Of a stretch of DNA of 64,000 bases, positions 1 to 64,000 are shown one piece after another (the stretch's first letter is position 1; each line of letters starts with the position of its first letter). The stretch covers positions 434,001 through 498,000 of the forward strand of contig JAGWMJ010000001.1 in NCBI GenBank assembly GCA_028871815.1, read 5' to 3'. This DNA comes from Armatimonadota bacterium. GTDB taxonomy: Bacteria > Armatimonadota > Chthonomonadetes > Chthonomonadales > Chthonomonadaceae. Under the pieces are notes generated by a model that ran no database searches, was not told where the DNA came from, and worked only from the letters and a program-made list of their open reading frames with translations. The translations under genes were made by a program, and so were the position numbers.

Positions 1-121
1 ACTGATCGTCACTACTGCGCCAATCGACCCGCGGAATGCATGAGCCGGAGCGCTTGCAAGACACATTCGGCCTGTGTTTGTTGCCCCGCTCACTCTTTTT
101 CGCGTCTTTCTTTTGACTCAT
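1..121 (-). CDS. 5' part of a small unknown protein, copy 1 (runs off the window)
   Basis: Reading leftwards from an ATG at 121, an open frame of 40 codons continues past the window edge. It begins MSQKKDAKKSERGNKH and is very close to the start of the complete gene at 394-756 (MSKKKDAKKGERGNKH). The ribosome binding site AGAGGTTATC directly before the ATG is shared by both copies, so the two are tandem paralogues including their translation signals. The N-terminus is lysine/arginine-rich and probably disordered. No function is recognised. Confidence 0.6.
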   Translation of the reverse strand, partial: MSQKKDAKKSERGNKHRPNVSCKRSGSCIPRVDWRSSDDQ

Positions 122-257
122 GATAACCTCTTGGCCGGAATTGATTCCCAATTTCGTGAGTTTCTTCTCGCCCGTGATAACTCCTCGCAAGACAGGTCTG
201 GAGTCCGGGATGGTGTCGGTTTGCGCCGATTACCGACACTTTATAACTCGCGAAATT

Positions 258-284
258 GGCGTGAATCCGGAAGGGATTCACGCC
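258..284. repeat. Perfect 11-bp inverted repeat
   Basis: The arms GGCGTGAATCC and GGATTCACGCC are separated by five bases (GGAAG), and part of the arm (GATTCACG) recurs just downstream. It lies in the spacer between the two tandem small genes. No T-run follows on either strand, so it is not a typical terminator; an operator or a spacer element is possible. Confidence 0.4.
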
Positions 285-327
285 GATTCACGAGGAGATC
301 CGGCGAATCGCCAACCCGGAAAAGAGA

Positions 328-355
328 CCGCCCGGAGCTCGTGGCGTCCGGGCGG
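328..355 (-). terminator. Rho-independent-like terminator after the 394-756 gene
   Basis: A perfect 9-bp stem (CCGCCCGGA / TCCGGGCGG) with a 10-base loop lies about 40 bases beyond the stop codon of the small minus-strand gene. Read on the minus strand it is followed by TCTCTTTTCC, a moderately T-rich tail. Position and shape fit an intrinsic terminator. Confidence 0.5.
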
Positions 356-393
356 CAAGGTGCTTTTCAACCGCCAGTCCGGCTGGCTGCGGA

Positions 394-756
394 CTAAAAG
401 ATCGGAGCAGCCGGCTGTGCCCAGAAGATCCGCCAGCGCCCTTCGCACTGCTCCTCAGCAATCGCCTGTATTTCGGACCACGAAGCCTCATGCGCCACCA
501 TGTGGCTCAGGAAGTGCGACAGCTTCTCCTCGGCGCGGGCCAACCCCTCCGATGCGAAGACTGCAACGCAGGATTCATCCGCTTCGTTTCCGCACATCGC
601 GTAGTCGCCAACGAGGGGATCCACAAAGATCCAGAACGGATCGTCACTACTGCGCGAATCGACTCGCGGCTTGCGTGAGCCTGAGCGCTTGCAAGACACA
701 TCCGGCTTGTGTTTGTTGCCCCGCTCACCCTTTTTCGCGTCTTTCTTTTTGCTCAT
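394..756 (-). CDS. Small unknown protein, copy 2 (complete, 120 aa)
   Basis: A 120-residue protein with a highly basic first 30 residues (KKKDAKKGERGNKHK) and then an acidic, probably folded C-terminal part containing FWIFVDPLVGDY and a helix-like region (residues about 75-105). There is no signal peptide or membrane segment. The start follows AGAGGTTATC, identical to the signal before the truncated copy at 1-121. A terminator-like hairpin at 328-355 suggests a single-gene transcript. Its two cysteines in the folded part do not form a recognisable metal motif. I do not recognise the family; tandem duplication makes a real gene likely. Confidence 0.55.
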   Translation of the reverse strand: MSKKKDAKKGERGNKHKPDVSCKRSGSRKPRVDSRSSDDPFWIFVDPLVGDYAMCGNEADESCVAVFASEGLARAEEKLSHFLSHMVAHEASWSEIQAIAEEQCEGRWRIFWAQPAAPIF

Positions 757-852
757 GATAACCTCTTATCCGGAATGGATTTCCAAAATGAGCGGCACTG
801 TCACGACGTCGCCCGGTCCAGGCTTTGTGCGCGGCCATAATCAAGACGCGCC

Positions 853-2031
853 TCAGTAGGCAAACTCCAGCACGCCGGCTGCCCCCATACCCAGCGCAGC
901 GCACATCGTAATCAGTCCGCGCTTCGCCCCACGCCGTTTTGCCTCGAACACCATGGAGACGGCCTGGCGCGCCCCGGTGCATCCCAACGGATGGCCGAGG
1001 GCGCAGGCGCCGCCGTTCACGTTGACGCGGTCGAGCGGGAGTGGGAACAGGCGATCGCTGGCCAGTACCTGTGCGGCAAATGCTTCGTTGAATTCGATGA
1101 GGTCAAACTGGTCAATGGTAAGGCCCATCCGCTTCAGCAGCCGCGGCATGGCAAATGCCGGCGCGATGCCGAATCGCTCTGGAGCCACCGCAGCCACGGA
1201 GTAGCCGGCGAACCGCGCCAAAGGCGTCAAGCCGAGGCGCTCGGCGTTTTCCGGGGTCATCAGGGCGACCGCTGCCGCTCCATCGCTGCGCTGCGAAGCG
1301 TTGCCGGCCGTTATCACGCCGTCCTTCAGGAATGCCGGACGAAGTTTGGCGAGCGCCTCGGCGGAGGTCTCTCGTCGTGGTCCCTCATCCACGGCCACCT
1401 CCGCGCGCCGGATTTGCGCATGCTCACCGTTGACCACCTGCGTCTCGGTGGTAACGGGAACAATCTCGGCGTCAAACCGGCCGGCATCCTGCGCGGCCAG
1501 CGCCTTCCGATGGCTTTCCAGCGCGAACGCGTCTGCGCTCTCCCTTGAGATGTCGAACTCGTCGGAGATCGATTCCACCGACAGGCCCATGCTGAGATAG
1601 GTATCCGGGCGGTTCGCGATCAGCCACGGGTTCGGGCGCGTGGACGGCCCCATGAAGGTTACCAGGCTCATGCTTTCGACGCCGCCCGCGACCACCACGT
1701 CGGCGTGGCCAGTTGCGATTTTCGCGGCGCCGGTCGCAATGGCTTCCAGACCGGAGGCGCAGAACCGGTTGATCGTTGCAGCCGGCACCGAGTCGGGCAG
1801 GCCGGCGCGCAGCGCGGCAACACGGGCCACATTCATGCCCTGTTCCGCCTCAGGCATGGCGCAACCCAGGATGATATCGTCAACGGTGACCGGATCGATG
1901 CCTGGCGCGCGATCGAGAACCGATTTCACCACAACAGCTGCCAGTTCATCTGGGCGCGTCGACCGGAACGCACCTTTTGGCGCGCGGCCGATCGCCGTTC
2001 GAGCCGCGCTTACAATTACGACATCACGCAT
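853..2031 (-). CDS. fadA: Acetyl-CoA acyltransferase (thiolase)
   Basis: 392 residues, the usual length for thiolases, which cleave 3-ketoacyl-CoA with CoA to acetyl-CoA and a shortened acyl-CoA in the last step of beta-oxidation. The nucleophilic cysteine is Cys91 in NRFCASGLEA, the NEAFA motif is at about 315, His347 sits in GGACALGHPLG and the second catalytic cysteine is Cys377 in MCAALGMGAAG. The ATG at 2031 follows GAGG. A degradative rather than biosynthetic role is inferred from the nearby hydratase/dehydrogenase fusion (4867-7128) and acyl-CoA dehydrogenase (10669-12453), although the protease/lipoprotein cassette lies in between. Confidence 0.9.
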   Translation of the reverse strand: MRDVVIVSAARTAIGRAPKGAFRSTRPDELAAVVVKSVLDRAPGIDPVTVDDIILGCAMPEAEQGMNVARVAALRAGLPDSVPAATINRFCASGLEAIATGAAKIATGHADVVVAGGVESMSLVTFMGPSTRPNPWLIANRPDTYLSMGLSVESISDEFDISRESADAFALESHRKALAAQDAGRFDAEIVPVTTETQVVNGEHAQIRRAEVAVDEGPRRETSAEALAKLRPAFLKDGVITAGNASQRSDGAAAVALMTPENAERLGLTPLARFAGYSVAAVAPERFGIAPAFAMPRLLKRMGLTIDQFDLIEFNEAFAAQVLASDRLFPLPLDRVNVNGGACALGHPLGCTGARQAVSMVFEAKRRGAKRGLITMCAALGMGAAGVLEFAY

Positions 2032-2118
2032 ACGGCGGCCTCACTTTCGCAGGAGGTCTGGAAGCCTGGTCAGCGCGCCGTGCAACAGTACCGGCGGGCG
2101 GCGTCAGCTTCGATAACG

Positions 2119-2127
2119 AGTATAACA
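2119..2127 (-). promoter_or_regulatory. Candidate extended -10 promoter for the thiolase gene
   Basis: On the minus strand TGTTATACT forms an extended -10 element (TG-N-TATACT), about 90 bases before the thiolase ATG. No good -35 hexamer is visible at 16-18 bases, as is common for extended -10 promoters. The assignment rests on sequence match and position only. Confidence 0.4.
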
Positions 2128-2244
2128 CAACCGCGGCGGCTTGTGGGCAGTGGTGGGCGGCATCCGGCGGAAGTGCGAAGCGCCATCCGCGGCTAGACCT
2201 TTGGCTCGACCGGCCGGCCGGCCAGACCGCGTCGTTGGAGGCTG

Positions 2245-2445
2245 TCACGCCGGCGCGCCGAAAGCGTGCAGCTCATGCGCCAGGGCTGCGTTAATCGCGC
2301 GCGCACCGCGGACGGCGGCGCGGCGCCGGCCGATACGCCGCATCGTTTTGAGCGTGAGGGCCGGTGCCGGCAATACCTCCTCATCCGTGTGCGGATCACC
2401 GCAGTAGAATCCGTCCGCGAGTACTCGAACAGCGACATGCGTGGT
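2245..2445 (-). pseudogene. Coding-like fragment without a start codon (about 66 codons)
   Basis: In the 490-bp gap between the thiolase and the decayed lipoprotein gene, the minus strand has an open frame ending at a TGA at 2245-2247. It has strong G/C preference at third positions and a protein-like composition (motifs ADGFYCGDPHTDEEVLPAP and RAINAALAHELHAFGAPA). A TAA at 2446-2448 closes the frame upstream and no ATG, GTG or TTG lies between. It may be the 3' remnant of a lost gene, or a frameshifted one. The rest of the gap shows only the candidate thiolase promoter. No family recognised. Confidence 0.3.
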
Positions 2446-2524
2446 TTACCCGTCTCGCCCGGGCACCATCCCACCAGCGCCGGAAGACTGTCGTTAGCGC
2501 AGTCCTCCGGCGTGGCGGCCTCCC

Positions 2525-3613
2525 TTAATGCCGTCCAGCCTGATGTCCTTCGGTTGTAGATGCTACCTCGGCGACGGCTTGCGCGATCTCAGCCTCGGAC
2601 ACGCTAGCTGGAATGCCGACGATCTGTTCACCATCGTCAAACTTCCAGGGTTGGTGCGTGTCGGATGTCGGCAGCGACAGTGCCATACCGCGCTGCAGCA
2701 GAACTTTTCCACGGAGGCCCTCCGGAAACATAAACTCGTCATTTTCGGCACCTACGCCGGTTACGCCGTCAGCTTCCGCCATCACCGGTCCCGCCTGGTG
2801 CAACCCTCCGCGGCTGGCGATCAACTGCAGGAACATGATGTACCGGGCGCCGGGCTTGAGCATCGGGTCGTTGTCGAAACGAAAGCCCACGCCACGGGCG
2901 TTGGACTCCGCCCAGGGCAAATCGGCACCGGGGACCAGCACTTTCAGCACGCGGGGCGTACTCGACGTACCACCGCGCAGCCACCGTTCGACGGCCACCA
3001 GGTAGATCGCGGCCTCGTTCGCGCCATTCGAGTTTTGCGGTGTGTGCTGCTCGCGCAAGACGGCCACAACCCTACCGCGCACGATCTCCGGTTACTCGCA
3101 CACCATTCCGACCAGCGTTCCGGGCGGCTCGGGGCCAGCGCCCGTGGCAACGGAAGCTGTCGCTCCGTTCGCCATCTGCCCGAAGCCTGCCGGTTGTAGA
3201 AACGGCTTTGCGCTAGCCACTATTGCGCGGAACGTGCCGGCGTCCTGGCGCGGGCGCGTTAGGTGCTGACCGTGCTGCACCGAATATGCATCCGACGTCG
3301 GGTTCCAGAGCACCTTTGCGCTCCGGCCGTTGCCTTCCAGCCAAATCTCGGTCGTGTCCTGCGCCTGGCTGAGCGTGGCCTGGCTTATGTGCGTGGCCAC
3401 CGGCGCACTGTGCAGCAGGCCTTGAACGCGCGCAGAAACCACCCGTACGTCTGCCACGCCAGCATAATCCGCCAAGCCCGCCGAGAGATGGAAGACAACT
3501 GCATAGCGCCAAACCGGCGCCGTCTGCGCAGCCGATGCGGAATGGCAGCCGACCAGTGCCGGTCCGGCCAAAAGCAGAAGAGAGCAGGCTGCCACGTGCT
3601 TGCAGTGATTCAT
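2525..3613 (-). pseudogene. Secreted lipoprotein gene interrupted by an in-frame TAA (cassette copy 1)
   Basis: Paralogue of the intact 369-residue lipoprotein at 34218-35327. The frame opens at an ATG at 3613 overlapping the upstream protease stop (TGATG), has a signal peptide and lipobox ALVGC (Cys23), and matches the paralogue through GNGRSAKVLWNP and on to GMVCE. A TAA at 3092-3094 then replaces the serine codon of the paralogue, after which the same frame continues with PEIVRGRVVAVLREQH to a natural stop at 2525. One base change (TCA to TAA) explains the break. The downstream part could in principle restart internally but would lack export signals. Function unknown; see the intact copy. 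Confidence 0.8.
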
Positions 3614-4602
3614 CACGATGCTCCTTTTCTGTGCCGCTGCGGGCATGGCGTATATCCCAAATTGATCAGTTCGGTGATCTCGTCCGGAGTCGGAGCTGCG
3701 GTGGCGCCGTAGAACCAGTTATGCGTATTCGGCCACATCAGTGCGCCGTCATCCGCCGGCAACGTAACGTTGGTGTGGCCAAGCCCAAGGCAGTGGCCAA
3801 CCTCATGCGCGGCGAATGTAACCAGCGCGTGCCGGGCGCTGGCAGGCGGGAACGGCATGTCGCATCCCGTATCCGTCGGGTATCGGTCCATGTTGTACGT
3901 ATCGAACGTAACCTTTCGCTGCTCACCACCGAGCGACGTGGTGTACGCAGAATACAGGACACTGTGATCGCAGTAATCGTCGAACCAAATGTTGAACGTT
4001 TGGGGGACGTGCACGTATGTGAATTTCACATAGCCGCTGGCTTTCCAGTTGGCAACCGCACCATCAATCGCAGCGGTATATGCCGACGTGGAGGTGTAAA
4101 GCAGGCTGCAGCCCTCGTGGACCAGCGGCGGATACGGACCTGGCGGGTCTGCGCCGCTGTTGTCCAGGCAAGCGTCGTTGAACACGGAGACCGTTCCGCT
4201 TGCGGACCACGGCTTGCCGTTTGCGTCCAGCCATGTCGCAGCCAGTGTTGCTTGTCCGTTGCCGGTACAGGTCACGGCGGTGAACGCCTGTCCGCAGCTG
4301 TTTGTTATGCTGGAGCCAGTGCTGAGCGCAAGCTGGGCCGGGGCTTGCTGGTTGGTCAGCGTGAATGTTACAAGCACGCCAACCTGCGTCACGTACGGAC
4401 TCCCGGCGATAACCGTTGCGCAATACGACGGCGCACCACCGGGCATGAAGCCGTAACTCGGAGTGTTGTTCTCGGACATCAGGGTTACCTGCGGATTCGG
4501 ACCCGTTTCGGGATCGCCCCGGCATCGCGCTGATTGCGCGCCAACAACACAAACGCCAGCCCACAAGAGGCAGGCGGCGATCGAGGCGAGCCGTCGAGAC
4601 AT
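3613..4602 (-). CDS. Secreted metzincin-type zinc metalloprotease (cassette copy 1, intact)
   Basis: 329 residues with an N-terminal signal peptide (hydrophobic to about residue 22). Residues about 60-130 look like an Ig-like beta domain (VGVLVTFTLTNQ, then SGTVSVFND). The catalytic domain follows, with HEVGHCLGLGH at about 266-276, an exact HExxHxxGxxH zinc site, and a Met-turn-like GALMWPNTH downstream; both are hallmarks of metzincins (matrixin/astacin relatives). It is expected to act outside the cytoplasmic membrane. Its stop overlaps the start of the lipoprotein gene, so the two were translated together. The second copy at 35315-36223 is decayed. Confidence 0.8.
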   Translation of the reverse strand: MSRRLASIAACLLWAGVCVVGAQSARCRGDPETGPNPQVTLMSENNTPSYGFMPGGAPSYCATVIAGSPYVTQVGVLVTFTLTNQQAPAQLALSTGSSITNSCGQAFTAVTCTGNGQATLAATWLDANGKPWSASGTVSVFNDACLDNSGADPPGPYPPLVHEGCSLLYTSTSAYTAAIDGAVANWKASGYVKFTYVHVPQTFNIWFDDYCDHSVLYSAYTTSLGGEQRKVTFDTYNMDRYPTDTGCDMPFPPASARHALVTFAAHEVGHCLGLGHTNVTLPADDGALMWPNTHNWFYGATAAPTPDEITELINLGYTPCPQRHRKGAS

Positions 4603-4866
4603 CGGTTTCCTGGCTACTGATGCACTACCCCGCTCCCCTCTCGGTGCGAGCCTGCATCCAGTGATTGTTGCATACCACTTACCTGTCGCTTTCTGCGGCG
4701 CGCGGCCGCAAAGCAGAACTGTTCGAGCCGGCTTGGCATACCGGCGTGTAAAACAAACGCCGAAACAGGGCCCAAGTCATTACATCAGGATTGCCGGAAG
4801 AATGCAAGAGCGGAGTTTTGTCTGGCCGAACAGCGACGAATGCCGGAAAGGCGGCGAAGCCGCCCC

Positions 4867-7128
4867 TCAGTTCCTTAACGGCTTGCCGGTCTCCAGTGTA
4901 TGACGGATGCGCTCTGCCGTCTTTGGTTCATGCGCCAACCGTACAAACGCCTCGCGCTCCAGCGCCAACAGGTACGCCTCGTCCACTTCCTGCGCGGACG
5001 GCAACGCGCCCCCGGCGAGGACGAATGCAACCTGCTGCGCGATGAGGAGATCGTGATCGGTGAGCTCGCCGGACCTGTGGCGCCAGTGCAGGGTCATGCC
5101 TAGCCGGGCGATGGCATCCTCGCCCAGAACACGGACGCGCGCCTTGTGTGGAGGGCGCCACCCCTCACGAGCCAGCGCCAGCACGCGGCATTTGGCGTCG
5201 AACAACTGCCGGTCGGCGCAGAGCGATACGCCGTCGTCGGGTTTGAGGAATCCGGACTGGATGGCTTGCGGAGCATTGGCAGACATGCCGAAGCCGAATA
5301 TGCGCTGGAACGCCCACTCCACACGGTCAAACGGGTCCAGCCCGGGAGCGGCGCCGCCCATGGCGCGCAGCAGCATCTGCGTAACGCCGCCGCCGGCTGG
5401 AATCAGGCCAACATTGGTCTCGGGCAGGCCAATCATAAGTTCCGCGGAGGCCTGCGAGGCAGCGCAATGGAGCACCAGCTCGGTAGCGCCTCCCAGCGTA
5501 TAGCCGTGCGGCATCGCCACCACAGGAAGTGGCGCGTACTTCAGGCACTGGAAGGCCGCCTGAAGGTCGGCGAGAAGCGTCTGGATGCGCGGCCAGTTTC
5601 CCGCCTCGATCTCCTGCAGGAAGACCTTGAGATTGAAGCCTGCGCTGAAGTGCGGCCCGGCGCCGGCAATCAGCAGCCCTTCGAACCGTCCGGACGTAAT
5701 CTCCAGCGTTTCGTGGATGATGCCGGTGGAGGCCTCGTCCAGCGTGTTCATTTTGGAGCGTAGTTCCAGGCAGGCGGCGCCGTCGCCCACATCCACCAGT
5801 GTTGCCGTAGGCCATTGGCGCAGCACGGCTTGCTGTGCCGCCTCATTCAGCGCAGCGTACTCCGGCCGGTGTGGCTCCTGCACCAGGTCTTCCTGGCCAA
5901 ACACGCGGTAGAGAATCTGCGAGCCTTCCTTGCGAATGTGGTAGTGATCCGGTGGACTGTAGGCCATCACATCGCTGATTTCGAACGGACCCATCTCCCA
6001 GTTAAAGCCCCACTGCATCACGTGATCGATGGTGAGGCAATCGCCGGCGATGCCGGTACCGATTTTGCGAACGTAGGTGCTCACGCCACCGAGAATTGCA
6101 TCCAGATATCGAGCCCAGGGTTGGTCGAGGGACCGAACGGCAACGAGTCTCTCTCGCAGCGGGAGACGCTCCAGCTCAGCCATGCCCGTCAGATGCAGTT
6201 CGCGTCGCGGTACGTACTGGAGCGTGTCGAAATCGAGCGCCAGGATCTCGCGGCCATCGCGCTTGAAGAACCCTGCTCCCGTCTTCTCTCCCAGGCGACC
6301 GTCGGCCATGAGGCGCGTTACCACCGACGGCAGCTGCAGGCGGTCGCGGTATGGGTCGTCCACCAGCCGTTCGTACTGATGCGCGGCGACGTCGGCAATG
6401 ATATCGAAACCGATGATGTCGGCCAGGCGGAAGGTGGCGCTCCGCGGTCGGCCGATGAACGGCCCGGTGACGGCATCCACCTCTTCGGGGGAAAGGCCCA
6501 TCTCCACGGCTGTGTGCAGCGAGTCGATCAGCGTCCACATTCCCACCCGATTGCTGATGAAGCCGGGGGTATCCCGCGCAACCGCGATACGCCGGCCTAA
6601 TACGGTTTCGGCAAATGCGGCAAAGCCGGCCACCAGATCGGGCGATGTCTCGGGCAGCGCGATGAGCTCCAGCAGTTTCAGGTAACGTGGCGGGTTGAAG
6701 AAGTGGGCGCCGAGAAAGCGCTGACGGAACGCGGGAGAGCGGTCGCGACACATTTCAGCCAGACTGAGGCCGCTGGTGTTGGTGGTGACCACCGTATCGT
6801 CGCCGGTTTGCGCCTCCAGCCTCTGCAGCACCGCGCGCTTCACTTCCAGCCGCTCGGCCACGGCCTCCACCACCCAATCGGCCGCCGCGAGCGCGCCCTC
6901 CGCGTCGTCAAGGCTGCCGGCCTCAATCTGCCCGATCAATTCGGGCAGGAACAGCAGCGGCGGTCGGGCACTCTTGACCCGTTCGAGGCCGACAGCGGCC
7001 TGCTCTGCCGACACGTCCAGCAGCGTGACGCTCCAGCCGGCGTTGGCCAGGTGCGCAGCGATGCCGCCGCCCATGGTGCCCGCGCCAACCACCACAGCGC
7101 GCCCCGTACGTTTCAGTGCGTTTAACAT
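4867..7128 (-). CDS. fadN: 3-hydroxyacyl-CoA dehydrogenase / enoyl-CoA hydratase fusion (FadN-type)
   Basis: 753 residues from the ATG at 7128, which has GAGGAAG directly upstream; an in-frame ATG 45 bases earlier lacks a site. The N-terminal Rossmann motif VVVGAGTMGGGIAAHL starts near residue 12 and belongs to the NAD-dependent 3-hydroxyacyl-CoA dehydrogenase domain. A crotonase (hydratase) domain fills the last 300 residues, with FSAGFNLKVF, TLGGATELVLHC and GLPETNVGLIPAGGG. The order dehydrogenase-then-hydratase is that of FadN from Bacillus, opposite to E. coli FadB. It catalyses two middle steps of beta-oxidation; the thiolase at 853 is its likely partner. Confidence 0.88.
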   Translation of the reverse strand: MLNALKRTGRAVVVGAGTMGGGIAAHLANAGWSVTLLDVSAEQAAVGLERVKSARPPLLFLPELIGQIEAGSLDDAEGALAAADWVVEAVAERLEVKRAVLQRLEAQTGDDTVVTTNTSGLSLAEMCRDRSPAFRQRFLGAHFFNPPRYLKLLELIALPETSPDLVAGFAAFAETVLGRRIAVARDTPGFISNRVGMWTLIDSLHTAVEMGLSPEEVDAVTGPFIGRPRSATFRLADIIGFDIIADVAAHQYERLVDDPYRDRLQLPSVVTRLMADGRLGEKTGAGFFKRDGREILALDFDTLQYVPRRELHLTGMAELERLPLRERLVAVRSLDQPWARYLDAILGGVSTYVRKIGTGIAGDCLTIDHVMQWGFNWEMGPFEISDVMAYSPPDHYHIRKEGSQILYRVFGQEDLVQEPHRPEYAALNEAAQQAVLRQWPTATLVDVGDGAACLELRSKMNTLDEASTGIIHETLEITSGRFEGLLIAGAGPHFSAGFNLKVFLQEIEAGNWPRIQTLLADLQAAFQCLKYAPLPVVAMPHGYTLGGATELVLHCAASQASAELMIGLPETNVGLIPAGGGVTQMLLRAMGGAAPGLDPFDRVEWAFQRIFGFGMSANAPQAIQSGFLKPDDGVSLCADRQLFDAKCRVLALAREGWRPPHKARVRVLGEDAIARLGMTLHWRHRSGELTDHDLLIAQQVAFVLAGGALPSAQEVDEAYLLALEREAFVRLAHEPKTAERIRHTLETGKPLRN

Positions 7129-7265
7129 AGCTTCCTCAGTCGACCGCCGCTCGTGATAAACCCGGCGCCCCACCGTGAAGATCCGCGGCGCGACAGCAGG
7201 ATGCTGCCGTTATCGCCGCGGACCGGGACGGCGCCGCAACTCCCGCCATTTCAGCGGACCTTGAG

Positions 7266-8393
7266 TTACCGATCGGCAATCGGCTGAACGGTCAGGCCGC
7301 GCGGGCCGTTGTACTCGCTCTTCGGCCGGTAGAGCCGATTGTTATCCAGCTGCTCGATGATGTGCGCGCTCCAGCCGGTGACGCGGCTCATAACGAAGAT
7401 CGGCGTGTAGAGCGGCACCGGGATGCCCATCAGGTAGTAGAGGCTCGCCACGGGGAAGTCGACGTTGGGGAACAGCCCCTTTGCGCGCAGCATTTCGTCT
7501 TCCACGATCTGCGAAACCTCGCTTAGCCTGGTGTCGCCGAGCGATTTGCCGAGATCGACCACATACTGCTTCACGATTTTGGCGCGCTCGTCGCCGTGCT
7601 TGTACTCGCGGTGGCCGAATCCCATGATCTTCTTCTTGTTCGTCAGCGCATCCTGGACCCATGCCGCCGCGTTGGAAGGATCGCCGATTTCGAGCAGCAT
7701 CTCCATCGCGGCCTCGTTGGCGCCTCCGTGCAGCGAGCCCTTCAGCGTGCCGATTGCAGAGACCACGCCGGAGTAGAGATCCGAGAGCGTGGCCACGGTG
7801 ACGCGCGCGGCGAACGTGGAGGCGTTGAATCCATGCTCGGCGTACAGGATTTGCGTTGCATTGAACACCTTTTCGAACTCGCCGGAGGGAGCATGGCCCG
7901 TGAGCATGTAGAAGAAGTTCTGGTTGTGGTTCAGATCGGACCGCGGAGCGATTGGCGCCTGCCCCTGAGGAACGCGGTAACCGTTCACCACCACGTTGGG
8001 GATTTGCGCGAAGAGCCGGGTAGCCTTGCGCACATTTGCCGCGTGGCTGTCATCGTGCCGATCCGGATCGGTGAGCGCCAGGATGGCCACCGCAGCCTTC
8101 AGCGTATCCATGGGATGCGCATCAGCCGGTACGTGGCGGAAGAACTCAAAGATGTGCTCCGGAACGTCGCGCTGCCGCCGCACGGCCCGATCAAACTCCG
8201 CAAGCTCGTCCGGCCGCGGCAGGCTTCCATGCAGCATCAGGAACGCCACTTCCTCGAAGCTGCACAAGCTCACCAGCTGATGAATATCGTATCCGCGATA
8301 GATCAGCTGGTTGCGTTCTGCATCCACCTCCGATATCGCGCTGATGCCGGCCACAACGCCTTCAAGGCCGGGCTTAAAATCTGCTGTCGTCAT
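7266..8393 (-). CDS. prpC: Citrate synthase, probably 2-methylcitrate synthase
   Basis: 375 residues, typical of the short citrate/2-methylcitrate synthases. The catalytic triad is visible: His222 in GSLHGGANEAA, His261 in GFGHREYKHG and Asp312 in FPNVDFPVASLYY. It condenses acetyl- or propionyl-CoA with oxaloacetate. Its start overlaps the prpB stop (ATGA) behind GAGGAGAT, so it is translationally coupled to methylisocitrate lyase; with prpD upstream, this argues for 2-methylcitrate synthase. A role as the main citrate synthase cannot be excluded, because sequence alone separates the two poorly. Confidence 0.85.
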   Translation of the reverse strand: MTTADFKPGLEGVVAGISAISEVDAERNQLIYRGYDIHQLVSLCSFEEVAFLMLHGSLPRPDELAEFDRAVRRQRDVPEHIFEFFRHVPADAHPMDTLKAAVAILALTDPDRHDDSHAANVRKATRLFAQIPNVVVNGYRVPQGQAPIAPRSDLNHNQNFFYMLTGHAPSGEFEKVFNATQILYAEHGFNASTFAARVTVATLSDLYSGVVSAIGTLKGSLHGGANEAAMEMLLEIGDPSNAAAWVQDALTNKKKIMGFGHREYKHGDERAKIVKQYVVDLGKSLGDTRLSEVSQIVEDEMLRAKGLFPNVDFPVASLYYLMGIPVPLYTPIFVMSRVTGWSAHIIEQLDNNRLYRPKSEYNGPRGLTVQPIADR

Positions 8394-9289
8394 GGTATCT
8401 CCTCTGCGATCTCCCGATCAAACGATTCGAAATCGGCATAGCCTATCATCTCATACAGCTCGGCGCGCGTCTGCATGCTCCCGATCCAAGCGGCCTGCGT
8501 GCCGGTGGCCTTGAGGTCGGTATAGAGCGCGGTGGCTGCCTTCATCATGACGCGGAAGGCCGTCATGGGAAACAGCACCGCGCTGCAGCCCAGCTGAAAG
8601 AACCGAGCGGCTGGGATGAGGGGCGTTTTACCGAATTCCGTCATGTTCGCGATTACCGGCACGTGCACGGCCTCCGCGAAGGCGGCGAACTCCTCCTCGC
8701 TTTGAAGCGATTCGGGGAAAAGCGCGTCGGCGCCGGCATCCTGGCAGCGGCGTCCGCGATCAATGGCATCCTGAAGGCCGTTTACCGACCGGGTGTCGGT
8801 GCGGGCCACGATAACAAACGCGGGGTTGGCGCGGGCCTTTACCGCCGCCCGGATCTTTCTTGCCATCTCGACCGGCTCAATCACCTGCTTGCCATCCAGG
8901 TGCCCGCAGCGCTTCGGGGCAACCTGGTCTTCCAGGTGGATGCCGGCGAGCCCGGCATGCTCCAGTTCTTCAACGGCGCGAGCCACGTTCAACGCATCGC
9001 CGTAGCCCGTATCGGCGTCTGCCAGCACGGGGCAGGAGGCGGCACGGCAAACGTACCTGGCCTGCGCCGCCATTTCGGAGAGCGTAATCAGCGCAATATC
9101 GGGGAAGGCGGTAAGGCTGTTGGTAACGCCCGCGCCTGAGAGGTACAGCGCACTGTAACCGGCCCGCTCGGCGGCACGCGCCGTAATGGCATTGAACACC
9201 CCCGGCAGCAACAGGCCGCCATGCTGCAGCAGCGAACGCAGCGATTCCCCCGGCGTTTGCCCTGCGCTGCCGGTACCGGGAGAGAGCAT
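8390..9289 (-). CDS. prpB: Methylisocitrate lyase
   Basis: 299 residues of the isocitrate lyase/PEP mutase superfamily. DADTGYG at 91-97 supplies Mg2+ ligands and KRCGH at 126-130 is the active-site loop with the catalytic cysteine, in the form found in methylisocitrate lyases. The enzyme splits 2-methylisocitrate to pyruvate and succinate, the last step of the methylcitrate cycle. It begins one base after the prpD stop and overlaps the start of the synthase gene, placing it in a four-gene operon with acyl-CoA dehydrogenase, prpD and the synthase. Confidence 0.9.
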   Translation of the reverse strand: MLSPGTGSAGQTPGESLRSLLQHGGLLLPGVFNAITARAAERAGYSALYLSGAGVTNSLTAFPDIALITLSEMAAQARYVCRAASCPVLADADTGYGDALNVARAVEELEHAGLAGIHLEDQVAPKRCGHLDGKQVIEPVEMARKIRAAVKARANPAFVIVARTDTRSVNGLQDAIDRGRRCQDAGADALFPESLQSEEEFAAFAEAVHVPVIANMTEFGKTPLIPAARFFQLGCSAVLFPMTAFRVMMKAATALYTDLKATGTQAAWIGSMQTRAELYEMIGYADFESFDREIAEEIP

Positions 9290-9290
9290 G

Positions 9291-10652
9291 TCAGGCCGCT
9301 TCCACTCTCATCCGGCTCATCAAATCCGGAACGCGCGACTCGGCATCCAGATTGAGACAGCGGTCGATCACCTCGGCAGCCCGGTCGGTGCCGAGCCGGG
9401 GTTCGGCCATCGTGCGGAATTTGGCCTCCACTTCCGCGTCGCTCATCTTGTTGCCCGCATGCCCCTTCGGGAACGTGACCTCGTGCGTTAGAACCGTGCC
9501 GCCGCGCAGGCGGATAATCAGCCGGTTGGGAATGCCTTCCGGATAGCGCGCATCCAGGTCTTCGCTGACCCGCACATCAATCTTTTGTACGAGCGCCAGC
9601 AGCAGTTCGTTATGCAGGTGCGCGTCGTCGAATGACGCTTGCGTAACCGCGCCATCCATCAGCGCGGCAGCCGTGCACCACGGGAGGCTGTGATCGGCCG
9701 TTTCGCGGGTGGTGGGCCGCCACTTTTCCGGCTCGCCGCCAATTATCTCGACCGCAGCGCGGAACGACTCGATGGTGATCGATTCGATATCGGCAACATC
9801 GGCAATTTGAGTCCGGAGCTTGAGGGCGGCATCGATGGCGCTCTGCGAATGGTATTCGGCCGGGAAGAGCTTGATATAGGTTCTATCTATCATGAACCCG
9901 TCGCCTGCCGGTTCCGCGATCTCGAAGGGGCCCGATACCTGGTGAAAAAAGCCCATTTCGCCTTCAAATACTTCGGATGGTCCCGTCATTCCCAACGCTG
10001 CCAGGCGAGCGGCAAACAGCGCGTTACGGCTGGCATTGGCAAAGGCGCATCCCTTCCAGTGCGAGAGCATTCCGACCCGCGTTTGGCGCATGGCATTGTT
10101 GGGCACACCCGCCAGCCCCTGCGCATGTGTCATCTGCTCGGCGGTAAGGCCCAGGAGCTTGCAGGCTGCGAGCGTGGCGCTGAACGAACCGTACGTGACG
10201 TGATCCCACCCGCGCACGCGGATGCTGCAGGCGTCGCAAAGGCGGCACTGAACCTCGTACGCCAGCACAATGGCGGTTATAAGATCCTCGCCGGATGCCC
10301 GGGCGATTTCGGCCGCAGCAAGCGCTGCGGCGATGTTGTCGCTGGGATGCGCCGGCTCTTTTGAGAGGTAGGTGTCGTTGTAATCCAGATATCGGAACAT
10401 AACGCCGTTTGCGAAAGCCGCATCCTCGGGAGACGAGCCATGGGTGGTGCCGATAACGGCTGCCGGCTGCGTGGAACTAACGGTGAGCGCCAATTTGCGG
10501 GCGATTTGCGCCGGCGCAGCATCCCACGCGCCCATCGCGCAGCCGAGAGAATCGAGCAGGCGACGGCGCGCCTCATGGCGCGTGGCAAGCGGAATATCCT
10601 CATAACGGAGGCGACTGGCAAAAGCGCTCAGCCGTTCGGCAAGCAGTGTCAT
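9291..10652 (-). CDS. prpD: MmgE/PrpD family 2-methylcitrate dehydratase
   Basis: 453 residues from the ATG at 10652 (start of MTLLAERLSAF), the expected length of the MmgE/PrpD family. The frame stays open far upstream, but that part is antisense-of-frame to the acyl-CoA dehydrogenase and is not coding. Family features include an early RRLLDSLGCAMGAWD segment, AYEVQCRLCDAC and GAVTQASFDD. It dehydrates 2-methylcitrate to 2-methylaconitate. It lies 16 bp after the acyl-CoA dehydrogenase stop and 1 bp before prpB. No aconitase for the rehydration step is in the window. Confidence 0.87.
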   Translation of the reverse strand: MTLLAERLSAFASRLRYEDIPLATRHEARRRLLDSLGCAMGAWDAAPAQIARKLALTVSSTQPAAVIGTTHGSSPEDAAFANGVMFRYLDYNDTYLSKEPAHPSDNIAAALAAAEIARASGEDLITAIVLAYEVQCRLCDACSIRVRGWDHVTYGSFSATLAACKLLGLTAEQMTHAQGLAGVPNNAMRQTRVGMLSHWKGCAFANASRNALFAARLAALGMTGPSEVFEGEMGFFHQVSGPFEIAEPAGDGFMIDRTYIKLFPAEYHSQSAIDAALKLRTQIADVADIESITIESFRAAVEIIGGEPEKWRPTTRETADHSLPWCTAAALMDGAVTQASFDDAHLHNELLLALVQKIDVRVSEDLDARYPEGIPNRLIIRLRGGTVLTHEVTFPKGHAGNKMSDAEVEAKFRTMAEPRLGTDRAAEVIDRCLNLDAESRVPDLMSRMRVEAA

Positions 10653-10668
10653 CTGTTGGCGGATCCCT

Positions 10669-12453
10669 CTATGCTCCCCATGGAAACCCCTCACTTTGCA
10701 GCACCAACGCCGCCACCTTTCGGCGGAGCGCCACGGTGTTTGCCGTGGACGGTCGCAGCAGCCGGCGCACCACCGCGTAGTGTGTGGCCAACGCATCGCC
10801 CTGCGCGCATGCGACGAGCACGGTGCGCGCAAGGTGCGCCGCGCGGTCGGCCGCGTCCGATGCCAGTGTTTGCAGCGCCGCGAGGGCACACTCTGCGCGG
10901 TCACCAGGCGCCGATTCCTGCAGCATGGAAACCCGAATCGCCGAGCTTTCCAGGGCAAGGAGGTCGGCGGCCATGTCGGCGATCGCCGCGGCAACTTCCT
11001 GCTGCTCGGCCAGCCCTTCGCCCAGCGCCTCCCATGCCTGCCCGGCGACATACAGCAGCACATTGCGCATCTCGCCAACCAGGGCCCGCGCGGCGCCGAG
11101 CGGATCCGTTGATTCCAGCGTTTCCGGCGGCGCCAACACCGTATCGCGAAGCCGATGCGCTGCCGATTCCAGGTCCAGCCGGCCGGCCTTTGCCCGCCGC
11201 AGGGCCTGATCCAGCACGGTGAGGCGATTGATCTCGTTGGTGCCCTCAAAGATGCGGTTGATGCGCGCGTCGCGGTAAGCTCGCGCCATCGGAAACTCTT
11301 CGGTATAACCGTAGCCGCCGTGAATCTGCAGCGCCTCATCCACCACGTAGTCCAGCATCTCGGAGCCATAGAACTTGATGATTGCGCACTCGATGCTGTA
11401 CTCTTCGGCCGCGGCTCGGTAGCCCTCGAGCGCCGCGGGCGAGGCGTGATCGATCCGGCCAAAGATGTCGTCCCAGTAACCGGCCACGCGGTAGACCATG
11501 CTTTCCGCTGCGAAGATGCGGGTCGCCATTTCGCCCAGCTTGGCCTGGATGAGGCCGAAGTTGGCGATTGCCTGACCGAACTGGGAGCGCTGAAGCGCAT
11601 ATTTCGCAGCGGCGGCCAGCGCCTCCTTGGAGGCTCCAAGCGCGCCGGCGCCTATTGCATACCGTCCCAGGTTGAGTGGGTAGAGCGCGGCCCGGTGGCC
11701 TTTGCCGATTTCGCCGAGCACGTTTTCTACCGGGACCTCGGCATTCTCAAGAACCACACGCCGGGTGGAGGACCCCTTCAGACCCAGCTTTAGCTCCTCG
11801 CGCCCGAGCGAGACGCCCGGCGCGGAGGTTTCGACCAGAAACGCCGTCATCTTCTCACCATCTACCTTGGCGAACACCGTGAGCAAGTCGGCGAAGCCGG
11901 CGTTGGTGGTCCACATCTTGGTGCCGTTCAGCAGGTAGCACCCGCGCGGTTCATCCAGCGTGGCGGTCGTTTTGGCGGCCAGCGCGTCGGAACCGGAGTT
12001 CGCCTCACTGAGCGCAAAGGCGCTCAGTCGTTCGCCAGAGGCCATGGTAGGAAGGTACTTCTGCTTCTGCGCAGGAGTACCGAAGAAGAGGAGGGGAAGC
12101 GTGCCGATGCCGATGTGGGCGCCAACCGAGATGGCGAAAGAGGCGTTCGGCGCGGCCTTTTCGGTGATGAGCGTGACTGCCGACTTGTTGAGGCCGAGGC
12201 CGCCGTAGCACTCCGGAACGCCAATGGCCAGCAGGCCCAGGTCGCCCGCACCCTGAACCAGCCTGCGCATGAGGCCCTCTTGCTGGTGCTCGATCTCGTC
12301 GAGGCGCGGCATCACTTCGCGACGGACGTAATCGGCCATGGTGCGCGCCATCTGTCGCGTTTCGGCGCTAAGTTGTTCGGGTATCAGGATGCTGTTTGGG
12401 CCGGCGGCATCAATCAGAAATGCACCGCCGGCAGGCACAGGCGACTCTGCCAT
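10669..12453 (-). CDS. fadE: Acyl-CoA dehydrogenase (FadE-like, about 590 aa)
   Basis: 594 residues from the ATG at 12453, preceded by GGGAG; an upstream extension of the frame has no start signal and non-coding composition. The core FAD-dependent acyl-CoA dehydrogenase fold is seen in FALSEANSGSD, TKMWTTNAGFADLLTVFAK and IHGGYGYTEEFPMARAYRD; the probable catalytic glutamate is in FEGTNEINR. A C-terminal extension of about 180 residues resembles very-long-chain enzymes and Bacillus FadE, which has almost the same length. It oxidises acyl-CoA to trans-2-enoyl-CoA. Being first in an operon with methylcitrate genes suggests odd- or branched-chain substrates that yield propionyl-CoA. Confidence 0.88.
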   Translation of the reverse strand: MAESPVPAGGAFLIDAAGPNSILIPEQLSAETRQMARTMADYVRREVMPRLDEIEHQQEGLMRRLVQGAGDLGLLAIGVPECYGGLGLNKSAVTLITEKAAPNASFAISVGAHIGIGTLPLLFFGTPAQKQKYLPTMASGERLSAFALSEANSGSDALAAKTTATLDEPRGCYLLNGTKMWTTNAGFADLLTVFAKVDGEKMTAFLVETSAPGVSLGREELKLGLKGSSTRRVVLENAEVPVENVLGEIGKGHRAALYPLNLGRYAIGAGALGASKEALAAAAKYALQRSQFGQAIANFGLIQAKLGEMATRIFAAESMVYRVAGYWDDIFGRIDHASPAALEGYRAAAEEYSIECAIIKFYGSEMLDYVVDEALQIHGGYGYTEEFPMARAYRDARINRIFEGTNEINRLTVLDQALRRAKAGRLDLESAAHRLRDTVLAPPETLESTDPLGAARALVGEMRNVLLYVAGQAWEALGEGLAEQQEVAAAIADMAADLLALESSAIRVSMLQESAPGDRAECALAALQTLASDAADRAAHLARTVLVACAQGDALATHYAVVRRLLRPSTANTVALRRKVAALVLQSEGFPWGA

Positions 12454-12911
12454 GTGGTCTCCCTTTAGGCCGCCGCCCCGGCCAGTCAAATCGCGCAGCA
12501 TCGCGCAGGCGCAAGCGGAGGTTTGCGTAACGGCGGCGCGCCGTGGCGCCACGTATGAGTATACCGCGCGAGGGAGGGTGCGCGAAAGCGTCTCGCCCGT
12601 CCAGGTCCGGCTCGCAGGCCGGAGCGCAGGGAGTGCCAGGCACGGCGGACCGCGCGGATGGAAGGCGCCATGAGCGGGTCTGATTTCACCATGACCGTGG
12701 CTGCCGGAAAGGGGATGGCACACCAGCAGCGACGGCTGGGGATCGATGACCGGAAGCGTCGAGCAGGACGGCGCGTCCGTGCGGCTTAGCGGCCGCACTT
12801 CGGCGGGATCTGCCCGGTGATGGCCGGGGTTCCGAACCGGCTCAACCCGCAACCGTCGCCTATTTCGAGGGGAGCCGCAAACCACGGCGCCGTTCGGCAT
12901 GAGGCCGCTGC
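12454..12911. other. Gene-free spacer (458 bp)
   Basis: No convincing coding frame on either strand. A TATACT at 12558-12563 (minus strand), about 105 bases before the acyl-CoA dehydrogenase ATG, is the only -10-like element, and its -35 is weak. The segment is very GC-rich. Confidence 0.4.
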
Positions 12912-13664
12912 CTACTGGCCGTACCGATAGTCCTTATGCGCGATAATGGCTTCCGCTTTGGCGATGCGCTCCTTGGTGAGTGGATGCGTCTGCATCCATT
13001 CCGGTGGGCCCGCGCCGGTCCGTTTCTCCAGGAGCATCATCTTGTGGAAGAACCGGATCATCCCCTCCGGGTTGTAGCCGGCGTGGTAGGCGTAGCTCAG
13101 ACCGCGTCGGTCTGCCTCGTATTCATCGTCACGGCTGTATTTCAGGTTGAAGATGTCGTCCGCCAGGCCGGCAAGGTTTTGTGCAGTCGGGTTGGGTATG
13201 GCCAACGCAATAAGCACGTTGGTGGCCATCTGCGACGAGATCATTCTGGCCACGTGGCGGGCATTGATGTGCCCTAGCTCGTGCCCGATCACGCACGCGA
13301 GCGCGTCATCGTCATTGCCGATAAAATCGAGCAGACCCTGGTCCACGTAGACCGGACCACCGGGAAGCGAGAATGCGTTGATCTCGCGCGTATCCAGCAC
13401 CTTGAAGGAGTATGGAACATCGCGCCGGTCGATATGCGGGAGAAGCGAGCGGCCGATCCGGCGCACACGCTCGGCGTCCGGCGAGGTGGAATCGACGCGG
13501 AACTGCTGCTCCACCTGGCTGGCGGCGTCCTTGCCAAGAGCGATCTCCTGCTTCGTGGAGAGAAAGCTTTTGGTGCGGCAGCCCGCGGAACCGATCAGCG
13601 CCAGGAGCAGCGCGACAGCTGCCATAATCCGCGCTGCGGAGCGACTGCGCTTAACGGGCTTCAT
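12912..13664 (-). CDS. M48 family metallopeptidase, lipoprotein
   Basis: 250 residues. Signal peptide with lipobox IGSAGC (Cys29), so probably anchored on the periplasmic side. Zinc site HELGH at 128-132 and the third ligand region E181xxxD185 in DDEYEADRRG match M48 peptidases of the LoiP/BepA type, which handle misfolded envelope proteins. HPLTKERIAKAEAI near the end is the conserved M48 tail. The start overlaps the stop of the upstream acyltransferase gene (ATGA), so it is the last gene of a three-gene operon. Confidence 0.88.
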   Translation of the reverse strand: MKPVKRSRSAARIMAAVALLLALIGSAGCRTKSFLSTKQEIALGKDAASQVEQQFRVDSTSPDAERVRRIGRSLLPHIDRRDVPYSFKVLDTREINAFSLPGGPVYVDQGLLDFIGNDDDALACVIGHELGHINARHVARMISSQMATNVLIALAIPNPTAQNLAGLADDIFNLKYSRDDEYEADRRGLSYAYHAGYNPEGMIRFFHKMMLLEKRTGAGPPEWMQTHPLTKERIAKAEAIIAHKDYRYGQ

Positions 13665-14866
13665 CGTGTCGCCGCCTCTTCGCCCCGTCGCGTCGTTGTC
13701 TTCGCCCTCGAGCGGCCGGCGTTTGCGGCCATGCGTTTCGCTGTTCGCTCCACTACCCGCTCACACTGGTTCACCAGCAGGCCGGCCCTGCCGGCGACCT
13801 GCTTCCACGCCTCCGAACCGCCATATTCGCGCAGCAGAATCAGGCGGTGGTTGATGCGCACCTCGGGTTTCCAGCGCGCCTTGTAAGGCTCACCGCCGCG
13901 CAGGAAGTCGAACTCGCAGCAGCCTTCATCGATTGCGCACCGGATCGCCTCGCCGGTGAGCAGCGTCCCCAGGCTGTACCGGGCCATCTCCGGCGCGAAG
14001 CCGCCAAGGTAGTAGTAGAGCCGTTTCTGAAACGAAAAACAGTAGAGCGCGGCCTGCGCCTTTTCATCCATGCTGAGGATGTGCAGACGCAGCCACCCGC
14101 GCTCCAGGAAGCGGGCGGCTACCTCCCGGTGAAAGAGCTGTACGCGGCAGTTGGAGAGCACTCCGGGCATTAGCCTGGCGTTCCATCGCTGACCGTGCAG
14201 CGTAAAGAGCGCATCCAGGTCGGCATGCAGCGACTCTGCATTGGCGAGGCGGTACCCCGGCTCGGCGGTCTCACGGGCGGCAAGGCGCGCATAGTACCGG
14301 AGGTTGGATCGCATCGATTTGCCCAGCGAGGCCAGAAAGTCGTCGTGGCTGGCCGGCAGGCTCAGGTAGGGGCACGGCTCCATCATACTGACGTGCCGAT
14401 CCGGCAGAGGCTCGCCGGCGCCAACCGCGCCGGCCAGCATCGGACTGTGAGGCGGAAGTTGCTGCAGATCGGCATAGTCCCACCCGGAAAGCTCGTTCCG
14501 CATGTATCCGAGGAGCGCGGAGACAACTTCGCCGTGGTACCCCGGTGCGATCAGCGGGCCGAGATAGTCGCTCCGGCCGGTGCCGGCCCATGCGAGGCGG
14601 CGCAGCGGCGTGCGAAGGTGGCGGCTGACGTACATTGGGGCCAGCGCGACGAGCTCGGACCCGCTATAGAGCGCCAGCAGCAGAAAGCGCTTACGCGCGT
14701 GGTAGACCTGCCACCATGCTTCTACCCACTCCCAGGTCTGGTAGGGCGTGGCGTCCGACGCCGACTGCTGCAGAGCCTGCCACGCCGGGCGCAGCGCTTC
14801 CAGCGAGTCGCGCTCGGTGTGCGCCTCGACGCGAAGCGCCGGACCGCCCGGTCGTGCTGCCGCCAT
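13661..14866 (-). CDS. CelD/BcsL-type GNAT acyltransferase
   Basis: 401 residues with two GNAT-like halves. N-terminal YQTWEWVEAWWQVY and C-terminal YYYLGGFAPEMARYSLGTLL plus EFDFLRGGEPYKARW are characteristic of the CelD/BcsL (Acetyltransf_6, FemAB-like) family, often encoded with envelope polysaccharide genes. Cytoplasmic, no signal peptide; arginine/lysine-rich tail. It starts 13 bp after the Ntn-hydrolase stop and overlaps the M48 peptidase start. The acyl donor and acceptor cannot be read from sequence. Confidence 0.8.
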   Translation of the reverse strand: MAAARPGGPALRVEAHTERDSLEALRPAWQALQQSASDATPYQTWEWVEAWWQVYHARKRFLLLALYSGSELVALAPMYVSRHLRTPLRRLAWAGTGRSDYLGPLIAPGYHGEVVSALLGYMRNELSGWDYADLQQLPPHSPMLAGAVGAGEPLPDRHVSMMEPCPYLSLPASHDDFLASLGKSMRSNLRYYARLAARETAEPGYRLANAESLHADLDALFTLHGQRWNARLMPGVLSNCRVQLFHREVAARFLERGWLRLHILSMDEKAQAALYCFSFQKRLYYYLGGFAPEMARYSLGTLLTGEAIRCAIDEGCCEFDFLRGGEPYKARWKPEVRINHRLILLREYGGSEAWKQVAGRAGLLVNQCERVVERTAKRMAANAGRSRAKTTTRRGEEAATR

Positions 14867-14879
14867 CAGGATGCAGCCA

Positions 14880-16301
14880 TCATGGCGCCGAGATCGGCGG
14901 CGCCGGCGGCTCGGGTTTGACGCCGGCGGTGAACAGGGTCCATGGTTCGGGCTTCATGTCCTTGAGGTATTTACCCAGTCCCTCTGCAAACTGCGGGTTC
15001 CTCTGCGCCAGCGACGCCGTGCTGAAGGTCTCGCCATCCGGGATATTCATTCGCGCCCATGTTTGCATCTTTGCGGCCAGCGTGGAAGTGGTCACCTTGG
15101 CGTTGCACGCGCCTGAGAAGCCACCTTTACCGCAAAGCGTGTTACCCGTTGCGCCCCTGGCGCCGGTTATGCCGTCCGTAGTGTCTTCCAGGAAGCTGCG
15201 GGCCAGCTGCGCGTTGATATGCCCCTTGTTGGCATTCAATACCTGCTGCCAGCGGGCGGCGCGGTGCGTGCAGCTGGGGTTATCGGCGGCGCCGGGATAG
15301 CACTCCTGCGCGATGATTTTGGGGTTTTCAGCGTAGTTGGCGGAGTAGTACGCGCCGTCGGCAGTGTGGTCGAACTCGGTGGCCGTGAGGCCGAGCTGCA
15401 GCTTGCCGATCTCGTTGGTTTTGAGATCGCCCAACAGCCACGTGTTGGCATATCCACCGTTGTTACCGGCGCTGATAATCTTCACAAACCCGGCCAGCGA
15501 ATCTGCGTACTGAACCGCCTTGCGCATCCGCATAAACTCCGGCACGCCGTTCGGATCGAAGTCCTTGAACCCGCCGATCGTGGTTTCCGTCACCATAATG
15601 CCCGCTTTGTTGATCGCCCAGTCGGTAGCGCTGTCGATGAGGCCCGGCAGGGTGTCCATCAGGAACTCGTTGCCCTGGGAGGGCGCCACATTAAGGAGCA
15701 GCTTGAACCGCTCGCCTTCCAGATAGCTCCACCAGAAGTTCTGCCCCATCACAATCTTGTGGTCTGCGGTCCAGCTGCCCGTGGCAACAAATGCGCTGCA
15801 GGCCATTGGCGCGCCGCTGCCGACCAGGCCGGTCTGCCTGCTGTTGAGCCAGGGGATGTAGTAATCGGAAATCTCGATATCGCTGTTTTCCGCCAGAACA
15901 TCGGTAGCATCTTCGGCGTATCCTCGCGCTTCCACGCCTTTAGCGATTCCCTCGATCTCCTGCTGGTACTCCGGGTCGAGCTTCGGCCAGAAGATGGCCC
16001 GAGCCGTTTTGCGGTAGTAGGCCCAGTTGGTGGCGGGGTTACGCCCTGCCTCCCACTGCATCGTTCTGATGGCGTCATCAATCTCCGGCGCCAGCAGATA
16101 CCCGTACTGATAGCCACGGGCGGCGCCATCGCCGGTAATTCGCGCCACTATCCAGCCGTTGCTTTCCGCTCGCCAGGCGCCCGCCATGGGGTTTGGCGCC
16201 GGTTGCGCTGCGGCGCGCGGCGGCAGCCGGTGCGCCATAGCCAGCCCGGCCAATGCGGCGGCCGCGATCAGGCCGGTGACCAACCATGGGGCTCTCTTCA
16301 T
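14880..16301 (-). CDS. Secreted Ntn-hydrolase (phospholipase B-like / C45-like)
   Basis: 473 residues with a clear N-terminal signal segment (residues 1-24). The order of motifs fits N-terminal-nucleophile hydrolases related to phospholipase B-like proteins and C45 peptidases: RGYQYGYLLAPEI near 62, GAPMACSAFVATGSWTAD with the presumed nucleophile Cys168 after an autocleavage point, GQNFWWSYLEGERF, and GIMVTETTIGG. It probably hydrolyses an amide or ester bond in the periplasm or outside the cell; the substrate is unknown. First gene of an operon with the CelD-type enzyme and M48 peptidase. A fragment of an hldD 3' end lies 120 bp upstream. Confidence 0.7.
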   Translation of the reverse strand: MKRAPWLVTGLIAAAALAGLAMAHRLPPRAAAQPAPNPMAGAWRAESNGWIVARITGDGAARGYQYGYLLAPEIDDAIRTMQWEAGRNPATNWAYYRKTARAIFWPKLDPEYQQEIEGIAKGVEARGYAEDATDVLAENSDIEISDYYIPWLNSRQTGLVGSGAPMACSAFVATGSWTADHKIVMGQNFWWSYLEGERFKLLLNVAPSQGNEFLMDTLPGLIDSATDWAINKAGIMVTETTIGGFKDFDPNGVPEFMRMRKAVQYADSLAGFVKIISAGNNGGYANTWLLGDLKTNEIGKLQLGLTATEFDHTADGAYYSANYAENPKIIAQECYPGAADNPSCTHRAARWQQVLNANKGHINAQLARSFLEDTTDGITGARGATGNTLCGKGGFSGACNAKVTTSTLAAKMQTWARMNIPDGETFSTASLAQRNPQFAEGLGKYLKDMKPEPWTLFTAGVKPEPPAPPISAP

Positions 16302-16421
16302 AACTTGTTAAGTGCTTTCTACCTGTGGGGACGCCGGATTCCGAGTTTCCTACAGGAAGAGTACCGGATTCCGGCGCGCGCGGGTTTCCACAAGGCGCTC
16401 CGCAGCACCGATCGGCGCCCC

Positions 16422-16605
16422 CCCAATCACGCCGGAGGGGCTGCTCCTCCCGCCAATCCATCCGCGCGCAGCCGCGGTTCAGGTAGTTCCGGACGTAGTC
16501 CGTCACGGCGGCGGCGAGAGTGCAGGGCTGCCACGGAATGCCGGTTTGCCGGCGGCAGGTCACTCAGTCAATTGCGCGCAGGGGGTAGAGTGCGGACGGA
16601 AGAAC
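16422..16605 (-). repeat. hldD 3'-end fragment, copy A
   Basis: About 130 bp match the last 45 codons of hldD (23326-23452) on the same strand, reading GIPWQPCTLAAAVTDYVRN and YLNRGCARMDWRE. One base is missing near the end, so the original stop is out of frame. The remaining 55 bp (to 16605) match only copy B at 21005-21186, so A and B are closer to each other than to hldD. It has no start and is not a gene. Confidence 0.75.
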
Positions 16606-17446
16606 GCCGCTGCAAGCTCCGAAGCCAGCGCGCGCCATCCGATCTTAGAATGCCACGTGGATATTGTTGGAATAGTCCGGCACGCACCTGCGGCATGATT
16701 GAGCCGCCTGGGACGGCCCGCACAATGCCGCGAGGAGAATTGCTGCGTCGATATCCGTGCCGACCACAACCGTACGGTCGCGCGACGGTAACCGGCGGGC
16801 AAAGGCTTCGCGCTCCTGGGACAGAAGACGCCAGCGACCGCGGCTACCGCGTCCTGCGATCGCAGCAACAGGCGCGCAGTGGCGAGCTTGTGGCGCCGCT
16901 GCACAACTCGAGATCGAGAGCGTTTCTAGTCATCCGACAACATGCGAACGCCTAACGTCGAGTAAATGTAAACAGCCTCTCATGCCCGCGGGCCAACGGC
17001 ACGGGGGGCGCCAACGCGCGCATCAAGGCACTGCTTGGCGTAAAACGGTATATCCTGGCTGATGTACGGCCGCCCGCCGGCCTAGCCGCGCGCAGCCCCG
17101 TTCGGGAACGTGTACGGGGTGCCTCATGGCGCCGTCCAGATACCAGCCCTGTCGATTGGCCCCGGTTTGTCGGCAATCAAGCCATCCGTCCGCACATCAA
17201 TTACCCTTGGCGGCGGGTTGGAATGTAGGCACCACAAATGCCCTCCTGTGTCAGCGCCCTAGCAGGGCATGCCATCTGGTTTCCATAAGACGTGGCGCGG
17301 TGTGGACGCCTTATACCGACGAGCCGAGCGTCCCGATTGCACACGCCACGGCGGGCGCGGATTCTGCTTCGGGCGTCGAATCGGCCGTCGTCGGCCATCA
17401 GCAGCGACGTCGCTGTGCAATGGAGCTACCGTCCATGCAAGAATGG
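16606..17446. other. Gene-free region (840 bp) with one coding-like remnant
   Basis: No complete gene recognised. On the minus strand from about 16930 to 16650 an open frame without a start codon encodes a signal-peptide-like stretch (AAILLAALCGPSQAAQSCRR) ending VPDYSNNIHVAF, which may be a decayed secreted protein. The rest (16930-17446) shows no feature I can support. Confidence 0.35.
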
Positions 17447-18106
17447 CTACAGATCGCCGCGGCCGACGATGCGCAGATTATGCGAGTCCGCCCCCGCTAG
17501 CGGACCGGACACGATGCCTACATCGTCTGGCGGAGGCGGAATGTTGATCACCAGGGCGTCCCGTTGCGGGCAAGGCCTGTCCTTCGGAAAGCGCGTAGGC
17601 TGCAGTTCCGCAACCCATTTGGTGGGTAGCTGCTGGCGAAGCATATTGTAGTTGCCGATTGCCTCCACCTCCACCCGCACGAGCCTTTCATATTCTTCGT
17701 ATGCGGTCGCGACGTCGCTATGCGCGGTTTCGAGTTGAACCTTCAGTAGAGCGTCAGATTGCGCCATGTGGCCGCTGCCCGCATTTGTGGGCAATGCGGC
17801 AATTGCGGCCACCGGCGTCTGCACCGCGGGCGCGTCAACCGTGGAGTATGTGTGGGTTGTAAGACTTGCATAAAACTGCTTGCATGCCGTATCCAGCGAG
17901 GCATTGACAATGGCCAGCAACGTTTCCGCCTTGCTCACTGCGAACTTCGCCTGATTCGTTACCGAAATATCCGACTGGTTCACAAGCCGCGAGGCCTCGA
18001 GCAGGTCTTTTAGCGCGCCCTTGTATAGCCTGTACAGCCGCAAGGCGCCACCGATCGCCACCGCAAGTATCAGAACCGTTCCCGCAACCACGGAGAGAAT
18101 CACCAT
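17447..18106 (-). CDS. Single-span membrane protein, weakly LemA-like
   Basis: 219 residues. Residues 3-24 form a transmembrane helix; residues about 30-170 are predicted helical with coiled-coil character. The segment AIGNYNMLRQQLPTKWVAEL followed by RFP resembles the YN...R...FP signature near the end of LemA proteins, but the match is partial. The C-terminus is proline-rich (NIPPPPDD). Third gene of a minus-strand cluster, 60 bp after the VWA-like gene. Function unknown; LemA-like membership is a guess to be tested by structure. Confidence 0.55.
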   Translation of the reverse strand: MVILSVVAGTVLILAVAIGGALRLYRLYKGALKDLLEASRLVNQSDISVTNQAKFAVSKAETLLAIVNASLDTACKQFYASLTTHTYSTVDAPAVQTPVAAIAALPTNAGSGHMAQSDALLKVQLETAHSDVATAYEEYERLVRVEVEAIGNYNMLRQQLPTKWVAELQPTRFPKDRPCPQRDALVINIPPPPDDVGIVSGPLAGADSHNLRIVGRGDL

Positions 18107-18166
18107 TTCCAGTCCCCTTTCGATCGCTACGGCAACCGCCGGCAGTGCATGACATCATCCTCGGAA

Positions 18167-18976
18167 CTAGGGCGTCATTGACGTCGGCAAGCTGGTTCCA
18201 TTTGACACGTAATATCCCTTGGGGGCGTTCGGCGAGCCCGTTGCTATATCAACAGCGCCCAGCGACTTAAACATCGTATCCCATACATCATATTCCGATT
18301 GCGACGTCGACGATCCGGCCGTGGCACCAACTGACTGTTGCGCTGCTTCTGCTGTGCGCGGAGATAGTCCGAGCATGATTATCGTGGCGGGCCCCGCTGC
18401 ATAGAGCTTGGCCAAGCTGCTCGACACCGTGGACCACGGCCAGTTTTCGTTGAATCCGTCTGTGACGCCAACGATGATCAATCGCCTGCCCGGTGGCCTC
18501 CGCCGCAATATCTCGGCAAATGCACTGGCATGATCCGTGCCGTACCCCCAGGCGGCCCCGCCGTACGTCGTCGCTGCAGTCTCGCCGGGCGACATGTGAC
18601 TGCCCGTCAGTAACCGCAACTGCTCGCTAGTCAAATCCGCCAATACTTGCGAGTAGTGCTTGCCGACGGTCCCCTCCGTCAGCCAGAGCGGATGCTTTCC
18701 CGCTGTAACCACGCGCAATCGGCCTGGCTGAACTTGACCTATCAAGGTGTTGACGAGTATCCGAATGGCTGCCGACCGTTTGTGATCAGCAGCGTCGCCA
18801 GCGGCCGGCCAGAGGTCGTTGCTGGCACTAGTATTCAGCAGCAGCACGACGTATGGGGTTTTGGCAGGACTTGGGCACCCATCTACGGACAGCGCAAACC
18901 CCGCCGAGCAAGCTGCCAGCAGCGCGCCGGCTGCCGCTCGGGCCCAACGGGGATCGCGCCAGGCACAGTGTTGCAT
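18167..18976 (-). CDS. Secreted VWA-like (von Willebrand factor A fold) protein
   Basis: 269 residues with an N-terminal signal segment (to about residue 33, possibly lipoprotein-type CSAGF). PYVVLLLNTSASND would be the first beta strand with a degenerate MIDAS (NxSxS instead of DxSxS), and RRLIIVGVTDGFNENW carries the later MIDAS Asp. Middle and C-terminal parts (YGGAAWGYGTDHASAFAEIL) alternate helix and strand as in a VWA Rossmann fold. It lies only 3 bp after the multi-span membrane gene. The serine/threonine-rich C-terminus is unusual. The ligand is unknown. Confidence 0.6.
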   Translation of the reverse strand: MQHCAWRDPRWARAAAGALLAACSAGFALSVDGCPSPAKTPYVVLLLNTSASNDLWPAAGDAADHKRSAAIRILVNTLIGQVQPGRLRVVTAGKHPLWLTEGTVGKHYSQVLADLTSEQLRLLTGSHMSPGETAATTYGGAAWGYGTDHASAFAEILRRRPPGRRLIIVGVTDGFNENWPWSTVSSSLAKLYAAGPATIIMLGLSPRTAEAAQQSVGATAGSSTSQSEYDVWDTMFKSLGAVDIATGSPNAPKGYYVSNGTSLPTSMTP

Positions 18977-18979
18977 GGT

Positions 18980-20473
18980 TTAAGAAGGCCCCGCGGCAGG
19001 CTGCGCCGCTGGGTTCGCAGGGTTCGTCCCGTGCGAACCCAGCACGTCTCCGACCTTTAACGCGAGCCGTTCCACCGTCTGAGCCGGCTGGGTGAGGTAG
19101 TCAACTGCCCTCGTGCTGCCGCCGTTGATCCCCGCATCAGTCAGGTGTTGGAGGCATGTTGCCGCCTGATCAGCCGTCAGGTGGAGATGCTGGTCGATCT
19201 GCCATTCCGCGAGAGCCTCCTTCAGGAGTTTCTGCGCAACACCAGGAGGGAGTAGCGGGTGCGCGATCCAGTATTCCTCGTGCAGTTTCTTGGCGAGCGA
19301 CAGACTATCATCGCTGCCGCTCTGCACTCCGTTTGCGAGGGCTCGGAGACGGGGCTCGATGATCTCGAGCGGGTCGCCGAGAACGTCAAACCGTGCTTGT
19401 ACTCGCGCCGCGGCGATTTCCTGCGCATCGTGCTGCACCCGATCGCGTCGTTCGGCTGCAACAGTCCGCTCGGACTCCAGATCCTTGAAGTTGGACGCCA
19501 GGTAGCGGTTTCGGGCTGCCTCAAGCGACACCGGGGCACTGCCGGTCGCAAGTTCATCGAGAATGGGACCTACCCTGGTATCCAGCGCCGTCCTGTCTGC
19601 AGGAGTGCAGTCTGGATGGAACCGTTTGATGTAAGTGTCGATCAGTGCGCGGCGGTGGTCGGGGAATAGATGAGGTCGTGCGCGAAATTGCGCGAGCACC
19701 TTTTCCGCGACTATCGCCGGAACTGCCTCGGACGCCAGCTTCCCGGTGGAGACCATGCGCCCAGCGGTGGATATTTCCTTCTCGACGATGGCCCTCAGAT
19801 GGCCGGCCACACTCGGCCCGTCGCCGTCGGTTGCATAGTCGCTCAACTGCCCGCACACCAGTGTCATGACTTTCTGGCGGACAAGTTCAGCGGTTTTGAT
19901 ATCAATAGCTGTCCTACGCTCGCCATCCGCTGCGTTCATCCATCTGCTTCGCATCTCGATGAACTTGAGAGCGTACCAGTGCGTCGTCAGCCCGCATAGA
20001 ATCTCTACCGCCAACAGCATGAATGCGATCGATGCGAGGGTGAAGATCGATGGGCTCGACCCCTCGCGACCCATCGATCCAGCGTAGAATCGTACGCCGA
20101 TAGCGGCGGCCACGACCAGGAGGGGCCCGCACCAGAATGCATGGAAGAGCCAAGCAAGCGGATGCTGGGCACGCTTCACAAACCAAAGGTAGCCGGCCAT
20201 CACAGCGGCCGTACCGACACTGCCACCTACAATCACGAACCATTGACCCGACGCCTTGCCGACGAACTGCCAGAGCGTGATCGACAGGCCCGCGATGAAG
20301 GTCGCGATGAACAGGTAAATCAGATGCCGGTACCAATCCTGCACCGCGCCATGGCTCCGGTATCCTGCGGCGTCCAGTAACGTGAATATCCCCCAAATCA
20401 GGCCAAGATGGCACGCTATCAACATTCCGGGCGTTCCGTAAAGATACGTAGTCACCGAGTTGGTTTGGACCAT
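18980..20473 (-). CDS. Five-span membrane protein with large helical cytoplasmic domain
   Basis: 497 residues from the ATG at 20473, which has GGGAGG about ten bases upstream; an earlier ATG at 20542 lacks a site. Five hydrophobic spans fall in the first 170 residues (for example LIACHLGLIWGIFTLL, FVIVGGSVGTAAVMAGYLWF, ASIAFMLLAVEILCGL). Residues about 180-480 are soluble, charged and helical. I do not recognise the family. It is the first gene of a compact cluster with the VWA-like and LemA-like proteins, suggesting a membrane complex with a cytoplasmic platform and a periplasmic VWA partner (inference). Confidence 0.6.
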   Translation of the reverse strand: MVQTNSVTTYLYGTPGMLIACHLGLIWGIFTLLDAAGYRSHGAVQDWYRHLIYLFIATFIAGLSITLWQFVGKASGQWFVIVGGSVGTAAVMAGYLWFVKRAQHPLAWLFHAFWCGPLLVVAAAIGVRFYAGSMGREGSSPSIFTLASIAFMLLAVEILCGLTTHWYALKFIEMRSRWMNAADGERRTAIDIKTAELVRQKVMTLVCGQLSDYATDGDGPSVAGHLRAIVEKEISTAGRMVSTGKLASEAVPAIVAEKVLAQFRARPHLFPDHRRALIDTYIKRFHPDCTPADRTALDTRVGPILDELATGSAPVSLEAARNRYLASNFKDLESERTVAAERRDRVQHDAQEIAAARVQARFDVLGDPLEIIEPRLRALANGVQSGSDDSLSLAKKLHEEYWIAHPLLPPGVAQKLLKEALAEWQIDQHLHLTADQAATCLQHLTDAGINGGSTRAVDYLTQPAQTVERLALKVGDVLGSHGTNPANPAAQPAAGPS

Positions 20474-21004
20474 GTAATCTGCCCTCCCGCTGTTGCTACT
20501 ATAAGATAATGCCCGCCGACCAACCTTGTTGCGCTGCTGCATTGCAGACCGGGCCGTCGTGTTGCGTCACCTAGGAATCTGACTTTCGCACGGCGCGAAA
20601 ACCGTGCGCCACGACTTTCGTTGCTGGCCCTCCAGCCACCACCATCTGGTTCTTCGCGCGCATCGGGGAGCCCCGCACTTAGTTTGTGCTTATATCCGCG
20701 CAGCGGGCCCCAGCCCTAACGCCGAAGCAGGAGATCGGGCGCCAACAGTTTGTGCTGTATATAACAGGACTGCTGCCTGCCAAACTTATCCAAACTTTTT
20801 TGTGGGATTTGAGAATCCGTGCTCAGCACGGCTAGAAAAACAGCCAGCACCGCCTCCACGAGTCCAGATTGAACGCGTTTACGATCCGGCGGGCACCTGC
20901 CGGCCGCTAGGGCCGCGCAAGCAACAACCGTGCGCCATCCGCGTGCTCATAGCCGCTAAACAAATCAACTAAGGCGAGGGCGCCGCTTTCCTCCTGTCCG
21001 CCCC
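20474..21004. other. Gene-free region (530 bp)
   Basis: Upstream region of the three-gene cluster. Short open frames exist on the plus strand but have no ribosome binding site or coding composition. TATATAAC near 20758 is AT-rich in a GC-rich setting but no paired -35 is evident for the minus-strand cluster. Nothing else recognised. Confidence 0.35.
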
Positions 21005-21186
21005 CCAATCACGCCGGAGGGGCTGCTCCTCCCGCCAATCCAGCGGCGCGCATCCGCGGTTCAGGTAGTTGCGGACGTAGTCCGTCACAGCGGCGGCGAG
21101 AGTGCAGTGCTGCCACGGAATGCCGGTTTGCCGGCGGCGCGACATGCAGACAATTGCGCGTAGGGGTAGAGTGCGGACGGGAGAAC
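21005..21186 (-). repeat. hldD 3'-end fragment, copy B
   Basis: Closely similar to copy A (16422-16605) over its whole length and to the hldD 3' end over about 130 bp, in the same orientation; the deleted base near the former stop is shared with A. It reads QTGIPWQHCTLAAAVTDYV and then YLNRGCARLDWRE. It lies between the three-gene cluster and the FGE-sulfatase pair. Non-coding remnant. The 200 bp from 21187 to 21386 hold nothing recognisable. Confidence 0.75.
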
Positions 21187-21386
21187 GGTGCTATGACCAC
21201 AGGGGCGTGCTCCGCACCAACCGGGAGCTACCTGAGCCGCTGAAGCGGCCTGGCTGCAGGGTGCAGCGCGGCCAACCTGTCGCGGCTCCATGGTCCTTCC
21301 GCCCGTGAACCCGTCACGTCCAGTGCGGCGTCTTCCAGCCGCCGGCCCAGCCTAAACCGGCGTGCCCGGCCAAATCCGGAAAAGAG

Positions 21387-22238
21387 TCACGGCGAGCCCG
21401 CGCGCAAAACACAACGGAAGCCGAGGTCGTCGCTGATGTACGCCGGGAGGCTGTAGTACCGGTACGACGAGCGAAAGTTCAACGGATCGTTGTAGCCCCA
21501 TGGTCCGCCGCGCACAACCCGAGACTGTCCCGGCGCAAGGTCCACGGGGTCCGGCTGCTCGCCGGCGCGACCGCTCCAGAAAGCTTTGTGGTACCAGTCC
21601 CGGCACCAGTCCTTCACGTTCCCGGCCATGTCGCTGCAGCCGTAGGGGCTCATACCGTAGTGGCCCACCGCCGTCGTGCCGCCTGCGTCGCCAAGCTTGG
21701 ACTTGCTGCACCAGAGTTTGGAGGTGTCAAAGTGGCTGCCCCACGGGTATTTCCGCCTGTCCGTGCCACGCGCGGCCTTCTCCCACTGCGCCTCCGTCGG
21801 CAGCGCGCAGCCTGCCCACCGCGCGTACGCTGCAGCGTCGGCCCACGTCACGTTGACAACCGGGCGATCGCCCTTGCTCCAGGCCGGGTCGAATTCAGGC
21901 GCGTACGGCAGCGACCGACCCGTCGCCCGGCAGAACCTGCGGTACTCCGTCACCGTCACATCGTTTCGATACATCCAGAAACCGCTCAGCCTCACCGTAT
22001 GCGGTGGGTTGTCACCCTGATCGCTGTCACCCATCTGGAAGGGACCCGGCGGTATCCAGACCATCTCCGCGCCGTCTTTCAGATTGGTCCGGTGGCGCCT
22101 CCCGGAGGGTGGATGAACAACCGCCCGGGGATGAGACAACGCGCCCTGCGCCAGAACCGGTCCGCCCCATATCCCAGGGATGCAGACAAGCAGCAGGAGC
22201 ACAGCGATCGCCAGTCCACCTGCCTTTTTTGGCAACAT
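21387..22238 (-). CDS. Secreted FGE-sulfatase (C-type-lectin-fold) protein, copy 1
   Basis: 283 residues from the ATG at 22238, behind GAGGAGAT. Signal peptide in residues 1-32 (GLAIAVLLLLVCIPGIWGG). The SUMF1/FGE-sulfatase domain follows, with MVWIPPGPFQMGDSD, YRNDVTVTEYRRFC, LPTEAQWEKAARG, GYNDP and GFRCVLRAG near the end. The reactive cysteine pair of true formylglycine-generating enzymes is not visible, so it is more likely a binding/C-type-lectin-fold member. It is about 90% identical to the next gene except for an 81-bp block at 21423-21503. Confidence 0.85.
   Translation of the reverse strand: MLPKKAGGLAIAVLLLLVCIPGIWGGPVLAQGALSHPRAVVHPPSGRRHRTNLKDGAEMVWIPPGPFQMGDSDQGDNPPHTVRLSGFWMYRNDVTVTEYRRFCRATGRSLPYAPEFDPAWSKGDRPVVNVTWADAAAYARWAGCALPTEAQWEKAARGTDRRKYPWGSHFDTSKLWCSKSKLGDAGGTTAVGHYGMSPYGCSDMAGNVKDWCRDWYHKAFWSGRAGEQPDPVDLAPGQSRVVRGGPWGYNDPLNFRSSYRYYSLPAYISDDLGFRCVLRAGSP
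21423..21503 (-). other. Hypervariable block of FGE copy 1
   Basis: The 27 codons between RVVRGG and GFRC differ from the paralogue (22338-22418) at 36 of 81 bases without any gap, while the 90 bases before differ at 8 and the 33 after at 2. Differences are at codon positions 1, 2 and 3 in numbers 16, 12 and 8. Eleven variable codon pairs keep a constant third-position C, for example AAC/TAC, TAC/GAC, CTC/GAC and GGC/TAC. Confidence 0.7.
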
Positions 22239-22301
22239 GCAAACCATCTCCTCACAAAACCTCGGCCGGCGGCGGGAAGTGAAACGAGTCAAAGTGCAGG
22301 G

Positions 22302-23153
22302 TCACGGCGAGCCCGCGCGCAGAGCACAACGGAAGCCGTAGTCGATGTACTTGAGCGCCGAGTCATCGATCCACCGGTCCGAAGTGCGGAAGAACATAGG
22401 CACGTAGTTGTACCACGATCCACCGCGCACAACCCGGGACGCCCCCGGCGCAAGGTCCACGGGATCCGGCTGTTCGCCGGCGCGACCGCTCCAGAAGGCT
22501 TTGTGGTACCAGTCCCGACACCAGTCCCACACGTTCCCGGCCATGTCGCTGCAGCCGTAGGGGCTCATACCGTAGTGGCCCACCGCCGCCGTGCCGCCTG
22601 CGTCGCCAAGCTTGGACTTGCTGCACCAGAGTTTGGAGGTGTCAAAGTGGCTGCCCCACGGGTATTTCCGCCTGTCCGTGCCCCGCGCGGCCTTCTCCCA
22701 CTGCGCCTCCGTCGGCAGCGTGCAGCCTGCCCACTGCGCGTACGCTGCAGCGTCGGCCCACGTGACGTCGACGATCGGGTGATCGCCCCGGCTCCAGGTC
22801 GGGTCGAAGTCCGGCGCGGGCGGCATCGGCCGGCCCGTAGCATCGCAGAACCTGCGGTACTCCGTCACCGTCACATCGTTTCGATACATCCAGAAACCGC
22901 TCAGCCTCACCGTATGCGGTGGGTTGTCATCCTGATCGCTGTCACCCATCTGAAACGGACCGGGCGGTATCCAGACCATCTCCGCGCCGTCTTTCGGATT
23001 GGTCCGGCGGCGCCTCCCGGACGGTGGATGGACAACCGTATGGGGATGAGACAACGCGCCCTGTGCCTGAACCGGCCCGCCCCATATCCCGGGGATGTAG
23101 ACGAGCAGCAGGAGCATACCGATCGCCAGTCCGCCTGCCTTTTTTGGCAACAT
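22302..23153 (-). CDS. Secreted FGE-sulfatase (C-type-lectin-fold) protein, copy 2
   Basis: 283 residues from the ATG at 23153, directly behind a full AGGAGG; the frame stays open upstream over the hldD 3' end but that part is not coding. Same signal peptide and domain order as copy 1 (MVWIPPGPFQMGDSDQDD, LPTEAQWEKAARG, SDMAGNVWDWCRDWYHKAF). Its C-terminal variable block (22338-22418) differs sharply from copy 1 while the rest is nearly identical. It lies 63 bp upstream of copy 1 in the same orientation; the better binding site suggests it is translated first and strongly. Confidence 0.85.
   Translation of the reverse strand: MLPKKAGGLAIGMLLLLVYIPGIWGGPVQAQGALSHPHTVVHPPSGRRRRTNPKDGAEMVWIPPGPFQMGDSDQDDNPPHTVRLSGFWMYRNDVTVTEYRRFCDATGRPMPPAPDFDPTWSRGDHPIVDVTWADAAAYAQWAGCTLPTEAQWEKAARGTDRRKYPWGSHFDTSKLWCSKSKLGDAGGTAAVGHYGMSPYGCSDMAGNVWDWCRDWYHKAFWSGRAGEQPDPVDLAPGASRVVRGGSWYNYVPMFFRTSDRWIDDSALKYIDYGFRCALRAGSP
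22338..22418 (-). other. Hypervariable block of FGE copy 2
   Basis: Counterpart of 21423-21503. Shared codons inside the block are mainly TGG, CGC, TCG, CGG and GCG, which form a constant scaffold between variable codons. The block ends at GGC TTC CGT, the conserved last strand of the fold. Confidence 0.7.
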
Positions 23154-23329
23154 ACCAACCTCCTTCGCGGGAAAGTGTCGCGGGGGACTGTCCACCACGT
23201 GCTCGAACGGCCACACCTGCAAAGTTGTGCCTGGTTCCAGGTGTGAATGCACTTCACCGTTTCGCCTCTGAACCGTTCGCGCCGGCAGCCGCAACGCCAT
23301 AGCCGACCCGGCCACTACCGTGGCCCCAA

Positions 23330-24337
23330 TCACGCCGAATGGGCTGCATCCTCCCGCCAATCCAGCCGCGCGCAGCCACGGTTCAGGTAGTTCCGTACGT
23401 AGTCGGTCACGGCGGCGCCGAGGGTCCAGGGGTGCCACGGAATGCCGGCTTGATGGAGGCGGGTCATGTCGGCCTGGGTGCAATACTGGTACTGATTCCG
23501 CAGGTCGCCGGGCATATCGATGTATTCAACAGATCCCTGCTTTCCGGCGGCGCCAAAAACTGCCGCAGCGAGATCGTTCCAGGTTTCCGCCCGGCCGGAG
23601 CCAATGTTGTAGATGCCGTTCAGCTTGGGGCGATCGAGCAGGCGCGCAAGTATCTCCGCGCACTCCCGCACGTAGATGAAGTCGCGCATTTGACCGCCAT
23701 CGGCGTACTCCGGACGGTACGAACGAAACAGTTTTATAGACCCACTTTCCGATAACTGCTCCCAGGCCTTGAGGACCATACTGCGCATCGGGCCCTTGTG
23801 ATACTCGTTTGGCCCGAAGACGTTGAAGAACCGCGCGCCGGCGATGTGCTGCAGCAGCCCGGCCCGCGCCGCCTGCACATCGAAGCGGAGCTTGCTGTAG
23901 CCGTACTTGTTTAGCGGACGCAGGCGAGGCAGCAGCGTTTCGGAATCGGAGAACCCCTGGCTGCCATCGCCATAGACGGCGGCGCTGCTGGCATATACAA
24001 ACCGCGCACCGATTCGCAGCGCCCATTCCGCGAGGTCGTGGGTGTAGCGCGTGTTATTCTCCAGCAGGTAGTCGGCGTCGAGCTCGGTTGTGGCTGAGCG
24101 GGCGCCAAGGTGAGCCACTTGCCGAACGCCATCGAACGCGGCATCCTGCAGGCGAATCCGCCGGATGAACTCGTCTTTGTGCAGGTAACTGTGGAACCGC
24201 AAGCCGGCCAGGTTGCGCCACTTTTCGCCGGAGCCGAGCTGGTCCACGACCAGGATATCGTCGTTCCCGTCGCGGTTCAGCTGCCAGATGAGGGCGCTGC
24301 CGATGAAGCCGGCGCCGCCGGTCACCACGGTTTTCAA
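23330..24337 (-). CDS. hldD: ADP-L-glycero-D-manno-heptose 6-epimerase
   Basis: 335 residues of the extended short-chain dehydrogenase family. NADP-binding GGAGFIGS at 7-14, catalytic serine region YASSAAVYGDGS and catalytic Tyr145-x3-Lys149 in NKYGYSKL. FFNVFGPNEYHKGPMRSM is typical of HldD rather than of UDP-glucose epimerases. It makes the heptose precursor of lipopolysaccharide inner core, implying an outer membrane. Its last 130 bp are duplicated at 16422 and 21005. No other heptose genes lie nearby. Confidence 0.9.
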   Translation of the reverse strand: MKTVVTGGAGFIGSALIWQLNRDGNDDILVVDQLGSGEKWRNLAGLRFHSYLHKDEFIRRIRLQDAAFDGVRQVAHLGARSATTELDADYLLENNTRYTHDLAEWALRIGARFVYASSAAVYGDGSQGFSDSETLLPRLRPLNKYGYSKLRFDVQAARAGLLQHIAGARFFNVFGPNEYHKGPMRSMVLKAWEQLSESGSIKLFRSYRPEYADGGQMRDFIYVRECAEILARLLDRPKLNGIYNIGSGRAETWNDLAAAVFGAAGKQGSVEYIDMPGDLRNQYQYCTQADMTRLHQAGIPWHPWTLGAAVTDYVRNYLNRGCARLDWREDAAHSA

Positions 24338-24391
24338 ATGGCTTGCCCCCTCAATTCTTGTGCCAAAGCGCCGCCGGACAACTCGTTTCGC

Positions 24392-25282
24392 TCAGGCATG
24401 CGGCGATCTCTGCATTGGTGTCGCGGTAATGGTTGCGCCGTCGCTGGTACAACGCACGGCGCCGTTGATGTCGGTACGATAGACCCGAATCCCATCCTGG
24501 TTCAGCCGCCGAACGACCGATGGCGAAGGGTGCCCGTAGCGGTTATGGGCGCCAACCGAGATCACCGCGACCTGCGGGTGGGCGCGCGCCAGCAGTTCCG
24601 GCGTGGACGAGGTTTTGCTGCCGTGATGCCCAACCTTGAGCACGTTGCAACCGAGCGCCTGTCCCGAGGCAAGCAGCTCCTGCTCTTCCGGCGCTTCGGC
24701 GTCGCCCATAAAGAGTACCGCGGTTCGCCCATAGGTAAGCCTCACCACGACGCTGGCGTTGTTCGGCGTTCCCATCTCTTCCAGAGCAGTTGGACCCAGG
24801 ATGTGCGCAACCACACCGTCGCCGAAGTCAATCTGTTCGCCGGGAGCGGCCGTGAGGTACGCGGCATTGTCGCTCGCGGCTTCGCGGCGTATCTGCTGCA
24901 CCTGTGGCAGCGATTCATCCACAGAGTCGTCGATGACGACGCGATCAGGAAACTGGCTCAGCACCAGCGCAGCTCCGCCGATGTGATCGAGGTGCGGATG
25001 GGTGAGGATCATCACGTCGGTCCGCCAAATCCCGCGGTAACGCAAAAATGGCGCCACCGTCCTGCGGCCTTCGTTATCCCCTTCCGGATGTATGCCCCCG
25101 GTGTCGATCAGCATCACGTGCCCGGCCGGCGTTTGAACCACCGCCGCGTCTCCCTGACCCACGTCGAGGAACGTGATGACAAGTGGCGATCTGCGGGATG
25201 CTGCTGCAAGCGACACGGCCAGCATGCCCGAGTTGAGCGCCGCAGCTACCGCAAGCATGGCAAATACCCGCTGCGGCTTCAC
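24392..25282 (-). CDS. ComEC-type metallo-beta-lactamase protein (split-off domain)
   Basis: 296 residues from a GTG at 25282 that overlaps the stop of the membrane gene (GTGA). An N-terminal hydrophobic segment (residues 5-25) precedes VITFLDVGQGDAAVVQTP and THPHLDHIGG, the zinc-binding HxHxDH of the beta-lactamase fold, then MGDAEAPEE and VGHHGSKTSS. In most bacteria this domain is fused to the C-terminus of ComEC; here it is a separate, translationally coupled protein. It probably acts on the outside of the membrane on incoming DNA (known proposal for the family). Confidence 0.85.
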   Translation of the reverse strand: MKPQRVFAMLAVAAALNSGMLAVSLAAASRRSPLVITFLDVGQGDAAVVQTPAGHVMLIDTGGIHPEGDNEGRRTVAPFLRYRGIWRTDVMILTHPHLDHIGGAALVLSQFPDRVVIDDSVDESLPQVQQIRREAASDNAAYLTAAPGEQIDFGDGVVAHILGPTALEEMGTPNNASVVVRLTYGRTAVLFMGDAEAPEEQELLASGQALGCNVLKVGHHGSKTSSTPELLARAHPQVAVISVGAHNRYGHPSPSVVRRLNQDGIRVYRTDINGAVRCTSDGATITATPMQRSPHA

Positions 25283-26901
25283 TGCTGTGCTCCCGCGATG
25301 GAATCGCTTTGCCGGTCCGGGCGGAAGCGCCAGAGCGCCCACCAAAGCAGCGCGTACAGGCCGGCGATGAGCAGCGGTGGAGGTGGAGATATGCCGAGCG
25401 ATGCCCACCATGAGCGGCTGCAGAGACGCAGTGCGCCTGTGATCCATACCAGCAGCAGATGCGCTGCAGCGTCGAACGGGCGCGCCACAACCGGGGTGAT
25501 GAGCGATGCCAGTGAGGCCGCGGAAGCACACGCCATTACCGGCCCAACCACAGGCACCACTAGAGTGTTTGCCGGAATCGAGAGTGTCTGCACCTGGTGG
25601 AAGTAGTAGGCCGTGAGCGGTGCGGCGCCGACCTGGGCAGATGTTGCAATGATTGCCGTCTCACCTACAACCAGCCCCAGGCCGGACAGCAGGCGCCGGA
25701 TCGGGCGGCGGTTTCTGCGGCGCTTATAGCCGCGCACCGCGGCTTCCATCCAGGGGGCTGCGAGGGCCAGCGTGATGACCACCACGAATGAGAGCTGGAA
25801 GCCGACCTGAAAGAGAGCCGCCGGCTGCGCCAGAAGCAGAATCAGCGCGGCGATCGCCAGCGACGTGGCAGCGTCCGGCTCGCGCTCAAATACCTGCGCG
25901 CCCAGGTAGAGCACCGCCAGAATAACGGCGCGGCAGACGGCGGCGCGGGCGCCCGCCATCTGGGAGTAGAGCACCAGCGCTGAGATGACCACGAGAAGGC
26001 CTGCACGCCGTGGGACGCCGACGATGCGTACCATGAGCAAAAGTCCCAGCGCGAGCAGGCCAACGTGAAGACCGGCCGTAGCGAGCACGTGAGATGCGCC
26101 GGTGCGGTCGAAGATATCGCGCGTTGCCGGCGGCATGCCGGCACGCTGACCGATGAGGATGCCCGCAAGCGCCTGTGCGTCGGCCGGCTGCATGGATGCC
26201 CTGGCATGGGATAGCAGCAAGGCATCGGAGCGGGCGGCGAGAGCGCCGAAATCCCAGCGTGATGGTCGTTCACGTCTCCAATCGAAACTGAACTCCACGT
26301 GCATCGTGGCGAATACGCCCTGATCCGCCAGCCACTGCCGCTCATCGAAACCTCCGGGGTTGCGCTGCGCAGGCGGTACCTCCAGGGAACCATCAATCTG
26401 GATCAGGTCGCCCGGGCGCGGCGCATGTCGCGAGTACGTCTCTCCGGTATCGCGCAGCGGCACCCGCACAAATATTGAGCCCGCAACCGGCCGGTTGATG
26501 CGGCGGCCATTCAGCGTGATGAGACGCCGGACCTGGAGGATGAACCGGGCGCCGAGCAGTGCCGGGTCGGCGTCGGCGTGATCGGGAGTCACGCTGGATG
26601 CCACCAAGCCGACGACCCGAACCTGCGCTGGAGCGAGGCGCGAAATGTCGCCTTGCGGAATGCCGGCTGCGATGGCGTAACGGAAGGCGCCGAGTGTGGC
26701 AAAACCAGCGGCGACGATCAGCAGTAACCAGCGCCGGCGAGGAGCGCGCATAACTGTGGCGAATAGCGCGAGCAGAGCGAACATGCCGAGCAGTATCCAC
26801 GGCGCGACAGGCAGCCAGAACGCGGCGCTGATGCCGAGACCGAGGCACAGGGCGAACAACACGGGCGGTCTATCCGTGACCTCCGCCGCCAACCGGCCCA
26901 C
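25279..26901 (-). CDS. comEC: ComEC/Rec2 DNA-uptake channel, membrane part
   Basis: 540 residues from a GTG at 26901, one base after the dciA stop; the open frame upstream overlaps dciA and is not used. It has N-terminal membrane spans, a soluble OB-like DUF4131 region (residues about 80-200) and a Competence domain with GASHVLATAGLHVGLLA followed by many spans. ComEC translocates single-stranded DNA across the membrane during transformation. The metallo-beta-lactamase domain is encoded by the overlapping downstream gene. Length without that domain agrees with the family. Confidence 0.87.
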   Translation of the reverse strand: MGRLAAEVTDRPPVLFALCLGLGISAAFWLPVAPWILLGMFALLALFATVMRAPRRRWLLLIVAAGFATLGAFRYAIAAGIPQGDISRLAPAQVRVVGLVASSVTPDHADADPALLGARFILQVRRLITLNGRRINRPVAGSIFVRVPLRDTGETYSRHAPRPGDLIQIDGSLEVPPAQRNPGGFDERQWLADQGVFATMHVEFSFDWRRERPSRWDFGALAARSDALLLSHARASMQPADAQALAGILIGQRAGMPPATRDIFDRTGASHVLATAGLHVGLLALGLLLMVRIVGVPRRAGLLVVISALVLYSQMAGARAAVCRAVILAVLYLGAQVFEREPDAATSLAIAALILLLAQPAALFQVGFQLSFVVVITLALAAPWMEAAVRGYKRRRNRRPIRRLLSGLGLVVGETAIIATSAQVGAAPLTAYYFHQVQTLSIPANTLVVPVVGPVMACASAASLASLITPVVARPFDAAAHLLLVWITGALRLCSRSWWASLGISPPPPLLIAGLYALLWWALWRFRPDRQSDSIAGAQQ

Positions 26902-26902
26902 G

Positions 26903-27514
26903 TTAACGCGCGGCCTCGGCCTGATGGCATGCCCGGCAGATGGCGCCGGTGAACGGCGACAACGAACCACAGCGTGAGCATCGCTGCCAGCCATGATCGA
27001 GCCGCCACGCGGTGACGCGAGCATGGTTGGTCATGCAGCGTACTGCTCTTTGCCGCCACTCTTCAGGAATGTCACTCGGGAGGGCATCGACTCCGGCGAC
27101 CAGGGCGGCCTGCTGTGCTGCCGTAAGCGGCTGAGCTGCCAGGTCCTGTGGCGTGGCGGCGGGCGGCGGCTCCGGCAGCGGATCCAGGCCATAGGCCTGA
27201 AAGACGAGTTTCTCTACGAGTTTGCCGCCGAGTCGCTCATTTAGCTTATCCACGATGTAAGCGGCGTGGAGCGCCACATCCTGTGCCCACGGCCCACTGC
27301 GCGTACGCACCGTGATGACGCCGTTTCTTATCGCCACAATGCGTGTCGCCGCAGCCACCTGAGGGCCGACTACCTCGTCCCAATGCTGCGCCGCCATCGC
27401 CTGCCGGAGACGAAGCCGGAGCGACGACGGCATGCGTCGGAGCAGGCTCTCCAACACCTGGGATACGGTATCGGAGCGCCGACGGCGAGCGGCAACCGGG
27501 CTAGTGCGAGGCAT
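26903..27514 (-). CDS. dciA: DciA (DUF721) replicative helicase loader with zinc ribbon
   Basis: 203 residues. Residues about 15-110 form the DUF721/DciA domain (WDEVVGPQVAAATRIVAIRN, VRTRSGPWAQDVALHA). DciA loads the replicative DnaB helicase in bacteria lacking DnaC/DnaI. The C-terminus adds CSRCGSLSPFTGAICRAC, a CX2C-X10-CX2C zinc ribbon not present in most DciA proteins. The start overlaps the end of recF by 14 bp. The place beside dnaA and recF fits the known association of dciA with replication genes. Confidence 0.85.
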   Translation of the reverse strand: MPRTSPVAARRRRSDTVSQVLESLLRRMPSSLRLRLRQAMAAQHWDEVVGPQVAAATRIVAIRNGVITVRTRSGPWAQDVALHAAYIVDKLNERLGGKLVEKLVFQAYGLDPLPEPPPAATPQDLAAQPLTAAQQAALVAGVDALPSDIPEEWRQRAVRCMTNHARVTAWRLDHGWQRCSRCGSLSPFTGAICRACHQAEAAR

Positions 27515-28670
27515 GGCTCTCCGCCATCCTCAGCTCAACATCCTCCGCGCCCCGTATTACCGCGCCCATTGTCACGCGCCATATGGTGCACTGTCGCGGA
27601 ACCGTGCGGGCAAGCTCGGCAATATCGGCGCCGGTTATCATCGTCTGCCCGGCGCCCAGCGCGAGTTCCAGCAACTTCGTGCGACGCTGCCTGTCGAGAT
27701 CGCTCATCACGTCGTCCAACAGCAGGATCGGAGGCTCGCCCAACTGCTCCTCCAACATTTTGAACTCCGCAAGTTTCAGCGCAAGCGCTGCAGTACGCTG
27801 CTCGCCCTGCGAACCGAAATGGCGGGCGTCGGCGCCGTCAATCGTCATCACCAGGTCATCGCGGTGCGGTCCGGCGAGTGTTACACCACGCCGTATTTCA
27901 TCCGGCTGTACCCGCTCCAGTCTGTCGAGAAATGCCTGTTCCATCCGCTCTGCCGTAGGTTCATCGGGTACGGGAACGTTTGCCGCGTACCGCACCGAGA
28001 AGCAGTGTGGAGTGCTGCAGAGGTCGGCGTAGAGTTGGGCGGCCAGTGGCGCCATCACGTTGATGAACTGCCATCGCCGCAGACTCACCGCGCTTCCGCA
28101 CTGAGCCAGCCGCAGGTTCCAGGCCTCGAGGCCGGCATCCTCGCCGTCACGGCCCGAATCCCTCAGGCTGCGCAGCAGGTGGTTGCGCTGCGCGTGGGCT
28201 TCGCGATAACGGATCAGATGGATGGCATACGCCGGACTGGCCTGCGCAATTTCGAGATCGAGAAACCGCCGTCTCTCCGACGGGTCGCTCTGAACAACAC
28301 GCAGGTCCGACGCGCCGAAATAGACCGCGTTGATACGGCCCAGAATGTCGATCAGACGTGGCGCGGGAGATCCGTTGATGGTGACACGCTTCGGCGAATC
28401 ACGGTAGATACCTAGCTCCACCTCAACGCGCCCTGCAGCCTGGCTCTCCACCACGGCTCCCAGTTGCGCGCCGGGGGAGTCGCGAAAGATGAGATCGGAT
28501 TCGCGCGTGGAGCGTGGCGACCTGCTGGTGGCAAGCAGGTAGATGGCCTCCAGCAAGTTCGTTTTACCCTGCGCGTTTGCGCCGCATAACAGGTTGATGC
28601 CGTCGGCGGGCTGCCACGCAAGTTCAGGGTAACTGCGAAACGCCGAACAGGAGAGTGAGACAAGCCGCAT
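27501..28670 (-). CDS. recF: DNA replication and repair protein RecF
   Basis: 389 residues of SMC-like ATPase. Walker A GANAQGKT at 30-37, signature FGSQGEQRTAALALKL and Walker B PPILLLDDVMSDLD. RecF loads RecA at gaps together with RecO and RecR. It lies 219 bp after dnaA in the same direction; dnaN, which commonly stands between them, is missing. It overlaps dciA. Cytoplasmic, no unusual insertions. Confidence 0.93.
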   Translation of the reverse strand: MRLVSLSCSAFRSYPELAWQPADGINLLCGANAQGKTNLLEAIYLLATSRSPRSTRESDLIFRDSPGAQLGAVVESQAAGRVEVELGIYRDSPKRVTINGSPAPRLIDILGRINAVYFGASDLRVVQSDPSERRRFLDLEIAQASPAYAIHLIRYREAHAQRNHLLRSLRDSGRDGEDAGLEAWNLRLAQCGSAVSLRRWQFINVMAPLAAQLYADLCSTPHCFSVRYAANVPVPDEPTAERMEQAFLDRLERVQPDEIRRGVTLAGPHRDDLVMTIDGADARHFGSQGEQRTAALALKLAEFKMLEEQLGEPPILLLDDVMSDLDRQRRTKLLELALGAGQTMITGADIAELARTVPRQCTIWRVTMGAVIRGAEDVELRMAESHASH

Positions 28671-28751
28671 AGGTGTTCCGCAGCGCAGCGATTCCGGAAA
28701 TAGGCTTCCTGTATATAAGAAGAGTTGCTGTGATTATTGTACGGTGAAAAA

Positions 28752-28910
28752 CGTGAATAACCCAAAAGCTGCCGGGCGCACCTTCACCCTTGCGCTTCAC
28801 CAAGTGCCGTTCCGGCGCTGCCGGGTTATGCACCGGCGCCGGCGGATATGACCGACCGGTTGCTCCTTCTGCAATGCACGTCCGGTTGCTCACCCACCGG
28901 GTGTGAATAA
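28752..28910. other. DnaA-box cluster between dnaA and recF (origin candidate)
   Basis: Three DnaA-box-like 9-mers: TTATTCACA (minus strand, 28902-28910, a perfect match to TTATNCACA, inside the last codons of dnaA), TTATTCACG (minus, 28752-28760) and TTATGCACC (plus, 28826-28834). An AT-rich stretch with TGTATATAAGAAGAG and TGATTATTGTA lies beside them (about 28710-28760). Such clusters next to dnaA are typical of bacterial origins, but the number of boxes is small, so autoregulation of recF/dnaA is an alternative. Confidence 0.4.
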
Positions 28911-30374
28911 CTGGCGCAAGTCCATCTCACAAGCCGCCAGTGTGGGATTGCTGAGACGTGCGGCGTTCCACCTGCGGCAGGCGTAGAGCACACTGGAGTG
29001 GTCGCGGTGATTGAAGTACTGGCCAATGGCGGCTGTTGAGAGGTACGGCATCATTTCGCGCGCGAGCGACATCGCCATGTGTCGTACCCGAACGACCGTG
29101 GCCTCTCGTGTAGCGCCACGCAGGGTAAGCGCGGTAATGCCGGTGCGTTCTGCTACCGCAGCCACAACGCCTTCCAGCGTTGGTGGCGGCAGTTTGAACG
29201 CACCGCCCGGATTATATCCACGGAGAATGTCGGGCAACTGCGTTGGGGTGACCCTTGTGCCGTACAGCGATTGCCACACCACAATCTTACTGGCAGCGCC
29301 TTCCAGTTCACGAACGCTGGCAAAGTCGAGCTCGGCTACCGCCGCCAGTGCGTCCTCTGCGATCACGGAGTCGTTGCGGCGGTTCCATGCCTCGAGGATG
29401 GCCAAGCGATGCGCGGCATCGGGTGGAGCGATATCAACAACCAGACCGGCCCGGAGGCGGGTCTTGATACGGTCGTCCATGCCGGAAAGCTCTTCGGGGG
29501 TCCGGTCGCTTGCGAATACCAACTGGCGCCGGCCCTCGTAAATCGCGTTGAAGGTGTGAAAGAACTCTTCCCGCGAGCGGTTTTTGTCTGCCAGAAACTG
29601 AATGTCATCCAGCAACCACACGTCTACCTGACGATAGCGGTTGCGAAACCGCTCCTCGGTATGAGACCCGAGCGATTTGACGAAGTCCTGAACGAAAGCC
29701 TCGCCCGAAACCAGAGCCACCCGTGTTTCGGGGCGGGTTTCGTGCAGATGGAGCCAGATGGCGTGTAGGAGGTGGGTTTTACCCAAGCCCGGCTTGCCGT
29801 AGATGAAGATGGGGTTCGGCCCATCTCCGGGTCGGTTTGCCGCTGCCAGGGCGGCGGCGCGAGCCATGCGGTTTGCGGCGCCGGTTACAAACCCGCCAAA
29901 GGTGTAGCCAAGGTTTGGCGTGATTCCGCTGCAGAAAGAGATGCGGCGGTGCGCGGCGGCCTGTTGCCCTCGCGACGCCGGCTGCTCTTGCGCCTGCACG
30001 TCCAGGGTGAGGATCGGCTGATCCGGCGCTGTCGCCATCGCCGTGGCGCAGTGGGGGACGCGGGAGCGAAGTTCAGCGAGGACCTCCTCCGGCGGTTCGC
30101 AGACTTCGAGGCGGATGTTCGGAGTTTCGAGGCAAAAACTCAAGACGGCCTCGATTTTGGTGCGGCATCTTCGTTCCAGCCAGGTCTTGTGAAACGGCGA
30201 GGAGGCAGCCAGGAGAACCGTTGAGCCTTCCCATGACATGGGGATTGCGGTACGAATCCATGCGGTGTAGCTGGTGTGTGTTACCTGCCGGGCAACAAGC
30301 TCGAGGAAGTCGCCCCATGCAGCGAGCAGACGGTCACTTTGATCAATATCGGACCCAACAGCATCAGGATTCAC
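28890..30374 (-). CDS. dnaA: Chromosomal replication initiator DnaA
   Basis: 494 residues from a GTG start with GGAG about eight bases before. Domain I is visible in HTSYTAWIRTAIP, a variable linker spans about 95-150, and the AAA+ domain has Walker A GKPGLGKT at 193-200 and Walker B DVWLLDDIQFL. Domain IV carries FNHRDHSSVLYACRR, the DNA-binding signature. It melts the origin and starts replication. A promoter with perfect TATAAT lies at 30456-30484. A DnaA box overlaps the 3' end of the gene. Confidence 0.95.
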   Translation of the reverse strand: MNPDAVGSDIDQSDRLLAAWGDFLELVARQVTHTSYTAWIRTAIPMSWEGSTVLLAASSPFHKTWLERRCRTKIEAVLSFCLETPNIRLEVCEPPEEVLAELRSRVPHCATAMATAPDQPILTLDVQAQEQPASRGQQAAAHRRISFCSGITPNLGYTFGGFVTGAANRMARAAALAAANRPGDGPNPIFIYGKPGLGKTHLLHAIWLHLHETRPETRVALVSGEAFVQDFVKSLGSHTEERFRNRYRQVDVWLLDDIQFLADKNRSREEFFHTFNAIYEGRRQLVFASDRTPEELSGMDDRIKTRLRAGLVVDIAPPDAAHRLAILEAWNRRNDSVIAEDALAAVAELDFASVRELEGAASKIVVWQSLYGTRVTPTQLPDILRGYNPGGAFKLPPPTLEGVVAAVAERTGITALTLRGATREATVVRVRHMAMSLAREMMPYLSTAAIGQYFNHRDHSSVLYACRRWNAARLSNPTLAACEMDLRQLFTPGG

Positions 30375-30455
30375 GAGGGCGCTCCGGTAAGAATGCGGCG
30401 CAAACAGGTATCAGATTGCAGTGCCCGGGCTTGCCGGGCATGGCGCGGGAACAGG

Positions 30456-30484
30456 ATTATATCTGAACCACGGCAGCAGTACAA
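30456..30484 (-). promoter_or_regulatory. Sigma-70-type promoter of dnaA
   Basis: On the minus strand TTGTAC and a perfect TATAAT are separated by exactly 17 bases, about 80 bases before the dnaA GTG start. The -35 is only half consensus, the -10 is perfect. Confidence 0.55.
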
Positions 30485-30647
30485 TGGCTCACACAACGAA
30501 ATTCACGAGGCCACGAAGCGAAAATATTTTTGAAAAAAGTCCGGCGCGGTTGGCCGCCGTCATGGGGTATAAACAGGCATACGGCTGACCGCTTTACGGT
30601 GTGAACGCGTATTGCCGAGCCGGAGAAACCGGCGGAAGGATCATACG

Positions 30648-31238
30648 ATGAGCAAGCCCATCCGGGCGGCATTGGCGGGCCTCCTGTTACCAGCTTGCGT
30701 CTTCATGGTGACGCCCGCGCAGGTGCGTGCGCAAACGCCCGCCCCGCTGCTGACGGCTCAGGCCTATGGGGATCAGCTGACGAACGCCCTGATCGGCACA
30801 ACGCCGGCCACGTTCGGTGCGCGGCGTCAGGTCGGGGCCTCCACCCTCTCGCCATTTCCAATGCGCATCCGGCTTGGCGCACTACTGGCGCCGCGCGTCA
30901 AATTTGATGGGGGCGTCGATTTTACGCTAAGTGGCGTGCACCTTCTGCCCTCGTGCAGCACCCGCATTGACGCCGATGCTATTATCTCGGCGAATTTCGG
31001 CGGGCTCAACACGCTGATTCCCATTACTTTTGACCAGGTCTACTCCAAAGGAGTGATCACCGGCAACCGCCTCTACATTGGCGGCGGCATCGGTCCGTAC
31101 ATCGGCAACGTCACACGCCTGGGAGGCAAGGTGTTCGCCGGCGTGGATCTAACGTCGCACATCGGCATTGAGGCAACACTGCATTTTGCGGGCGTCGGCG
31201 ATACGCTCTTCGCGGTTCAGGCCCGGCTGGGCGGGTAA
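30648..31238 (+). CDS. Secreted protein, probably outer-membrane beta-barrel
   Basis: 196 residues from the ATG at 30648, behind GGAAGGA; an upstream in-frame ATG lacks a site. Signal peptide residues 1-29 (ALAGLLLPACVFMV). The mature part alternates polar and apolar residues (LYIGGGIGPYIGNV, KVFAGVDLTSHIGIEATLHF) and ends in a glycine-rich strand, as in small outer-membrane barrels. Divergent from dnaA, with an AT-rich spacer and a TATAAA at 30568-30573. No named family recognised. Confidence 0.65.
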   Translation: MSKPIRAALAGLLLPACVFMVTPAQVRAQTPAPLLTAQAYGDQLTNALIGTTPATFGARRQVGASTLSPFPMRIRLGALLAPRVKFDGGVDFTLSGVHLLPSCSTRIDADAIISANFGGLNTLIPITFDQVYSKGVITGNRLYIGGGIGPYIGNVTRLGGKVFAGVDLTSHIGIEATLHFAGVGDTLFAVQARLGG

Positions 31239-31250
31239 CGCCCCGGCGGA

Positions 31251-31625
31251 TTACTCCGCCGCGCGGTCGCGGCGATCGCGCAAAAGGTAGCCGATCGCGC
31301 CGGAGATGACGCCCATAAGGACGGACCCGATGAGCGCGCTTATGGGACCGCGCACGTGGAACACCGCCGGGTCCAGTTGGCCCACCAGGAAGAAGAGAAA
31401 CACATTAAGGCAAAAGCCAAGCAGTCCGAACGTCAGGCAGTTGATGGGCCAGACGAAGAACATGATAATCGGCCGCACGAGTGAGTTGACAAGGCTGAAC
31501 ACCAGGAGGACGGTGAGGAATGCCACCGGGTGCTGCCACTTGAGGTAGATGCCGCGGACCACCTCTGCGAGAATGAAGAGCGCCAGCGCATTGCCGGCAA
31601 GCCCGATCAGCCATTTGCGTATCAT
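31251..31625 (-). CDS. YvlD/phage-holin-IV-like membrane protein
   Basis: 124 residues from the ATG at 31625, preceded by GGAG; the longer frame is not used. Four membrane spans (LIGLAGNALALFILAEVV, VAFLTVLLVFSLVNSLV, IMFFVWPINCLTFGLLGF, LIGSVLMGVISGAIGYLL). LVNSLVRPIIMF and LPINCLTFGL-like spacing are typical of the YvlD family, annotated as holin family IV although not phage-derived. Role unknown; some members are envelope-stress regulated. Convergent with the barrel gene, 12 bp apart. Confidence 0.75.
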   Translation of the reverse strand: MIRKWLIGLAGNALALFILAEVVRGIYLKWQHPVAFLTVLLVFSLVNSLVRPIIMFFVWPINCLTFGLLGFCLNVFLFFLVGQLDPAVFHVRGPISALIGSVLMGVISGAIGYLLRDRRDRAAE

Positions 31626-31663
31626 TTGCGCTCCGTAAGCCGGCCCGGATTCCCGCGCCGGTT

Positions 31664-32197
31664 CTATCTGCCTGGACGGACTTCTGGCGGGTAGTCGATC
31701 TCGATCGCCTCCTCGCGAAACGGTAAGAACCCGGCCTTCTTGTACAAACCCAGGGCGGCCGGCGCGTCGAGCGTGCAGGTATGCACCCAGACTCGCGAGG
31801 GTTGGCTGCACCACGCCTCAGCGATGGCCCAACGGAGCAGTTTCCATCCCAGACCCTGCCCCATGTAGGCTTGACGAAGCCCGAAGTATGCCAGTTCCAC
31901 GTTGTTTTCGATTCGGCGGTCCAACTCCGCGTAGCCCGCCGGATCGCCGTTGCGGTAGAGCACGTGCACCTCCACGCGCCCATCCTGCACTTCGTGCGCG
32001 AGCGCGTCGTCGGAGAGTGCGTTGCGCTCGTACCACATCCACGGGCCGCCTACGGCATTGTATAAAAAGCGGTAGAACGACAGGGACGGCGGATTGGCGC
32101 GGACAATCCTGGTGCCGGGTGGGAACGACAACTCCTCCGCCTGCGCCGGCGGCTCCAGCATTTCGAGCGAGGTGACGGTCACCGCCAGCCGCGTCAC
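31664..32197 (-). CDS. GNAT family N-acetyltransferase
   Basis: 177 residues from a GTG at 32197 overlapping the stop of the oxidoreductase gene (GTGA). The acetyl-CoA binding motif is QAYMGQGLGWKLL, preceded by the strand ENNVELAYFGLR and followed by VHTCTLDAPAALGLYKKAGF, the classic GNAT ending. Substrate unknown. Co-translated with the Gfo/Idh/MocA enzyme, which suggests a shared small-molecule or sugar pathway (inference). Confidence 0.82.
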   Translation of the reverse strand: MTRLAVTVTSLEMLEPPAQAEELSFPPGTRIVRANPPSLSFYRFLYNAVGGPWMWYERNALSDDALAHEVQDGRVEVHVLYRNGDPAGYAELDRRIENNVELAYFGLRQAYMGQGLGWKLLRWAIAEAWCSQPSRVWVHTCTLDAPAALGLYKKAGFLPFREEAIEIDYPPEVRPGR

Positions 32198-33195
32198 GCC
32201 GCGGCGACCTCCACCGGTTGATGGAGTGCGGCGGATCGGTATGCGGCAAGCGCGACGGAGACGGCCTTCAAGCCATCCTCGCCGGTTATCGGCGGTGGCG
32301 CCCCGGTCAAGACGGAGTTGGCGAATGCCGCCACCATGTCGTCATCGATGTTTGCCCCCCAGTTGTGCCAGCTGACGCCGCCGCTCTTCTCGCCATAAAG
32401 CACAAGGTTTTGTGAGAACATGTCCATGCTCAGCGCTCCGCCTGTGGTGACCACCTCCATGGTGACATCGCCCCAAGTTGGAAACGCCCGCGAGCGCGAC
32501 CATGAGGCATCCAGGGTGGCAAACACCCCCGAGTGAAACGTGAAGCTGAGGAACGCCACGTCCTCAATGGCAGTATGCTTGATGCCGTTGCTCGTTTCGG
32601 CAAACACCGTCTTTACGTCGTCGTGCAGGAGCCACCGCATGAGATCCACTACGTGGACGGTATGATCCAGCATGGCTCCGCCGCCACTTTCCGCGGGGTC
32701 GGCGAACCAGCCTCCCGGATTGCGTCCACGGTTCGTGCCTCTGATAGCCAGAATCTCGCCGGGCCGCCCACTGTCAACCATCTGCTTCAGCCGGGTCATC
32801 ATGGGTGAGAAGCGGCAGGGGAAAGAGGTCATCAGGTGGACGCCGGCGCCGCTGCATGCCGCGATCATCGCCTGAGCATCTGCGACCGTGGTTGCCAGCG
32901 GTTTTTCGCACAGAACGTGCTTGCCTGCTTTGGCGGCCATCTCCACCAGAGCACGGTGTCTTACGTTTTCCGGGCAAACAATCACGGCATCGATTGCGGG
33001 ATCGGCAACCAGCGCCTCGTAGGAAGGGTATGCCCGGGATTCAAACGCCTGCGCCATTCGCGCGGCGCGGTCGGCGTCGTGGTCGGCCACACCGGCCAAC
33101 TCGGTATCGCCGCGACTTTTTACCGACGACGCGTAGCTCCAGGCGTGCATGTGTGCGAATGACATCATGCCGATACGAACCGGTTTTGCGGGCAT
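32194..33195 (-). CDS. Gfo/Idh/MocA family oxidoreductase
   Basis: 333 residues from the ATG at 33195 with AGGAAG just upstream. N-terminal Rossmann region RIGMMSFAHMHAWSY in place of the usual GxGxxG, then the signature CEKPL with Glu97-Lys98-Pro99, whose lysine is catalytic. The C-terminal domain has GGWFADPAESGGGAMLDHTV with the GGxxxD-H motif. NAD(P)-dependent sugar or inositol oxidoreductase by family; substrate not readable. Divergent from surE. Confidence 0.82.
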   Translation of the reverse strand: MPAKPVRIGMMSFAHMHAWSYASSVKSRGDTELAGVADHDADRAARMAQAFESRAYPSYEALVADPAIDAVIVCPENVRHRALVEMAAKAGKHVLCEKPLATTVADAQAMIAACSGAGVHLMTSFPCRFSPMMTRLKQMVDSGRPGEILAIRGTNRGRNPGGWFADPAESGGGAMLDHTVHVVDLMRWLLHDDVKTVFAETSNGIKHTAIEDVAFLSFTFHSGVFATLDASWSRSRAFPTWGDVTMEVVTTGGALSMDMFSQNLVLYGEKSGGVSWHNWGANIDDDMVAAFANSVLTGAPPPITGEDGLKAVSVALAAYRSAALHQPVEVAAA

Positions 33196-33299
33196 TGGCT
33201 TCCTTGTGCGGCACCGGCGATGTGCCACAATGTGATGGTGCATCTCCTTTCCCCATGCAGGAGCGCCACTCCTGCCCGGCGGGCAGCTTTAGGCACGCA

Positions 33300-34064
33300 A
33301 TGCGCATACTGGTTACCAATGATGACGGCGTGTACTCGCCCGGCCTACTTGCCCTCAAGCAGTCACTTTCGAACCTGGGCGAGGTGGTCGTGGTGGCGCC
33401 GGACCGGCCGCGAAGCGCTACCGGGCACGCGATAACGCTCCACAAGCCGCTCAGGATCCGCGCCGTGAAGCTGCCGGATGGCAGCATGGCTCATGCGGTG
33501 AACGGCACTCCTGCGGACTGCGTGGTGCTGGGCTATCACATTGTGATGGAGCAGCGATGCTCGGTGGTAGCCTCCGGCATCAATCCGGGAGCGAATCTGG
33601 GTTGGGATGTGAACTACAGCGGAACTGTCGCGGCTGCGCTGGAGGGAGCCATTCTCGACGTACCATCGTTTGCGATCTCCATCGTCACCGAGGTCGAGCC
33701 GGACGATGTGGACTACTCGCTGGCAGCCGGTTTCGCGGTGCGCGTCGCGCGCAGTATCGAGGGCGACTCCGCTCTGAAGAGGGTGTGCCTGAACGTGAAC
33801 GTGCCGGAGGGATCGCGCGCCGACCTCCGCTCCGTCGCCATCACCCGCCAGGGCAGCCAGCAGTACGAAAACGGGATCGACGTGACTAAAGATCCTGCCG
33901 GAAAGCCGTGTTACTGGTTCGGCGGGGTGCTGCTCAGTGGCGAGTCGGAGCCCGGGACCGATGTTGCTGCCATTCGGGAGCACCGGATATCCGTTACACC
34001 GCTTGGGCTGGACCTAACCGCGCATGCCCTTCTGCCGGAGCTTGAAGATTGGAAGTTGGACTGA
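33300..34064 (+). CDS. surE: 5'-nucleotidase SurE
   Basis: 254 residues, the family length. RILVTNDDGVYSPGL at the start holds the metal-binding Asp8-Asp9, followed by PDRPRSATGHAIT with the conserved serine and by ASGINPGANLGWDVNYSGTV with the second metal-binding Asn. A metal-dependent phosphatase of nucleoside monophosphates. The ATG at 33300 has only a weak binding site, and a 7-bp hairpin (33257-33275) lies just upstream. The long upstream extension of the frame is antisense to the oxidoreductase gene and rejected. Confidence 0.92.
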   Translation: MRILVTNDDGVYSPGLLALKQSLSNLGEVVVVAPDRPRSATGHAITLHKPLRIRAVKLPDGSMAHAVNGTPADCVVLGYHIVMEQRCSVVASGINPGANLGWDVNYSGTVAAALEGAILDVPSFAISIVTEVEPDDVDYSLAAGFAVRVARSIEGDSALKRVCLNVNVPEGSRADLRSVAITRQGSQQYENGIDVTKDPAGKPCYWFGGVLLSGESEPGTDVAAIREHRISVTPLGLDLTAHALLPELEDWKLD

Positions 34065-34086
34065 GGCGCCGACTGGGGTTCGCCCT

Positions 34087-34117
34087 CCGTTCGGGCTGCG
34101 GTCCGCAGCCCGAACGG
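34087..34117. terminator. Bidirectional hairpin between surE and the lipoprotein gene
   Basis: A perfect 15-bp inverted repeat (CCGTTCGGGCTGCGG and its complement) around a single T, in the 150-bp gap between two convergent genes. No T-run follows, so it may act as a GC-rich or Rho-assisted terminator for both directions. Confidence 0.5.
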
Positions 34118-34217
34118 ACCTGGCGTTCCCAGCAACAGCCCTATGGGCCGGCCGTACCGCAGTCGACACTTACCGCAGCCTCGATACCTGCCACGTCTTC
34201 GCACGCCGAACCAGCGA

Positions 34218-35327
34218 TTACGGCGCGCCGGCCCGGCCGCCAGTAGCGTGGTTCGCCGGTAGGGCATCGACCTTTGCGACAGCGTGCAGTATTGCGGCCT
34301 CCGCCTGGCTCGCCGGAATGCCTACGATCTGCTCGCCATCGGCAAATTTCCATTCGGCGGTCTCGCCCTCCGACGGAAGCGCCGTCGCGACGCCACGGTG
34401 CAGCAGAATCTTGCTGTGGAAAGGCACGCTGACAATGAACTCGTCGGCTTCTCCAGCCTTGCCGCGCAGACCATGGATCTCCGCATACAAAGCCGTGCGC
34501 GGCGGCAGCGGCCCCCTGCCGTACGTGGCCGCGAGATGGAGGAACATGATATACCGGCGGCCCGGCATGGGCATCGGCTCGTCGAGCCGCCTGTAGCCGA
34601 CGCCATTTCTGCCCTGCACGGCGTCGCTCCAGGGAAGGTCCCCGCCAGGAGCCGTAACCTTGACCACGGGCGGCGCGCCCGGGCCACCGCGCAGGTACCG
34701 CTCGACGGCTACAAGGAGGGTGGTCTCCTCGTTTGGCCCTGCGTAGTTTTCTGGTACGTGCTGCTCGCGCAGGACGGCCACGACCCGCCCGCGCACAATG
34801 ACCGGTGACGCGCGCACCATCCCGGCAAGGGTGTGTGGCCCGGGCGGATAATCAAAGATCGCTATTGCCGCTGTCGGGGATGCGGCGTTTCTGCCGAAGC
34901 CGTCGGGCTCAAGGAACGGCCGGATGGAGGCCACGAGAGGTCTGAACAGACCGTCATCCGCCACGGGCCGCGTCATGCGGCCGTTTTGTACGACGGAGTA
35001 CGTTCCGGCGGCCGGGTTCCAGACGACCTCCGCACTGCGCCCGTTTCCTTCCAGCCAGATGTCATCGGCGCCGGGCGGCGCGGCGAGGGTTGATTTGGAG
35101 GCCTCTGTAGGCGTCGGGGCTGAGTCGAGCAGCTGCTGTATGACGCCCGAGGCCGAGCTGACATCTGCGACGCCTGCGTAGCTCGCTGCGCCGTCAGAGA
35201 GGTGAAATACAACTGCGTAGAGCCATACCGGCGCCGCGGGCGCGGCAGTCGCCGGCCGGCAGCCAGTGAGCGGCAGAAAGGCGAGCGAGAGCGCCAGGCA
35301 GGGCGCTTTCCGATTCAGTTGTCGCAT
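34218..35327 (-). CDS. Secreted lipoprotein of the protease cassette (copy 2, intact)
   Basis: 369 residues from the ATG at 35327. Signal peptide with lipobox LPLTGC (Cys23). Two parts: residues about 30-160 (LYAVVFHLSDGAASYAGVAD, GNGRSAEVVWNP) of unknown fold, and residues about 190-300, VIVRGRVVAVLREQH ... LLVAVERYLRGG ... GRRYIMFLHL, whose strand pattern recalls NTR/TIMP-like OB folds (inference from pattern only). The homologue at 2525-3613 is broken by one stop codon. Its upstream partner protease is decayed here, but its start region still overlaps the former protease frame. Confidence 0.75.
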   Translation of the reverse strand: MRQLNRKAPCLALSLAFLPLTGCRPATAAPAAPVWLYAVVFHLSDGAASYAGVADVSSASGVIQQLLDSAPTPTEASKSTLAAPPGADDIWLEGNGRSAEVVWNPAAGTYSVVQNGRMTRPVADDGLFRPLVASIRPFLEPDGFGRNAASPTAAIAIFDYPPGPHTLAGMVRASPVIVRGRVVAVLREQHVPENYAGPNEETTLLVAVERYLRGGPGAPPVVKVTAPGGDLPWSDAVQGRNGVGYRRLDEPMPMPGRRYIMFLHLAATYGRGPLPPRTALYAEIHGLRGKAGEADEFIVSVPFHSKILLHRGVATALPSEGETAEWKFADGEQIVGIPASQAEAAILHAVAKVDALPANHATGGRAGAP

Positions 35328-36223
35328 GGCCAGTGCCCTTTCTTCGCACGCAGCGTGCACTGTGTATAGCCCAGCTTGGTCAATTCATTGGCCTCGTCCG
35401 GGGTCGGCGTAATCGTACCGCAGAAGAACCAGTTGTCGGAGGTCGCCTACATCAGCGCGCCGATATCGTTGGGTAGCGCGTCGTTCGTGTGACCCAGCCC
35501 AGGCTGTGGCCGATTTCACGGGCGGCTGTCGAAACGAGGTGGTGCCGGACGCTGGTGGGGGATTGAACGCCCCGCACGAAGTGTTCGATGCGCACGGATC
35601 CGTCGTGTATATGTTGAACGTAACCGTTCGCTGACCCACGCCGAGGTAATTTGTCACGGCAAAATACGGATGATTTTGGTCGCATGTATCCTGGAATAGA
35701 ATGTTCGCGCCCAGCGTGACTGTGGTGTAAGAGAACGTCGCCCACTGGCTGGCGTGCCAGTTGTCGGTTGCGGTGCCGATCTCGGCGTTGTATCGCGAGG
35801 TGGACGCCCATGTGATGTTGCAGTTGTCCGGCAGCTTGCCGAACCCATCGGGTGGGTCCGCGCCGCTGTTGTTCGGGCAGGCGATGGACTGCGAGGTGAC
35901 GACGCCGCTGGCGGACCACGCTTTGCCGTTTGCGTCTATCCACGTCGCTGTCAGCGTTGCCTGTCCGTCGCCGGTACACGACGCTGTGGTGAGCGCTTGC
36001 GCGCAGCTGTTGGACGTCGCCGAGGCGGCGCTTACCGTTATCGTCGCTGGCCCGGTCTGGTTGGTGAGTGTGAATGTCACAAGAACGCCAACCTGGGGAA
36101 GGTACGGTTTGCCGGCGACGACCACGGCGCAGTACGATATCGCGCCTCCGGACTCGAATGCGCCATTCGGGACGTTATCCTCGGAAAAGGGTGTGTTTCA
36201 AACGTGTAGGTACCGAAAAGCGG
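35315..36223 (-). pseudogene. Decayed metzincin metalloprotease gene (cassette copy 2)
   Basis: Similar along its length to the intact protease at 3613-4602 but damaged in several ways. The signal peptide is missing: homology begins right after the stop of the upstream gene at about NVPNGAFESGGAISYC. The coding match moves through three frames (to about 35560, then a second frame through RHHLVSTAAREIGHSLG, then a third from GLGHTNDALPNDIGALM). The first zinc histidine is arginine (AAREIGH instead of AAHEVGH) and a TAG replaces the tryptophan after the Met-turn. It ends at a TGA at 35315 inside the start of the lipoprotein gene. Confidence 0.82.
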
Positions 36224-36562
36224 CTATTCCGTCGGTGCGACGTGAGGGGCGTTCGGCGGGACACCGTACAGGGCGCTGAAGTAGAGGTTGATGCCTTTGT
36301 TGGCAATGAGTGAGCCGGCCACGCTCATTACGAACAGGTAGCCGAGCCGGAAAAGCAGCCACGCCATCTGCGTGCCGACCGTGGCAACCATGGGATCGGT
36401 TTTTGGGTTGCCGGTAAAGTGGAGCCCGAGCGCACGCGCCGCGGGCATCTGGAACAGGCCCCACGCCATATAGAAGACGCAGAGCAACAGACCAACACCC
36501 AACAAGAAAACCAGGAGCCCGGCCACACGGCCGATTACGTCGTGATGACGGCCCGAGCGCAT
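36224..36562 (-). CDS. Small two-span membrane protein
   Basis: 112 residues from the ATG at 36562 (a GTG at 36613 would give 129). Two or three hydrophobic spans (VAGLLVFLLGVGLLLCVFYM, MAWLLFRLGYLFVMSVAGSL). It ends PNAPHVAPTE directly where the decayed protease homology begins. A TACAAT about 15 bases before the GTG could be a -10. No family recognised; soluble loop contains GNPKTDP. It lies downstream of nuoN in the same direction and may be read through from it. Confidence 0.6.
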   Translation of the reverse strand: MRSGRHHDVIGRVAGLLVFLLGVGLLLCVFYMAWGLFQMPAARALGLHFTGNPKTDPMVATVGTQMAWLLFRLGYLFVMSVAGSLIANKGINLYFSALYGVPPNAPHVAPTE

Positions 36563-36674
36563 TAGTTGCGGTTTACCATAAGTGAAATCGACGGGCGCCG
36601 GCGCAACGCGCACAGCAACTCTATTGTAACCTGCTTGACCACATTCTGCCGACCGAGGTGGAGCGCCAACCCAA

Positions 36675-38189
36675 TCACGGGCGAATAATGCTGGCGGCAG
36701 CGGCCATAAGCCCTTGAGCCAGGCCCGGCAGCACGCCGAACAGGAGGGTGCCCGCCGCGGTGGAAGCCATGGAGAGCGCCGCGCCGCCTTCCCAGCGTCT
36801 GCGGGTCGGCTCCGTGGCGCCTTCGGCAGGCTCCTGGAAGCACATCACCCACACCACCCGAAGGTAGTAGTAGATGGAGAAGATACTGGCCACGGCAAGG
36901 CAGATTGCCAGCCACAACTGGCCGGCCTGCAGCGCGGCATAAAAGATGAACCACTTGCCCATGAATCCCATCGTAGGCGGAATGCCGCCCAATGAGAGCA
37001 TAAAGATGAGCATTACGTAGGCCGGAAGGGGATCGCGTTTGGCCAGCCCGCGCACGTCATCCAGCGTCTGGACGTCGTGTCCGCGCCGCGTGAGCCATAC
37101 CAGAACGCCAAACGCGCCGAGGGTCATCAGGGTATAGGCCAGCAGGTAGAAGATGGCTGCGCCCATGGCGGCATTGTGTGTCAGCCTGGAGCCGGCAACG
37201 CCCGCCGCGCTGACAGCCACCAGGAGGTAGCCGGCGTGCGCGATCGACGAGTAGGCCAGCATCCGTTTCACATTCTGCTGAGCAATCGCCCACAGGTTGC
37301 CGCCAAACATCGAGAGGACCGCCATCACCTGAATGGCCGTCAGCCAGAACTCCGAAAGCGTTACAAACGCGTTCAGTACGCGCAGGATGGCCGCAAATGC
37401 CGCTACCTTGGCCGCGCATGCCATGAAGGCAGCCGCGGAGGTTGGCGCGCCTTCGTACACATCCGGCGCCCATGCATGGAACGGCACCAGCGCGGCCTTG
37501 AAGCCAAGGCCCACCAGCAAGAGCGCAAGGCCCGCCACAAGCATGCCGGAGGGATGCTCCACATGGAGTGCGGTGGCCAGGTGCGTGAGGTTGGTCGTTC
37601 CAGGCGTTGCCTGGCTCGACGAGCCGCCGTAGATGAGCGCGATGCCGTAGAGCAGAAAGCCGGAGGCGAATGCCCCGAGCAAGAAGTACTTGAGCGCTGC
37701 TTCGTCACTGCGCGGGTTGGCGGTATCGAAACCGGCCAGCACATAGAATGCAACCGAAAGGATCTCCACGGCAATGAACAGCGTGATCAGATCGTTGGCG
37801 CTTGCCATGATCATGCCGCCACACGTTGCGAAGAGCACCAGCGCATGGTACTCGCCGTGGTTGATGCCGCGGTTTTGCAGATAGGTCATGCCCAGCAGCA
37901 CTGCGACCGCGGCGGCCAGCAGCAGCACCAATCCGCATGCCGTGGCGAAAGAATCGACGTTCAGCGACCCGTTGAACGCCAGCGTCGGCTGCCAGCCGAT
38001 GTCATCCATATGGCCGAGCGAGATGGCGGCTGCCACGGCCACGCCCAGCACCGAAAGCACGCCGGAGATCCAGCCCTGGCGGCGCCAAAACCCGATGCAG
38101 GCATCACCCAGCAGTACCACCATGCCGGTAACCGCTACCACGATGACCGGCAAAAGTGCATGCATGCTGCCAGCGTTGGAGAGGATCAC
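36675..38189 (-). CDS. nuoN: NADH-quinone oxidoreductase subunit N
   Basis: 504 residues, about 14 membrane spans, antiporter-like subunit of complex I. Signature parts: ALVLFATCGGMIMASANDLI, ALKYFLLGAFASGFLLYGI, AWAPDVYEGAPTSAAAFM with the conserved Lys helix, and MLAYSSIAHAGYLL. GTG start overlapping the stop of the preceding lipoprotein gene (GTGA). Last gene of the nuo operon. Confidence 0.93.
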   Translation of the reverse strand: MILSNAGSMHALLPVIVVAVTGMVVLLGDACIGFWRRQGWISGVLSVLGVAVAAAISLGHMDDIGWQPTLAFNGSLNVDSFATACGLVLLLAAAVAVLLGMTYLQNRGINHGEYHALVLFATCGGMIMASANDLITLFIAVEILSVAFYVLAGFDTANPRSDEAALKYFLLGAFASGFLLYGIALIYGGSSSQATPGTTNLTHLATALHVEHPSGMLVAGLALLLVGLGFKAALVPFHAWAPDVYEGAPTSAAAFMACAAKVAAFAAILRVLNAFVTLSEFWLTAIQVMAVLSMFGGNLWAIAQQNVKRMLAYSSIAHAGYLLVAVSAAGVAGSRLTHNAAMGAAIFYLLAYTLMTLGAFGVLVWLTRRGHDVQTLDDVRGLAKRDPLPAYVMLIFMLSLGGIPPTMGFMGKWFIFYAALQAGQLWLAICLAVASIFSIYYYLRVVWVMCFQEPAEGATEPTRRRWEGGAALSMASTAAGTLLFGVLPGLAQGLMAAAASIIRP

Positions 38190-38665
38190 TGGCCGGATGT
38201 TCCGCTCGCGGCCGGCGCTCCGGCTGGTGGTTTGCTGCCCGTCCTCCCCGCCTGTCCGGGCACAGCGCCCATAAAGCCTGGTTTGCCGGAGCCACTCCCC
38301 GCGCCGGCGGCGCGCGGGAGGGTAAAGCGTTTGCCGTTAGGCATCACCGCGCCGGGCCGTACTCCTGCGTTGCCCGGCATGGGAGGCCGTTTGCGTCCTG
38401 TGGCGCCCGGCTTGCGCGGCGGTCCGCCACCGGCCGCTTGCGGCAGCGTGACGCGTTTGCCGTTTGGAAGGAGTTGGCCGGGATGCAGCCCGGCGCCTGG
38501 CGGCATAGGCCGCGGTCCGTGGTGCACCGGCGCCGCCGGAGGCGCGGCAGGCTTGCTGCTGCACGCGCCGATGGCAAGGCACGCAGCGCACACCAGGAAT
38601 CCCGTAGCTGCGGTACGCCCGGCGCCGAGCGCGCGGCTGGATGGGTGGGTTAGGTTGGGCATCAT
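38186..38665 (-). CDS. Proline/glycine-rich lipoprotein inside the nuo operon
   Basis: 159 residues. Signal peptide with lipobox LAIGAC; the mature part is low-complexity (Pro, Gly, Ala) with two imperfect repeats, HPGQLLPNGKRVTLPQAAG and RPGAVMPNGKRFTLPRAAG. It overlaps nuoM upstream (ATGA) and nuoN downstream (GTGA), so it is translated as part of the complex I operon. No known complex I subunit looks like this. A periplasmic assembly factor, an accessory subunit or an unrelated insertion are all possible. Confidence 0.7.
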   Translation of the reverse strand: MMPNLTHPSSRALGAGRTAATGFLVCAACLAIGACSSKPAAPPAAPVHHGPRPMPPGAGLHPGQLLPNGKRVTLPQAAGGGPPRKPGATGRKRPPMPGNAGVRPGAVMPNGKRFTLPRAAGAGSGSGKPGFMGAVPGQAGRTGSKPPAGAPAASGTSGQ

Positions 38666-40611
38666 CGGCTTGCTCCTGTTATGCGAGGTCCGCCATGGCC
38701 AGGTCCGGCGGATGGACCCGGTGGCGCAGAGGGAGGCGCTCCGGTGGCGCCCTGGGATGGCGACGCTCGACGCGCCGGCCCAGCGGCGTTTCCGCCCGCG
38801 GCCGGCCTGCCCGGCGCAGGCGATGTGCCGCCGGCAGCAAGCGGTCGCGTGGCGGGATTGATTCCGCGAAGCACGGACCGCTGGTCTACGCCACTGTCAA
38901 GCCATGCCAGCGTGGAACGCTCCTCCGACGGAGATGCGTGCGTGCGCCGCAACGATTGGCGGTCAAATACCGCGTTGTAGAGGCGTACCGCCGGCAAGTC
39001 GGTATCTTCGGCGCCGGCGCCGCGGAGCAGATAGGTAACGGTGGTGTTCATCTTCTGCGTCCAGAAACTGGAGCCGAGGCCGAACCAGAAGATCACCACG
39101 GCCAGCGGCGTAAGCACCAGCCATTCATTGCGCGTCAAGTCCGGGAACTTCAAGTTGAGCGGGCGTGTGACGGGTCCGAGCATGAGGCGCTGAAACCACC
39201 AGAGCATATAGATCGCCGAGAAGACCATGCCTGAGGCCGCCAGTGCGGTGGCCCAATGCCCCGTGGTGGTGGAGCTCCAGCTGCCGAGCAGCACCGGGAA
39301 CTCGCCCACGAACCCGTTGAAGAAGGGTACGGCAACACTGGCCAATGTTGCGATGAGCAGCATCGTGGCGAGCCCCGGGGCGATCATCTTGAGGCCCCCA
39401 AACTCCGATATCTGTCTCGTCCCGCGCCTTTCGTACATCATCCCGACAATGAAGAACAGCATCGGCGTTGAGATGCCGTGATTGATGTTCTGTACCAGTG
39501 CGCCCATCATGCCGATGCGCGTGAAGGTAAATATCCCCAACATCACATAGCCGAGGTGAGCCACGCTGGAGTATGCGACCAACTTCTTGGCGTCGGTTTG
39601 AACCGCGGATACAAGCGAGCCGTAGATGATACCGATAATCGCCAGTACGATGAAGATCGGGGCGGCTTGCCGGGCCTGTTCCGGGAAGATCGGCAAGCAG
39701 AATCGGATAAACCCGTAGGTGCCCATCTTGAGCATGACGCCGGCCAGAATCACGCTGCCGGCGGTTGGCGCCTCAACGTGTGCGTCCGGCAGCCAGGTGT
39801 GGAGCGGGAACATCGGCACCTTGATCATGAAGGCCAGGGCAAAGGCGCCAAACATCATCAGCATCCCCTGCGGATGCGCCATGGCAAACGCGGCCAGGTT
39901 GTGCGAGCCTGTGGCGCGTACGCTGGTGAGCGCAAGCACATTCAGCGTTCCCGATGCGTGGTACAGCGCCACGATGGCCACAAGCATCAGCACGCTTCCC
40001 GCGAACGTGAAGATAAAGAACTTGATGGCGGCGTAGACGCGGCGCTCGTGGCCAAAGATACCGATGAGGAAGTACATCGGCACCAGCATCGCTTCCCAGA
40101 ACACGTAGAAAAGCACCAGGTCGAGGGCGCAGAAGACGCCCAGCATGGCCGCTTCCAGCAGCAGCAGGAAGCACATGAACTCCTTGAGCCGCGCCTTTAC
40201 GGTGAAGGAGTGGATGATGCAGAGCGTGGAGAGGAAGGTGGTAAGCAGGATGAGCATCACGCTGACGCCATCCACGCCCATACGGTAGTGCACGTCGATC
40301 GAGCCGACGTGGAACCACTTGACGTCTTCCAGGAACTGCATGTTGCCGATCACGCTGTTCATGGCGTGGCTTCGGTATGCAGCCAGCAGTGCAATCGACA
40401 GGAACAGAGTGAGTACCGAGAAGAGGAGCGCCACCGCGTTTACGATGCTGCGATTGGGGTCGTCCGGTACAGCGGGCGCGTGCGGCTCGGCATCCGGATC
40501 GTGGATCACCGGAAGATCGCGCGGACGCGGCATCAGCATCACCACCACCGCGCCGATGAGCGGTAGGAAGGTGAGGAGCGAAAGTAGATTCGGTATGGCC
40601 GACTGCGTCAT
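38662..40611 (-). CDS. nuoM: NADH-quinone oxidoreductase subunit M, with C-terminal tail
   Basis: 649 residues against about 500-530 usual. The antiporter-like core is clear: VFWEAMLVPMYFLIGIFGHE with the key Glu, FPLHTWLPDAHVEAPTAGSV, KLVAYSSVAHLGYVMLGIF and GFVGEFPVLLGSW. About 110 residues beyond the core are Pro/Gly/Ala/Ser-rich (GAPPSAPPGPSAGPGHGG) and without predicted structure, an unusual tail. Start lies 30 bp after nuoL. Confidence 0.93.
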   Translation of the reverse strand: MTQSAIPNLLSLLTFLPLIGAVVVMLMPRPRDLPVIHDPDAEPHAPAVPDDPNRSIVNAVALLFSVLTLFLSIALLAAYRSHAMNSVIGNMQFLEDVKWFHVGSIDVHYRMGVDGVSVMLILLTTFLSTLCIIHSFTVKARLKEFMCFLLLLEAAMLGVFCALDLVLFYVFWEAMLVPMYFLIGIFGHERRVYAAIKFFIFTFAGSVLMLVAIVALYHASGTLNVLALTSVRATGSHNLAAFAMAHPQGMLMMFGAFALAFMIKVPMFPLHTWLPDAHVEAPTAGSVILAGVMLKMGTYGFIRFCLPIFPEQARQAAPIFIVLAIIGIIYGSLVSAVQTDAKKLVAYSSVAHLGYVMLGIFTFTRIGMMGALVQNINHGISTPMLFFIVGMMYERRGTRQISEFGGLKMIAPGLATMLLIATLASVAVPFFNGFVGEFPVLLGSWSSTTTGHWATALAASGMVFSAIYMLWWFQRLMLGPVTRPLNLKFPDLTRNEWLVLTPLAVVIFWFGLGSSFWTQKMNTTVTYLLRGAGAEDTDLPAVRLYNAVFDRQSLRRTHASPSEERSTLAWLDSGVDQRSVLRGINPATRPLAAGGTSPAPGRPAAGGNAAGPARRASPSQGATGAPPSAPPGPSAGPGHGGPRITGASR

Positions 40612-40641
40612 CGATACCTCATGCCCGGTGGCTGCGCGTGC

Positions 40642-42726
40642 CTACAGGCGATACCAGAGCACCAGGAAGCTCACCAGCAGCGCTACCATGCCCATCATCA
40701 TCTCCAGCGCGTAGTTGCGAACATAGCCGGTCTGCACCTTGCCGATGAGCCGACTGATGCCTTTCACTCCGCGCGCCGCTCCATTCACCGTACCGTCGAT
40801 CATCTCCACATCCACGGTTTTCCAGAGGATGTTGCGGGCAAACCAGCCGCCCGCCGTGATGAAGATTGCGTTGTAGAGCGCGTCCCAATACCAGCGATTG
40901 AACAGAAAGGCGTACACCACACCGATCCCCGTCGGCTTGACCGCCCATGCGTCCTCCTGGTCCGCAGGAACCAGCTGACCGGAGGCCCGATTACGTTGGT
41001 ACAGCATGGCTGCAATGGCCAGGCCGGCGATGGCCACAATGCTAGAGATGATATATCCCGTGAGCGCGCCGGGCAGAACCTCCGGCGCTGCCCGCAGCGG
41101 GCCGGCGTCGAGCGGAGCAAGGCTGGGCGCCAGAAATCGCTGCAGAATGCCGGTTGGTCCAAGCGCCAGGCCGCCGACTACCGAGAGCGTGGCGAGAATG
41201 TAGAGCGGCCACATCATTGAGGCTGGCGGGGTATGAACGTGTCCGGTGCCGTGGGCCTCCGCGTGGTGAGCTTCCGTGCCTTCCAGCACGAGCCGGTTTG
41301 CGTGGTCGTGTTCTACGAGTGCCCCGTCCTCAAAACGCGGCTCGGTGTAAAACGTCTTCCACATCAGCCGGTTCATGTAAAACGCCGTCATGAGCGCCGT
41401 GCCAAGGCCCACCACGTACAGAACCACTCCGCTGCCCCACGGGCTTCGGAGCGCGCTATCCAGGATCATGTCCTTGCTCCAAAAGCCGGAGAGAATCGGG
41501 AATCCCGCTATGGCGTATGTGCCGACAAACATCACGGCCCACACGCTCACCAACCGCTTCTTCAGGCCGCCCATCTTCCGCATATCCTGCTCGCCGTGCA
41601 TCGAATGAATCACCGCTCCAGCGCCAAGGAAGAGAAGCGCCTTGAAGAAGGCGTGCGTGGTTACATGGAACAGTGCGCCGGCAAAGTTGCCGACCCCGCA
41701 CGCCAAAAACATGTAACCGAGCTGCGATATCGTGGAGTAGGCGAGCACCTTCTTGATGTCGTTCTGCACCAATCCGATTGTGGCGCCCAGCACCGCCGTG
41801 GCAAGCCCGATCCAACCGACAATCTGCATGGCGGCGGGCGCCTGCACAAAGAGCCAGGAGCAGCGGCTGATCATCACCACGCCGGCGGTGACCATCGTTG
41901 CGGCGTGAATCAATGCCGAAACCGGCGTCGGACCTGCCATGGCATCAGGAAGCCAGATCCAGAGCGGAATCTGGGCCGATTTGCCAAGAGCTCCAATAAG
42001 CAGCAGCACGCAGACCAGGGTGAGTGCCCCGGCAGCCAGCGGATGCCCCAGTGCGTCAACGTGCGCTCGCGCCAGGTCCATCACTCCATGGTGGTTCGGC
42101 GTTGCAAAGTCCAGTGTGCCGAAGAGGCTCCAGACCGCCAGGATGCCCAGCGTAAACCCAACATCTCCCACGCGGTTTACGATGAACGCCTTGTTGCCTG
42201 CGCGTGCGTTGTTCCGATCGACGTACCAGAAGCTGATGAGCAGGTAGGAGCATGTGCCCACACCCTCCCAGCCTACAAACATCAGTAGAAAACTGCTCCC
42301 GGTCACCAGCAGCAACATCATAAAGATGAAGAGGTTGAAGTAGGTGAAGAAGCGTGGCTGCTCGGGATCGTGGGCCATGTATCCCGTGGCATAAACGTGG
42401 ATGAGACCGCCCACGCCCGTGACAATGAAGATCATCAAGAGCGAAAGCGGATCCAGCAGCATTGCAAAGTTCACGCGCAGTGGACCCAGACTGAGCCACG
42501 GCACATTGGCGGGTCCGAAGGGAAGCATGGAGACGATGGCGCGATGGCCCGGCGCCGCCCAAACGGCCTGCGCAACAGGAATGGAGATCGCGAACGCTGC
42601 CAGCACCACTCCGGGTGCAAACCACGCTACGACGGTCCGCCCCGCACGCCTGCCAAGCACGGCGCAGAACAAAAAGCCGAGCAACGGCAGCGAAACGATG
42701 AGCCACGCGAAAGAGAGCATTGCCAC
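40642..42726 (-). CDS. nuoL: NADH-quinone oxidoreductase subunit L
   Basis: 694 residues, largest antiporter-like subunit of complex I, with the lateral amphipathic helix in its C-terminal part. Signatures: FMLLLVTGSSFLLMFVGWEG with the key Glu, LWIWLPDAMAGPTPVSALIH, KKVLAYSTISQLGYMFLACG and IAGFPILSGFWSKDMIL. Ends in a final span (MMGMVALLVSFLVLW). Lies 14 bp after nuoK. Confidence 0.95.
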   Translation of the reverse strand: MAMLSFAWLIVSLPLLGFLFCAVLGRRAGRTVVAWFAPGVVLAAFAISIPVAQAVWAAPGHRAIVSMLPFGPANVPWLSLGPLRVNFAMLLDPLSLLMIFIVTGVGGLIHVYATGYMAHDPEQPRFFTYFNLFIFMMLLLVTGSSFLLMFVGWEGVGTCSYLLISFWYVDRNNARAGNKAFIVNRVGDVGFTLGILAVWSLFGTLDFATPNHHGVMDLARAHVDALGHPLAAGALTLVCVLLLIGALGKSAQIPLWIWLPDAMAGPTPVSALIHAATMVTAGVVMISRCSWLFVQAPAAMQIVGWIGLATAVLGATIGLVQNDIKKVLAYSTISQLGYMFLACGVGNFAGALFHVTTHAFFKALLFLGAGAVIHSMHGEQDMRKMGGLKKRLVSVWAVMFVGTYAIAGFPILSGFWSKDMILDSALRSPWGSGVVLYVVGLGTALMTAFYMNRLMWKTFYTEPRFEDGALVEHDHANRLVLEGTEAHHAEAHGTGHVHTPPASMMWPLYILATLSVVGGLALGPTGILQRFLAPSLAPLDAGPLRAAPEVLPGALTGYIISSIVAIAGLAIAAMLYQRNRASGQLVPADQEDAWAVKPTGIGVVYAFLFNRWYWDALYNAIFITAGGWFARNILWKTVDVEMIDGTVNGAARGVKGISRLIGKVQTGYVRNYALEMMMGMVALLVSFLVLWYRL

Positions 42727-42740
42727 CTTGTTCTGAGCCG

Positions 42741-43043
42741 CTAGTTCTTCATCACGTTCATGTCGTCGATGTTAATTGTCTGCTTGGTCCGGAAGATTGC
42801 CACGATGATGCCAAGCCCTACCGAGACCTCTGCAGCAGCAACGGCCAGCGAGAAAATGACGTACATCTGCCCGTTCATCCGGGCGAAATGATGCCCGAGC
42901 GCCACGAATGTAAGATTTGCGGCGTTCAGCATCAATTCGATGCACATGAATATCACGATCGGGTTCCGCTTCACCAGTACGCCAACCACCCCGATGGCGA
43001 AAAGAATGGCGGAAAGTACCAGGTAGTTGGCTGTTGGTATCAC
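42741..43043 (-). CDS. nuoK: NADH-quinone oxidoreductase subunit K
   Basis: 100 residues from a GTG at 43043 overlapping the nuoJ stop (GTGA); exactly the family length. Three spans with the two conserved membrane glutamates in MCIELMLNAANLTF and AAAEVSVGLGIIV. The longer upstream frame is the shadow of nuoJ. Confidence 0.95.
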   Translation of the reverse strand: MIPTANYLVLSAILFAIGVVGVLVKRNPIVIFMCIELMLNAANLTFVALGHHFARMNGQMYVIFSLAVAAAEVSVGLGIIVAIFRTKQTINIDDMNVMKN

Positions 43044-43573
43044 TCCGATCCTCCCGGCATCCGGCGCTTGGCCAGCATGATGGCGCCAACAACTGCCACC
43101 AGCAGGAGCAGGGACGTCAGCTCGAACGGGAACAGCCACGGCCCGGTCGGGCTGAACAGTTCGAGACCCACGTGCCGTACTGTGCCGGATGCTCCCGGAT
43201 CGCCTGCAAGCGCGGCAATCCTGGGCACCGCGATGATCGACTGCGACGCCACCAGTACGATAATAAAGATTGCAGCAAGCACCAATGCGGCCATAGGCTG
43301 CAGGCTGCCACGATCCTTCATCGCCTGAGGGGCGGCGAGATTGAGAAGCATGATCACGAAGAGAAAGAGCACCATGATAGCGCCGGCATAGACCACAACC
43401 TGCACCGCGGCAATAAACTGCGCCGCCAGGGTGAGATACAGCACCGCAACCGCCAGGAAGGTGATTACCAGCATGAGCGCGCTGCGCACCGGATTCCGCG
43501 ACGCCACCATGGTAAGCGCTGCACCGACGGATACCACCGCCAGTATCCAGAACAGGATGACGTTGGCGGTCAT
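43040..43573 (-). CDS. nuoJ: NADH-quinone oxidoreductase subunit J
   Basis: 177 residues from the ATG at 43573, overlapping the nuoH stop (ATGA). Five spans; VQVVVYAGAIMVLFLFVIML is the family signature in span 3, which undergoes the pi-bulge change in complex I. In most operons nuoI would come before it; here nuoH is directly joined. Confidence 0.93.
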   Translation of the reverse strand: MTANVILFWILAVVSVGAALTMVASRNPVRSALMLVITFLAVAVLYLTLAAQFIAAVQVVVYAGAIMVLFLFVIMLLNLAAPQAMKDRGSLQPMAALVLAAIFIIVLVASQSIIAVPRIAALAGDPGASGTVRHVGLELFSPTGPWLFPFELTSLLLLVAVVGAIMLAKRRMPGGSE

Positions 43574-44760
43574 GGGCGGGCACCTCCCACCGGCGCCACC
43601 TGGGCGCTCTGGACATTCTGGATCGTTGTTGGCGGAGATACCTTCGCCTCGCGTACCAGGCCGTAGCCCGCCAACAGAAACAGCCACGCCAAACCCAGCG
43701 GCAGCATCCGCTTCCAGCCCAGCCCCATCAGCGCGTCGTACCGAAGGCGCGGCAGGGTAGCCCGCAGCCATACATAGAACAGGATCCCCGCCAGGATCTT
43801 GGCCAGCAGCCAGACAAAACCCGGGATCCACGTAAGTGGCGCGATATGGAGCGGCGGCAGCCAGCCGCCCCAGAACACCACGGCATTCAGCGTACACACC
43901 ACCAACATACTGGCGTATTCGCCCATAAAGAACATGGCGAACTTCATCGAGGAGTATTCCGTATGAAAGCCCGCGATCAACTCGGACTCTGCCTCCGGCA
44001 GGTCAAACGGCGCCCGGTTCGTTTCGGCTACCATGGCAATGGTATACAGAACCACCGGAACTATGCCGGTCTGCAGCCAGTTCCATGAGAGGAAGCTCCC
44101 CTGCAGAATGCGCGGCAGGCCCGTCAGCCCAAACGGCAGAAGCGACTGGGCATCCACGATCTTGTCGAGCTGCAGGGTGCCGCAGACCACCACCACAGCG
44201 AGCAGCGCGAGGCCCATCGGGAGCTCATAGCTGATCAGCTGCGCCGAGGCCCGGAGCCCGCCAAGCAGGGAGTATTTGTTGTTGGACGACCAACCCGCGA
44301 GGATGATTCCGTAGACCTGCAAAGAGGACATTGCCAGGATGTAGAGCAGGCCAATGTTCACCATACCGGTCATTAGCGGAACCGAGTACACGCCTCCCGA
44401 CACCCCCCGGAACTGGATCCGCTGAATGGGCAGTACGGCGCCGGCGGCCAGCGCGGGGATCATCGTAATGACCGGCGCCAGGTAGTAGATTCGGAGATCG
44501 GCGCTGCGCGGGACGAGATCTTCCTTGAAGAACAGCTTCAGCCCGTCCGCGGCCGTTTGCAACAGCCCGCGCGGTCCGACGCGGTTTGGTCCCGGCCGAT
44601 CCTGCATCAGACCGATCACCACCCGCTCGATCCAGATCAGCAGCGGTACTATTCCGAGGATAAACCCGATAACGCACACGATGGCGATGTACGGAAGCAG
44701 CGCCGGCACATAGACGCCGCCCAGGTGGTCCGGAAAGATGATGAACGGGGCGCTTTGCAT
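43570..44760 (-). CDS. nuoH: NADH-quinone oxidoreductase subunit H
   Basis: 396 residues from the ATG at 44760, one base after the nuoG stop; an upstream frame extension lies inside nuoG. Signatures: RVVIGLMQDRPGPNRVGPRG, GWSSNNKYSLLGGLRASAQL, SYELPMGLALL and AETNRAPFDLPEAESELIAG with the acidic E-channel residues. It forms part of the quinone site together with NuoB and NuoD. C-terminus about 30 residues longer than usual. Confidence 0.94.
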   Translation of the reverse strand: MQSAPFIIFPDHLGGVYVPALLPYIAIVCVIGFILGIVPLLIWIERVVIGLMQDRPGPNRVGPRGLLQTAADGLKLFFKEDLVPRSADLRIYYLAPVITMIPALAAGAVLPIQRIQFRGVSGGVYSVPLMTGMVNIGLLYILAMSSLQVYGIILAGWSSNNKYSLLGGLRASAQLISYELPMGLALLAVVVVCGTLQLDKIVDAQSLLPFGLTGLPRILQGSFLSWNWLQTGIVPVVLYTIAMVAETNRAPFDLPEAESELIAGFHTEYSSMKFAMFFMGEYASMLVVCTLNAVVFWGGWLPPLHIAPLTWIPGFVWLLAKILAGILFYVWLRATLPRLRYDALMGLGWKRMLPLGLAWLFLLAGYGLVREAKVSPPTTIQNVQSAQVAPVGGARP

Positions 44761-44761
44761 A

Positions 44762-46987
44762 TTAATTCGAACCCGGCCGGTTGTACCGCAGCAGTTGTCC
44801 GCCCGCATCGATCTCCGGCATGCTCAAATCCGCGAACATCGGCGCGGAGGCCGCAATACCCTTCAGAACGTCGCCGGTTGAGATGTACTCAAAGGGCGTA
44901 CCCAGGCGGCCGGCGGCCTGTGCAAAAACCACCCAGTCGCTCCGCAGGTCGGGTGAGAGTGAAAAACAGGACCGCAGCCGCTGAACCCGGCCCTCGCAGT
45001 TGGTAAACGTGCCATCCTTCTCAGCCGGGCTGCTCACGGGTATGACCAGGTCGGCCTGCGCGGCGGTCTGCGTCAAAAACAGTTCGCTGACCACCACAAA
45101 TGGGCAGGTCTCCAATGCCTGCGAAGCGAGATCGCGGTCGTGATACCGCGCGGCAAGGTCCTCCCCGGCGACCCAAAGCAGGTCCAGTCCTCCATCTCGC
45201 GCTGCCTCCAGCATGCCGTGCGTTGTCAAGCCATTTTGAGGCGCCGGCTGGTACCCGGGCAGGCAGTCGGGCAGCATTCCCACATCGGCAGCGCCCTGTG
45301 CATTGACCTGACCAACCGGAATGTTGACGTTTCCGCCGTTGCCGGTAGCCTCGGCCAGGCTCGCGAGCGCCGAGGCGAGCACCGCGAAGTCGCGGCTGTC
45401 GCGGATGGCGTCGCCAGCAATAAAGGCACATGTCGATTGCGTTATGGCCCGCGCCGCCCTGGCGAATGCCTCGGCGGGCAGACCGGTAGCTGAAGCGGCG
45501 CGCTCCACCGGCCATCCTTCCGCTTCGGCCCGCAGGTGGCCCGCATTCGGGGCAGCAAGTCCGGCCGCGAATATCGCGTTCAACAGGCCGCCGAGCAGCG
45601 CCAGAGCGCTTCCCTCACGGTACCGCAATCCGATCTCAGCGAAATCCAGTGCCGGATCCGCCCCTTCGCGCTCCGGCGCCGCGGAGATCACGGAGGCAGC
45701 GCCAAAACGCCATGCTTTCCGCACCCGCAGGAACAGGATCGGCTGTTCATCCGCCAGATCGCCGCCGATGACGAAAATCGAGCGCATTCGCTCCATCCCG
45801 GCGATGGATGTGCCCATGGCCGGGTACCCCAGCCGCTTCAGCAGCGGGGCGGCGCCGCTTCCCTGCCAGCGGCCCAGCCGGGAATCGACGTTTGGACTGC
45901 CAACCGCCTCACGGAACAGGCGCTGGAAGACAAATGCGTCCTCGTTCGTTAGGTGGCTTCCGCCGATCGCTCCTGCGCGCGGACCCGCAGCCTTCAGCCG
46001 CTCCGTAAGCGCATCAAACGCCACCTGCCAACTCACGGGGCCCAGCTCCCCATTCTGGCGCATCAACGGCGTCTTCAGCCGATCCGGGCCTGTCAGGTGA
46101 TCGTGCCCGAACTTGCCTCGATCGCACGTCCACTCTTCGTTCACGGCCTCGTTGACGCGCGCGTTCACGCGCTGGATCTCGTTGACGCGGTAGTCGAACT
46201 TGATATTGCAGCCGTTCGAGCATCGTGAGCAGATCGACGCCTGCGTCAACAGGTCCCAGGGGCGCGCCTTGAACCTGTAATCTCGCGAGAGCAGCGCTCC
46301 CACCGGGCATAGTTCGATAACGTTCCCGCTGAATCGGCTCGTGTAAGTGGAACCACTGACGACGCCGACTTCCATATCCGCGGAGCGCTTCAGAAATGCC
46401 AGCTGACCGTCCCCGCTGATATCCTCCGTAAAGCGGGTACACCGCGCGCAGTGGATGCACCGCTCCCGATCGAACACCACGTGCTCCGCCAGCGGCACTG
46501 CCTTGTGAAAGTGTCGCTTCTCCTCGATGAAACGCGTTGCGGATGCGCCGTAAAAGAGGGTGTTGTTCTGGAGCGGACACTCGCCGCCGCGGTCACAGAT
46601 CGGGCAATCGAGCGGATGGTTTATCAGGAGAAACTCAAGTATTCCCCGCCGGTCCTTTTTCAGCGCCTCCGTCTCGGTCTCGATGATCATTCCCTCATCG
46701 GCCGGGAGCGTGCATGCGGCTTGAGGCTTGGGCATCTTGCGGATCGAGCCGTCCGGCGCTTTGGATGAAACCTCAACCAGGCACATCCGGCAGTTGGCCG
46801 CGCCGCCCTTCGACAGGCGAGGGTGGTAGCAAAAGTACGGGATGTCGATCCCCATACGACGCGCAACCTCAACGATGTTCAACCCGCGCGGCGCCTGAAC
46901 TTCCGTTCCGTTGATACGAAGATTGACGATCTTCGATTCGTCGCAGGTGAGCGACGGATCCGTCAGGGTAAGGCGGTATTCCGTCAT
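44762..46987 (-). CDS. nuoG: NADH-quinone oxidoreductase subunit G
   Basis: 741 residues. N-terminal 2Fe-2S domain with Cys53, Cys66, Cys69 and Cys92, His-ligated cluster region CPICDRGGECPLQNNT, 4Fe-4S ligands in CIHCARCTRF, and the start of the molybdopterin-like domain with CSRCSNGCNIKFDYR. The C-terminal half (MGTSIAGMERMRSIFVIGG, ISAAPEREGADPALD) is the catalytically silent molybdopterin-fold part. ATGA overlap with nuoF. Confidence 0.94.
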   Translation of the reverse strand: MTEYRLTLTDPSLTCDESKIVNLRINGTEVQAPRGLNIVEVARRMGIDIPYFCYHPRLSKGGAANCRMCLVEVSSKAPDGSIRKMPKPQAACTLPADEGMIIETETEALKKDRRGILEFLLINHPLDCPICDRGGECPLQNNTLFYGASATRFIEEKRHFHKAVPLAEHVVFDRERCIHCARCTRFTEDISGDGQLAFLKRSADMEVGVVSGSTYTSRFSGNVIELCPVGALLSRDYRFKARPWDLLTQASICSRCSNGCNIKFDYRVNEIQRVNARVNEAVNEEWTCDRGKFGHDHLTGPDRLKTPLMRQNGELGPVSWQVAFDALTERLKAAGPRAGAIGGSHLTNEDAFVFQRLFREAVGSPNVDSRLGRWQGSGAAPLLKRLGYPAMGTSIAGMERMRSIFVIGGDLADEQPILFLRVRKAWRFGAASVISAAPEREGADPALDFAEIGLRYREGSALALLGGLLNAIFAAGLAAPNAGHLRAEAEGWPVERAASATGLPAEAFARAARAITQSTCAFIAGDAIRDSRDFAVLASALASLAEATGNGGNVNIPVGQVNAQGAADVGMLPDCLPGYQPAPQNGLTTHGMLEAARDGGLDLLWVAGEDLAARYHDRDLASQALETCPFVVVSELFLTQTAAQADLVIPVSSPAEKDGTFTNCEGRVQRLRSCFSLSPDLRSDWVVFAQAAGRLGTPFEYISTGDVLKGIAASAPMFADLSMPEIDAGGQLLRYNRPGSN

Positions 46988-48321
46988 GATGCGGCCGCTC
47001 CGGCCATGACGGGGTTCACCGCGTGCTGCTGCGGAGGAAGCGCCGTTGGGCCAACCGGCGAGCGGTGATATCGTACCCAGTACTCAAACTCGCTCCGGAA
47101 TGCCTTGATGGCGCCGACGATCGGCCAGGCCGCCGCATCGCCGAGCCCGCAGTATGAGCGCCCGTCGATATTGGAGCACACATCCAGCAGCAGGTCGATG
47201 TCGGTCAGGCGCCCACCGCCGGAAACGATACGGTCGAGGATTCGGTACAGCCAGCGCGTGCCTTCACGGCACGGTGTGCACTTGCCGCACGACTCGTGGG
47301 CATAGAACTCCGATGTGCGCTTCATCAGCATCACGATGTCGGTACGATCGTTGAAAACCATCAGCCCGCCCGATCCCAGCAGCGTGCCGTTGGCCTGGCA
47401 GCTTTCGTAATCCAGGTTCACGCCCGCGCAATCCTCGGCGGTAAGTATCTGGACCGATGAACCACCCGGGATGACGGCCTTGAGGCGGCCGCCGGTAACA
47501 CCGCCGGCCGCATCCATCAATTCGCTGAGCGGCGTGCCCATCTCAATTTCGTAGTTGGCCGGCTTTGCGACATGCCCGCTCACCGAAATGATCTTGGTGC
47601 CTTTGCTCCGCTCGGTGCCGTACTTTGCGTACTCCGCGCCACCATGTGCGATGATCCAGGGTACGGCGCTGAAGGTCTCCACGTTGTTGATCAGTGTCGG
47701 CGAGCGCCAAACGCCCTCAACGGTGGGCAGCGGGCCGTGCGGCGCCTTGAGGCGCGGCTGCCCGCGCTCGCCCATCAGGCTGCTCATCAGCGCCGATTCC
47801 TCACCGCACTCATAGCTGCCCGCGCCCATGTGCACGTGCAGGTCGTAATCGAAGCCCTCGATGCCTAAAATGTTGCGGCCAAGGAAGCCCTTTGCGTAGG
47901 CCTGGTCGATGGCCTTGCGGACCTGCCATGCGGGCTCTACAAACTCACTGCGGATGTACACATAGCCAACCTTGCTGAACGTGGCGTAACCGGCGATGAT
48001 GAGGCCTTCCACCATCTGGTGAGCGCACTTCAACATCAACTCACGGTCCTTGTAGGTTCCCGGCTCACCTTCATCCGCGTTGCACAGTACAAAATGCGGC
48101 TTGTCGTAGCTCTTTGGCAGACCGTTCCACTTAATCCATGTTGGGAATCCGGCGCCGCCACGCCCCCGAAGTCCACTGGCCTTCACCTCATCGATCACCG
48201 CCTGGCGCTCCATGGTCACGGCTTTGCGCAGGCCGGAATAGCCGCCATTTGCCAGGTAGACATCGATTTCCCCGATGCCGGGCGTTTCGCGGTTGGCAAA
48301 CAGCAGGTTGACGATGGGCAT
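46984..48321 (-). CDS. nuoF: NADH-quinone oxidoreductase subunit F
   Basis: 445 residues; binds NADH, FMN and cluster N3. GLRGRGGAGFPTWIKW is the glycine-rich NADH/FMN site, GEPGTYKDRELM the FMN region, ESCGKCTPCREGTRW plus the later cysteine in DGRSYCGLGDAAAW ligate N3. Entry point of electrons to complex I. Lies 4 bp after nuoE. Confidence 0.95.
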   Translation of the reverse strand: MPIVNLLFANRETPGIGEIDVYLANGGYSGLRKAVTMERQAVIDEVKASGLRGRGGAGFPTWIKWNGLPKSYDKPHFVLCNADEGEPGTYKDRELMLKCAHQMVEGLIIAGYATFSKVGYVYIRSEFVEPAWQVRKAIDQAYAKGFLGRNILGIEGFDYDLHVHMGAGSYECGEESALMSSLMGERGQPRLKAPHGPLPTVEGVWRSPTLINNVETFSAVPWIIAHGGAEYAKYGTERSKGTKIISVSGHVAKPANYEIEMGTPLSELMDAAGGVTGGRLKAVIPGGSSVQILTAEDCAGVNLDYESCQANGTLLGSGGLMVFNDRTDIVMLMKRTSEFYAHESCGKCTPCREGTRWLYRILDRIVSGGGRLTDIDLLLDVCSNIDGRSYCGLGDAAAWPIVGAIKAFRSEFEYWVRYHRSPVGPTALPPQQHAVNPVMAGAAAS

Positions 48322-48325
48322 GAGA

Positions 48326-48922
48326 TTATTCGGGCTGCGGCTGATAGCTGCCGCCGCCGGAGCGCGAGCTGCCGGGCGTATGGAGTTTCACGATGGCATC
48401 AGCCAGACGGGCAGGTGTGTAGAGCTCGCTGCCGCGCAGTTCGTCGATAACCGCCATGATGTTGTATTCGGTGAGGTTGGTAAAGTACCGATCTCCCACC
48501 TGCATCACCGTGGGAGCGCCGCAGTAATCCAGACACTCGACTTCAGACAGCGTGAAGGCGCCATCCTGAGTCGTCTCTCCGGGCGCCACCCCCAGCTCGT
48601 GCTCCAGCTTGTGCAGCACATCATAGGCGCCCTGAACGGCGCAGGTAAGGCAGGTGCAAACCTCCAGATGGTGGCGTCCGGGCATGCTGCGATTGTACAT
48701 GGTGTAGAACGTCGCCACACCTTCCACCTCAGCCTGAGGCAGCCCAAGCGCCTGCGCCACTGCCTGCAGCGCTTCCGGCGGCAGATATCCGCCATACTCC
48801 CGCTGCGCAATCCAGAGTGCGGGCAGGCACGCGGCCTTGCGCTCGGGATAGTGCGACGCGATTTCATCCAGCTCGGCAAGCGCCTGCGCGGAAAGCCCGG
48901 GATTTGTGCCTTCACTCTGCAT
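48326..48922 (-). CDS. nuoE: NADH-quinone oxidoreductase subunit E
   Basis: 198 residues, thioredoxin-like 2Fe-2S protein (cluster N1a). Ligand regions EVCTCLTCAVQGAYDV and VECLDYCGAPTVMQV; N-terminal helical part with YPERKAACLPALWIAQREYG. About 30 residues of flexible tail (SSRSGGGSYQ). Follows nuoD by 31 bp. Confidence 0.93.
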   Translation of the reverse strand: MQSEGTNPGLSAQALAELDEIASHYPERKAACLPALWIAQREYGGYLPPEALQAVAQALGLPQAEVEGVATFYTMYNRSMPGRHHLEVCTCLTCAVQGAYDVLHKLEHELGVAPGETTQDGAFTLSEVECLDYCGAPTVMQVGDRYFTNLTEYNIMAVIDELRGSELYTPARLADAIVKLHTPGSSRSGGGSYQPQPE

Positions 48923-48953
48923 GGTTGTTGGTCACGGACTACGGAGAGCGGAC

Positions 48954-50186
48954 CTAGCGATCGATCTCTCCCAGAATGATGTCGATACTGCCGATGATTG
49001 CCACCACGTCGGCGATCAGCCGGCCTTCGCAGAGGCGTGAGAGCGCCTGCAGGTTCATAAAGCACGCGGGCCTCTGATGGGCTCGCCACGGCTGGTTTGT
49101 GCCATCGCTCACAATGTAAAAGCCCATTTCGCCCTTGCCCGACTCGATGGGTACATACACCTCGCCGGCCGGTGGATGAACGCCCTCGGTCCACAGCTTG
49201 AAGTGATGGATCACCGCTTCCATATCGTTATCGAGCGCTGCGCGCGGCGGAGGCGTGATTTTGCGATCTTCCACGTTCACCGGGCCATCGGGCATCTGCT
49301 GGATGCACTGCTTGATGATCTCGCGGCTCTGCAGCAGCTCTGCCATGCGGACGGCGTACCGGTCAAACACGTCGCTGTACTTGCCCGTGGGCACGTAAAA
49401 GTTGAAGTTCTCGTAACCGCTGTAGGGCTGCGCCTTCCGAAGGTCGTGCTCAACGCCGGCGGCGCGCAGAACCGGACCGGATACCCCCCACGAGAGGCAC
49501 TCCTCCACCGATATGGTTCCCACTCCCTGGGTACGCTCGCGGAAGATCGGGTTGGCGCTCAGCAGGTTCTCAATCTCCTCGTGCGCTTTGGGGTAGTTGT
49601 CAACAAACTCCTTCGCCCGTTCAAACCAGCCTTCCGGTGCGTCGCCGCGCAATCCACCCGGCACAATCCAGGAGGTCATCATGCGTACCCCAGCCATCAT
49701 CTCCTTCAGGTCCAGGATCTTTTCGCGCTGCTGAAACGCGTAGAAGAAGACCGTCATCGCGCCCAGGTCGAGGCAGTGCGTGCCTAGCCACACCAGATGG
49801 CTGGCCATCCGCTCCAGCTCCATAAGCATCACGCGCAGGGTCTGTCCGCGTGGCGGCGGCTCAACATCCAGCAGCTTCTCGACGCTCAGCGACCAGGCAG
49901 CATTTTCCAACAGCGAAGCAACGTAGTCGATGCGGTCGGTGAGCGTAACACCCTTCACGTAGGTCTGGTACTCAAACTCCTTTTCAATGCCGGTATGTAC
50001 AAAACCCATGTGGGGCGTGGCGCGGACAATGATCTCGCCATCCATTTCAAGCACCAGACGGAGCACACCGTGCGTGCTTGGGTGCTGCGGCCCCATGTTG
50101 ACAACCATCGTTTGGCCGTCGATGGATTCCACCTGCAGCGGTCCAGCGAGCTCCGCATTGAGGCCGGCTTCGGGATTGGCCGTCAT
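48954..50186 (-). CDS. nuoD: NADH-quinone oxidoreductase subunit D
   Basis: 410 residues, 49-kDa subunit lining the quinone site. GPQHPSTHGVLRLVLEMDGE carries the quinone-binding histidines, then RATPHMGFVHTGIEK, and the end CEGRLIADVVAIIGSIDII is the conserved [NiFe]-hydrogenase-like terminus. Overlaps the nuoC stop (ATGA). Confidence 0.95.
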   Translation of the reverse strand: MTANPEAGLNAELAGPLQVESIDGQTMVVNMGPQHPSTHGVLRLVLEMDGEIIVRATPHMGFVHTGIEKEFEYQTYVKGVTLTDRIDYVASLLENAAWSLSVEKLLDVEPPPRGQTLRVMLMELERMASHLVWLGTHCLDLGAMTVFFYAFQQREKILDLKEMMAGVRMMTSWIVPGGLRGDAPEGWFERAKEFVDNYPKAHEEIENLLSANPIFRERTQGVGTISVEECLSWGVSGPVLRAAGVEHDLRKAQPYSGYENFNFYVPTGKYSDVFDRYAVRMAELLQSREIIKQCIQQMPDGPVNVEDRKITPPPRAALDNDMEAVIHHFKLWTEGVHPPAGEVYVPIESGKGEMGFYIVSDGTNQPWRAHQRPACFMNLQALSRLCEGRLIADVVAIIGSIDIILGEIDR

Positions 50187-50836
50187 GGACCCACCTGTGA
50201 GTGCGGGGATGCTTCACCCTGCACGTCGCCGGTTCTCCCGAAATACGAGGCGCCGGGATGCTGTACCGCGGTCTCGGAGACGGCCGGCCCCAGCGTGCCG
50301 CCAGGGAACTGCACGCGCTCTCCGCCGAGCGGATAGTCCTTGCGCTGTGGATGCCCGATCCAATCATCCGACATCAGAATGCGGCGCAAATCCGGGTTGC
50401 CCGTGAACCGGATGCCGAACATATCGAAGATCTCGCGCTCCGGAAACCCCGCCGCCGGGTAGACGCCGGTAACGCTTGGCGCCGTGATGTCGTCTTCCGG
50501 AATGCGGATTTTAACGAACAGACGTGCGTTGCGACCCCACGGCGCGCCGTCGCGTGTGCAGGGTAGGGAATAGAGGTTGTAGACCACCTCGAACCGGTAC
50601 CCGGTCTTCTTACCCAGGTAGTCGACGCCGAGGCATTCTGAGAAGAAGTTGAACTGCAGGGCGGAGTCGTCGCGGAGGAACCTGCATACCTCAACGATCG
50701 ACTGGCGCTCTACGGTAACGTGAGCGTCGCCACGGAAGGTCTGCGCCTCCACAACGGCAGCGCCGAACCGCTCCTTGAGCTTCTGGATTTCGATCCGCTC
50801 GGTTTCGGGCGGTGGGGGCGCTGGCTGCTGTACCAT
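50183..50836 (-). CDS. nuoC: NADH-quinone oxidoreductase subunit C
   Basis: 217 residues, 30-kDa subunit. Signature PEREIFDMFGIRFTGNPDL followed by RRILMSDDWIGHPQRKDYPL. The last 45 residues are an unstructured extension. Starts 9 bp after nuoA stops; in the standard operon nuoB would be in this position, so its absence is clear. Confidence 0.94.
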   Translation of the reverse strand: MVQQPAPPPPETERIEIQKLKERFGAAVVEAQTFRGDAHVTVERQSIVEVCRFLRDDSALQFNFFSECLGVDYLGKKTGYRFEVVYNLYSLPCTRDGAPWGRNARLFVKIRIPEDDITAPSVTGVYPAAGFPEREIFDMFGIRFTGNPDLRRILMSDDWIGHPQRKDYPLGGERVQFPGGTLGPAVSETAVQHPGASYFGRTGDVQGEASPHSQVGP

Positions 50837-50845
50837 GTTCTGTTT

Positions 50846-51391
50846 TCAGGCCGAGTGCTTCTGATACTCTTCCTGTGCCGCAGCGCCGTACTGCAGTGTG
50901 CGAGAGCCGACCGGTACCCCCTGGAGTTCGACGGGACCGGAGTTCTCGTTGCCGAATCGCAGCGGCGGCCTACGATCCAACGCATCGGCTCGGGCCGCGG
51001 TTTCGGGGACGGCCATCTGGCTGTCATCCCAATCGAGCGCGCCTTTTCCCAGGATGTAGAAGTAGCCAACGAAAAGGATCGCAACGAAGACGCCAACCTC
51101 AGCAAACTCGAAAAGCTTCACCGCGTACGGCAGTGAGCGGTAGGTTACCGCCCAGGGATAGAGGAACACCGTTTCGATGTCGAAGATGATGAAGAGCATC
51201 GCAACCAGGTAGAACTTCACCGGGAACCGGTCGCGAGCGGTGCCCACCGGGGTCATGCCGCACTCGTATGCCTGTTCTTTGTATCGCGATGGTTTGTGGG
51301 GACCGAGCACGAACGACGCTGCAACCATGCCGCCTGAAATGATGGCCGCGGCCACCAGCATAACCAGGATGGGGATGTAGGCGTTAAGCAT
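50846..51391 (-). CDS. nuoA: NADH-quinone oxidoreductase subunit A, with C-terminal tail
   Basis: 181 residues; about 123 are the conserved three-span subunit with YECGMTPVG (Cys44 of the switch loop), RFPVKFYLVAMLFIIFDIET and the last span FAEVGVFVAILFVGYFYIL. About 58 extra residues follow (ETAARADALDRRPPLRF), hydrophilic and without family similarity. First gene of the nuo operon. Confidence 0.93.
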   Translation of the reverse strand: MLNAYIPILVMLVAAAIISGGMVAASFVLGPHKPSRYKEQAYECGMTPVGTARDRFPVKFYLVAMLFIIFDIETVFLYPWAVTYRSLPYAVKLFEFAEVGVFVAILFVGYFYILGKGALDWDDSQMAVPETAARADALDRRPPLRFGNENSGPVELQGVPVGSRTLQYGAAAQEEYQKHSA

Positions 51392-51782
51392 CTGGCAAAT
51401 GCATTCGCTGCGTGTTATGCGCGGGTCAAACCCAACGGGGCTTCCGATGAATTCGGCGACCGGGCGCTGTGGGCCGACGAGTTGTGAAGTTTATCACGAA
51501 CTTGGTCAACGAGATGCCCGGCGCGCAGATTGTACCCGATTTATCCCGGGCAGAGAACTGCCGGCATGGCCGCGCCGCAAGGCCGGCCGACGTTACGTCG
51601 CGCTTCAGGTAACAGTCCGGCCGAAGGCCAACGAACCGGGTGAGGTTTCGGGAGCGTTCCCCCTTGTACCATGGGCACGGGGCGGGTATGTATGGCAGGA
51701 TTTCCGCGCCCTGCGAGGGTCAGGTTCTTACCGGCGGCAAGCGGTGCAGGGAGTCAGATCCTTACGTGAGGCGTGCCTTCCC
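51392..51782. other. Gene-free region upstream of nuoA (391 bp)
   Basis: No credible coding frame. It must carry the nuo promoter: on the minus strand TTGACC (about 51507-51512) could be a -35 but no good -10 stands 17 bases after it. An imperfect palindrome TTGTGAAGTTTATCACGAA overlaps this place and could be an operator. Confidence 0.35.
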
Positions 51783-52274
51783 CTACGCGTTTTGACCCAG
51801 CCGGGCGAGAATCCCTGGCGGCAGGAGCATCGTCAACACGCCTGAGCCGTGCTGCGCCTCGGCGCAATCGACACGAACCAGACCGCCCTTTTTGACCTCC
51901 ACATGCGCCGAGCCAACCAGTATGCCCGCGAGGAGACTGAGGTACGGTTGGTGCCCGACAAGCATGATCGAGTCGCAGTTGCCAAACTCCATCGCGATCT
52001 CCCGCATCTCCTGCAAGCCGGGGCCGTCCGCAAGGCGGGAATCGCGCTGGAGCCTGTCGGTTATTTCCAGGGTTTCTGCCGTGATGGCTGCAGTTTCCCA
52101 CGCTCGCGCCTTCGGGCTGGAGAGAATGATCTCCGGCCGGATGCCGGCTCGCGCCATGCCTTCAGCTTCCAGGCGCATACGCGCAACACCTTCCTGCGTG
52201 AGACGGCGGTCCGTATCGAGACGGTTTGGGCCGGCATCCTCGGCAATACCGTGGCGGAGCAGATAGATTTGCAT
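51783..52274 (-). CDS. sixA: Phosphohistidine phosphatase SixA-like
   Basis: 163 residues from the ATG at 52274. Histidine-phosphatase fold: catalytic LLRHGIAED with His8, substrate-binding SSPKARAWETA, and the second catalytic His in IMLVGHQPYLS. SixA removes phosphate from histidine phosphotransfer (HPt) domains in the cytoplasm. Stands alone between nuo and the methyltransferase; transcribed away from the latter. Confidence 0.87.
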   Translation of the reverse strand: MQIYLLRHGIAEDAGPNRLDTDRRLTQEGVARMRLEAEGMARAGIRPEIILSSPKARAWETAAITAETLEITDRLQRDSRLADGPGLQEMREIAMEFGNCDSIMLVGHQPYLSLLAGILVGSAHVEVKKGGLVRVDCAEAQHGSGVLTMLLPPGILARLGQNA

Positions 52275-52504
52275 AATTGAAACAGTATGACGACTCGGTG
52301 TGGCTGTTATGCACACCGATGCCGGACCTGGCGGGCTATGTCACCCCTCTTGAACCGGCGTGCAGCGAAGCCGATGGTCGCGGCTAAGCGCCGGCAAGAC
52401 AGCGGCCGCCTGACCTTCCAGGCGGCGTCCAGCCTCCACGGATGACGAGCCGCGGATGGAGGTGATCGAGCGGCCCACGTTGTATTCATAAGTGGCTGCC
52501 CGCG

Positions 52505-53338
52505 GTGGTGCGCGTCTCAGCCGCCGCAACCATTAGGAGCCAATCGCTGGACGCTATCGGCGCTATTAAAACTGTGACGGCGGAGGGGAGTTCTCGGCAT
52601 CAGGCAGCCCGGCCTGCGGCCGGCGAAGGGCCGCGCGGCGCCAGCGTGTTCGCACACACGCGTGCAGCGGGCATTCCACTTCCGAACATCGACGGGCCCC
52701 TGTTCAACGCTCGAAACCGGATGGACGGTCTGGTTTTGCTCGGTCACTTGCCGGTTTCCTCGGTCCCGCTGGTGATGTTTGACCCCCAGTACCGAAGCGT
52801 TCTGGATCGGCAGGCGTACGGGAATGAGGGAGACGCCCGCGGACGGAAACGCGCGGAACTGCCACAGATGGAGACGGAGTGTATCAAGGCGTTCATCGCG
52901 GAGATCGTCCGAGTGCTGGTGCCTGGCGGCCACCTGATGTTATGGGTGGATAAGTACATCCTGTGTTCCGGCGTCACGGCACTGACGGCAGGCACCCCGC
53001 TGCACGCGGTCGACATGGTCACGTGGGATAAGTTGCGGATGGGTATGGGCTACCGCACGCGCCGCCGATGCGAACACCTGGTGATCTTCCAGCTCCCGCC
53101 CCTGCGAGCCAAGGGCGTGTGGCAGGTTCACGACATAGCCGATGTATGGCCCGAGCGCTCGCAAACCGGGGTTGGGCGCCACACACACGCCAAGCCGCTC
53201 CGTCTGCAGCAGCGCCTTATTGAAGCGGTGACAAGTCCGGGTGAGCTGGTTGTAGACCCGGCCGCCGGCGGCTTTTCGGTGATGACTGCGGCCAGGGCGG
53301 CCGGGCGTGAGTTTCTGGGCTGCGACATCCTGGGCTGA
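52505..53338 (+). CDS. Orphan DNA methyltransferase (DPQY type)
   Basis: 277 residues from a GTG at 52505; translation may really start further in, at a GTG near 52646 or an ATG at 52721, since the first 45 residues look non-native. VMFDPQYRSVLD carries a DPQY variant of the DPPY catalytic motif, then GHLMLWVDKYIL, MGYRTRRRCEHLVIFQLPPLRAKGVW split over two strands, and the AdoMet site VVDPAAGGFSVMTAARA at the end. Circularly ordered amino-methyltransferase (beta class). No restriction enzyme beside it, so regulation, repair or phage origin are options. Confidence 0.8.
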   Translation: MVRVSAAATIRSQSLDAIGAIKTVTAEGSSRHQAARPAAGEGPRGASVFAHTRAAGIPLPNIDGPLFNARNRMDGLVLLGHLPVSSVPLVMFDPQYRSVLDRQAYGNEGDARGRKRAELPQMETECIKAFIAEIVRVLVPGGHLMLWVDKYILCSGVTALTAGTPLHAVDMVTWDKLRMGMGYRTRRRCEHLVIFQLPPLRAKGVWQVHDIADVWPERSQTGVGRHTHAKPLRLQQRLIEAVTSPGELVVDPAAGGFSVMTAARAAGREFLGCDILG

Positions 53339-53403
53339 TTCACGCTCGGCGTTCGGGTCGGCATAGGCGGCGGCCCGTGTGGTTACCGAGGGGGAGAACC
53401 ATC

Positions 53404-54360
53404 ATGAGCAACACGCTTCCACTTCGAGAGTTGGGTGGCAGTGGACGGCGGGTGAGCTGCATTGGACTTGGGTGTATGGGGCTGGCCGGCACATGGGATC
53501 CGTCGGAGGTGGGGCCTGAGCACATCCGTCGCGCCGTTGCGGCGTTCACAACGGCGGTGGAGTGTGGCATCACGCTGTTTGACCACGCCGATATCTATGG
53601 GTCCACAGCCTGCGAAAGCATTTTCAGGCATTGCCTGGCATCCGCGCCAGGCATCCGTCGCGAGATCTTTATTGCCACCAAGGTCGGCATCCGCAGAGGC
53701 TTTTACGAGCACGACGAGGGTTATATCCGCTCCAGCATTCGCGGCTCACTGGATCGCCTGGGAATCGAGCACGCCGATCTCTACCAGCTGCACCGGCCCG
53801 ACCCGTTTACGCACCCGGCGGAAGCTGCCCGTGCAATGGATGCGTTGGTGGATGAGGGCCTCGTCGACCTGATCGGGATCTCCAACTACTATCCCGAACA
53901 GACACGTGCCTTGCAGAAGTACCTGAAGCGGCCGATCGTGTCGAACCAGATTGAGATATCGCTTCTCCGGCTCGCGCCGATCTACGAGGGCGCCGCGGGC
54001 GGTGGCGGCGACGGCGTGCTGGATCAGTGCATGGGTGAGCGCATAACGCCGCTGGCATACAGTCCGGTTGGTCGCGGTTGGCTTACCGGCCGGCGCGATG
54101 TACCAACCGACCATCATCAGGCAGAACGGATCAAGGCGGTGCTTGCAACCGCGGCCGAGCTTTCGCCGAAGTATGGCGGTGCTACTCCGGTCCAACTCTC
54201 GGTTGCATGGCTGCTTGCGCACCCTGCGGGCATAATTCCGCTGGTGGGATCGAACAATCCCGACCATATCCGGGAGGCGGCGGAGGGAGCGCTGTTGGAG
54301 ATGACCCGGGAGGACTGGTACCGGCTGTGGGTTGCGGCGCGCGGCAATGCCGTGCCTTAG
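53404..54360 (+). CDS. Aldo/keto reductase
   Basis: 318 residues from the ATG at 53404 with GGGGGAG before it. The catalytic tetrad is Asp60 and Tyr65 in DHADIYG, Lys93 in ATKVGIR and His130 in LYQLHRPDP. The NADPH site near the end reads IIPLVGSNNPDHIREA. Family reduces aldehydes and ketones; substrate unknown. Opens 65 bp after the methyltransferase, same strand; convergent with the NHL gene. Confidence 0.9.
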   Translation: MSNTLPLRELGGSGRRVSCIGLGCMGLAGTWDPSEVGPEHIRRAVAAFTTAVECGITLFDHADIYGSTACESIFRHCLASAPGIRREIFIATKVGIRRGFYEHDEGYIRSSIRGSLDRLGIEHADLYQLHRPDPFTHPAEAARAMDALVDEGLVDLIGISNYYPEQTRALQKYLKRPIVSNQIEISLLRLAPIYEGAAGGGGDGVLDQCMGERITPLAYSPVGRGWLTGRRDVPTDHHQAERIKAVLATAAELSPKYGGATPVQLSVAWLLAHPAGIIPLVGSNNPDHIREAAEGALLEMTREDWYRLWVAARGNAVP

Positions 54361-54374
54361 CCGCCAGCGGATGG

Positions 54375-55832
54375 CTACTCGCTGGCTGCGATGCCGTCCA
54401 GACGGAGGGTGGTTACCTCTCGCGACAGAAGATCGAGGACGCGAATCCGCCCGTTACCGCTGTCGCAAATCCACACCTTTCCGCCTCCGGCGGAGACGCC
54501 GATGGGCTGATTGAACCTGGCTTCCGCGGCGGGCCCGGCCAGCTTTCCGGGCAGCCCGTCACCGGCGAGATTCGCCACCACGCCACTTTGGGTCGCCAGC
54601 GTCTTGATCCGGTTGTTGAAGGTGTCGGCGATCAGTACCTGGCCCTCGTCGCACCAGATGCCCTGCGGATTCTGAAAGCGCGCGCTAGCGCCCTCGCCGT
54701 CCCGGTCGCCCCAATCGTCAACGTTACCGCCGGCAAGGGTCTTTACGAAGCACTCGACTCCGATGGTCACGCGGCGTACGCACCCGGACCGGCTGTCGAT
54801 CACATAAAGGCATTCGCCATCGGTTGCGATTCCGGCGGGCTGCGCAAAGCTGGCTGCCACCGCATGGCCGTCGTCCCGTCCGCGGGCTCCGGATCCGGCT
54901 ACCGGGCGCAGCGTTTCGTCTCCGGGCCGGAATCTCCATATCTGGTTGCAGGAGGCGGCTGCAATGTAGAATGAGCCTGCGAGATAGCAGATATCCCACG
55001 GCGAGGAGATCGGTGTCGTACGAGCTCCGGCGATTTTGTCGCCGTTCTGCAGCGGCCGGCCCATTCCGGCTACGGTGGAGACCGAGTTGTCCACCAGGCT
55101 GACACACCTTATAACGTGGTTGCCGGTATCACACACAAACAGGCTGTTACCGGCCAGCGCCATACCCTGCGGCAGACGGAACTGCGCGGAACCGTGACCG
55201 CCATCACGCAACCCCGGCTCGCCGGAGCCAATCTGCTGGGTCACTACTCCCGTCGGTGTGGCCACCAGAATACGGTGGTTCCCGGTATCGGCGATCAGGA
55301 TGCGGCGGTTCACAAGGTCCGGCAGCAGCCGCGTTGGCTGAACCAGGGGAGCATCGGCATCGTGAGGCTGCGGTTCCGGCACCGGTCGAGGCTTTGTGGC
55401 CGGATCGGTGGAGGTTATCGTCGCGGCTTGCAGCACAAACGATTCGAGCGTTTCCGGGTCACTGGCGGTAAGGCAGCCCAGCAGGTTATGGCGCGGGCCG
55501 ATTATGGCAATGGCGCCGTTCTGCGTAGCGGAGAACATCTGCGGGAGTTCGCCTTCCGCGTCGAGTACCACGGCGCAGCGGATACCACGCAGGGCCAACG
55601 CAGCCAGCGCTGCCGTGCGCTGGAGGTTCGGATCGAAGTGAGGCTGGTGCACGCCGATGACTACGATCGGCTTGTCACTATGCGTGTTGGCCAATCTCTG
55701 CGCCAGCTGCAGCGCCTCGATGCTGTGCGCCGACGCTGCCGACCAGAAGCAGATCAGGTAGACGAACTCTGTCGATATGGGCCACGGTCGCCCGCCGGTG
55801 TTGAGCCATAGCGAGCCATCCTGCGGCAGCAT
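54375..55832 (-). CDS. Thioredoxin-fold / NHL-repeat protein
   Basis: 485 residues from the ATG at 55832, chosen because a longer frame runs into the divergent promoter. Residues about 15-130 are a thioredoxin-like domain (VYLICFWSAASAHS), but the CxxC is absent. Residues about 190-480 form five or six NHL beta-propeller blades (ILIADTGNHRILVAT, LFVCDTGNHVIRCVS, VLIADTFNNRIKTLA, VWICDSGNGRIRVLD). The order matches NHLRC2-like proteins. No signal peptide seen from this start. Function unknown; a redox role is unlikely without the cysteines. Confidence 0.75.
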   Translation of the reverse strand: MLPQDGSLWLNTGGRPWPISTEFVYLICFWSAASAHSIEALQLAQRLANTHSDKPIVVIGVHQPHFDPNLQRTAALAALALRGIRCAVVLDAEGELPQMFSATQNGAIAIIGPRHNLLGCLTASDPETLESFVLQAATITSTDPATKPRPVPEPQPHDADAPLVQPTRLLPDLVNRRILIADTGNHRILVATPTGVVTQQIGSGEPGLRDGGHGSAQFRLPQGMALAGNSLFVCDTGNHVIRCVSLVDNSVSTVAGMGRPLQNGDKIAGARTTPISSPWDICYLAGSFYIAAASCNQIWRFRPGDETLRPVAGSGARGRDDGHAVAASFAQPAGIATDGECLYVIDSRSGCVRRVTIGVECFVKTLAGGNVDDWGDRDGEGASARFQNPQGIWCDEGQVLIADTFNNRIKTLATQSGVVANLAGDGLPGKLAGPAAEARFNQPIGVSAGGGKVWICDSGNGRIRVLDLLSREVTTLRLDGIAASE

Positions 55833-56048
55833 GTCTGCGGAGATGATATTTGTTGCCAACCCGACGCGCCCCCGGCGGCCGTACAGCGCCGCGACCTTGC
55901 AAGTTGAGTATGCCACTATCCCACGGAATAAGTGTTGGCCGGGTGCGCGCTGTGCATGCTTTTCCGAGCGATCGTCGCGGGAATTACAGGAGAAGCGGTA
56001 TCCTGCGGTGAATAGTGTGAACGGTGCGGAGCCGACGAGGAGGGTAGG

Positions 56049-56492
56049 ATGGATCTGCGAGAGGCCGTACAGAACAGTTACTTTGTGCACGGGCTGGAGC
56101 CCGCCGAGATCGATCAGATCGTTGCGATCTCCCAGGTGCGCCAGTTCGATGGTGGCGCAACCATCGTGCGGCAGTTTGAAAAGACGTTCGACCTCATGAT
56201 TGTGCTCTCGGGTGGCGCGCGCATCAACACCTTCAGCGGCGATAACATTGTAGAGGTGGGCCCAGGCGGCGTCATCGGTGAGATCTCGTTTTTAGACGAG
56301 CGTCCGAGATCGGCTACCGTGATGAGCGCCGGCACGACGTCGGTAGCCGTGATACCGGCCGCCGCCCTGCGCCAGCTGTGGCATGATAATCCGAACATCG
56401 AGCTGGCGATGCTGCGAAACCTGACGCGGGTTCTGTGCGACCACGTCCGCTTGAACAACATGCAGCTGGAAGGCGGACTCGGCCGCCACTAG
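56049..56492 (+). CDS. Stand-alone cyclic-nucleotide-binding domain protein
   Basis: 147 residues comprising one Crp-like cNMP-binding domain: jelly-roll strands LMIVLSGGARINTF, VEVGPGGVIGEISFLDERPR with the phosphate-binding cassette (GE..x6..R.A), and a C helix MLRNLTRVLCDHVRLNN. There is no DNA-binding or enzymatic domain, so it would act through a partner. GAGGAGGG lies before the ATG. Divergent from the NHL gene, ending at a strong terminator (56516-56558). Confidence 0.82.
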   Translation: MDLREAVQNSYFVHGLEPAEIDQIVAISQVRQFDGGATIVRQFEKTFDLMIVLSGGARINTFSGDNIVEVGPGGVIGEISFLDERPRSATVMSAGTTSVAVIPAAALRQLWHDNPNIELAMLRNLTRVLCDHVRLNNMQLEGGLGRH

Positions 56493-56515
56493 CTTTACGG
56501 CAATCCGCAGTAAAA

Positions 56516-56558
56516 GCAGAAGCCGGTTCAGGGCAATTCGCCCCGAACCGGCTTTTGC
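56516..56558. terminator. Bidirectional rho-independent terminator
   Basis: A 19-bp stem with two mismatches (GCAGAAGCCGGTTCAGGGC against GCCCCGAACCGGCTTTTGC) and a 5-base loop AATTC lies between convergent genes. On both strands it is followed by a T-rich tail (TTTC and TTTTAC). Confidence 0.75.
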
Positions 56559-56579
56559 TTTCAAGCGCGCAGAAAGCGG

Positions 56580-58052
56580 CTAGTTGAGCTTGGTCCCGTC
56601 GGTATTGGGGATGCGGTCTGCATCCGTGATCGGCTTGAGGCCGTTCACCTGGGCCATATCGATCTGATAGGTGACCATGATCAGGCGATCGGGCTGCCCG
56701 AAAACGCCCCATGGAATGGTTTTGCCATCCCAGTTCGGCCCAGTGCCACTGCCGCCATCGATGAATTTGGTGCCCATGAGGTCCGGATCAGAATCGATGC
56801 GGATATCGCGCGGATCGTTGTCGGTCATGCCCTCACCGCTCCAGCCGAAGCGGTCGAGCAGGTGGGGCGAGGATGCGCGCGCATCGTACCAGAGAACGAT
56901 CTTGTACGTTGGCTCGCTAAAGCTGTACATCTTGGGATCACGGCTCATATCCATCTCGCGATCAAACCGTGCCTTGCGCACCGATATTGAGTCGATCAGA
57001 ACCGTCTGGTTGGGATCCACCTGGAACGTGTTGAGCGGGCCGCGAATATCCTTGGGTTTGTAGTCTGCATCCTCGATCCGCACCCATACGCGTGACCCAT
57101 CCGCCGTGTTGAAGCGGCCGTGAATGCGGAACACCTTTGGGCGGATCACGTCGATATGGGGCTGAAAGTCGACATCCCACTGTGATGGCTTGGGGCTGCC
57201 CACCGCGGGCATGAATACCGCCGGGTATTTGGTGGGGTTCACGTGGTCGTGGTTGATGGTTGTATACCGGTCGTAGTACCGCTGCAGGTTGATCGAGTAG
57301 TTATGCTCTTCGGCCTTTCTCAGCTGCTGCGTCGCGGTATCGGTCGGTGTAACCTTTAGCATCGCGGCGCTCCGCTCCAGCGATTGGTTCCATTCATCCA
57401 GGGCTTCCGGTATACGGCCTTCGCGCTCATAGGCGTGTGCGAGCTCGTGCAGATCGTGGAGCGGCGCCCCGTATGGCGCATCGGCGCTGCCCGGGTATGG
57501 CTTGGTGTTGATTGCCAGCTTGAAGTCCTTTTCAGCTTCGGCATAATCCTTCACCTTGTCAAAGCACTGCCAAGCCTTTTCGAACTTGACGTCTGGAATT
57601 GTCTCGTTGTTGCGTATGCCCTCGTCCAGCAGCGCCATGGCCGGCGCGATGTAGCGCCGGTCCGAACGCTCTTCGGAGTCGGTGAAGTTGTAGGCCAGGT
57701 GCCAGGCTCCGGTCACGTACACATTTTCATCATGGGGGTCCAGCCAGGTGATGAGGCGGACGAGCGGCAGGATAGCGTCGTAATCACCGCTATCAAAAAA
57801 CTGGTCGGCACGCACCCACAGCAGCCCGGCGGCGGCTTCGCGGAAGCCGAGAAGCGGCAAGAGCATAAACTCGTTGTTCAGGCCGTTACCCCACAGGCCT
57901 ACGCTCTGCTCTTCGTGATGGAGTTTGTAGACGGTGGGGTCAACGCGGTGCTGCAGGAAGATGGTGCAGGCAAACAGCGCCACGAGAACCGGCGCCATCA
58001 TGCGTGACCTCTGGAGCGTGACTGCCGGCAGTCGCCGGGGTGGGCGTTCCAT
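56580..58052 (-). CDS. Membrane-anchored TPR-like protein of the ABC operon
   Basis: 490 residues from the ATG at 58052, whose GAGGTG site overlaps the permease stop. One N-terminal span (MAPVLVALFACTIFLQH) anchors a large outside domain. Residues about 75-220 are helical, TPR-like (RADQFFDSGDYDAILPLVRL, DYAEAEKDFKLAINTKPYPG, LAHAYEREGRIPEALDEW). Residues about 270-480 look like beta-rich carbohydrate- or protein-binding domains. Third gene of an operon with ABC permease and ATPase, so a probable partner of that transporter. No named family. Confidence 0.7.
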   Translation of the reverse strand: MERPPRRLPAVTLQRSRMMAPVLVALFACTIFLQHRVDPTVYKLHHEEQSVGLWGNGLNNEFMLLPLLGFREAAAGLLWVRADQFFDSGDYDAILPLVRLITWLDPHDENVYVTGAWHLAYNFTDSEERSDRRYIAPAMALLDEGIRNNETIPDVKFEKAWQCFDKVKDYAEAEKDFKLAINTKPYPGSADAPYGAPLHDLHELAHAYEREGRIPEALDEWNQSLERSAAMLKVTPTDTATQQLRKAEEHNYSINLQRYYDRYTTINHDHVNPTKYPAVFMPAVGSPKPSQWDVDFQPHIDVIRPKVFRIHGRFNTADGSRVWVRIEDADYKPKDIRGPLNTFQVDPNQTVLIDSISVRKARFDREMDMSRDPKMYSFSEPTYKIVLWYDARASSPHLLDRFGWSGEGMTDNDPRDIRIDSDPDLMGTKFIDGGSGTGPNWDGKTIPWGVFGQPDRLIMVTYQIDMAQVNGLKPITDADRIPNTDGTKLN

Positions 58053-58056
58053 AACG

Positions 58057-58824
58057 CTACACCTCACGCCGATCGAAGATGATCACCGCCAGTATCAGCA
58101 GAATTGCCGAATAGATGATGGCGTAGAAGATGTTCTGCCAGATGAACACCATCTCGTTCTGGATTTCGATTTGTGGATGGATGATCGAGTTCTGAATGTT
58201 GAAGTTGCCGAAGTTGGGCAGCATAAAGTGGAGAATGTTGCCGGCGCCACGCGCGATAGGATTCCGGTTGGTGGTCAGCGAATCGGTCACGCTGCTGAGG
58301 TTGCCCACCAGGAAGATGCCGAACGACATGAAGAAGTTGACGACCGGCGTTGCAAACGTGGAGAAGAAGATGGAGAGCGCGGCCAGCAGCAGCATCTGAA
58401 AGAACGTGAGCATCACGCCCTGGATCATCTCCGGCGGAAGACGCTTCTCCTGCAGGAATATGAGCGCCAGAAAGACGATGCCCATCGAGACGATGTTGAT
58501 GAAGACCACGGCGAAGCCACCGAGGAATTTGCCAAAGACAAATTCGTAGCGCTGCACCGGTTTCGAGAGCACGGTGTAGATCGTGCGGCGCTCAATCTCG
58601 GTGGGTATCAGGTAGATGCAGGTTACTATCGTGATAAAGAGGCCGGCCAGCAGGATGGCGGCCAACCCGAGGCTGCGGAGAACGGTCTGGCTGTCCTTGG
58701 GGCTGAGGAATCCGAAGACAGGGCCGAGGCCGATGAGGAATACGCCGATGATGAGGAAGATCCACATGACGCGGCGGCGCATCGCTTCGCGCACCGTCTG
58801 TTGAGCAATGGCAATGACAACCAT
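58057..58824 (-). CDS. ABC transporter permease (ABC-2 type)
   Basis: 255 residues from the ATG at 58824, with AGGAGG twelve bases before; another ATG at 58836 touches that site and is less likely. Six spans, with AIAQQTVREAMRRRVMWIF at the start (amphipathic helix of ABC-2/NosY-like permeases), IPTEIERRTIYTVLSKPVQR and FGKFLGGFAVVFI. Exports an unknown substrate or works on the membrane with the ATPase upstream. Confidence 0.87.
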   Translation of the reverse strand: MVVIAIAQQTVREAMRRRVMWIFLIIGVFLIGLGPVFGFLSPKDSQTVLRSLGLAAILLAGLFITIVTCIYLIPTEIERRTIYTVLSKPVQRYEFVFGKFLGGFAVVFINIVSMGIVFLALIFLQEKRLPPEMIQGVMLTFFQMLLLAALSIFFSTFATPVVNFFMSFGIFLVGNLSSVTDSLTTNRNPIARGAGNILHFMLPNFGNFNIQNSIIHPQIEIQNEMVFIWQNIFYAIIYSAILLILAVIIFDRREV

Positions 58825-58825
58825 A

Positions 58826-59767
58826 TTAGATACCATCCTCCTTGCGCACGGTCTCTACAAACACATCCTCCAGCGTGCGGCGATGCGGCACGACGGAGAG
58901 TATTTGTCCTTTTGCATTCCTCACGAGGTCGATAATCGCGCTTGTTTTGTCGCTGGTTTCGGTACTGACCTTCGCCCGGTCGGCGCCTTCCGGTTCAACG
59001 CGCGGAGCGATCTGTTTCAGCTTGTCGAGCATACCGTTGCGCAGTTCCGGCGATTGGACCGTAATTTCGGTAAACTCGCCGGCCAGAAGTTCTCCGATGG
59101 TGCCGCTCTTCAGGAGTTTGCCGCGATGGATAATCGCCACGCGCGTACAGATCAGCTCCACGTCGGCCAGCTGGTGCGAGGAGAGGAAGACCGTTTTGCC
59201 CTCCTCGCGCAGTGAGGCCACAATATCGCGCAGTTCGGCATGTGCAATTGGATCGAGCCCGGAGGTCGGTTCATCCAGGAACAGGAGTTTAGGATCGTTG
59301 ATCAGCGCCTGGGCGATGCCGATGCGCTGCCGCATGCCTTTAGAGTAGCCGCGGACGCTCCGCTTCCAGGCTTCCGGCTGAAGCCGTACCTTTTCCAGCG
59401 CCTTTTGAACGCGTTCGCGGCGTTCTGGGCCAGGGATACGGAAGAGGCGTCCGTAGAAATCCAGCAGATCCCACCCGGTCATGGAGTCGTAGAAATAGGT
59501 CTCTTCCGGTAGGTAGGCCACCTCCTGCTTGACGGCATTGTCACCCATAGGCTTGCCCAGAATGGTGGCATCGCCTGATGTCGGGAAGATGAGACCCAGC
59601 AGCATTTTGATGGTTGTGGTTTTCCCGGCGCCGTTACGGCCGAGGAAACCGAAGATCTCACCCTCGTCCACTTCCAGGTTGAGATCGTTGACGGCAACAA
59701 TTTGTTGCTTCTGCCACACGTCCAGATACTTCTTCGTGAGGCCCTGTATGGAGATGGCGGCAGACAT
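58826..59767 (-). CDS. ABC transporter ATP-binding protein
   Basis: 313 residues. Walker A GRNGAGKT at 43-50, signature YSKGMRQRIGIAQ, Walker B LLFLDEPTSGLD and switch LSSHQLADVELI. After residue 220 a C-terminal domain typical of ABC-2 exporters ends VVPHRRTLEDVFVETV. First gene of a three-gene operon driven by the consensus promoter at 60018-60046 through a leader of about 240 bases. AAGGAGG lies 11 bases before the ATG. Confidence 0.92.
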   Translation of the reverse strand: MSAAISIQGLTKKYLDVWQKQQIVAVNDLNLEVDEGEIFGFLGRNGAGKTTTIKMLLGLIFPTSGDATILGKPMGDNAVKQEVAYLPEETYFYDSMTGWDLLDFYGRLFRIPGPERRERVQKALEKVRLQPEAWKRSVRGYSKGMRQRIGIAQALINDPKLLFLDEPTSGLDPIAHAELRDIVASLREEGKTVFLSSHQLADVELICTRVAIIHRGKLLKSGTIGELLAGEFTEITVQSPELRNGMLDKLKQIAPRVEPEGADRAKVSTETSDKTSAIIDLVRNAKGQILSVVPHRRTLEDVFVETVRKEDGI

Positions 59768-60017
59768 GTACCCGGCGTCCTCCTTACCGCGTTGATGCGG
59801 CTCGTGTCGGTGTAGTCAGACGGCGCGGCAGCCCGTTGTCATGCAACCATGACGGGCCGGCTCGGTCTGGAATCGGTTCCGCCGGAACAAGCTTGCAAAA
59901 CGCGGCTGCAGGTTGCAGCGCGATGTTCCGGAACAGCGCCGACCTCGGGATGAGGCTTCGGCACTTTGAGTTTGAGGCATGATAACGCAGGCAGGCCCCT
60001 TCGGCATGCCGTCGCCT
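59768..60017 (-). other. Long 5' leader of the ABC operon
   Basis: About 240 transcribed but untranslated bases if transcription starts near 60010. Only short inverted repeats are visible, such as GCTGCA-acc-TGCAGC. No known riboswitch class recognised. The plus-strand part up to 60218 holds the upstream region of the SpoIID gene, without a clear promoter. Confidence 0.35.
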
Positions 60018-60046
60018 ATTATACACGTCTGCTCCCGGGATGTCAA
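60018..60046 (-). promoter_or_regulatory. Perfect consensus sigma-70 promoter of the ABC operon
   Basis: On the minus strand TTGACA (60046-60041) and TATAAT (60023-60018) are separated by exactly 17 bases. All twelve hexamer positions match the consensus, which is rare in natural promoters, and it faces the ABC operon. Confidence 0.8.
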
Positions 60047-60218
60047 ATTGCGCAACCGCGTGCCTGGCGGCACTCTACACGTGGGTGATCGAGCGCCGGC
60101 ACGGTAGTAGTACGGATGCCGGCGAGCAAAACGTTGCCCGCGAACTACAGTTTGGCAAACCGTTGGCGCGTGCATGGAGAGCAAGGTGCGCGGCGGCGGC
60201 ACGAGGCGAGCTTTCGAA

Positions 60219-61622
60219 ATGCTTAACAACAGGAATCTGTGGGCTGTGTTGACGGCGCTGACGTGCCTGGCGCCCGGCGCAGCTCTGGCGTCGCGGCACA
60301 GCGCTCCTCCGCCGCCAGGCTCAGTGCGTGTGCTGCTCGGACGATTTGCAGGCGTGAACTCTCTCCAGGTTGACGCCGGCATCTGCGACCTGTACGACGC
60401 TTCCGGACGCGGGATTGGCGCGGAACATGGCGCTCTTGCGCTTGCTGCATCCAGAGACGGCGTCACCGGCACAGATGCCGATGGCCGACCGATTTCGCAC
60501 GGCTCTGCCGTGGCCGAGGCGGTGCTGCATTCCGGCGCCGGAGGCGCCGTGCAGATAGGGGTGGCCGGCGCACCACTCCGCGCGTACCGGGGCAGCATCA
60601 CCATCGACTGCGTGCGAGGTCGACTGCGCGCTATCAACACGGTGGATATGGAAGCGTACCTCCGCGGGGTTGTACCGGCCGAAATGGGCGCGGCGCCGCT
60701 TGAGGCGTTGAAGGCGCAGGCTGTGGCCTGCCGGACCTGGGCGGCAGCCAGAATGCTGCATGCCCGTGGAGATTGGGACGTAACCGACGGAGTGGACTGC
60801 CAGGTGTATGGCGGTATCTCCGCGGAGACTCCGCACGCCACCCGCGCCGTTCTTCAGACGGCCGGACTGATTCTGACCGATAACGGCGTGCCTATCGAGG
60901 CGATGTTCAGCTCCAACTGTGGTGGGCGCACGGCGCCGGGCGGACCCGGCGCGCCTTACCTGCGTTCGGTCTCCGATGGCGCTGCGCATCCCGATGCCGG
61001 CGACGAAGATCCCTGGAGCTTTGCGGTTTCGGCCGACCAACTATCGACCACGCTGGCGCGCTCGGGGCTGGCGCGCGGCGACACCGGTTCGATCACCGAT
61101 ATTCGAGTTATCCGGAAGGATGTGTCGGGACGTGCGACCGCGATCGAAATCGGCTGGAGTGGTGGTACTTCCGGGCCCACGCCGAATGGACCGGAGGGTA
61201 TTGGGGGAGGCGCCTGCCCGGGGCCGATGGTTCCCGAATCGGCGGATGTTCAGGGCGCGGGCGACGGTGAGCAGGAGGTTCTGACGGGCACCGAGCTTCG
61301 CGCAGCGCTCGGCGCCAGCCGACTCCGGAGCACGCTCTTCAAAGTAACCGCTACCGCTGACGGCGACTTCCGCTTTGACGGCCGCGGATATGGCCATGGT
61401 CTTGGTCTGTGCCAGACCGGCGCGATCGCCCTGGCCGGCCCGTTGGCGCACGAGAACTACCGGACCATTCTGGCGCACTACTACACAGGCGCCTTGCTGA
61501 CCCGCGAACCCGGTATTGACTCCGCGGTGGCCGAACCGGCTGCATACCGCAACCCCGGCTTTGGCCGGCTCCGGCGCCGTAATGAGGTGATGGCGCGCGA
61601 GGATGGCAGCAAACCCGACTGA
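60219..61622 (+). CDS. SpoIID/LytB-domain secreted protein
   Basis: 467 residues from the ATG at 60219, preceded by GAGGCGAG. Signal peptide residues 1-23. A SpoIID (amidase enhancer/lytic transglycosylase) domain is shown by NTVDMEAYLRGVVPAEMGA, LKAQAVACRTWAAARM, EAMFSSNCGGRTAPGG and the final GYGHGLGLCQTGAIALA. Outside sporulating bacteria such proteins cut or bind denuded peptidoglycan. Divergent from the ABC operon. Confidence 0.85.
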   Translation: MLNNRNLWAVLTALTCLAPGAALASRHSAPPPPGSVRVLLGRFAGVNSLQVDAGICDLYDASGRGIGAEHGALALAASRDGVTGTDADGRPISHGSAVAEAVLHSGAGGAVQIGVAGAPLRAYRGSITIDCVRGRLRAINTVDMEAYLRGVVPAEMGAAPLEALKAQAVACRTWAAARMLHARGDWDVTDGVDCQVYGGISAETPHATRAVLQTAGLILTDNGVPIEAMFSSNCGGRTAPGGPGAPYLRSVSDGAAHPDAGDEDPWSFAVSADQLSTTLARSGLARGDTGSITDIRVIRKDVSGRATAIEIGWSGGTSGPTPNGPEGIGGGACPGPMVPESADVQGAGDGEQEVLTGTELRAALGASRLRSTLFKVTATADGDFRFDGRGYGHGLGLCQTGAIALAGPLAHENYRTILAHYYTGALLTREPGIDSAVAEPAAYRNPGFGRLRRRNEVMAREDGSKPD

Positions 61623-61923
61623 GAGTGCCTGGCGCCGGGCGGCGCATCAATCCGGCCGTCAAAGGCAACAGGATCGGGGCGGCGCAATGGCGAGGCTGCA
61701 GCACCGCCGCAACGTCAGGCGGGCCGAAGCCGGGAGGTCCGGCCGAGGGACGCCAATATCAGCGCGGCGGCGCCGGCGCAATGCGTATGCTTACAAAGCG
61801 CGGGCAAACGCCTTCAACAGGCCGTCGCCGCCCGGATTCCGATGCGGATGCGGTAACTCTGCCAGGACCGCGCGGCCGGCAAGCCCGGCGCGAGCGCGCC
61901 AGCCTTCGCGCGCCCATGCCCGC
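61623..61923. other. Gene-free region (301 bp)
   Basis: Very GC-rich spacer between convergent genes. I see no coding frame, terminator or repeat apart from the first 15 bases of the 48-bp direct repeat at 61909. Confidence 0.4.
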
Positions 61924-61956
61924 CTACGGCAGCAGCCGGTCCTTCGGGTCCATGGC
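61909..61956 (-). repeat. 48-bp perfect direct repeat, copy 1
   Basis: Identical to 62966-63013 over 48 bases: the last 33 bases of one pentapeptide-repeat gene and 15 bases beyond its stop. The genes are otherwise only moderately similar, so the identity marks recent gene conversion or the duplication seam. Confidence 0.75.
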
Positions 61957-62910
61957 GTTTACTTCCTGCGTGGCGCGCAATACGCCCCAGCCGTCAAGCA
62001 GGTCGATGAGCTGTCCGGCACTGTCGACGCCGACACAATCGGCAGCATCCCGGCGGTTGAGGACGCCGTAACGCTGATGTCGGCCGGACCACCTCAGCTT
62101 GTTCTTGTAGGCGGCGGCAAGGCCGCCTGCCGCCGCACCACCGTCCGATTCAAGATGAGCAATCAATCGCTCAAGCGTACCGCTGTACTCATCAATGACA
62201 ACGTGCTCATCGTCCTCGGGATAGAGCACGCGGTCCATGTCAAGGCTCCTGAATTCGCACCAGCGCAGTTGCGCCTTTCGCAAATCGACGTTGATCATCT
62301 CGTTTGGAGGGTACTTGCCAGGGTACAAGCCGTCGCGGCTGAATATCACCTCGCGCAGCTCTCCGTCAAATACGCAATCGGTGAAGTTGCTGCCGCGAAA
62401 ATGCACCCTCGTCAGCCGGGTGTCGCTGAACAGGCAGTTGACAAAAGCGCTGTCGCCATGGATCGTGTTGCGCAGGTCGGCGCCGGTGAAATCGACGGCA
62501 TGGTACGTATCTCCGCGGCCGTCGACCGCGGCTCCCATCACGGCGCCCCGCAAATCGGCTCGCTGGAAGCTGACGTTCCTAAAATCGGTCGCCCACATGC
62601 GAAGGCGGTCGAGTTGGCACTCGTCGAACTTGCAATCGCGGACGGTCGTATAGTAGAGCCTCAACCCGGGCAGGGTTGCGCCCGTGAAGTCGAGTTCGCG
62701 CCAGGAACCGTTTCGAATGATCGTCAGGCCGCTGAGGACCCGCGCCTCGCCGATTGGTGTTTGGAGCGTTCGGGTTACAATCGGCTCTGCCACCCTGATC
62801 GTGCGCATGTCAATCCGCCCGTCGATCCGGGCGGGGTTGAGCCCATCCAGGCTCTCGCCGCTTACGAGCCTGTTCCAGATCTCGAACTGGATTTCGTTCA
62901 TTGCAGACAA
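61924..62910 (-). CDS. Pentapeptide-repeat protein, copy 1
   Basis: 328 residues. Residues about 60-200 are built of pentapeptide-like units A(D/N)LxX and variants (LDFTGATLPG, FQRADLRGAVMG, VDFTGADLRNTI, VHFRGSNFTDCVF), which fold as a right-handed quadrilateral beta-helix. N-terminal motif EIWNRLVSGESLDGL and the end ATQEVNAMDPKDRLLP are shared with the next gene. No signal peptide. Tandem paralogue of the gene at 62981; the pair follows an unknown gene cut by the window edge. Confidence 0.75.
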   Translation of the reverse strand: MSAMNEIQFEIWNRLVSGESLDGLNPARIDGRIDMRTIRVAEPIVTRTLQTPIGEARVLSGLTIIRNGSWRELDFTGATLPGLRLYYTTVRDCKFDECQLDRLRMWATDFRNVSFQRADLRGAVMGAAVDGRGDTYHAVDFTGADLRNTIHGDSAFVNCLFSDTRLTRVHFRGSNFTDCVFDGELREVIFSRDGLYPGKYPPNEMINVDLRKAQLRWCEFRSLDMDRVLYPEDDEHVVIDEYSGTLERLIAHLESDGGAAAGGLAAAYKNKLRWSGRHQRYGVLNRRDAADCVGVDSAGQLIDLLDGWGVLRATQEVNAMDPKDRLLP

Positions 62911-62965
62911 GTATCCAGGGCGGATGCAGTGCGGCCGGCTAGCCCTCCGTTATGGCGCGCTTGAC

Positions 62966-63013
62966 CGCGCCCATGCCCGCCTACGGCAGCAGCCGGTCCT
63001 TCGGGTCCATGGC
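62966..63013 (-). repeat. 48-bp perfect direct repeat, copy 2
   Basis: Second copy of the repeat described at 61909-61956, again covering the gene end plus 15 bases beyond the stop codon. Confidence 0.75.
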
Positions 63014-63955
63014 ATTCACTTCCTGCGCGGTGCGCAATACGCCCCAGCTGCGCAGCAGGTCGAGAATCTCGTTGAGGCCGTCTTCACCAGCCCGATCGAC
63101 GATATCCTGGTTGTTCCAGACAGCAAAACGCTGCCGGTCGCCGGTCCACCCGAGATCGTGTTCGCACATCGTGACCACTCGGCGCCAGGCGAGTTCTCGA
63201 CGAGGGCGGTAGTGTGCGATGAGGCGAGTCAGCGTTTCCGGGTATCGGTTTAGGATAAAATGCGCGCAATCTTCGGGAAACAGCACCCGGCCCAGGTCGA
63301 GGCGCCTGAAATCACACCAGCGCAGTTGCGCCTTCCGCAAATCGACGTTGATCATCTCGTTTGGAGGAAACTCGCCGGGTGGCCAGGCATCGCGCGCGAA
63401 GATCACTTCGCGCAGTTCACCTTCAAAGACGCAATCGATAAAATTGCTGCCCCAAAACTCGACCTTCCTGAGTCGGGTATTTCTGAAGATGCAGTTGGTA
63501 AATGTAGATTTGTGCGAAAACGCCCGGCGCAGGTCAGCCTGGGTGAAGTCGACATTCACGTACGTGTCGCAGTAGCCGTCCTCCATGGTGCCGAGCGCAG
63601 CGCCCCGCAGATTTGCCCTGCGGAAACTGACGTTCTCGAGCCGCGTGCCCCATACGCGCAGGTCGTGAAACACACAATCATCGAACACGCAATCCTCAAC
63701 AGTCCCGTTGATGAGGTACAGGGCCGGGAGGGTGGAACCGGTGTAGTCGATGCCGTTCCAGTGGAATCGCTCAAGCTCCGTGTACCACGTGAGCTCACCC
63801 ACTTCTACGCCTTCGATTTCCTGGACGTTAACGACGGAGGGCTCGGCCAGCTTGAGGCCACGCATGTCGAGCCGGCCATTGACGAGTTCCTCCTTCAGTC
63901 CGCTGAGGTCCCGGCCCGATTTCATCCCCTCCCAGATTGCGAGTTTGTTATCCAT
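62981..63955 (-). CDS. Pentapeptide-repeat protein, copy 2
   Basis: 324 residues, about half identical to copy 1 with the same layout: LAIWEGMKSGRDLSGL, repeat units (IDYTGSTLPALYL, FRRANLRGAALG, VDFTQADLRRAF, VEFWGSNFIDCVF), the conserved PPNEMINVDLRKAQLRW and the end RTAQEVNAMDPKDRLLP. Starts 9 bp after the stop of the gene running off the right edge, so probably co-transcribed with it. An immunity or binding role is conceivable from the tandem layout but unproven. Confidence 0.75.
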   Translation of the reverse strand: MDNKLAIWEGMKSGRDLSGLKEELVNGRLDMRGLKLAEPSVVNVQEIEGVEVGELTWYTELERFHWNGIDYTGSTLPALYLINGTVEDCVFDDCVFHDLRVWGTRLENVSFRRANLRGAALGTMEDGYCDTYVNVDFTQADLRRAFSHKSTFTNCIFRNTRLRKVEFWGSNFIDCVFEGELREVIFARDAWPPGEFPPNEMINVDLRKAQLRWCDFRRLDLGRVLFPEDCAHFILNRYPETLTRLIAHYRPRRELAWRRVVTMCEHDLGWTGDRQRFAVWNNQDIVDRAGEDGLNEILDLLRSWGVLRTAQEVNAMDPKDRLLP

Positions 63956-63964
63956 GTTTAGGTG

Positions 63965-64000
63965 TCAGTAGTGGATCAGAATGCCGGCACCGAACTGGTG
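63965..64000 (-). CDS. 3' end of an unknown gene (runs off the window)
   Basis: The last 11 codons, HQFGAGILIHY and a TGA at 63965-63967, are open to the window edge and directly precede the pentapeptide gene. Too short to identify; called a gene only from position and amino-acid pattern. Confidence 0.3.
   Translation of the reverse strand, partial: HQFGAGILIHY

Follow-up and report, generated by a model that had tools for sequence, protein, structure and literature searches.

A hypervariable block in eight FGE-fold genes of an Armatimonadota bacterium: probable variable regions of an orphaned diversity-generating retroelement target family

Two tandem genes and their variable region

Genes A and B lie in tandem on the minus strand of the window, i.e., the whole stretch of 64,000 nucleotides that was analysed; the better boundaries for them are 21387–22238 and 22302–23153. 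Their features are as follows.

21387–22238, minus strand: gene A, a 283-aa FGE-sulfatase-fold protein, start MLPKK; PF03781, E = 4e-53
22302–23153, minus strand: gene B, tandem paralogue of gene A, 84% amino acid identity; PF03781, E = 1.5e-55
21423–21503, minus strand: hypervariable 27-codon block (VR-like) of gene A; 36/81 differences from B; adenine-column signature
22338–22418, minus strand: hypervariable 27-codon block (VR-like) of gene B; 36/81 differences from A; adenine-column signature
21504–21527, minus strand: 5' portion of gene A's variable region; two codons vary and conserved RVVRGG follows
22419–22442, minus strand: 5' portion of gene B's variable region; same layout as gene A
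21390–21422, minus strand: GC-rich conserved 3' tail of gene A (GFRC.LRAGSP), near-invariant in eight copies
22305–22337, minus strand: GC-rich conserved 3' tail of gene B, near-invariant in eight copies

In the 5' part of the variable region, alignment codons 237 and 238 vary, and the remainder is conserved and has no invariant A. The GC-rich 3' tail is where a putative IMH-like site would sit. The product of gene A is probably secreted, its N-terminus looking by eye like a signal peptide. Beside the two genes, the window encodes an epimerase, a ComEC-like protein, an M48 peptidase and proteins without hits, and none of these neighbours gave a hint of a protease or conflict-system partner. 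A 552-aa open frame antisense to both genes (21588–23246, plus strand) is probably a by-product of high-GC coding sequence.

The first-pass annotation had counted 36 differences among the 81 bases of the block, without gaps and with 28 of them at codon positions 1 and 2. A recount gave the same figures, the differences being distributed 16/12/8 over the three codon positions. Outside a 25-codon core, 58 of 774 bases differ (7.5%), and dN and dS between the two genes were 0.81 and 0.37 in the block versus 0.05 and 0.14 outside it, so that the divergence of the block is far beyond chance. The recount also agreed that third-position C is retained in many of the A/B pairs of variable codons, although this is weak evidence alone, because third positions diverge at the background rate.

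The C-terminal loop of FGE is a binding surface. An AlphaFold model (mean pLDDT 83) matched FGE structures and TvpA, a protein whose DGR (diversity-generating retroelement) is present in Treponema denticola. TvpA (PDB 2y3c) is likewise an FGE/C-type-lectin DGR variable protein, found by phmmer (5.6e-14) and by Foldseek (2e-13), but its identity to the window proteins is about 23%. The two catalytic cysteines of FGE (C336 and C341 of the human enzyme, numbered from the titles of PDB mutants) are missing in A and B, which have no cysteine within the aligned segment from RGG.W to GFR, and ligand binding is therefore likelier than catalysis. From the C-type-lectin/FGE fold, the signal-peptide-like start and the missing catalytic cysteines, the proteins are predicted to bind ligands.

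An eight-copy family with variability at adenine columns

The pair of tandem genes that the first-pass annotation had described is real, but it belongs to a larger family. A whole-genome search found six further same-family copies (G000:C2:341046-346730), giving eight copies in two clusters. The C2 copies are close (71–80% identical); three are fused in a 1025-aa ORF with PEGA domains, one is single, and two are fused. The gene immediately ahead of this cluster encodes a caspase-domain (Peptidase_C14) protein whose N-terminus resembles a signal peptide and which contains SGHG and DACR motifs. With this caspase-like gene standing just before the larger cluster, the proteins are likely to be used for recognition that is coupled to a proteolytic response. 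In the coordinates of locus L033 the caspase-domain gene (PF00656; 8647–9732, plus strand) overlaps the PEGA-FGE tandem ORF just downstream (9696–12773), and the two are likely to form a protease-sensor pair. A ninth, more distant FGE copy (L035:6460-7653, minus strand; G000:C1:676480) is 61% identical and has a shorter variable region (GGAFGNSMPMYFRASYRNYGPAFYYGNYGFR). The closest matches to the genome among contigs of other genomes are Armatimonadota/Chthonomonas MAGs, so that the organism is probably an Armatimonadota bacterium. Outside this genome the closest homologues of the family reach about 60% identity, none of the relatives searched has the same FGE subfamily plus an intact DGR, and a search of viral contigs for close relatives gave a single match, at 35%.

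Across the eight copies, codon positions 1 and 2 differed by 0.49 per site in codons 247–271 versus 0.08 in the flanks, and position 3 by 0.20 versus 0.16; most variable codons have the form NNC. In the 35-codon variable region all 45 A-containing columns of the alignment were variable, which is weak evidence alone, because columns with about three bases often include A by chance. A occupies none of this region's 44 invariant columns but 72 of 413 outside it (P = 7e-4), a test inflated by the A-poor codons that the conserved residues of the FGE scaffold (R, G, W, F, A) happen to have. The pairwise difference was 0.65 at A-containing columns of the block versus 0.19 in the flanks, 0.10 versus 0.08 at A-free columns, and 0.139 versus 0.138 at third positions without A. 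The most variable columns use the bases in the order A>G~T>C, which resembles the order A>T>G>C seen at template adenines in the real DGRs of relatives. Some codons (TGG, AAG, ATG and GAG in place of NNC) require third-base changes beyond A-mutagenesis alone.

The copies are mutually random, with 23–47% identity at the 43 columns showing at least three bases. The variable codons were unlinked (P = 0.84), whereas linkage in the flanks was strong, exceeding all 500 shuffles. Block and flank distances were uncorrelated (Mantel P = 0.72), and the block had no tree signal. Because stepwise selection or cassette exchange would leave either linkage or tree structure, the lack of both argues for adenine-directed, site-independent mutagenesis. 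The adenine rule was drawn from eight sequences without a template of their own, and weight was placed on the invariant-A, linkage and tree tests and on the template repeats of relatives described below.

One isolated codon a long way upstream, codon 74 of the alignment (22014–22016 and 22929–22931 in the window), is also hypervariable, with 7 amino acids among the 8 copies and T as the third base in 7/8; it lies beyond any plausible variable region.

Templates and reverse transcriptases in the genome and its relatives

The first-pass annotation, which had seen neither a reverse transcriptase (RT) nor a template repeat (TR) in the window, had proposed a search of the whole genome for them; as far as the assembly goes (3.68 Mb, 22 contigs, 98.3% complete), we found neither. 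There was no match to PF00078 (RVT_1) or to a DGR-RT profile built from three sequences. BLAST with the variable region (VR) returned the eight copies and the one distant copy only, and a search for an RGGSWNNN-type TR pattern, CGNGGNGGNNSNTGGAAYAAYAA, matched only gene B's own VR, with 2 mismatches. Identical RT and TR searches succeeded in relatives. A single sub-threshold PF05635 (Avd) match, S23-like by eye and in a genome without any RT match, was set aside; Avd is not universal among DGRs.

TR/VR pairs were sought by script in the genomes of relatives. Complete FGE-DGRs with RT and TR were found at G013:C398 (same family), G022:C13 and G061:C106, and at the first of these 19 of the 20 TR/VR mismatches are at TR adenines. 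At G003:C311 the VR of an FGE gene is followed after about 290 bp by a TR, and the two sequences differ at 0/88 non-A and 19/35 A positions. At the orthologous place in G012 (C196) the TR is almost the same, whereas the VR is a different one and carries a frameshift relative to the TR (L225, minus strand, 9821–9930), the G003 orthologue being open. The same ORF, gamma-glutamyltransferase-like by eye, lies downstream at both loci (L224 in G003, L225 in G012). In G003 (97% complete) and G012 (93%), both of a neighbouring genus, no RT was detected although the TR and the adjacent FGE target remain. Taken together, the two contigs cover about 7 kb downstream of the TR in G003 and about 9 kb upstream of it in G012 and show no RT there, these negatives being limited by fragmented assemblies (about 700 contigs).

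Variability in the window family maps to the adenines of the G003 TR (P = 5.5e-10; positions 1 and 2 alone, P = 2.6e-7; ungapped mapping). This region of the FGE fold is not variable by default, as shown by the conserved pairs L107/L108 and L160/L167; the former, ordinary FGE orthologues, had a variable-region difference of 0.00/0.04 despite 0.40 at silent sites. In most pairs of recently rewritten targets, block third positions differed by 0.00–0.12 versus 0.18–0.37 in the flanks; in the pair L194/L199 the values were 0.24 versus 0.31.

Origin and present state of the repertoire

The sequence comparisons support DGR-type adenine mutagenesis as the process that produced the block. Adenines, i.e., the A columns of the alignment and the TR adenines of relatives, can account for the variable sites. 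As in DGR targets, the variable region lies at the 3' end of a C-type-lectin/FGE-fold gene, and the variation falls, by proxy of the A-column test and the relatives' TR adenines, at adenines and mostly at codon positions 1 and 2; the non-A columns, however, are not identical between targets, as recent homing would make them. The proposal of the first-pass annotation that the pair is a DGR target thus holds for its origin, given the adenine columns, conserved non-A columns, AAC-type codons, FGE fold and relatives' templates. It does not hold for a complete present-day DGR, there being no RT or TR in the 98.3%-complete assembly and no homogenisation of silent sites.

We think it probable that the block represents the variable region in a family of DGR targets, now an orphaned ("fossil") repertoire of eight fixed binding specificities, because RT and TR are missing from the assembly and silent sites have diverged equally in block and flanks. 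The best reading is that the family is inactive now, or is diversified only by machinery outside the assembly. An RT would have copied a template rich in AAC codons, misreading its adenines, and the cDNA would have replaced the 3' end of the FGE-fold genes, randomising about 20 surface codons and leaving the scaffold intact. This would have been repeated, also after the A/B duplication, as the saturated A/B difference suggests; RT and template would later have gone from the assembled chromosome, the copies drifting at the background rate. The signature, the eight copies, the lack of RT and TR in the assembly and the intact homologous DGRs of relatives are directly shown; for the rest of this explanation we infer the loss of the machinery, the timing and the ligand-binding role.

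By flank divergence A and B are sister copies (16/180 third positions differ), and their blocks are as different as those of any pair of copies. Either homing followed the A/B duplication or the flanks were later homogenised. Third positions of the A/B block differ at 10/35 (P = 0.003) and, at columns never showing A, at 6/30 versus 11/155 outside (P = 0.04), a mild excess that is unexplained by one recent homing round from one template.

The main rival to an orphaned repertoire is external machinery, i.e., an RT and TR that fall in a gap of the assembly or belong to a phage or plasmid left unbinned, acting in trans on the eight copies as live remote targets. Targets diversified in trans and loci that lack an RT of their own are on record (PMC10907252), the assembly, 98.3% complete, is in 22 contigs, and the G003 target (genus g4), with mismatches confined to A positions and no RT found, indicates that recent diversification in an RT-less assembly occurs in the family. 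Live remote targets would, however, need both RT and TR to be missing from the assembly, and at its non-A columns the block has diverged as much as the flanks have, which is not so in most recently rewritten targets; we regard the idea as rather unlikely. It is also unlikely, in our estimate, that in this Armatimonadota family the target repertoires persist and diversify without a chromosomal RT, with TR and many targets staying in the genome as in G003 and G012 and the RT of a mobile or foreign element acting in trans, in which case the template of the window genome would also be external. The absence of RT in G003 and G012 nevertheless makes loss or trans supply in the family worth pursuing.

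Without any retroelement, a ligand-binding loop could have come under strong diversifying selection of the ordinary kind, its codons changing one at a time through fixed point mutations after the duplication. This would fit a dN/dS of about 3 in the block, the binding-surface role of the FGE loop and the few single codons elsewhere that are also very variable. Nevertheless, we consider it very unlikely: the A/B block is saturated against 9% third-position change outside, it has neither phylogenetic signal nor linkage, and the excess variability is limited to A-containing columns and the relatives' template adenines. Exchange of the block between paralogues or strains, through cassette shuffling or gene conversion and with the flanks homogenised, would fit the slight surplus of old silent A/B block differences (P = 0.04, non-A columns), but shared runs were not above chance (codon-run P = 0.84, longest base run P = 0.22), making it extremely improbable.

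Remote and remnant DGR targets are already known (PMC7517822, PMC10907252); what is new here is a set of eight targets with RT and TR lacking genome-wide, an unusually clean case. The DGRs of Thiohalocapsa PB-PSB1 illustrate FGE/C-type-lectin targets in multicellular bacteria, with trans action discussed, and conflict systems join DGR-diversified CLec sensors to caspase- or trypsin-like peptidases (PMC10907252). The window family is like those of PB-PSB1 in having an FGE-type CLec variable region at the C-terminus, several targets in one genome, tandem CLec domains within a single protein, caspase/trypsin partners and loci without RT or TR, but its assembly has no RT, no TR and no near-perfect non-A match to any template. 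In cyanobacteria, remote variable proteins such as all3226 keep remnant TR-VR homology without a nearby RT, and orthocaspase domains occur in variable proteins (PMC7517822). Dispersed CLec paralogues, seemingly removed DGR components and an orthocaspase association are common to both, whereas the window family has eight copies in two clusters, a genome-wide absence and apparently secreted proteins. By analogy, the C2 cluster resembles the DGR-CLec/peptidase conflict systems of these reports (PMC10907252, PMC7517822). The family offers a case for asking whether a cell that has fixed its repertoire goes on to lose the mutator, and whether genomes lacking an RT make use of one from elsewhere.

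The complete DGRs in G013, G022 and G061 share with the window family a 35-36-codon RV.RGGSW...GFR variable region in an FGE fold and an AAC-rich template, the G061 TR being shorter. Unlike the window family they have RT and TR, with non-A VR-TR mismatches at 3/300 in the compared pairs. The G022 DGR (L098), with RT and TR, adjoins ORFs that by eye are vWA-, PP2C- and kinase-FGE-like, resembling a TerY-P type triad, and the complete G013 DGR (L100) has as neighbours an ORF that by eye is MoxR/AAA-like and an FGE target of 913 aa, an arrangement that resembles ternary conflict systems.
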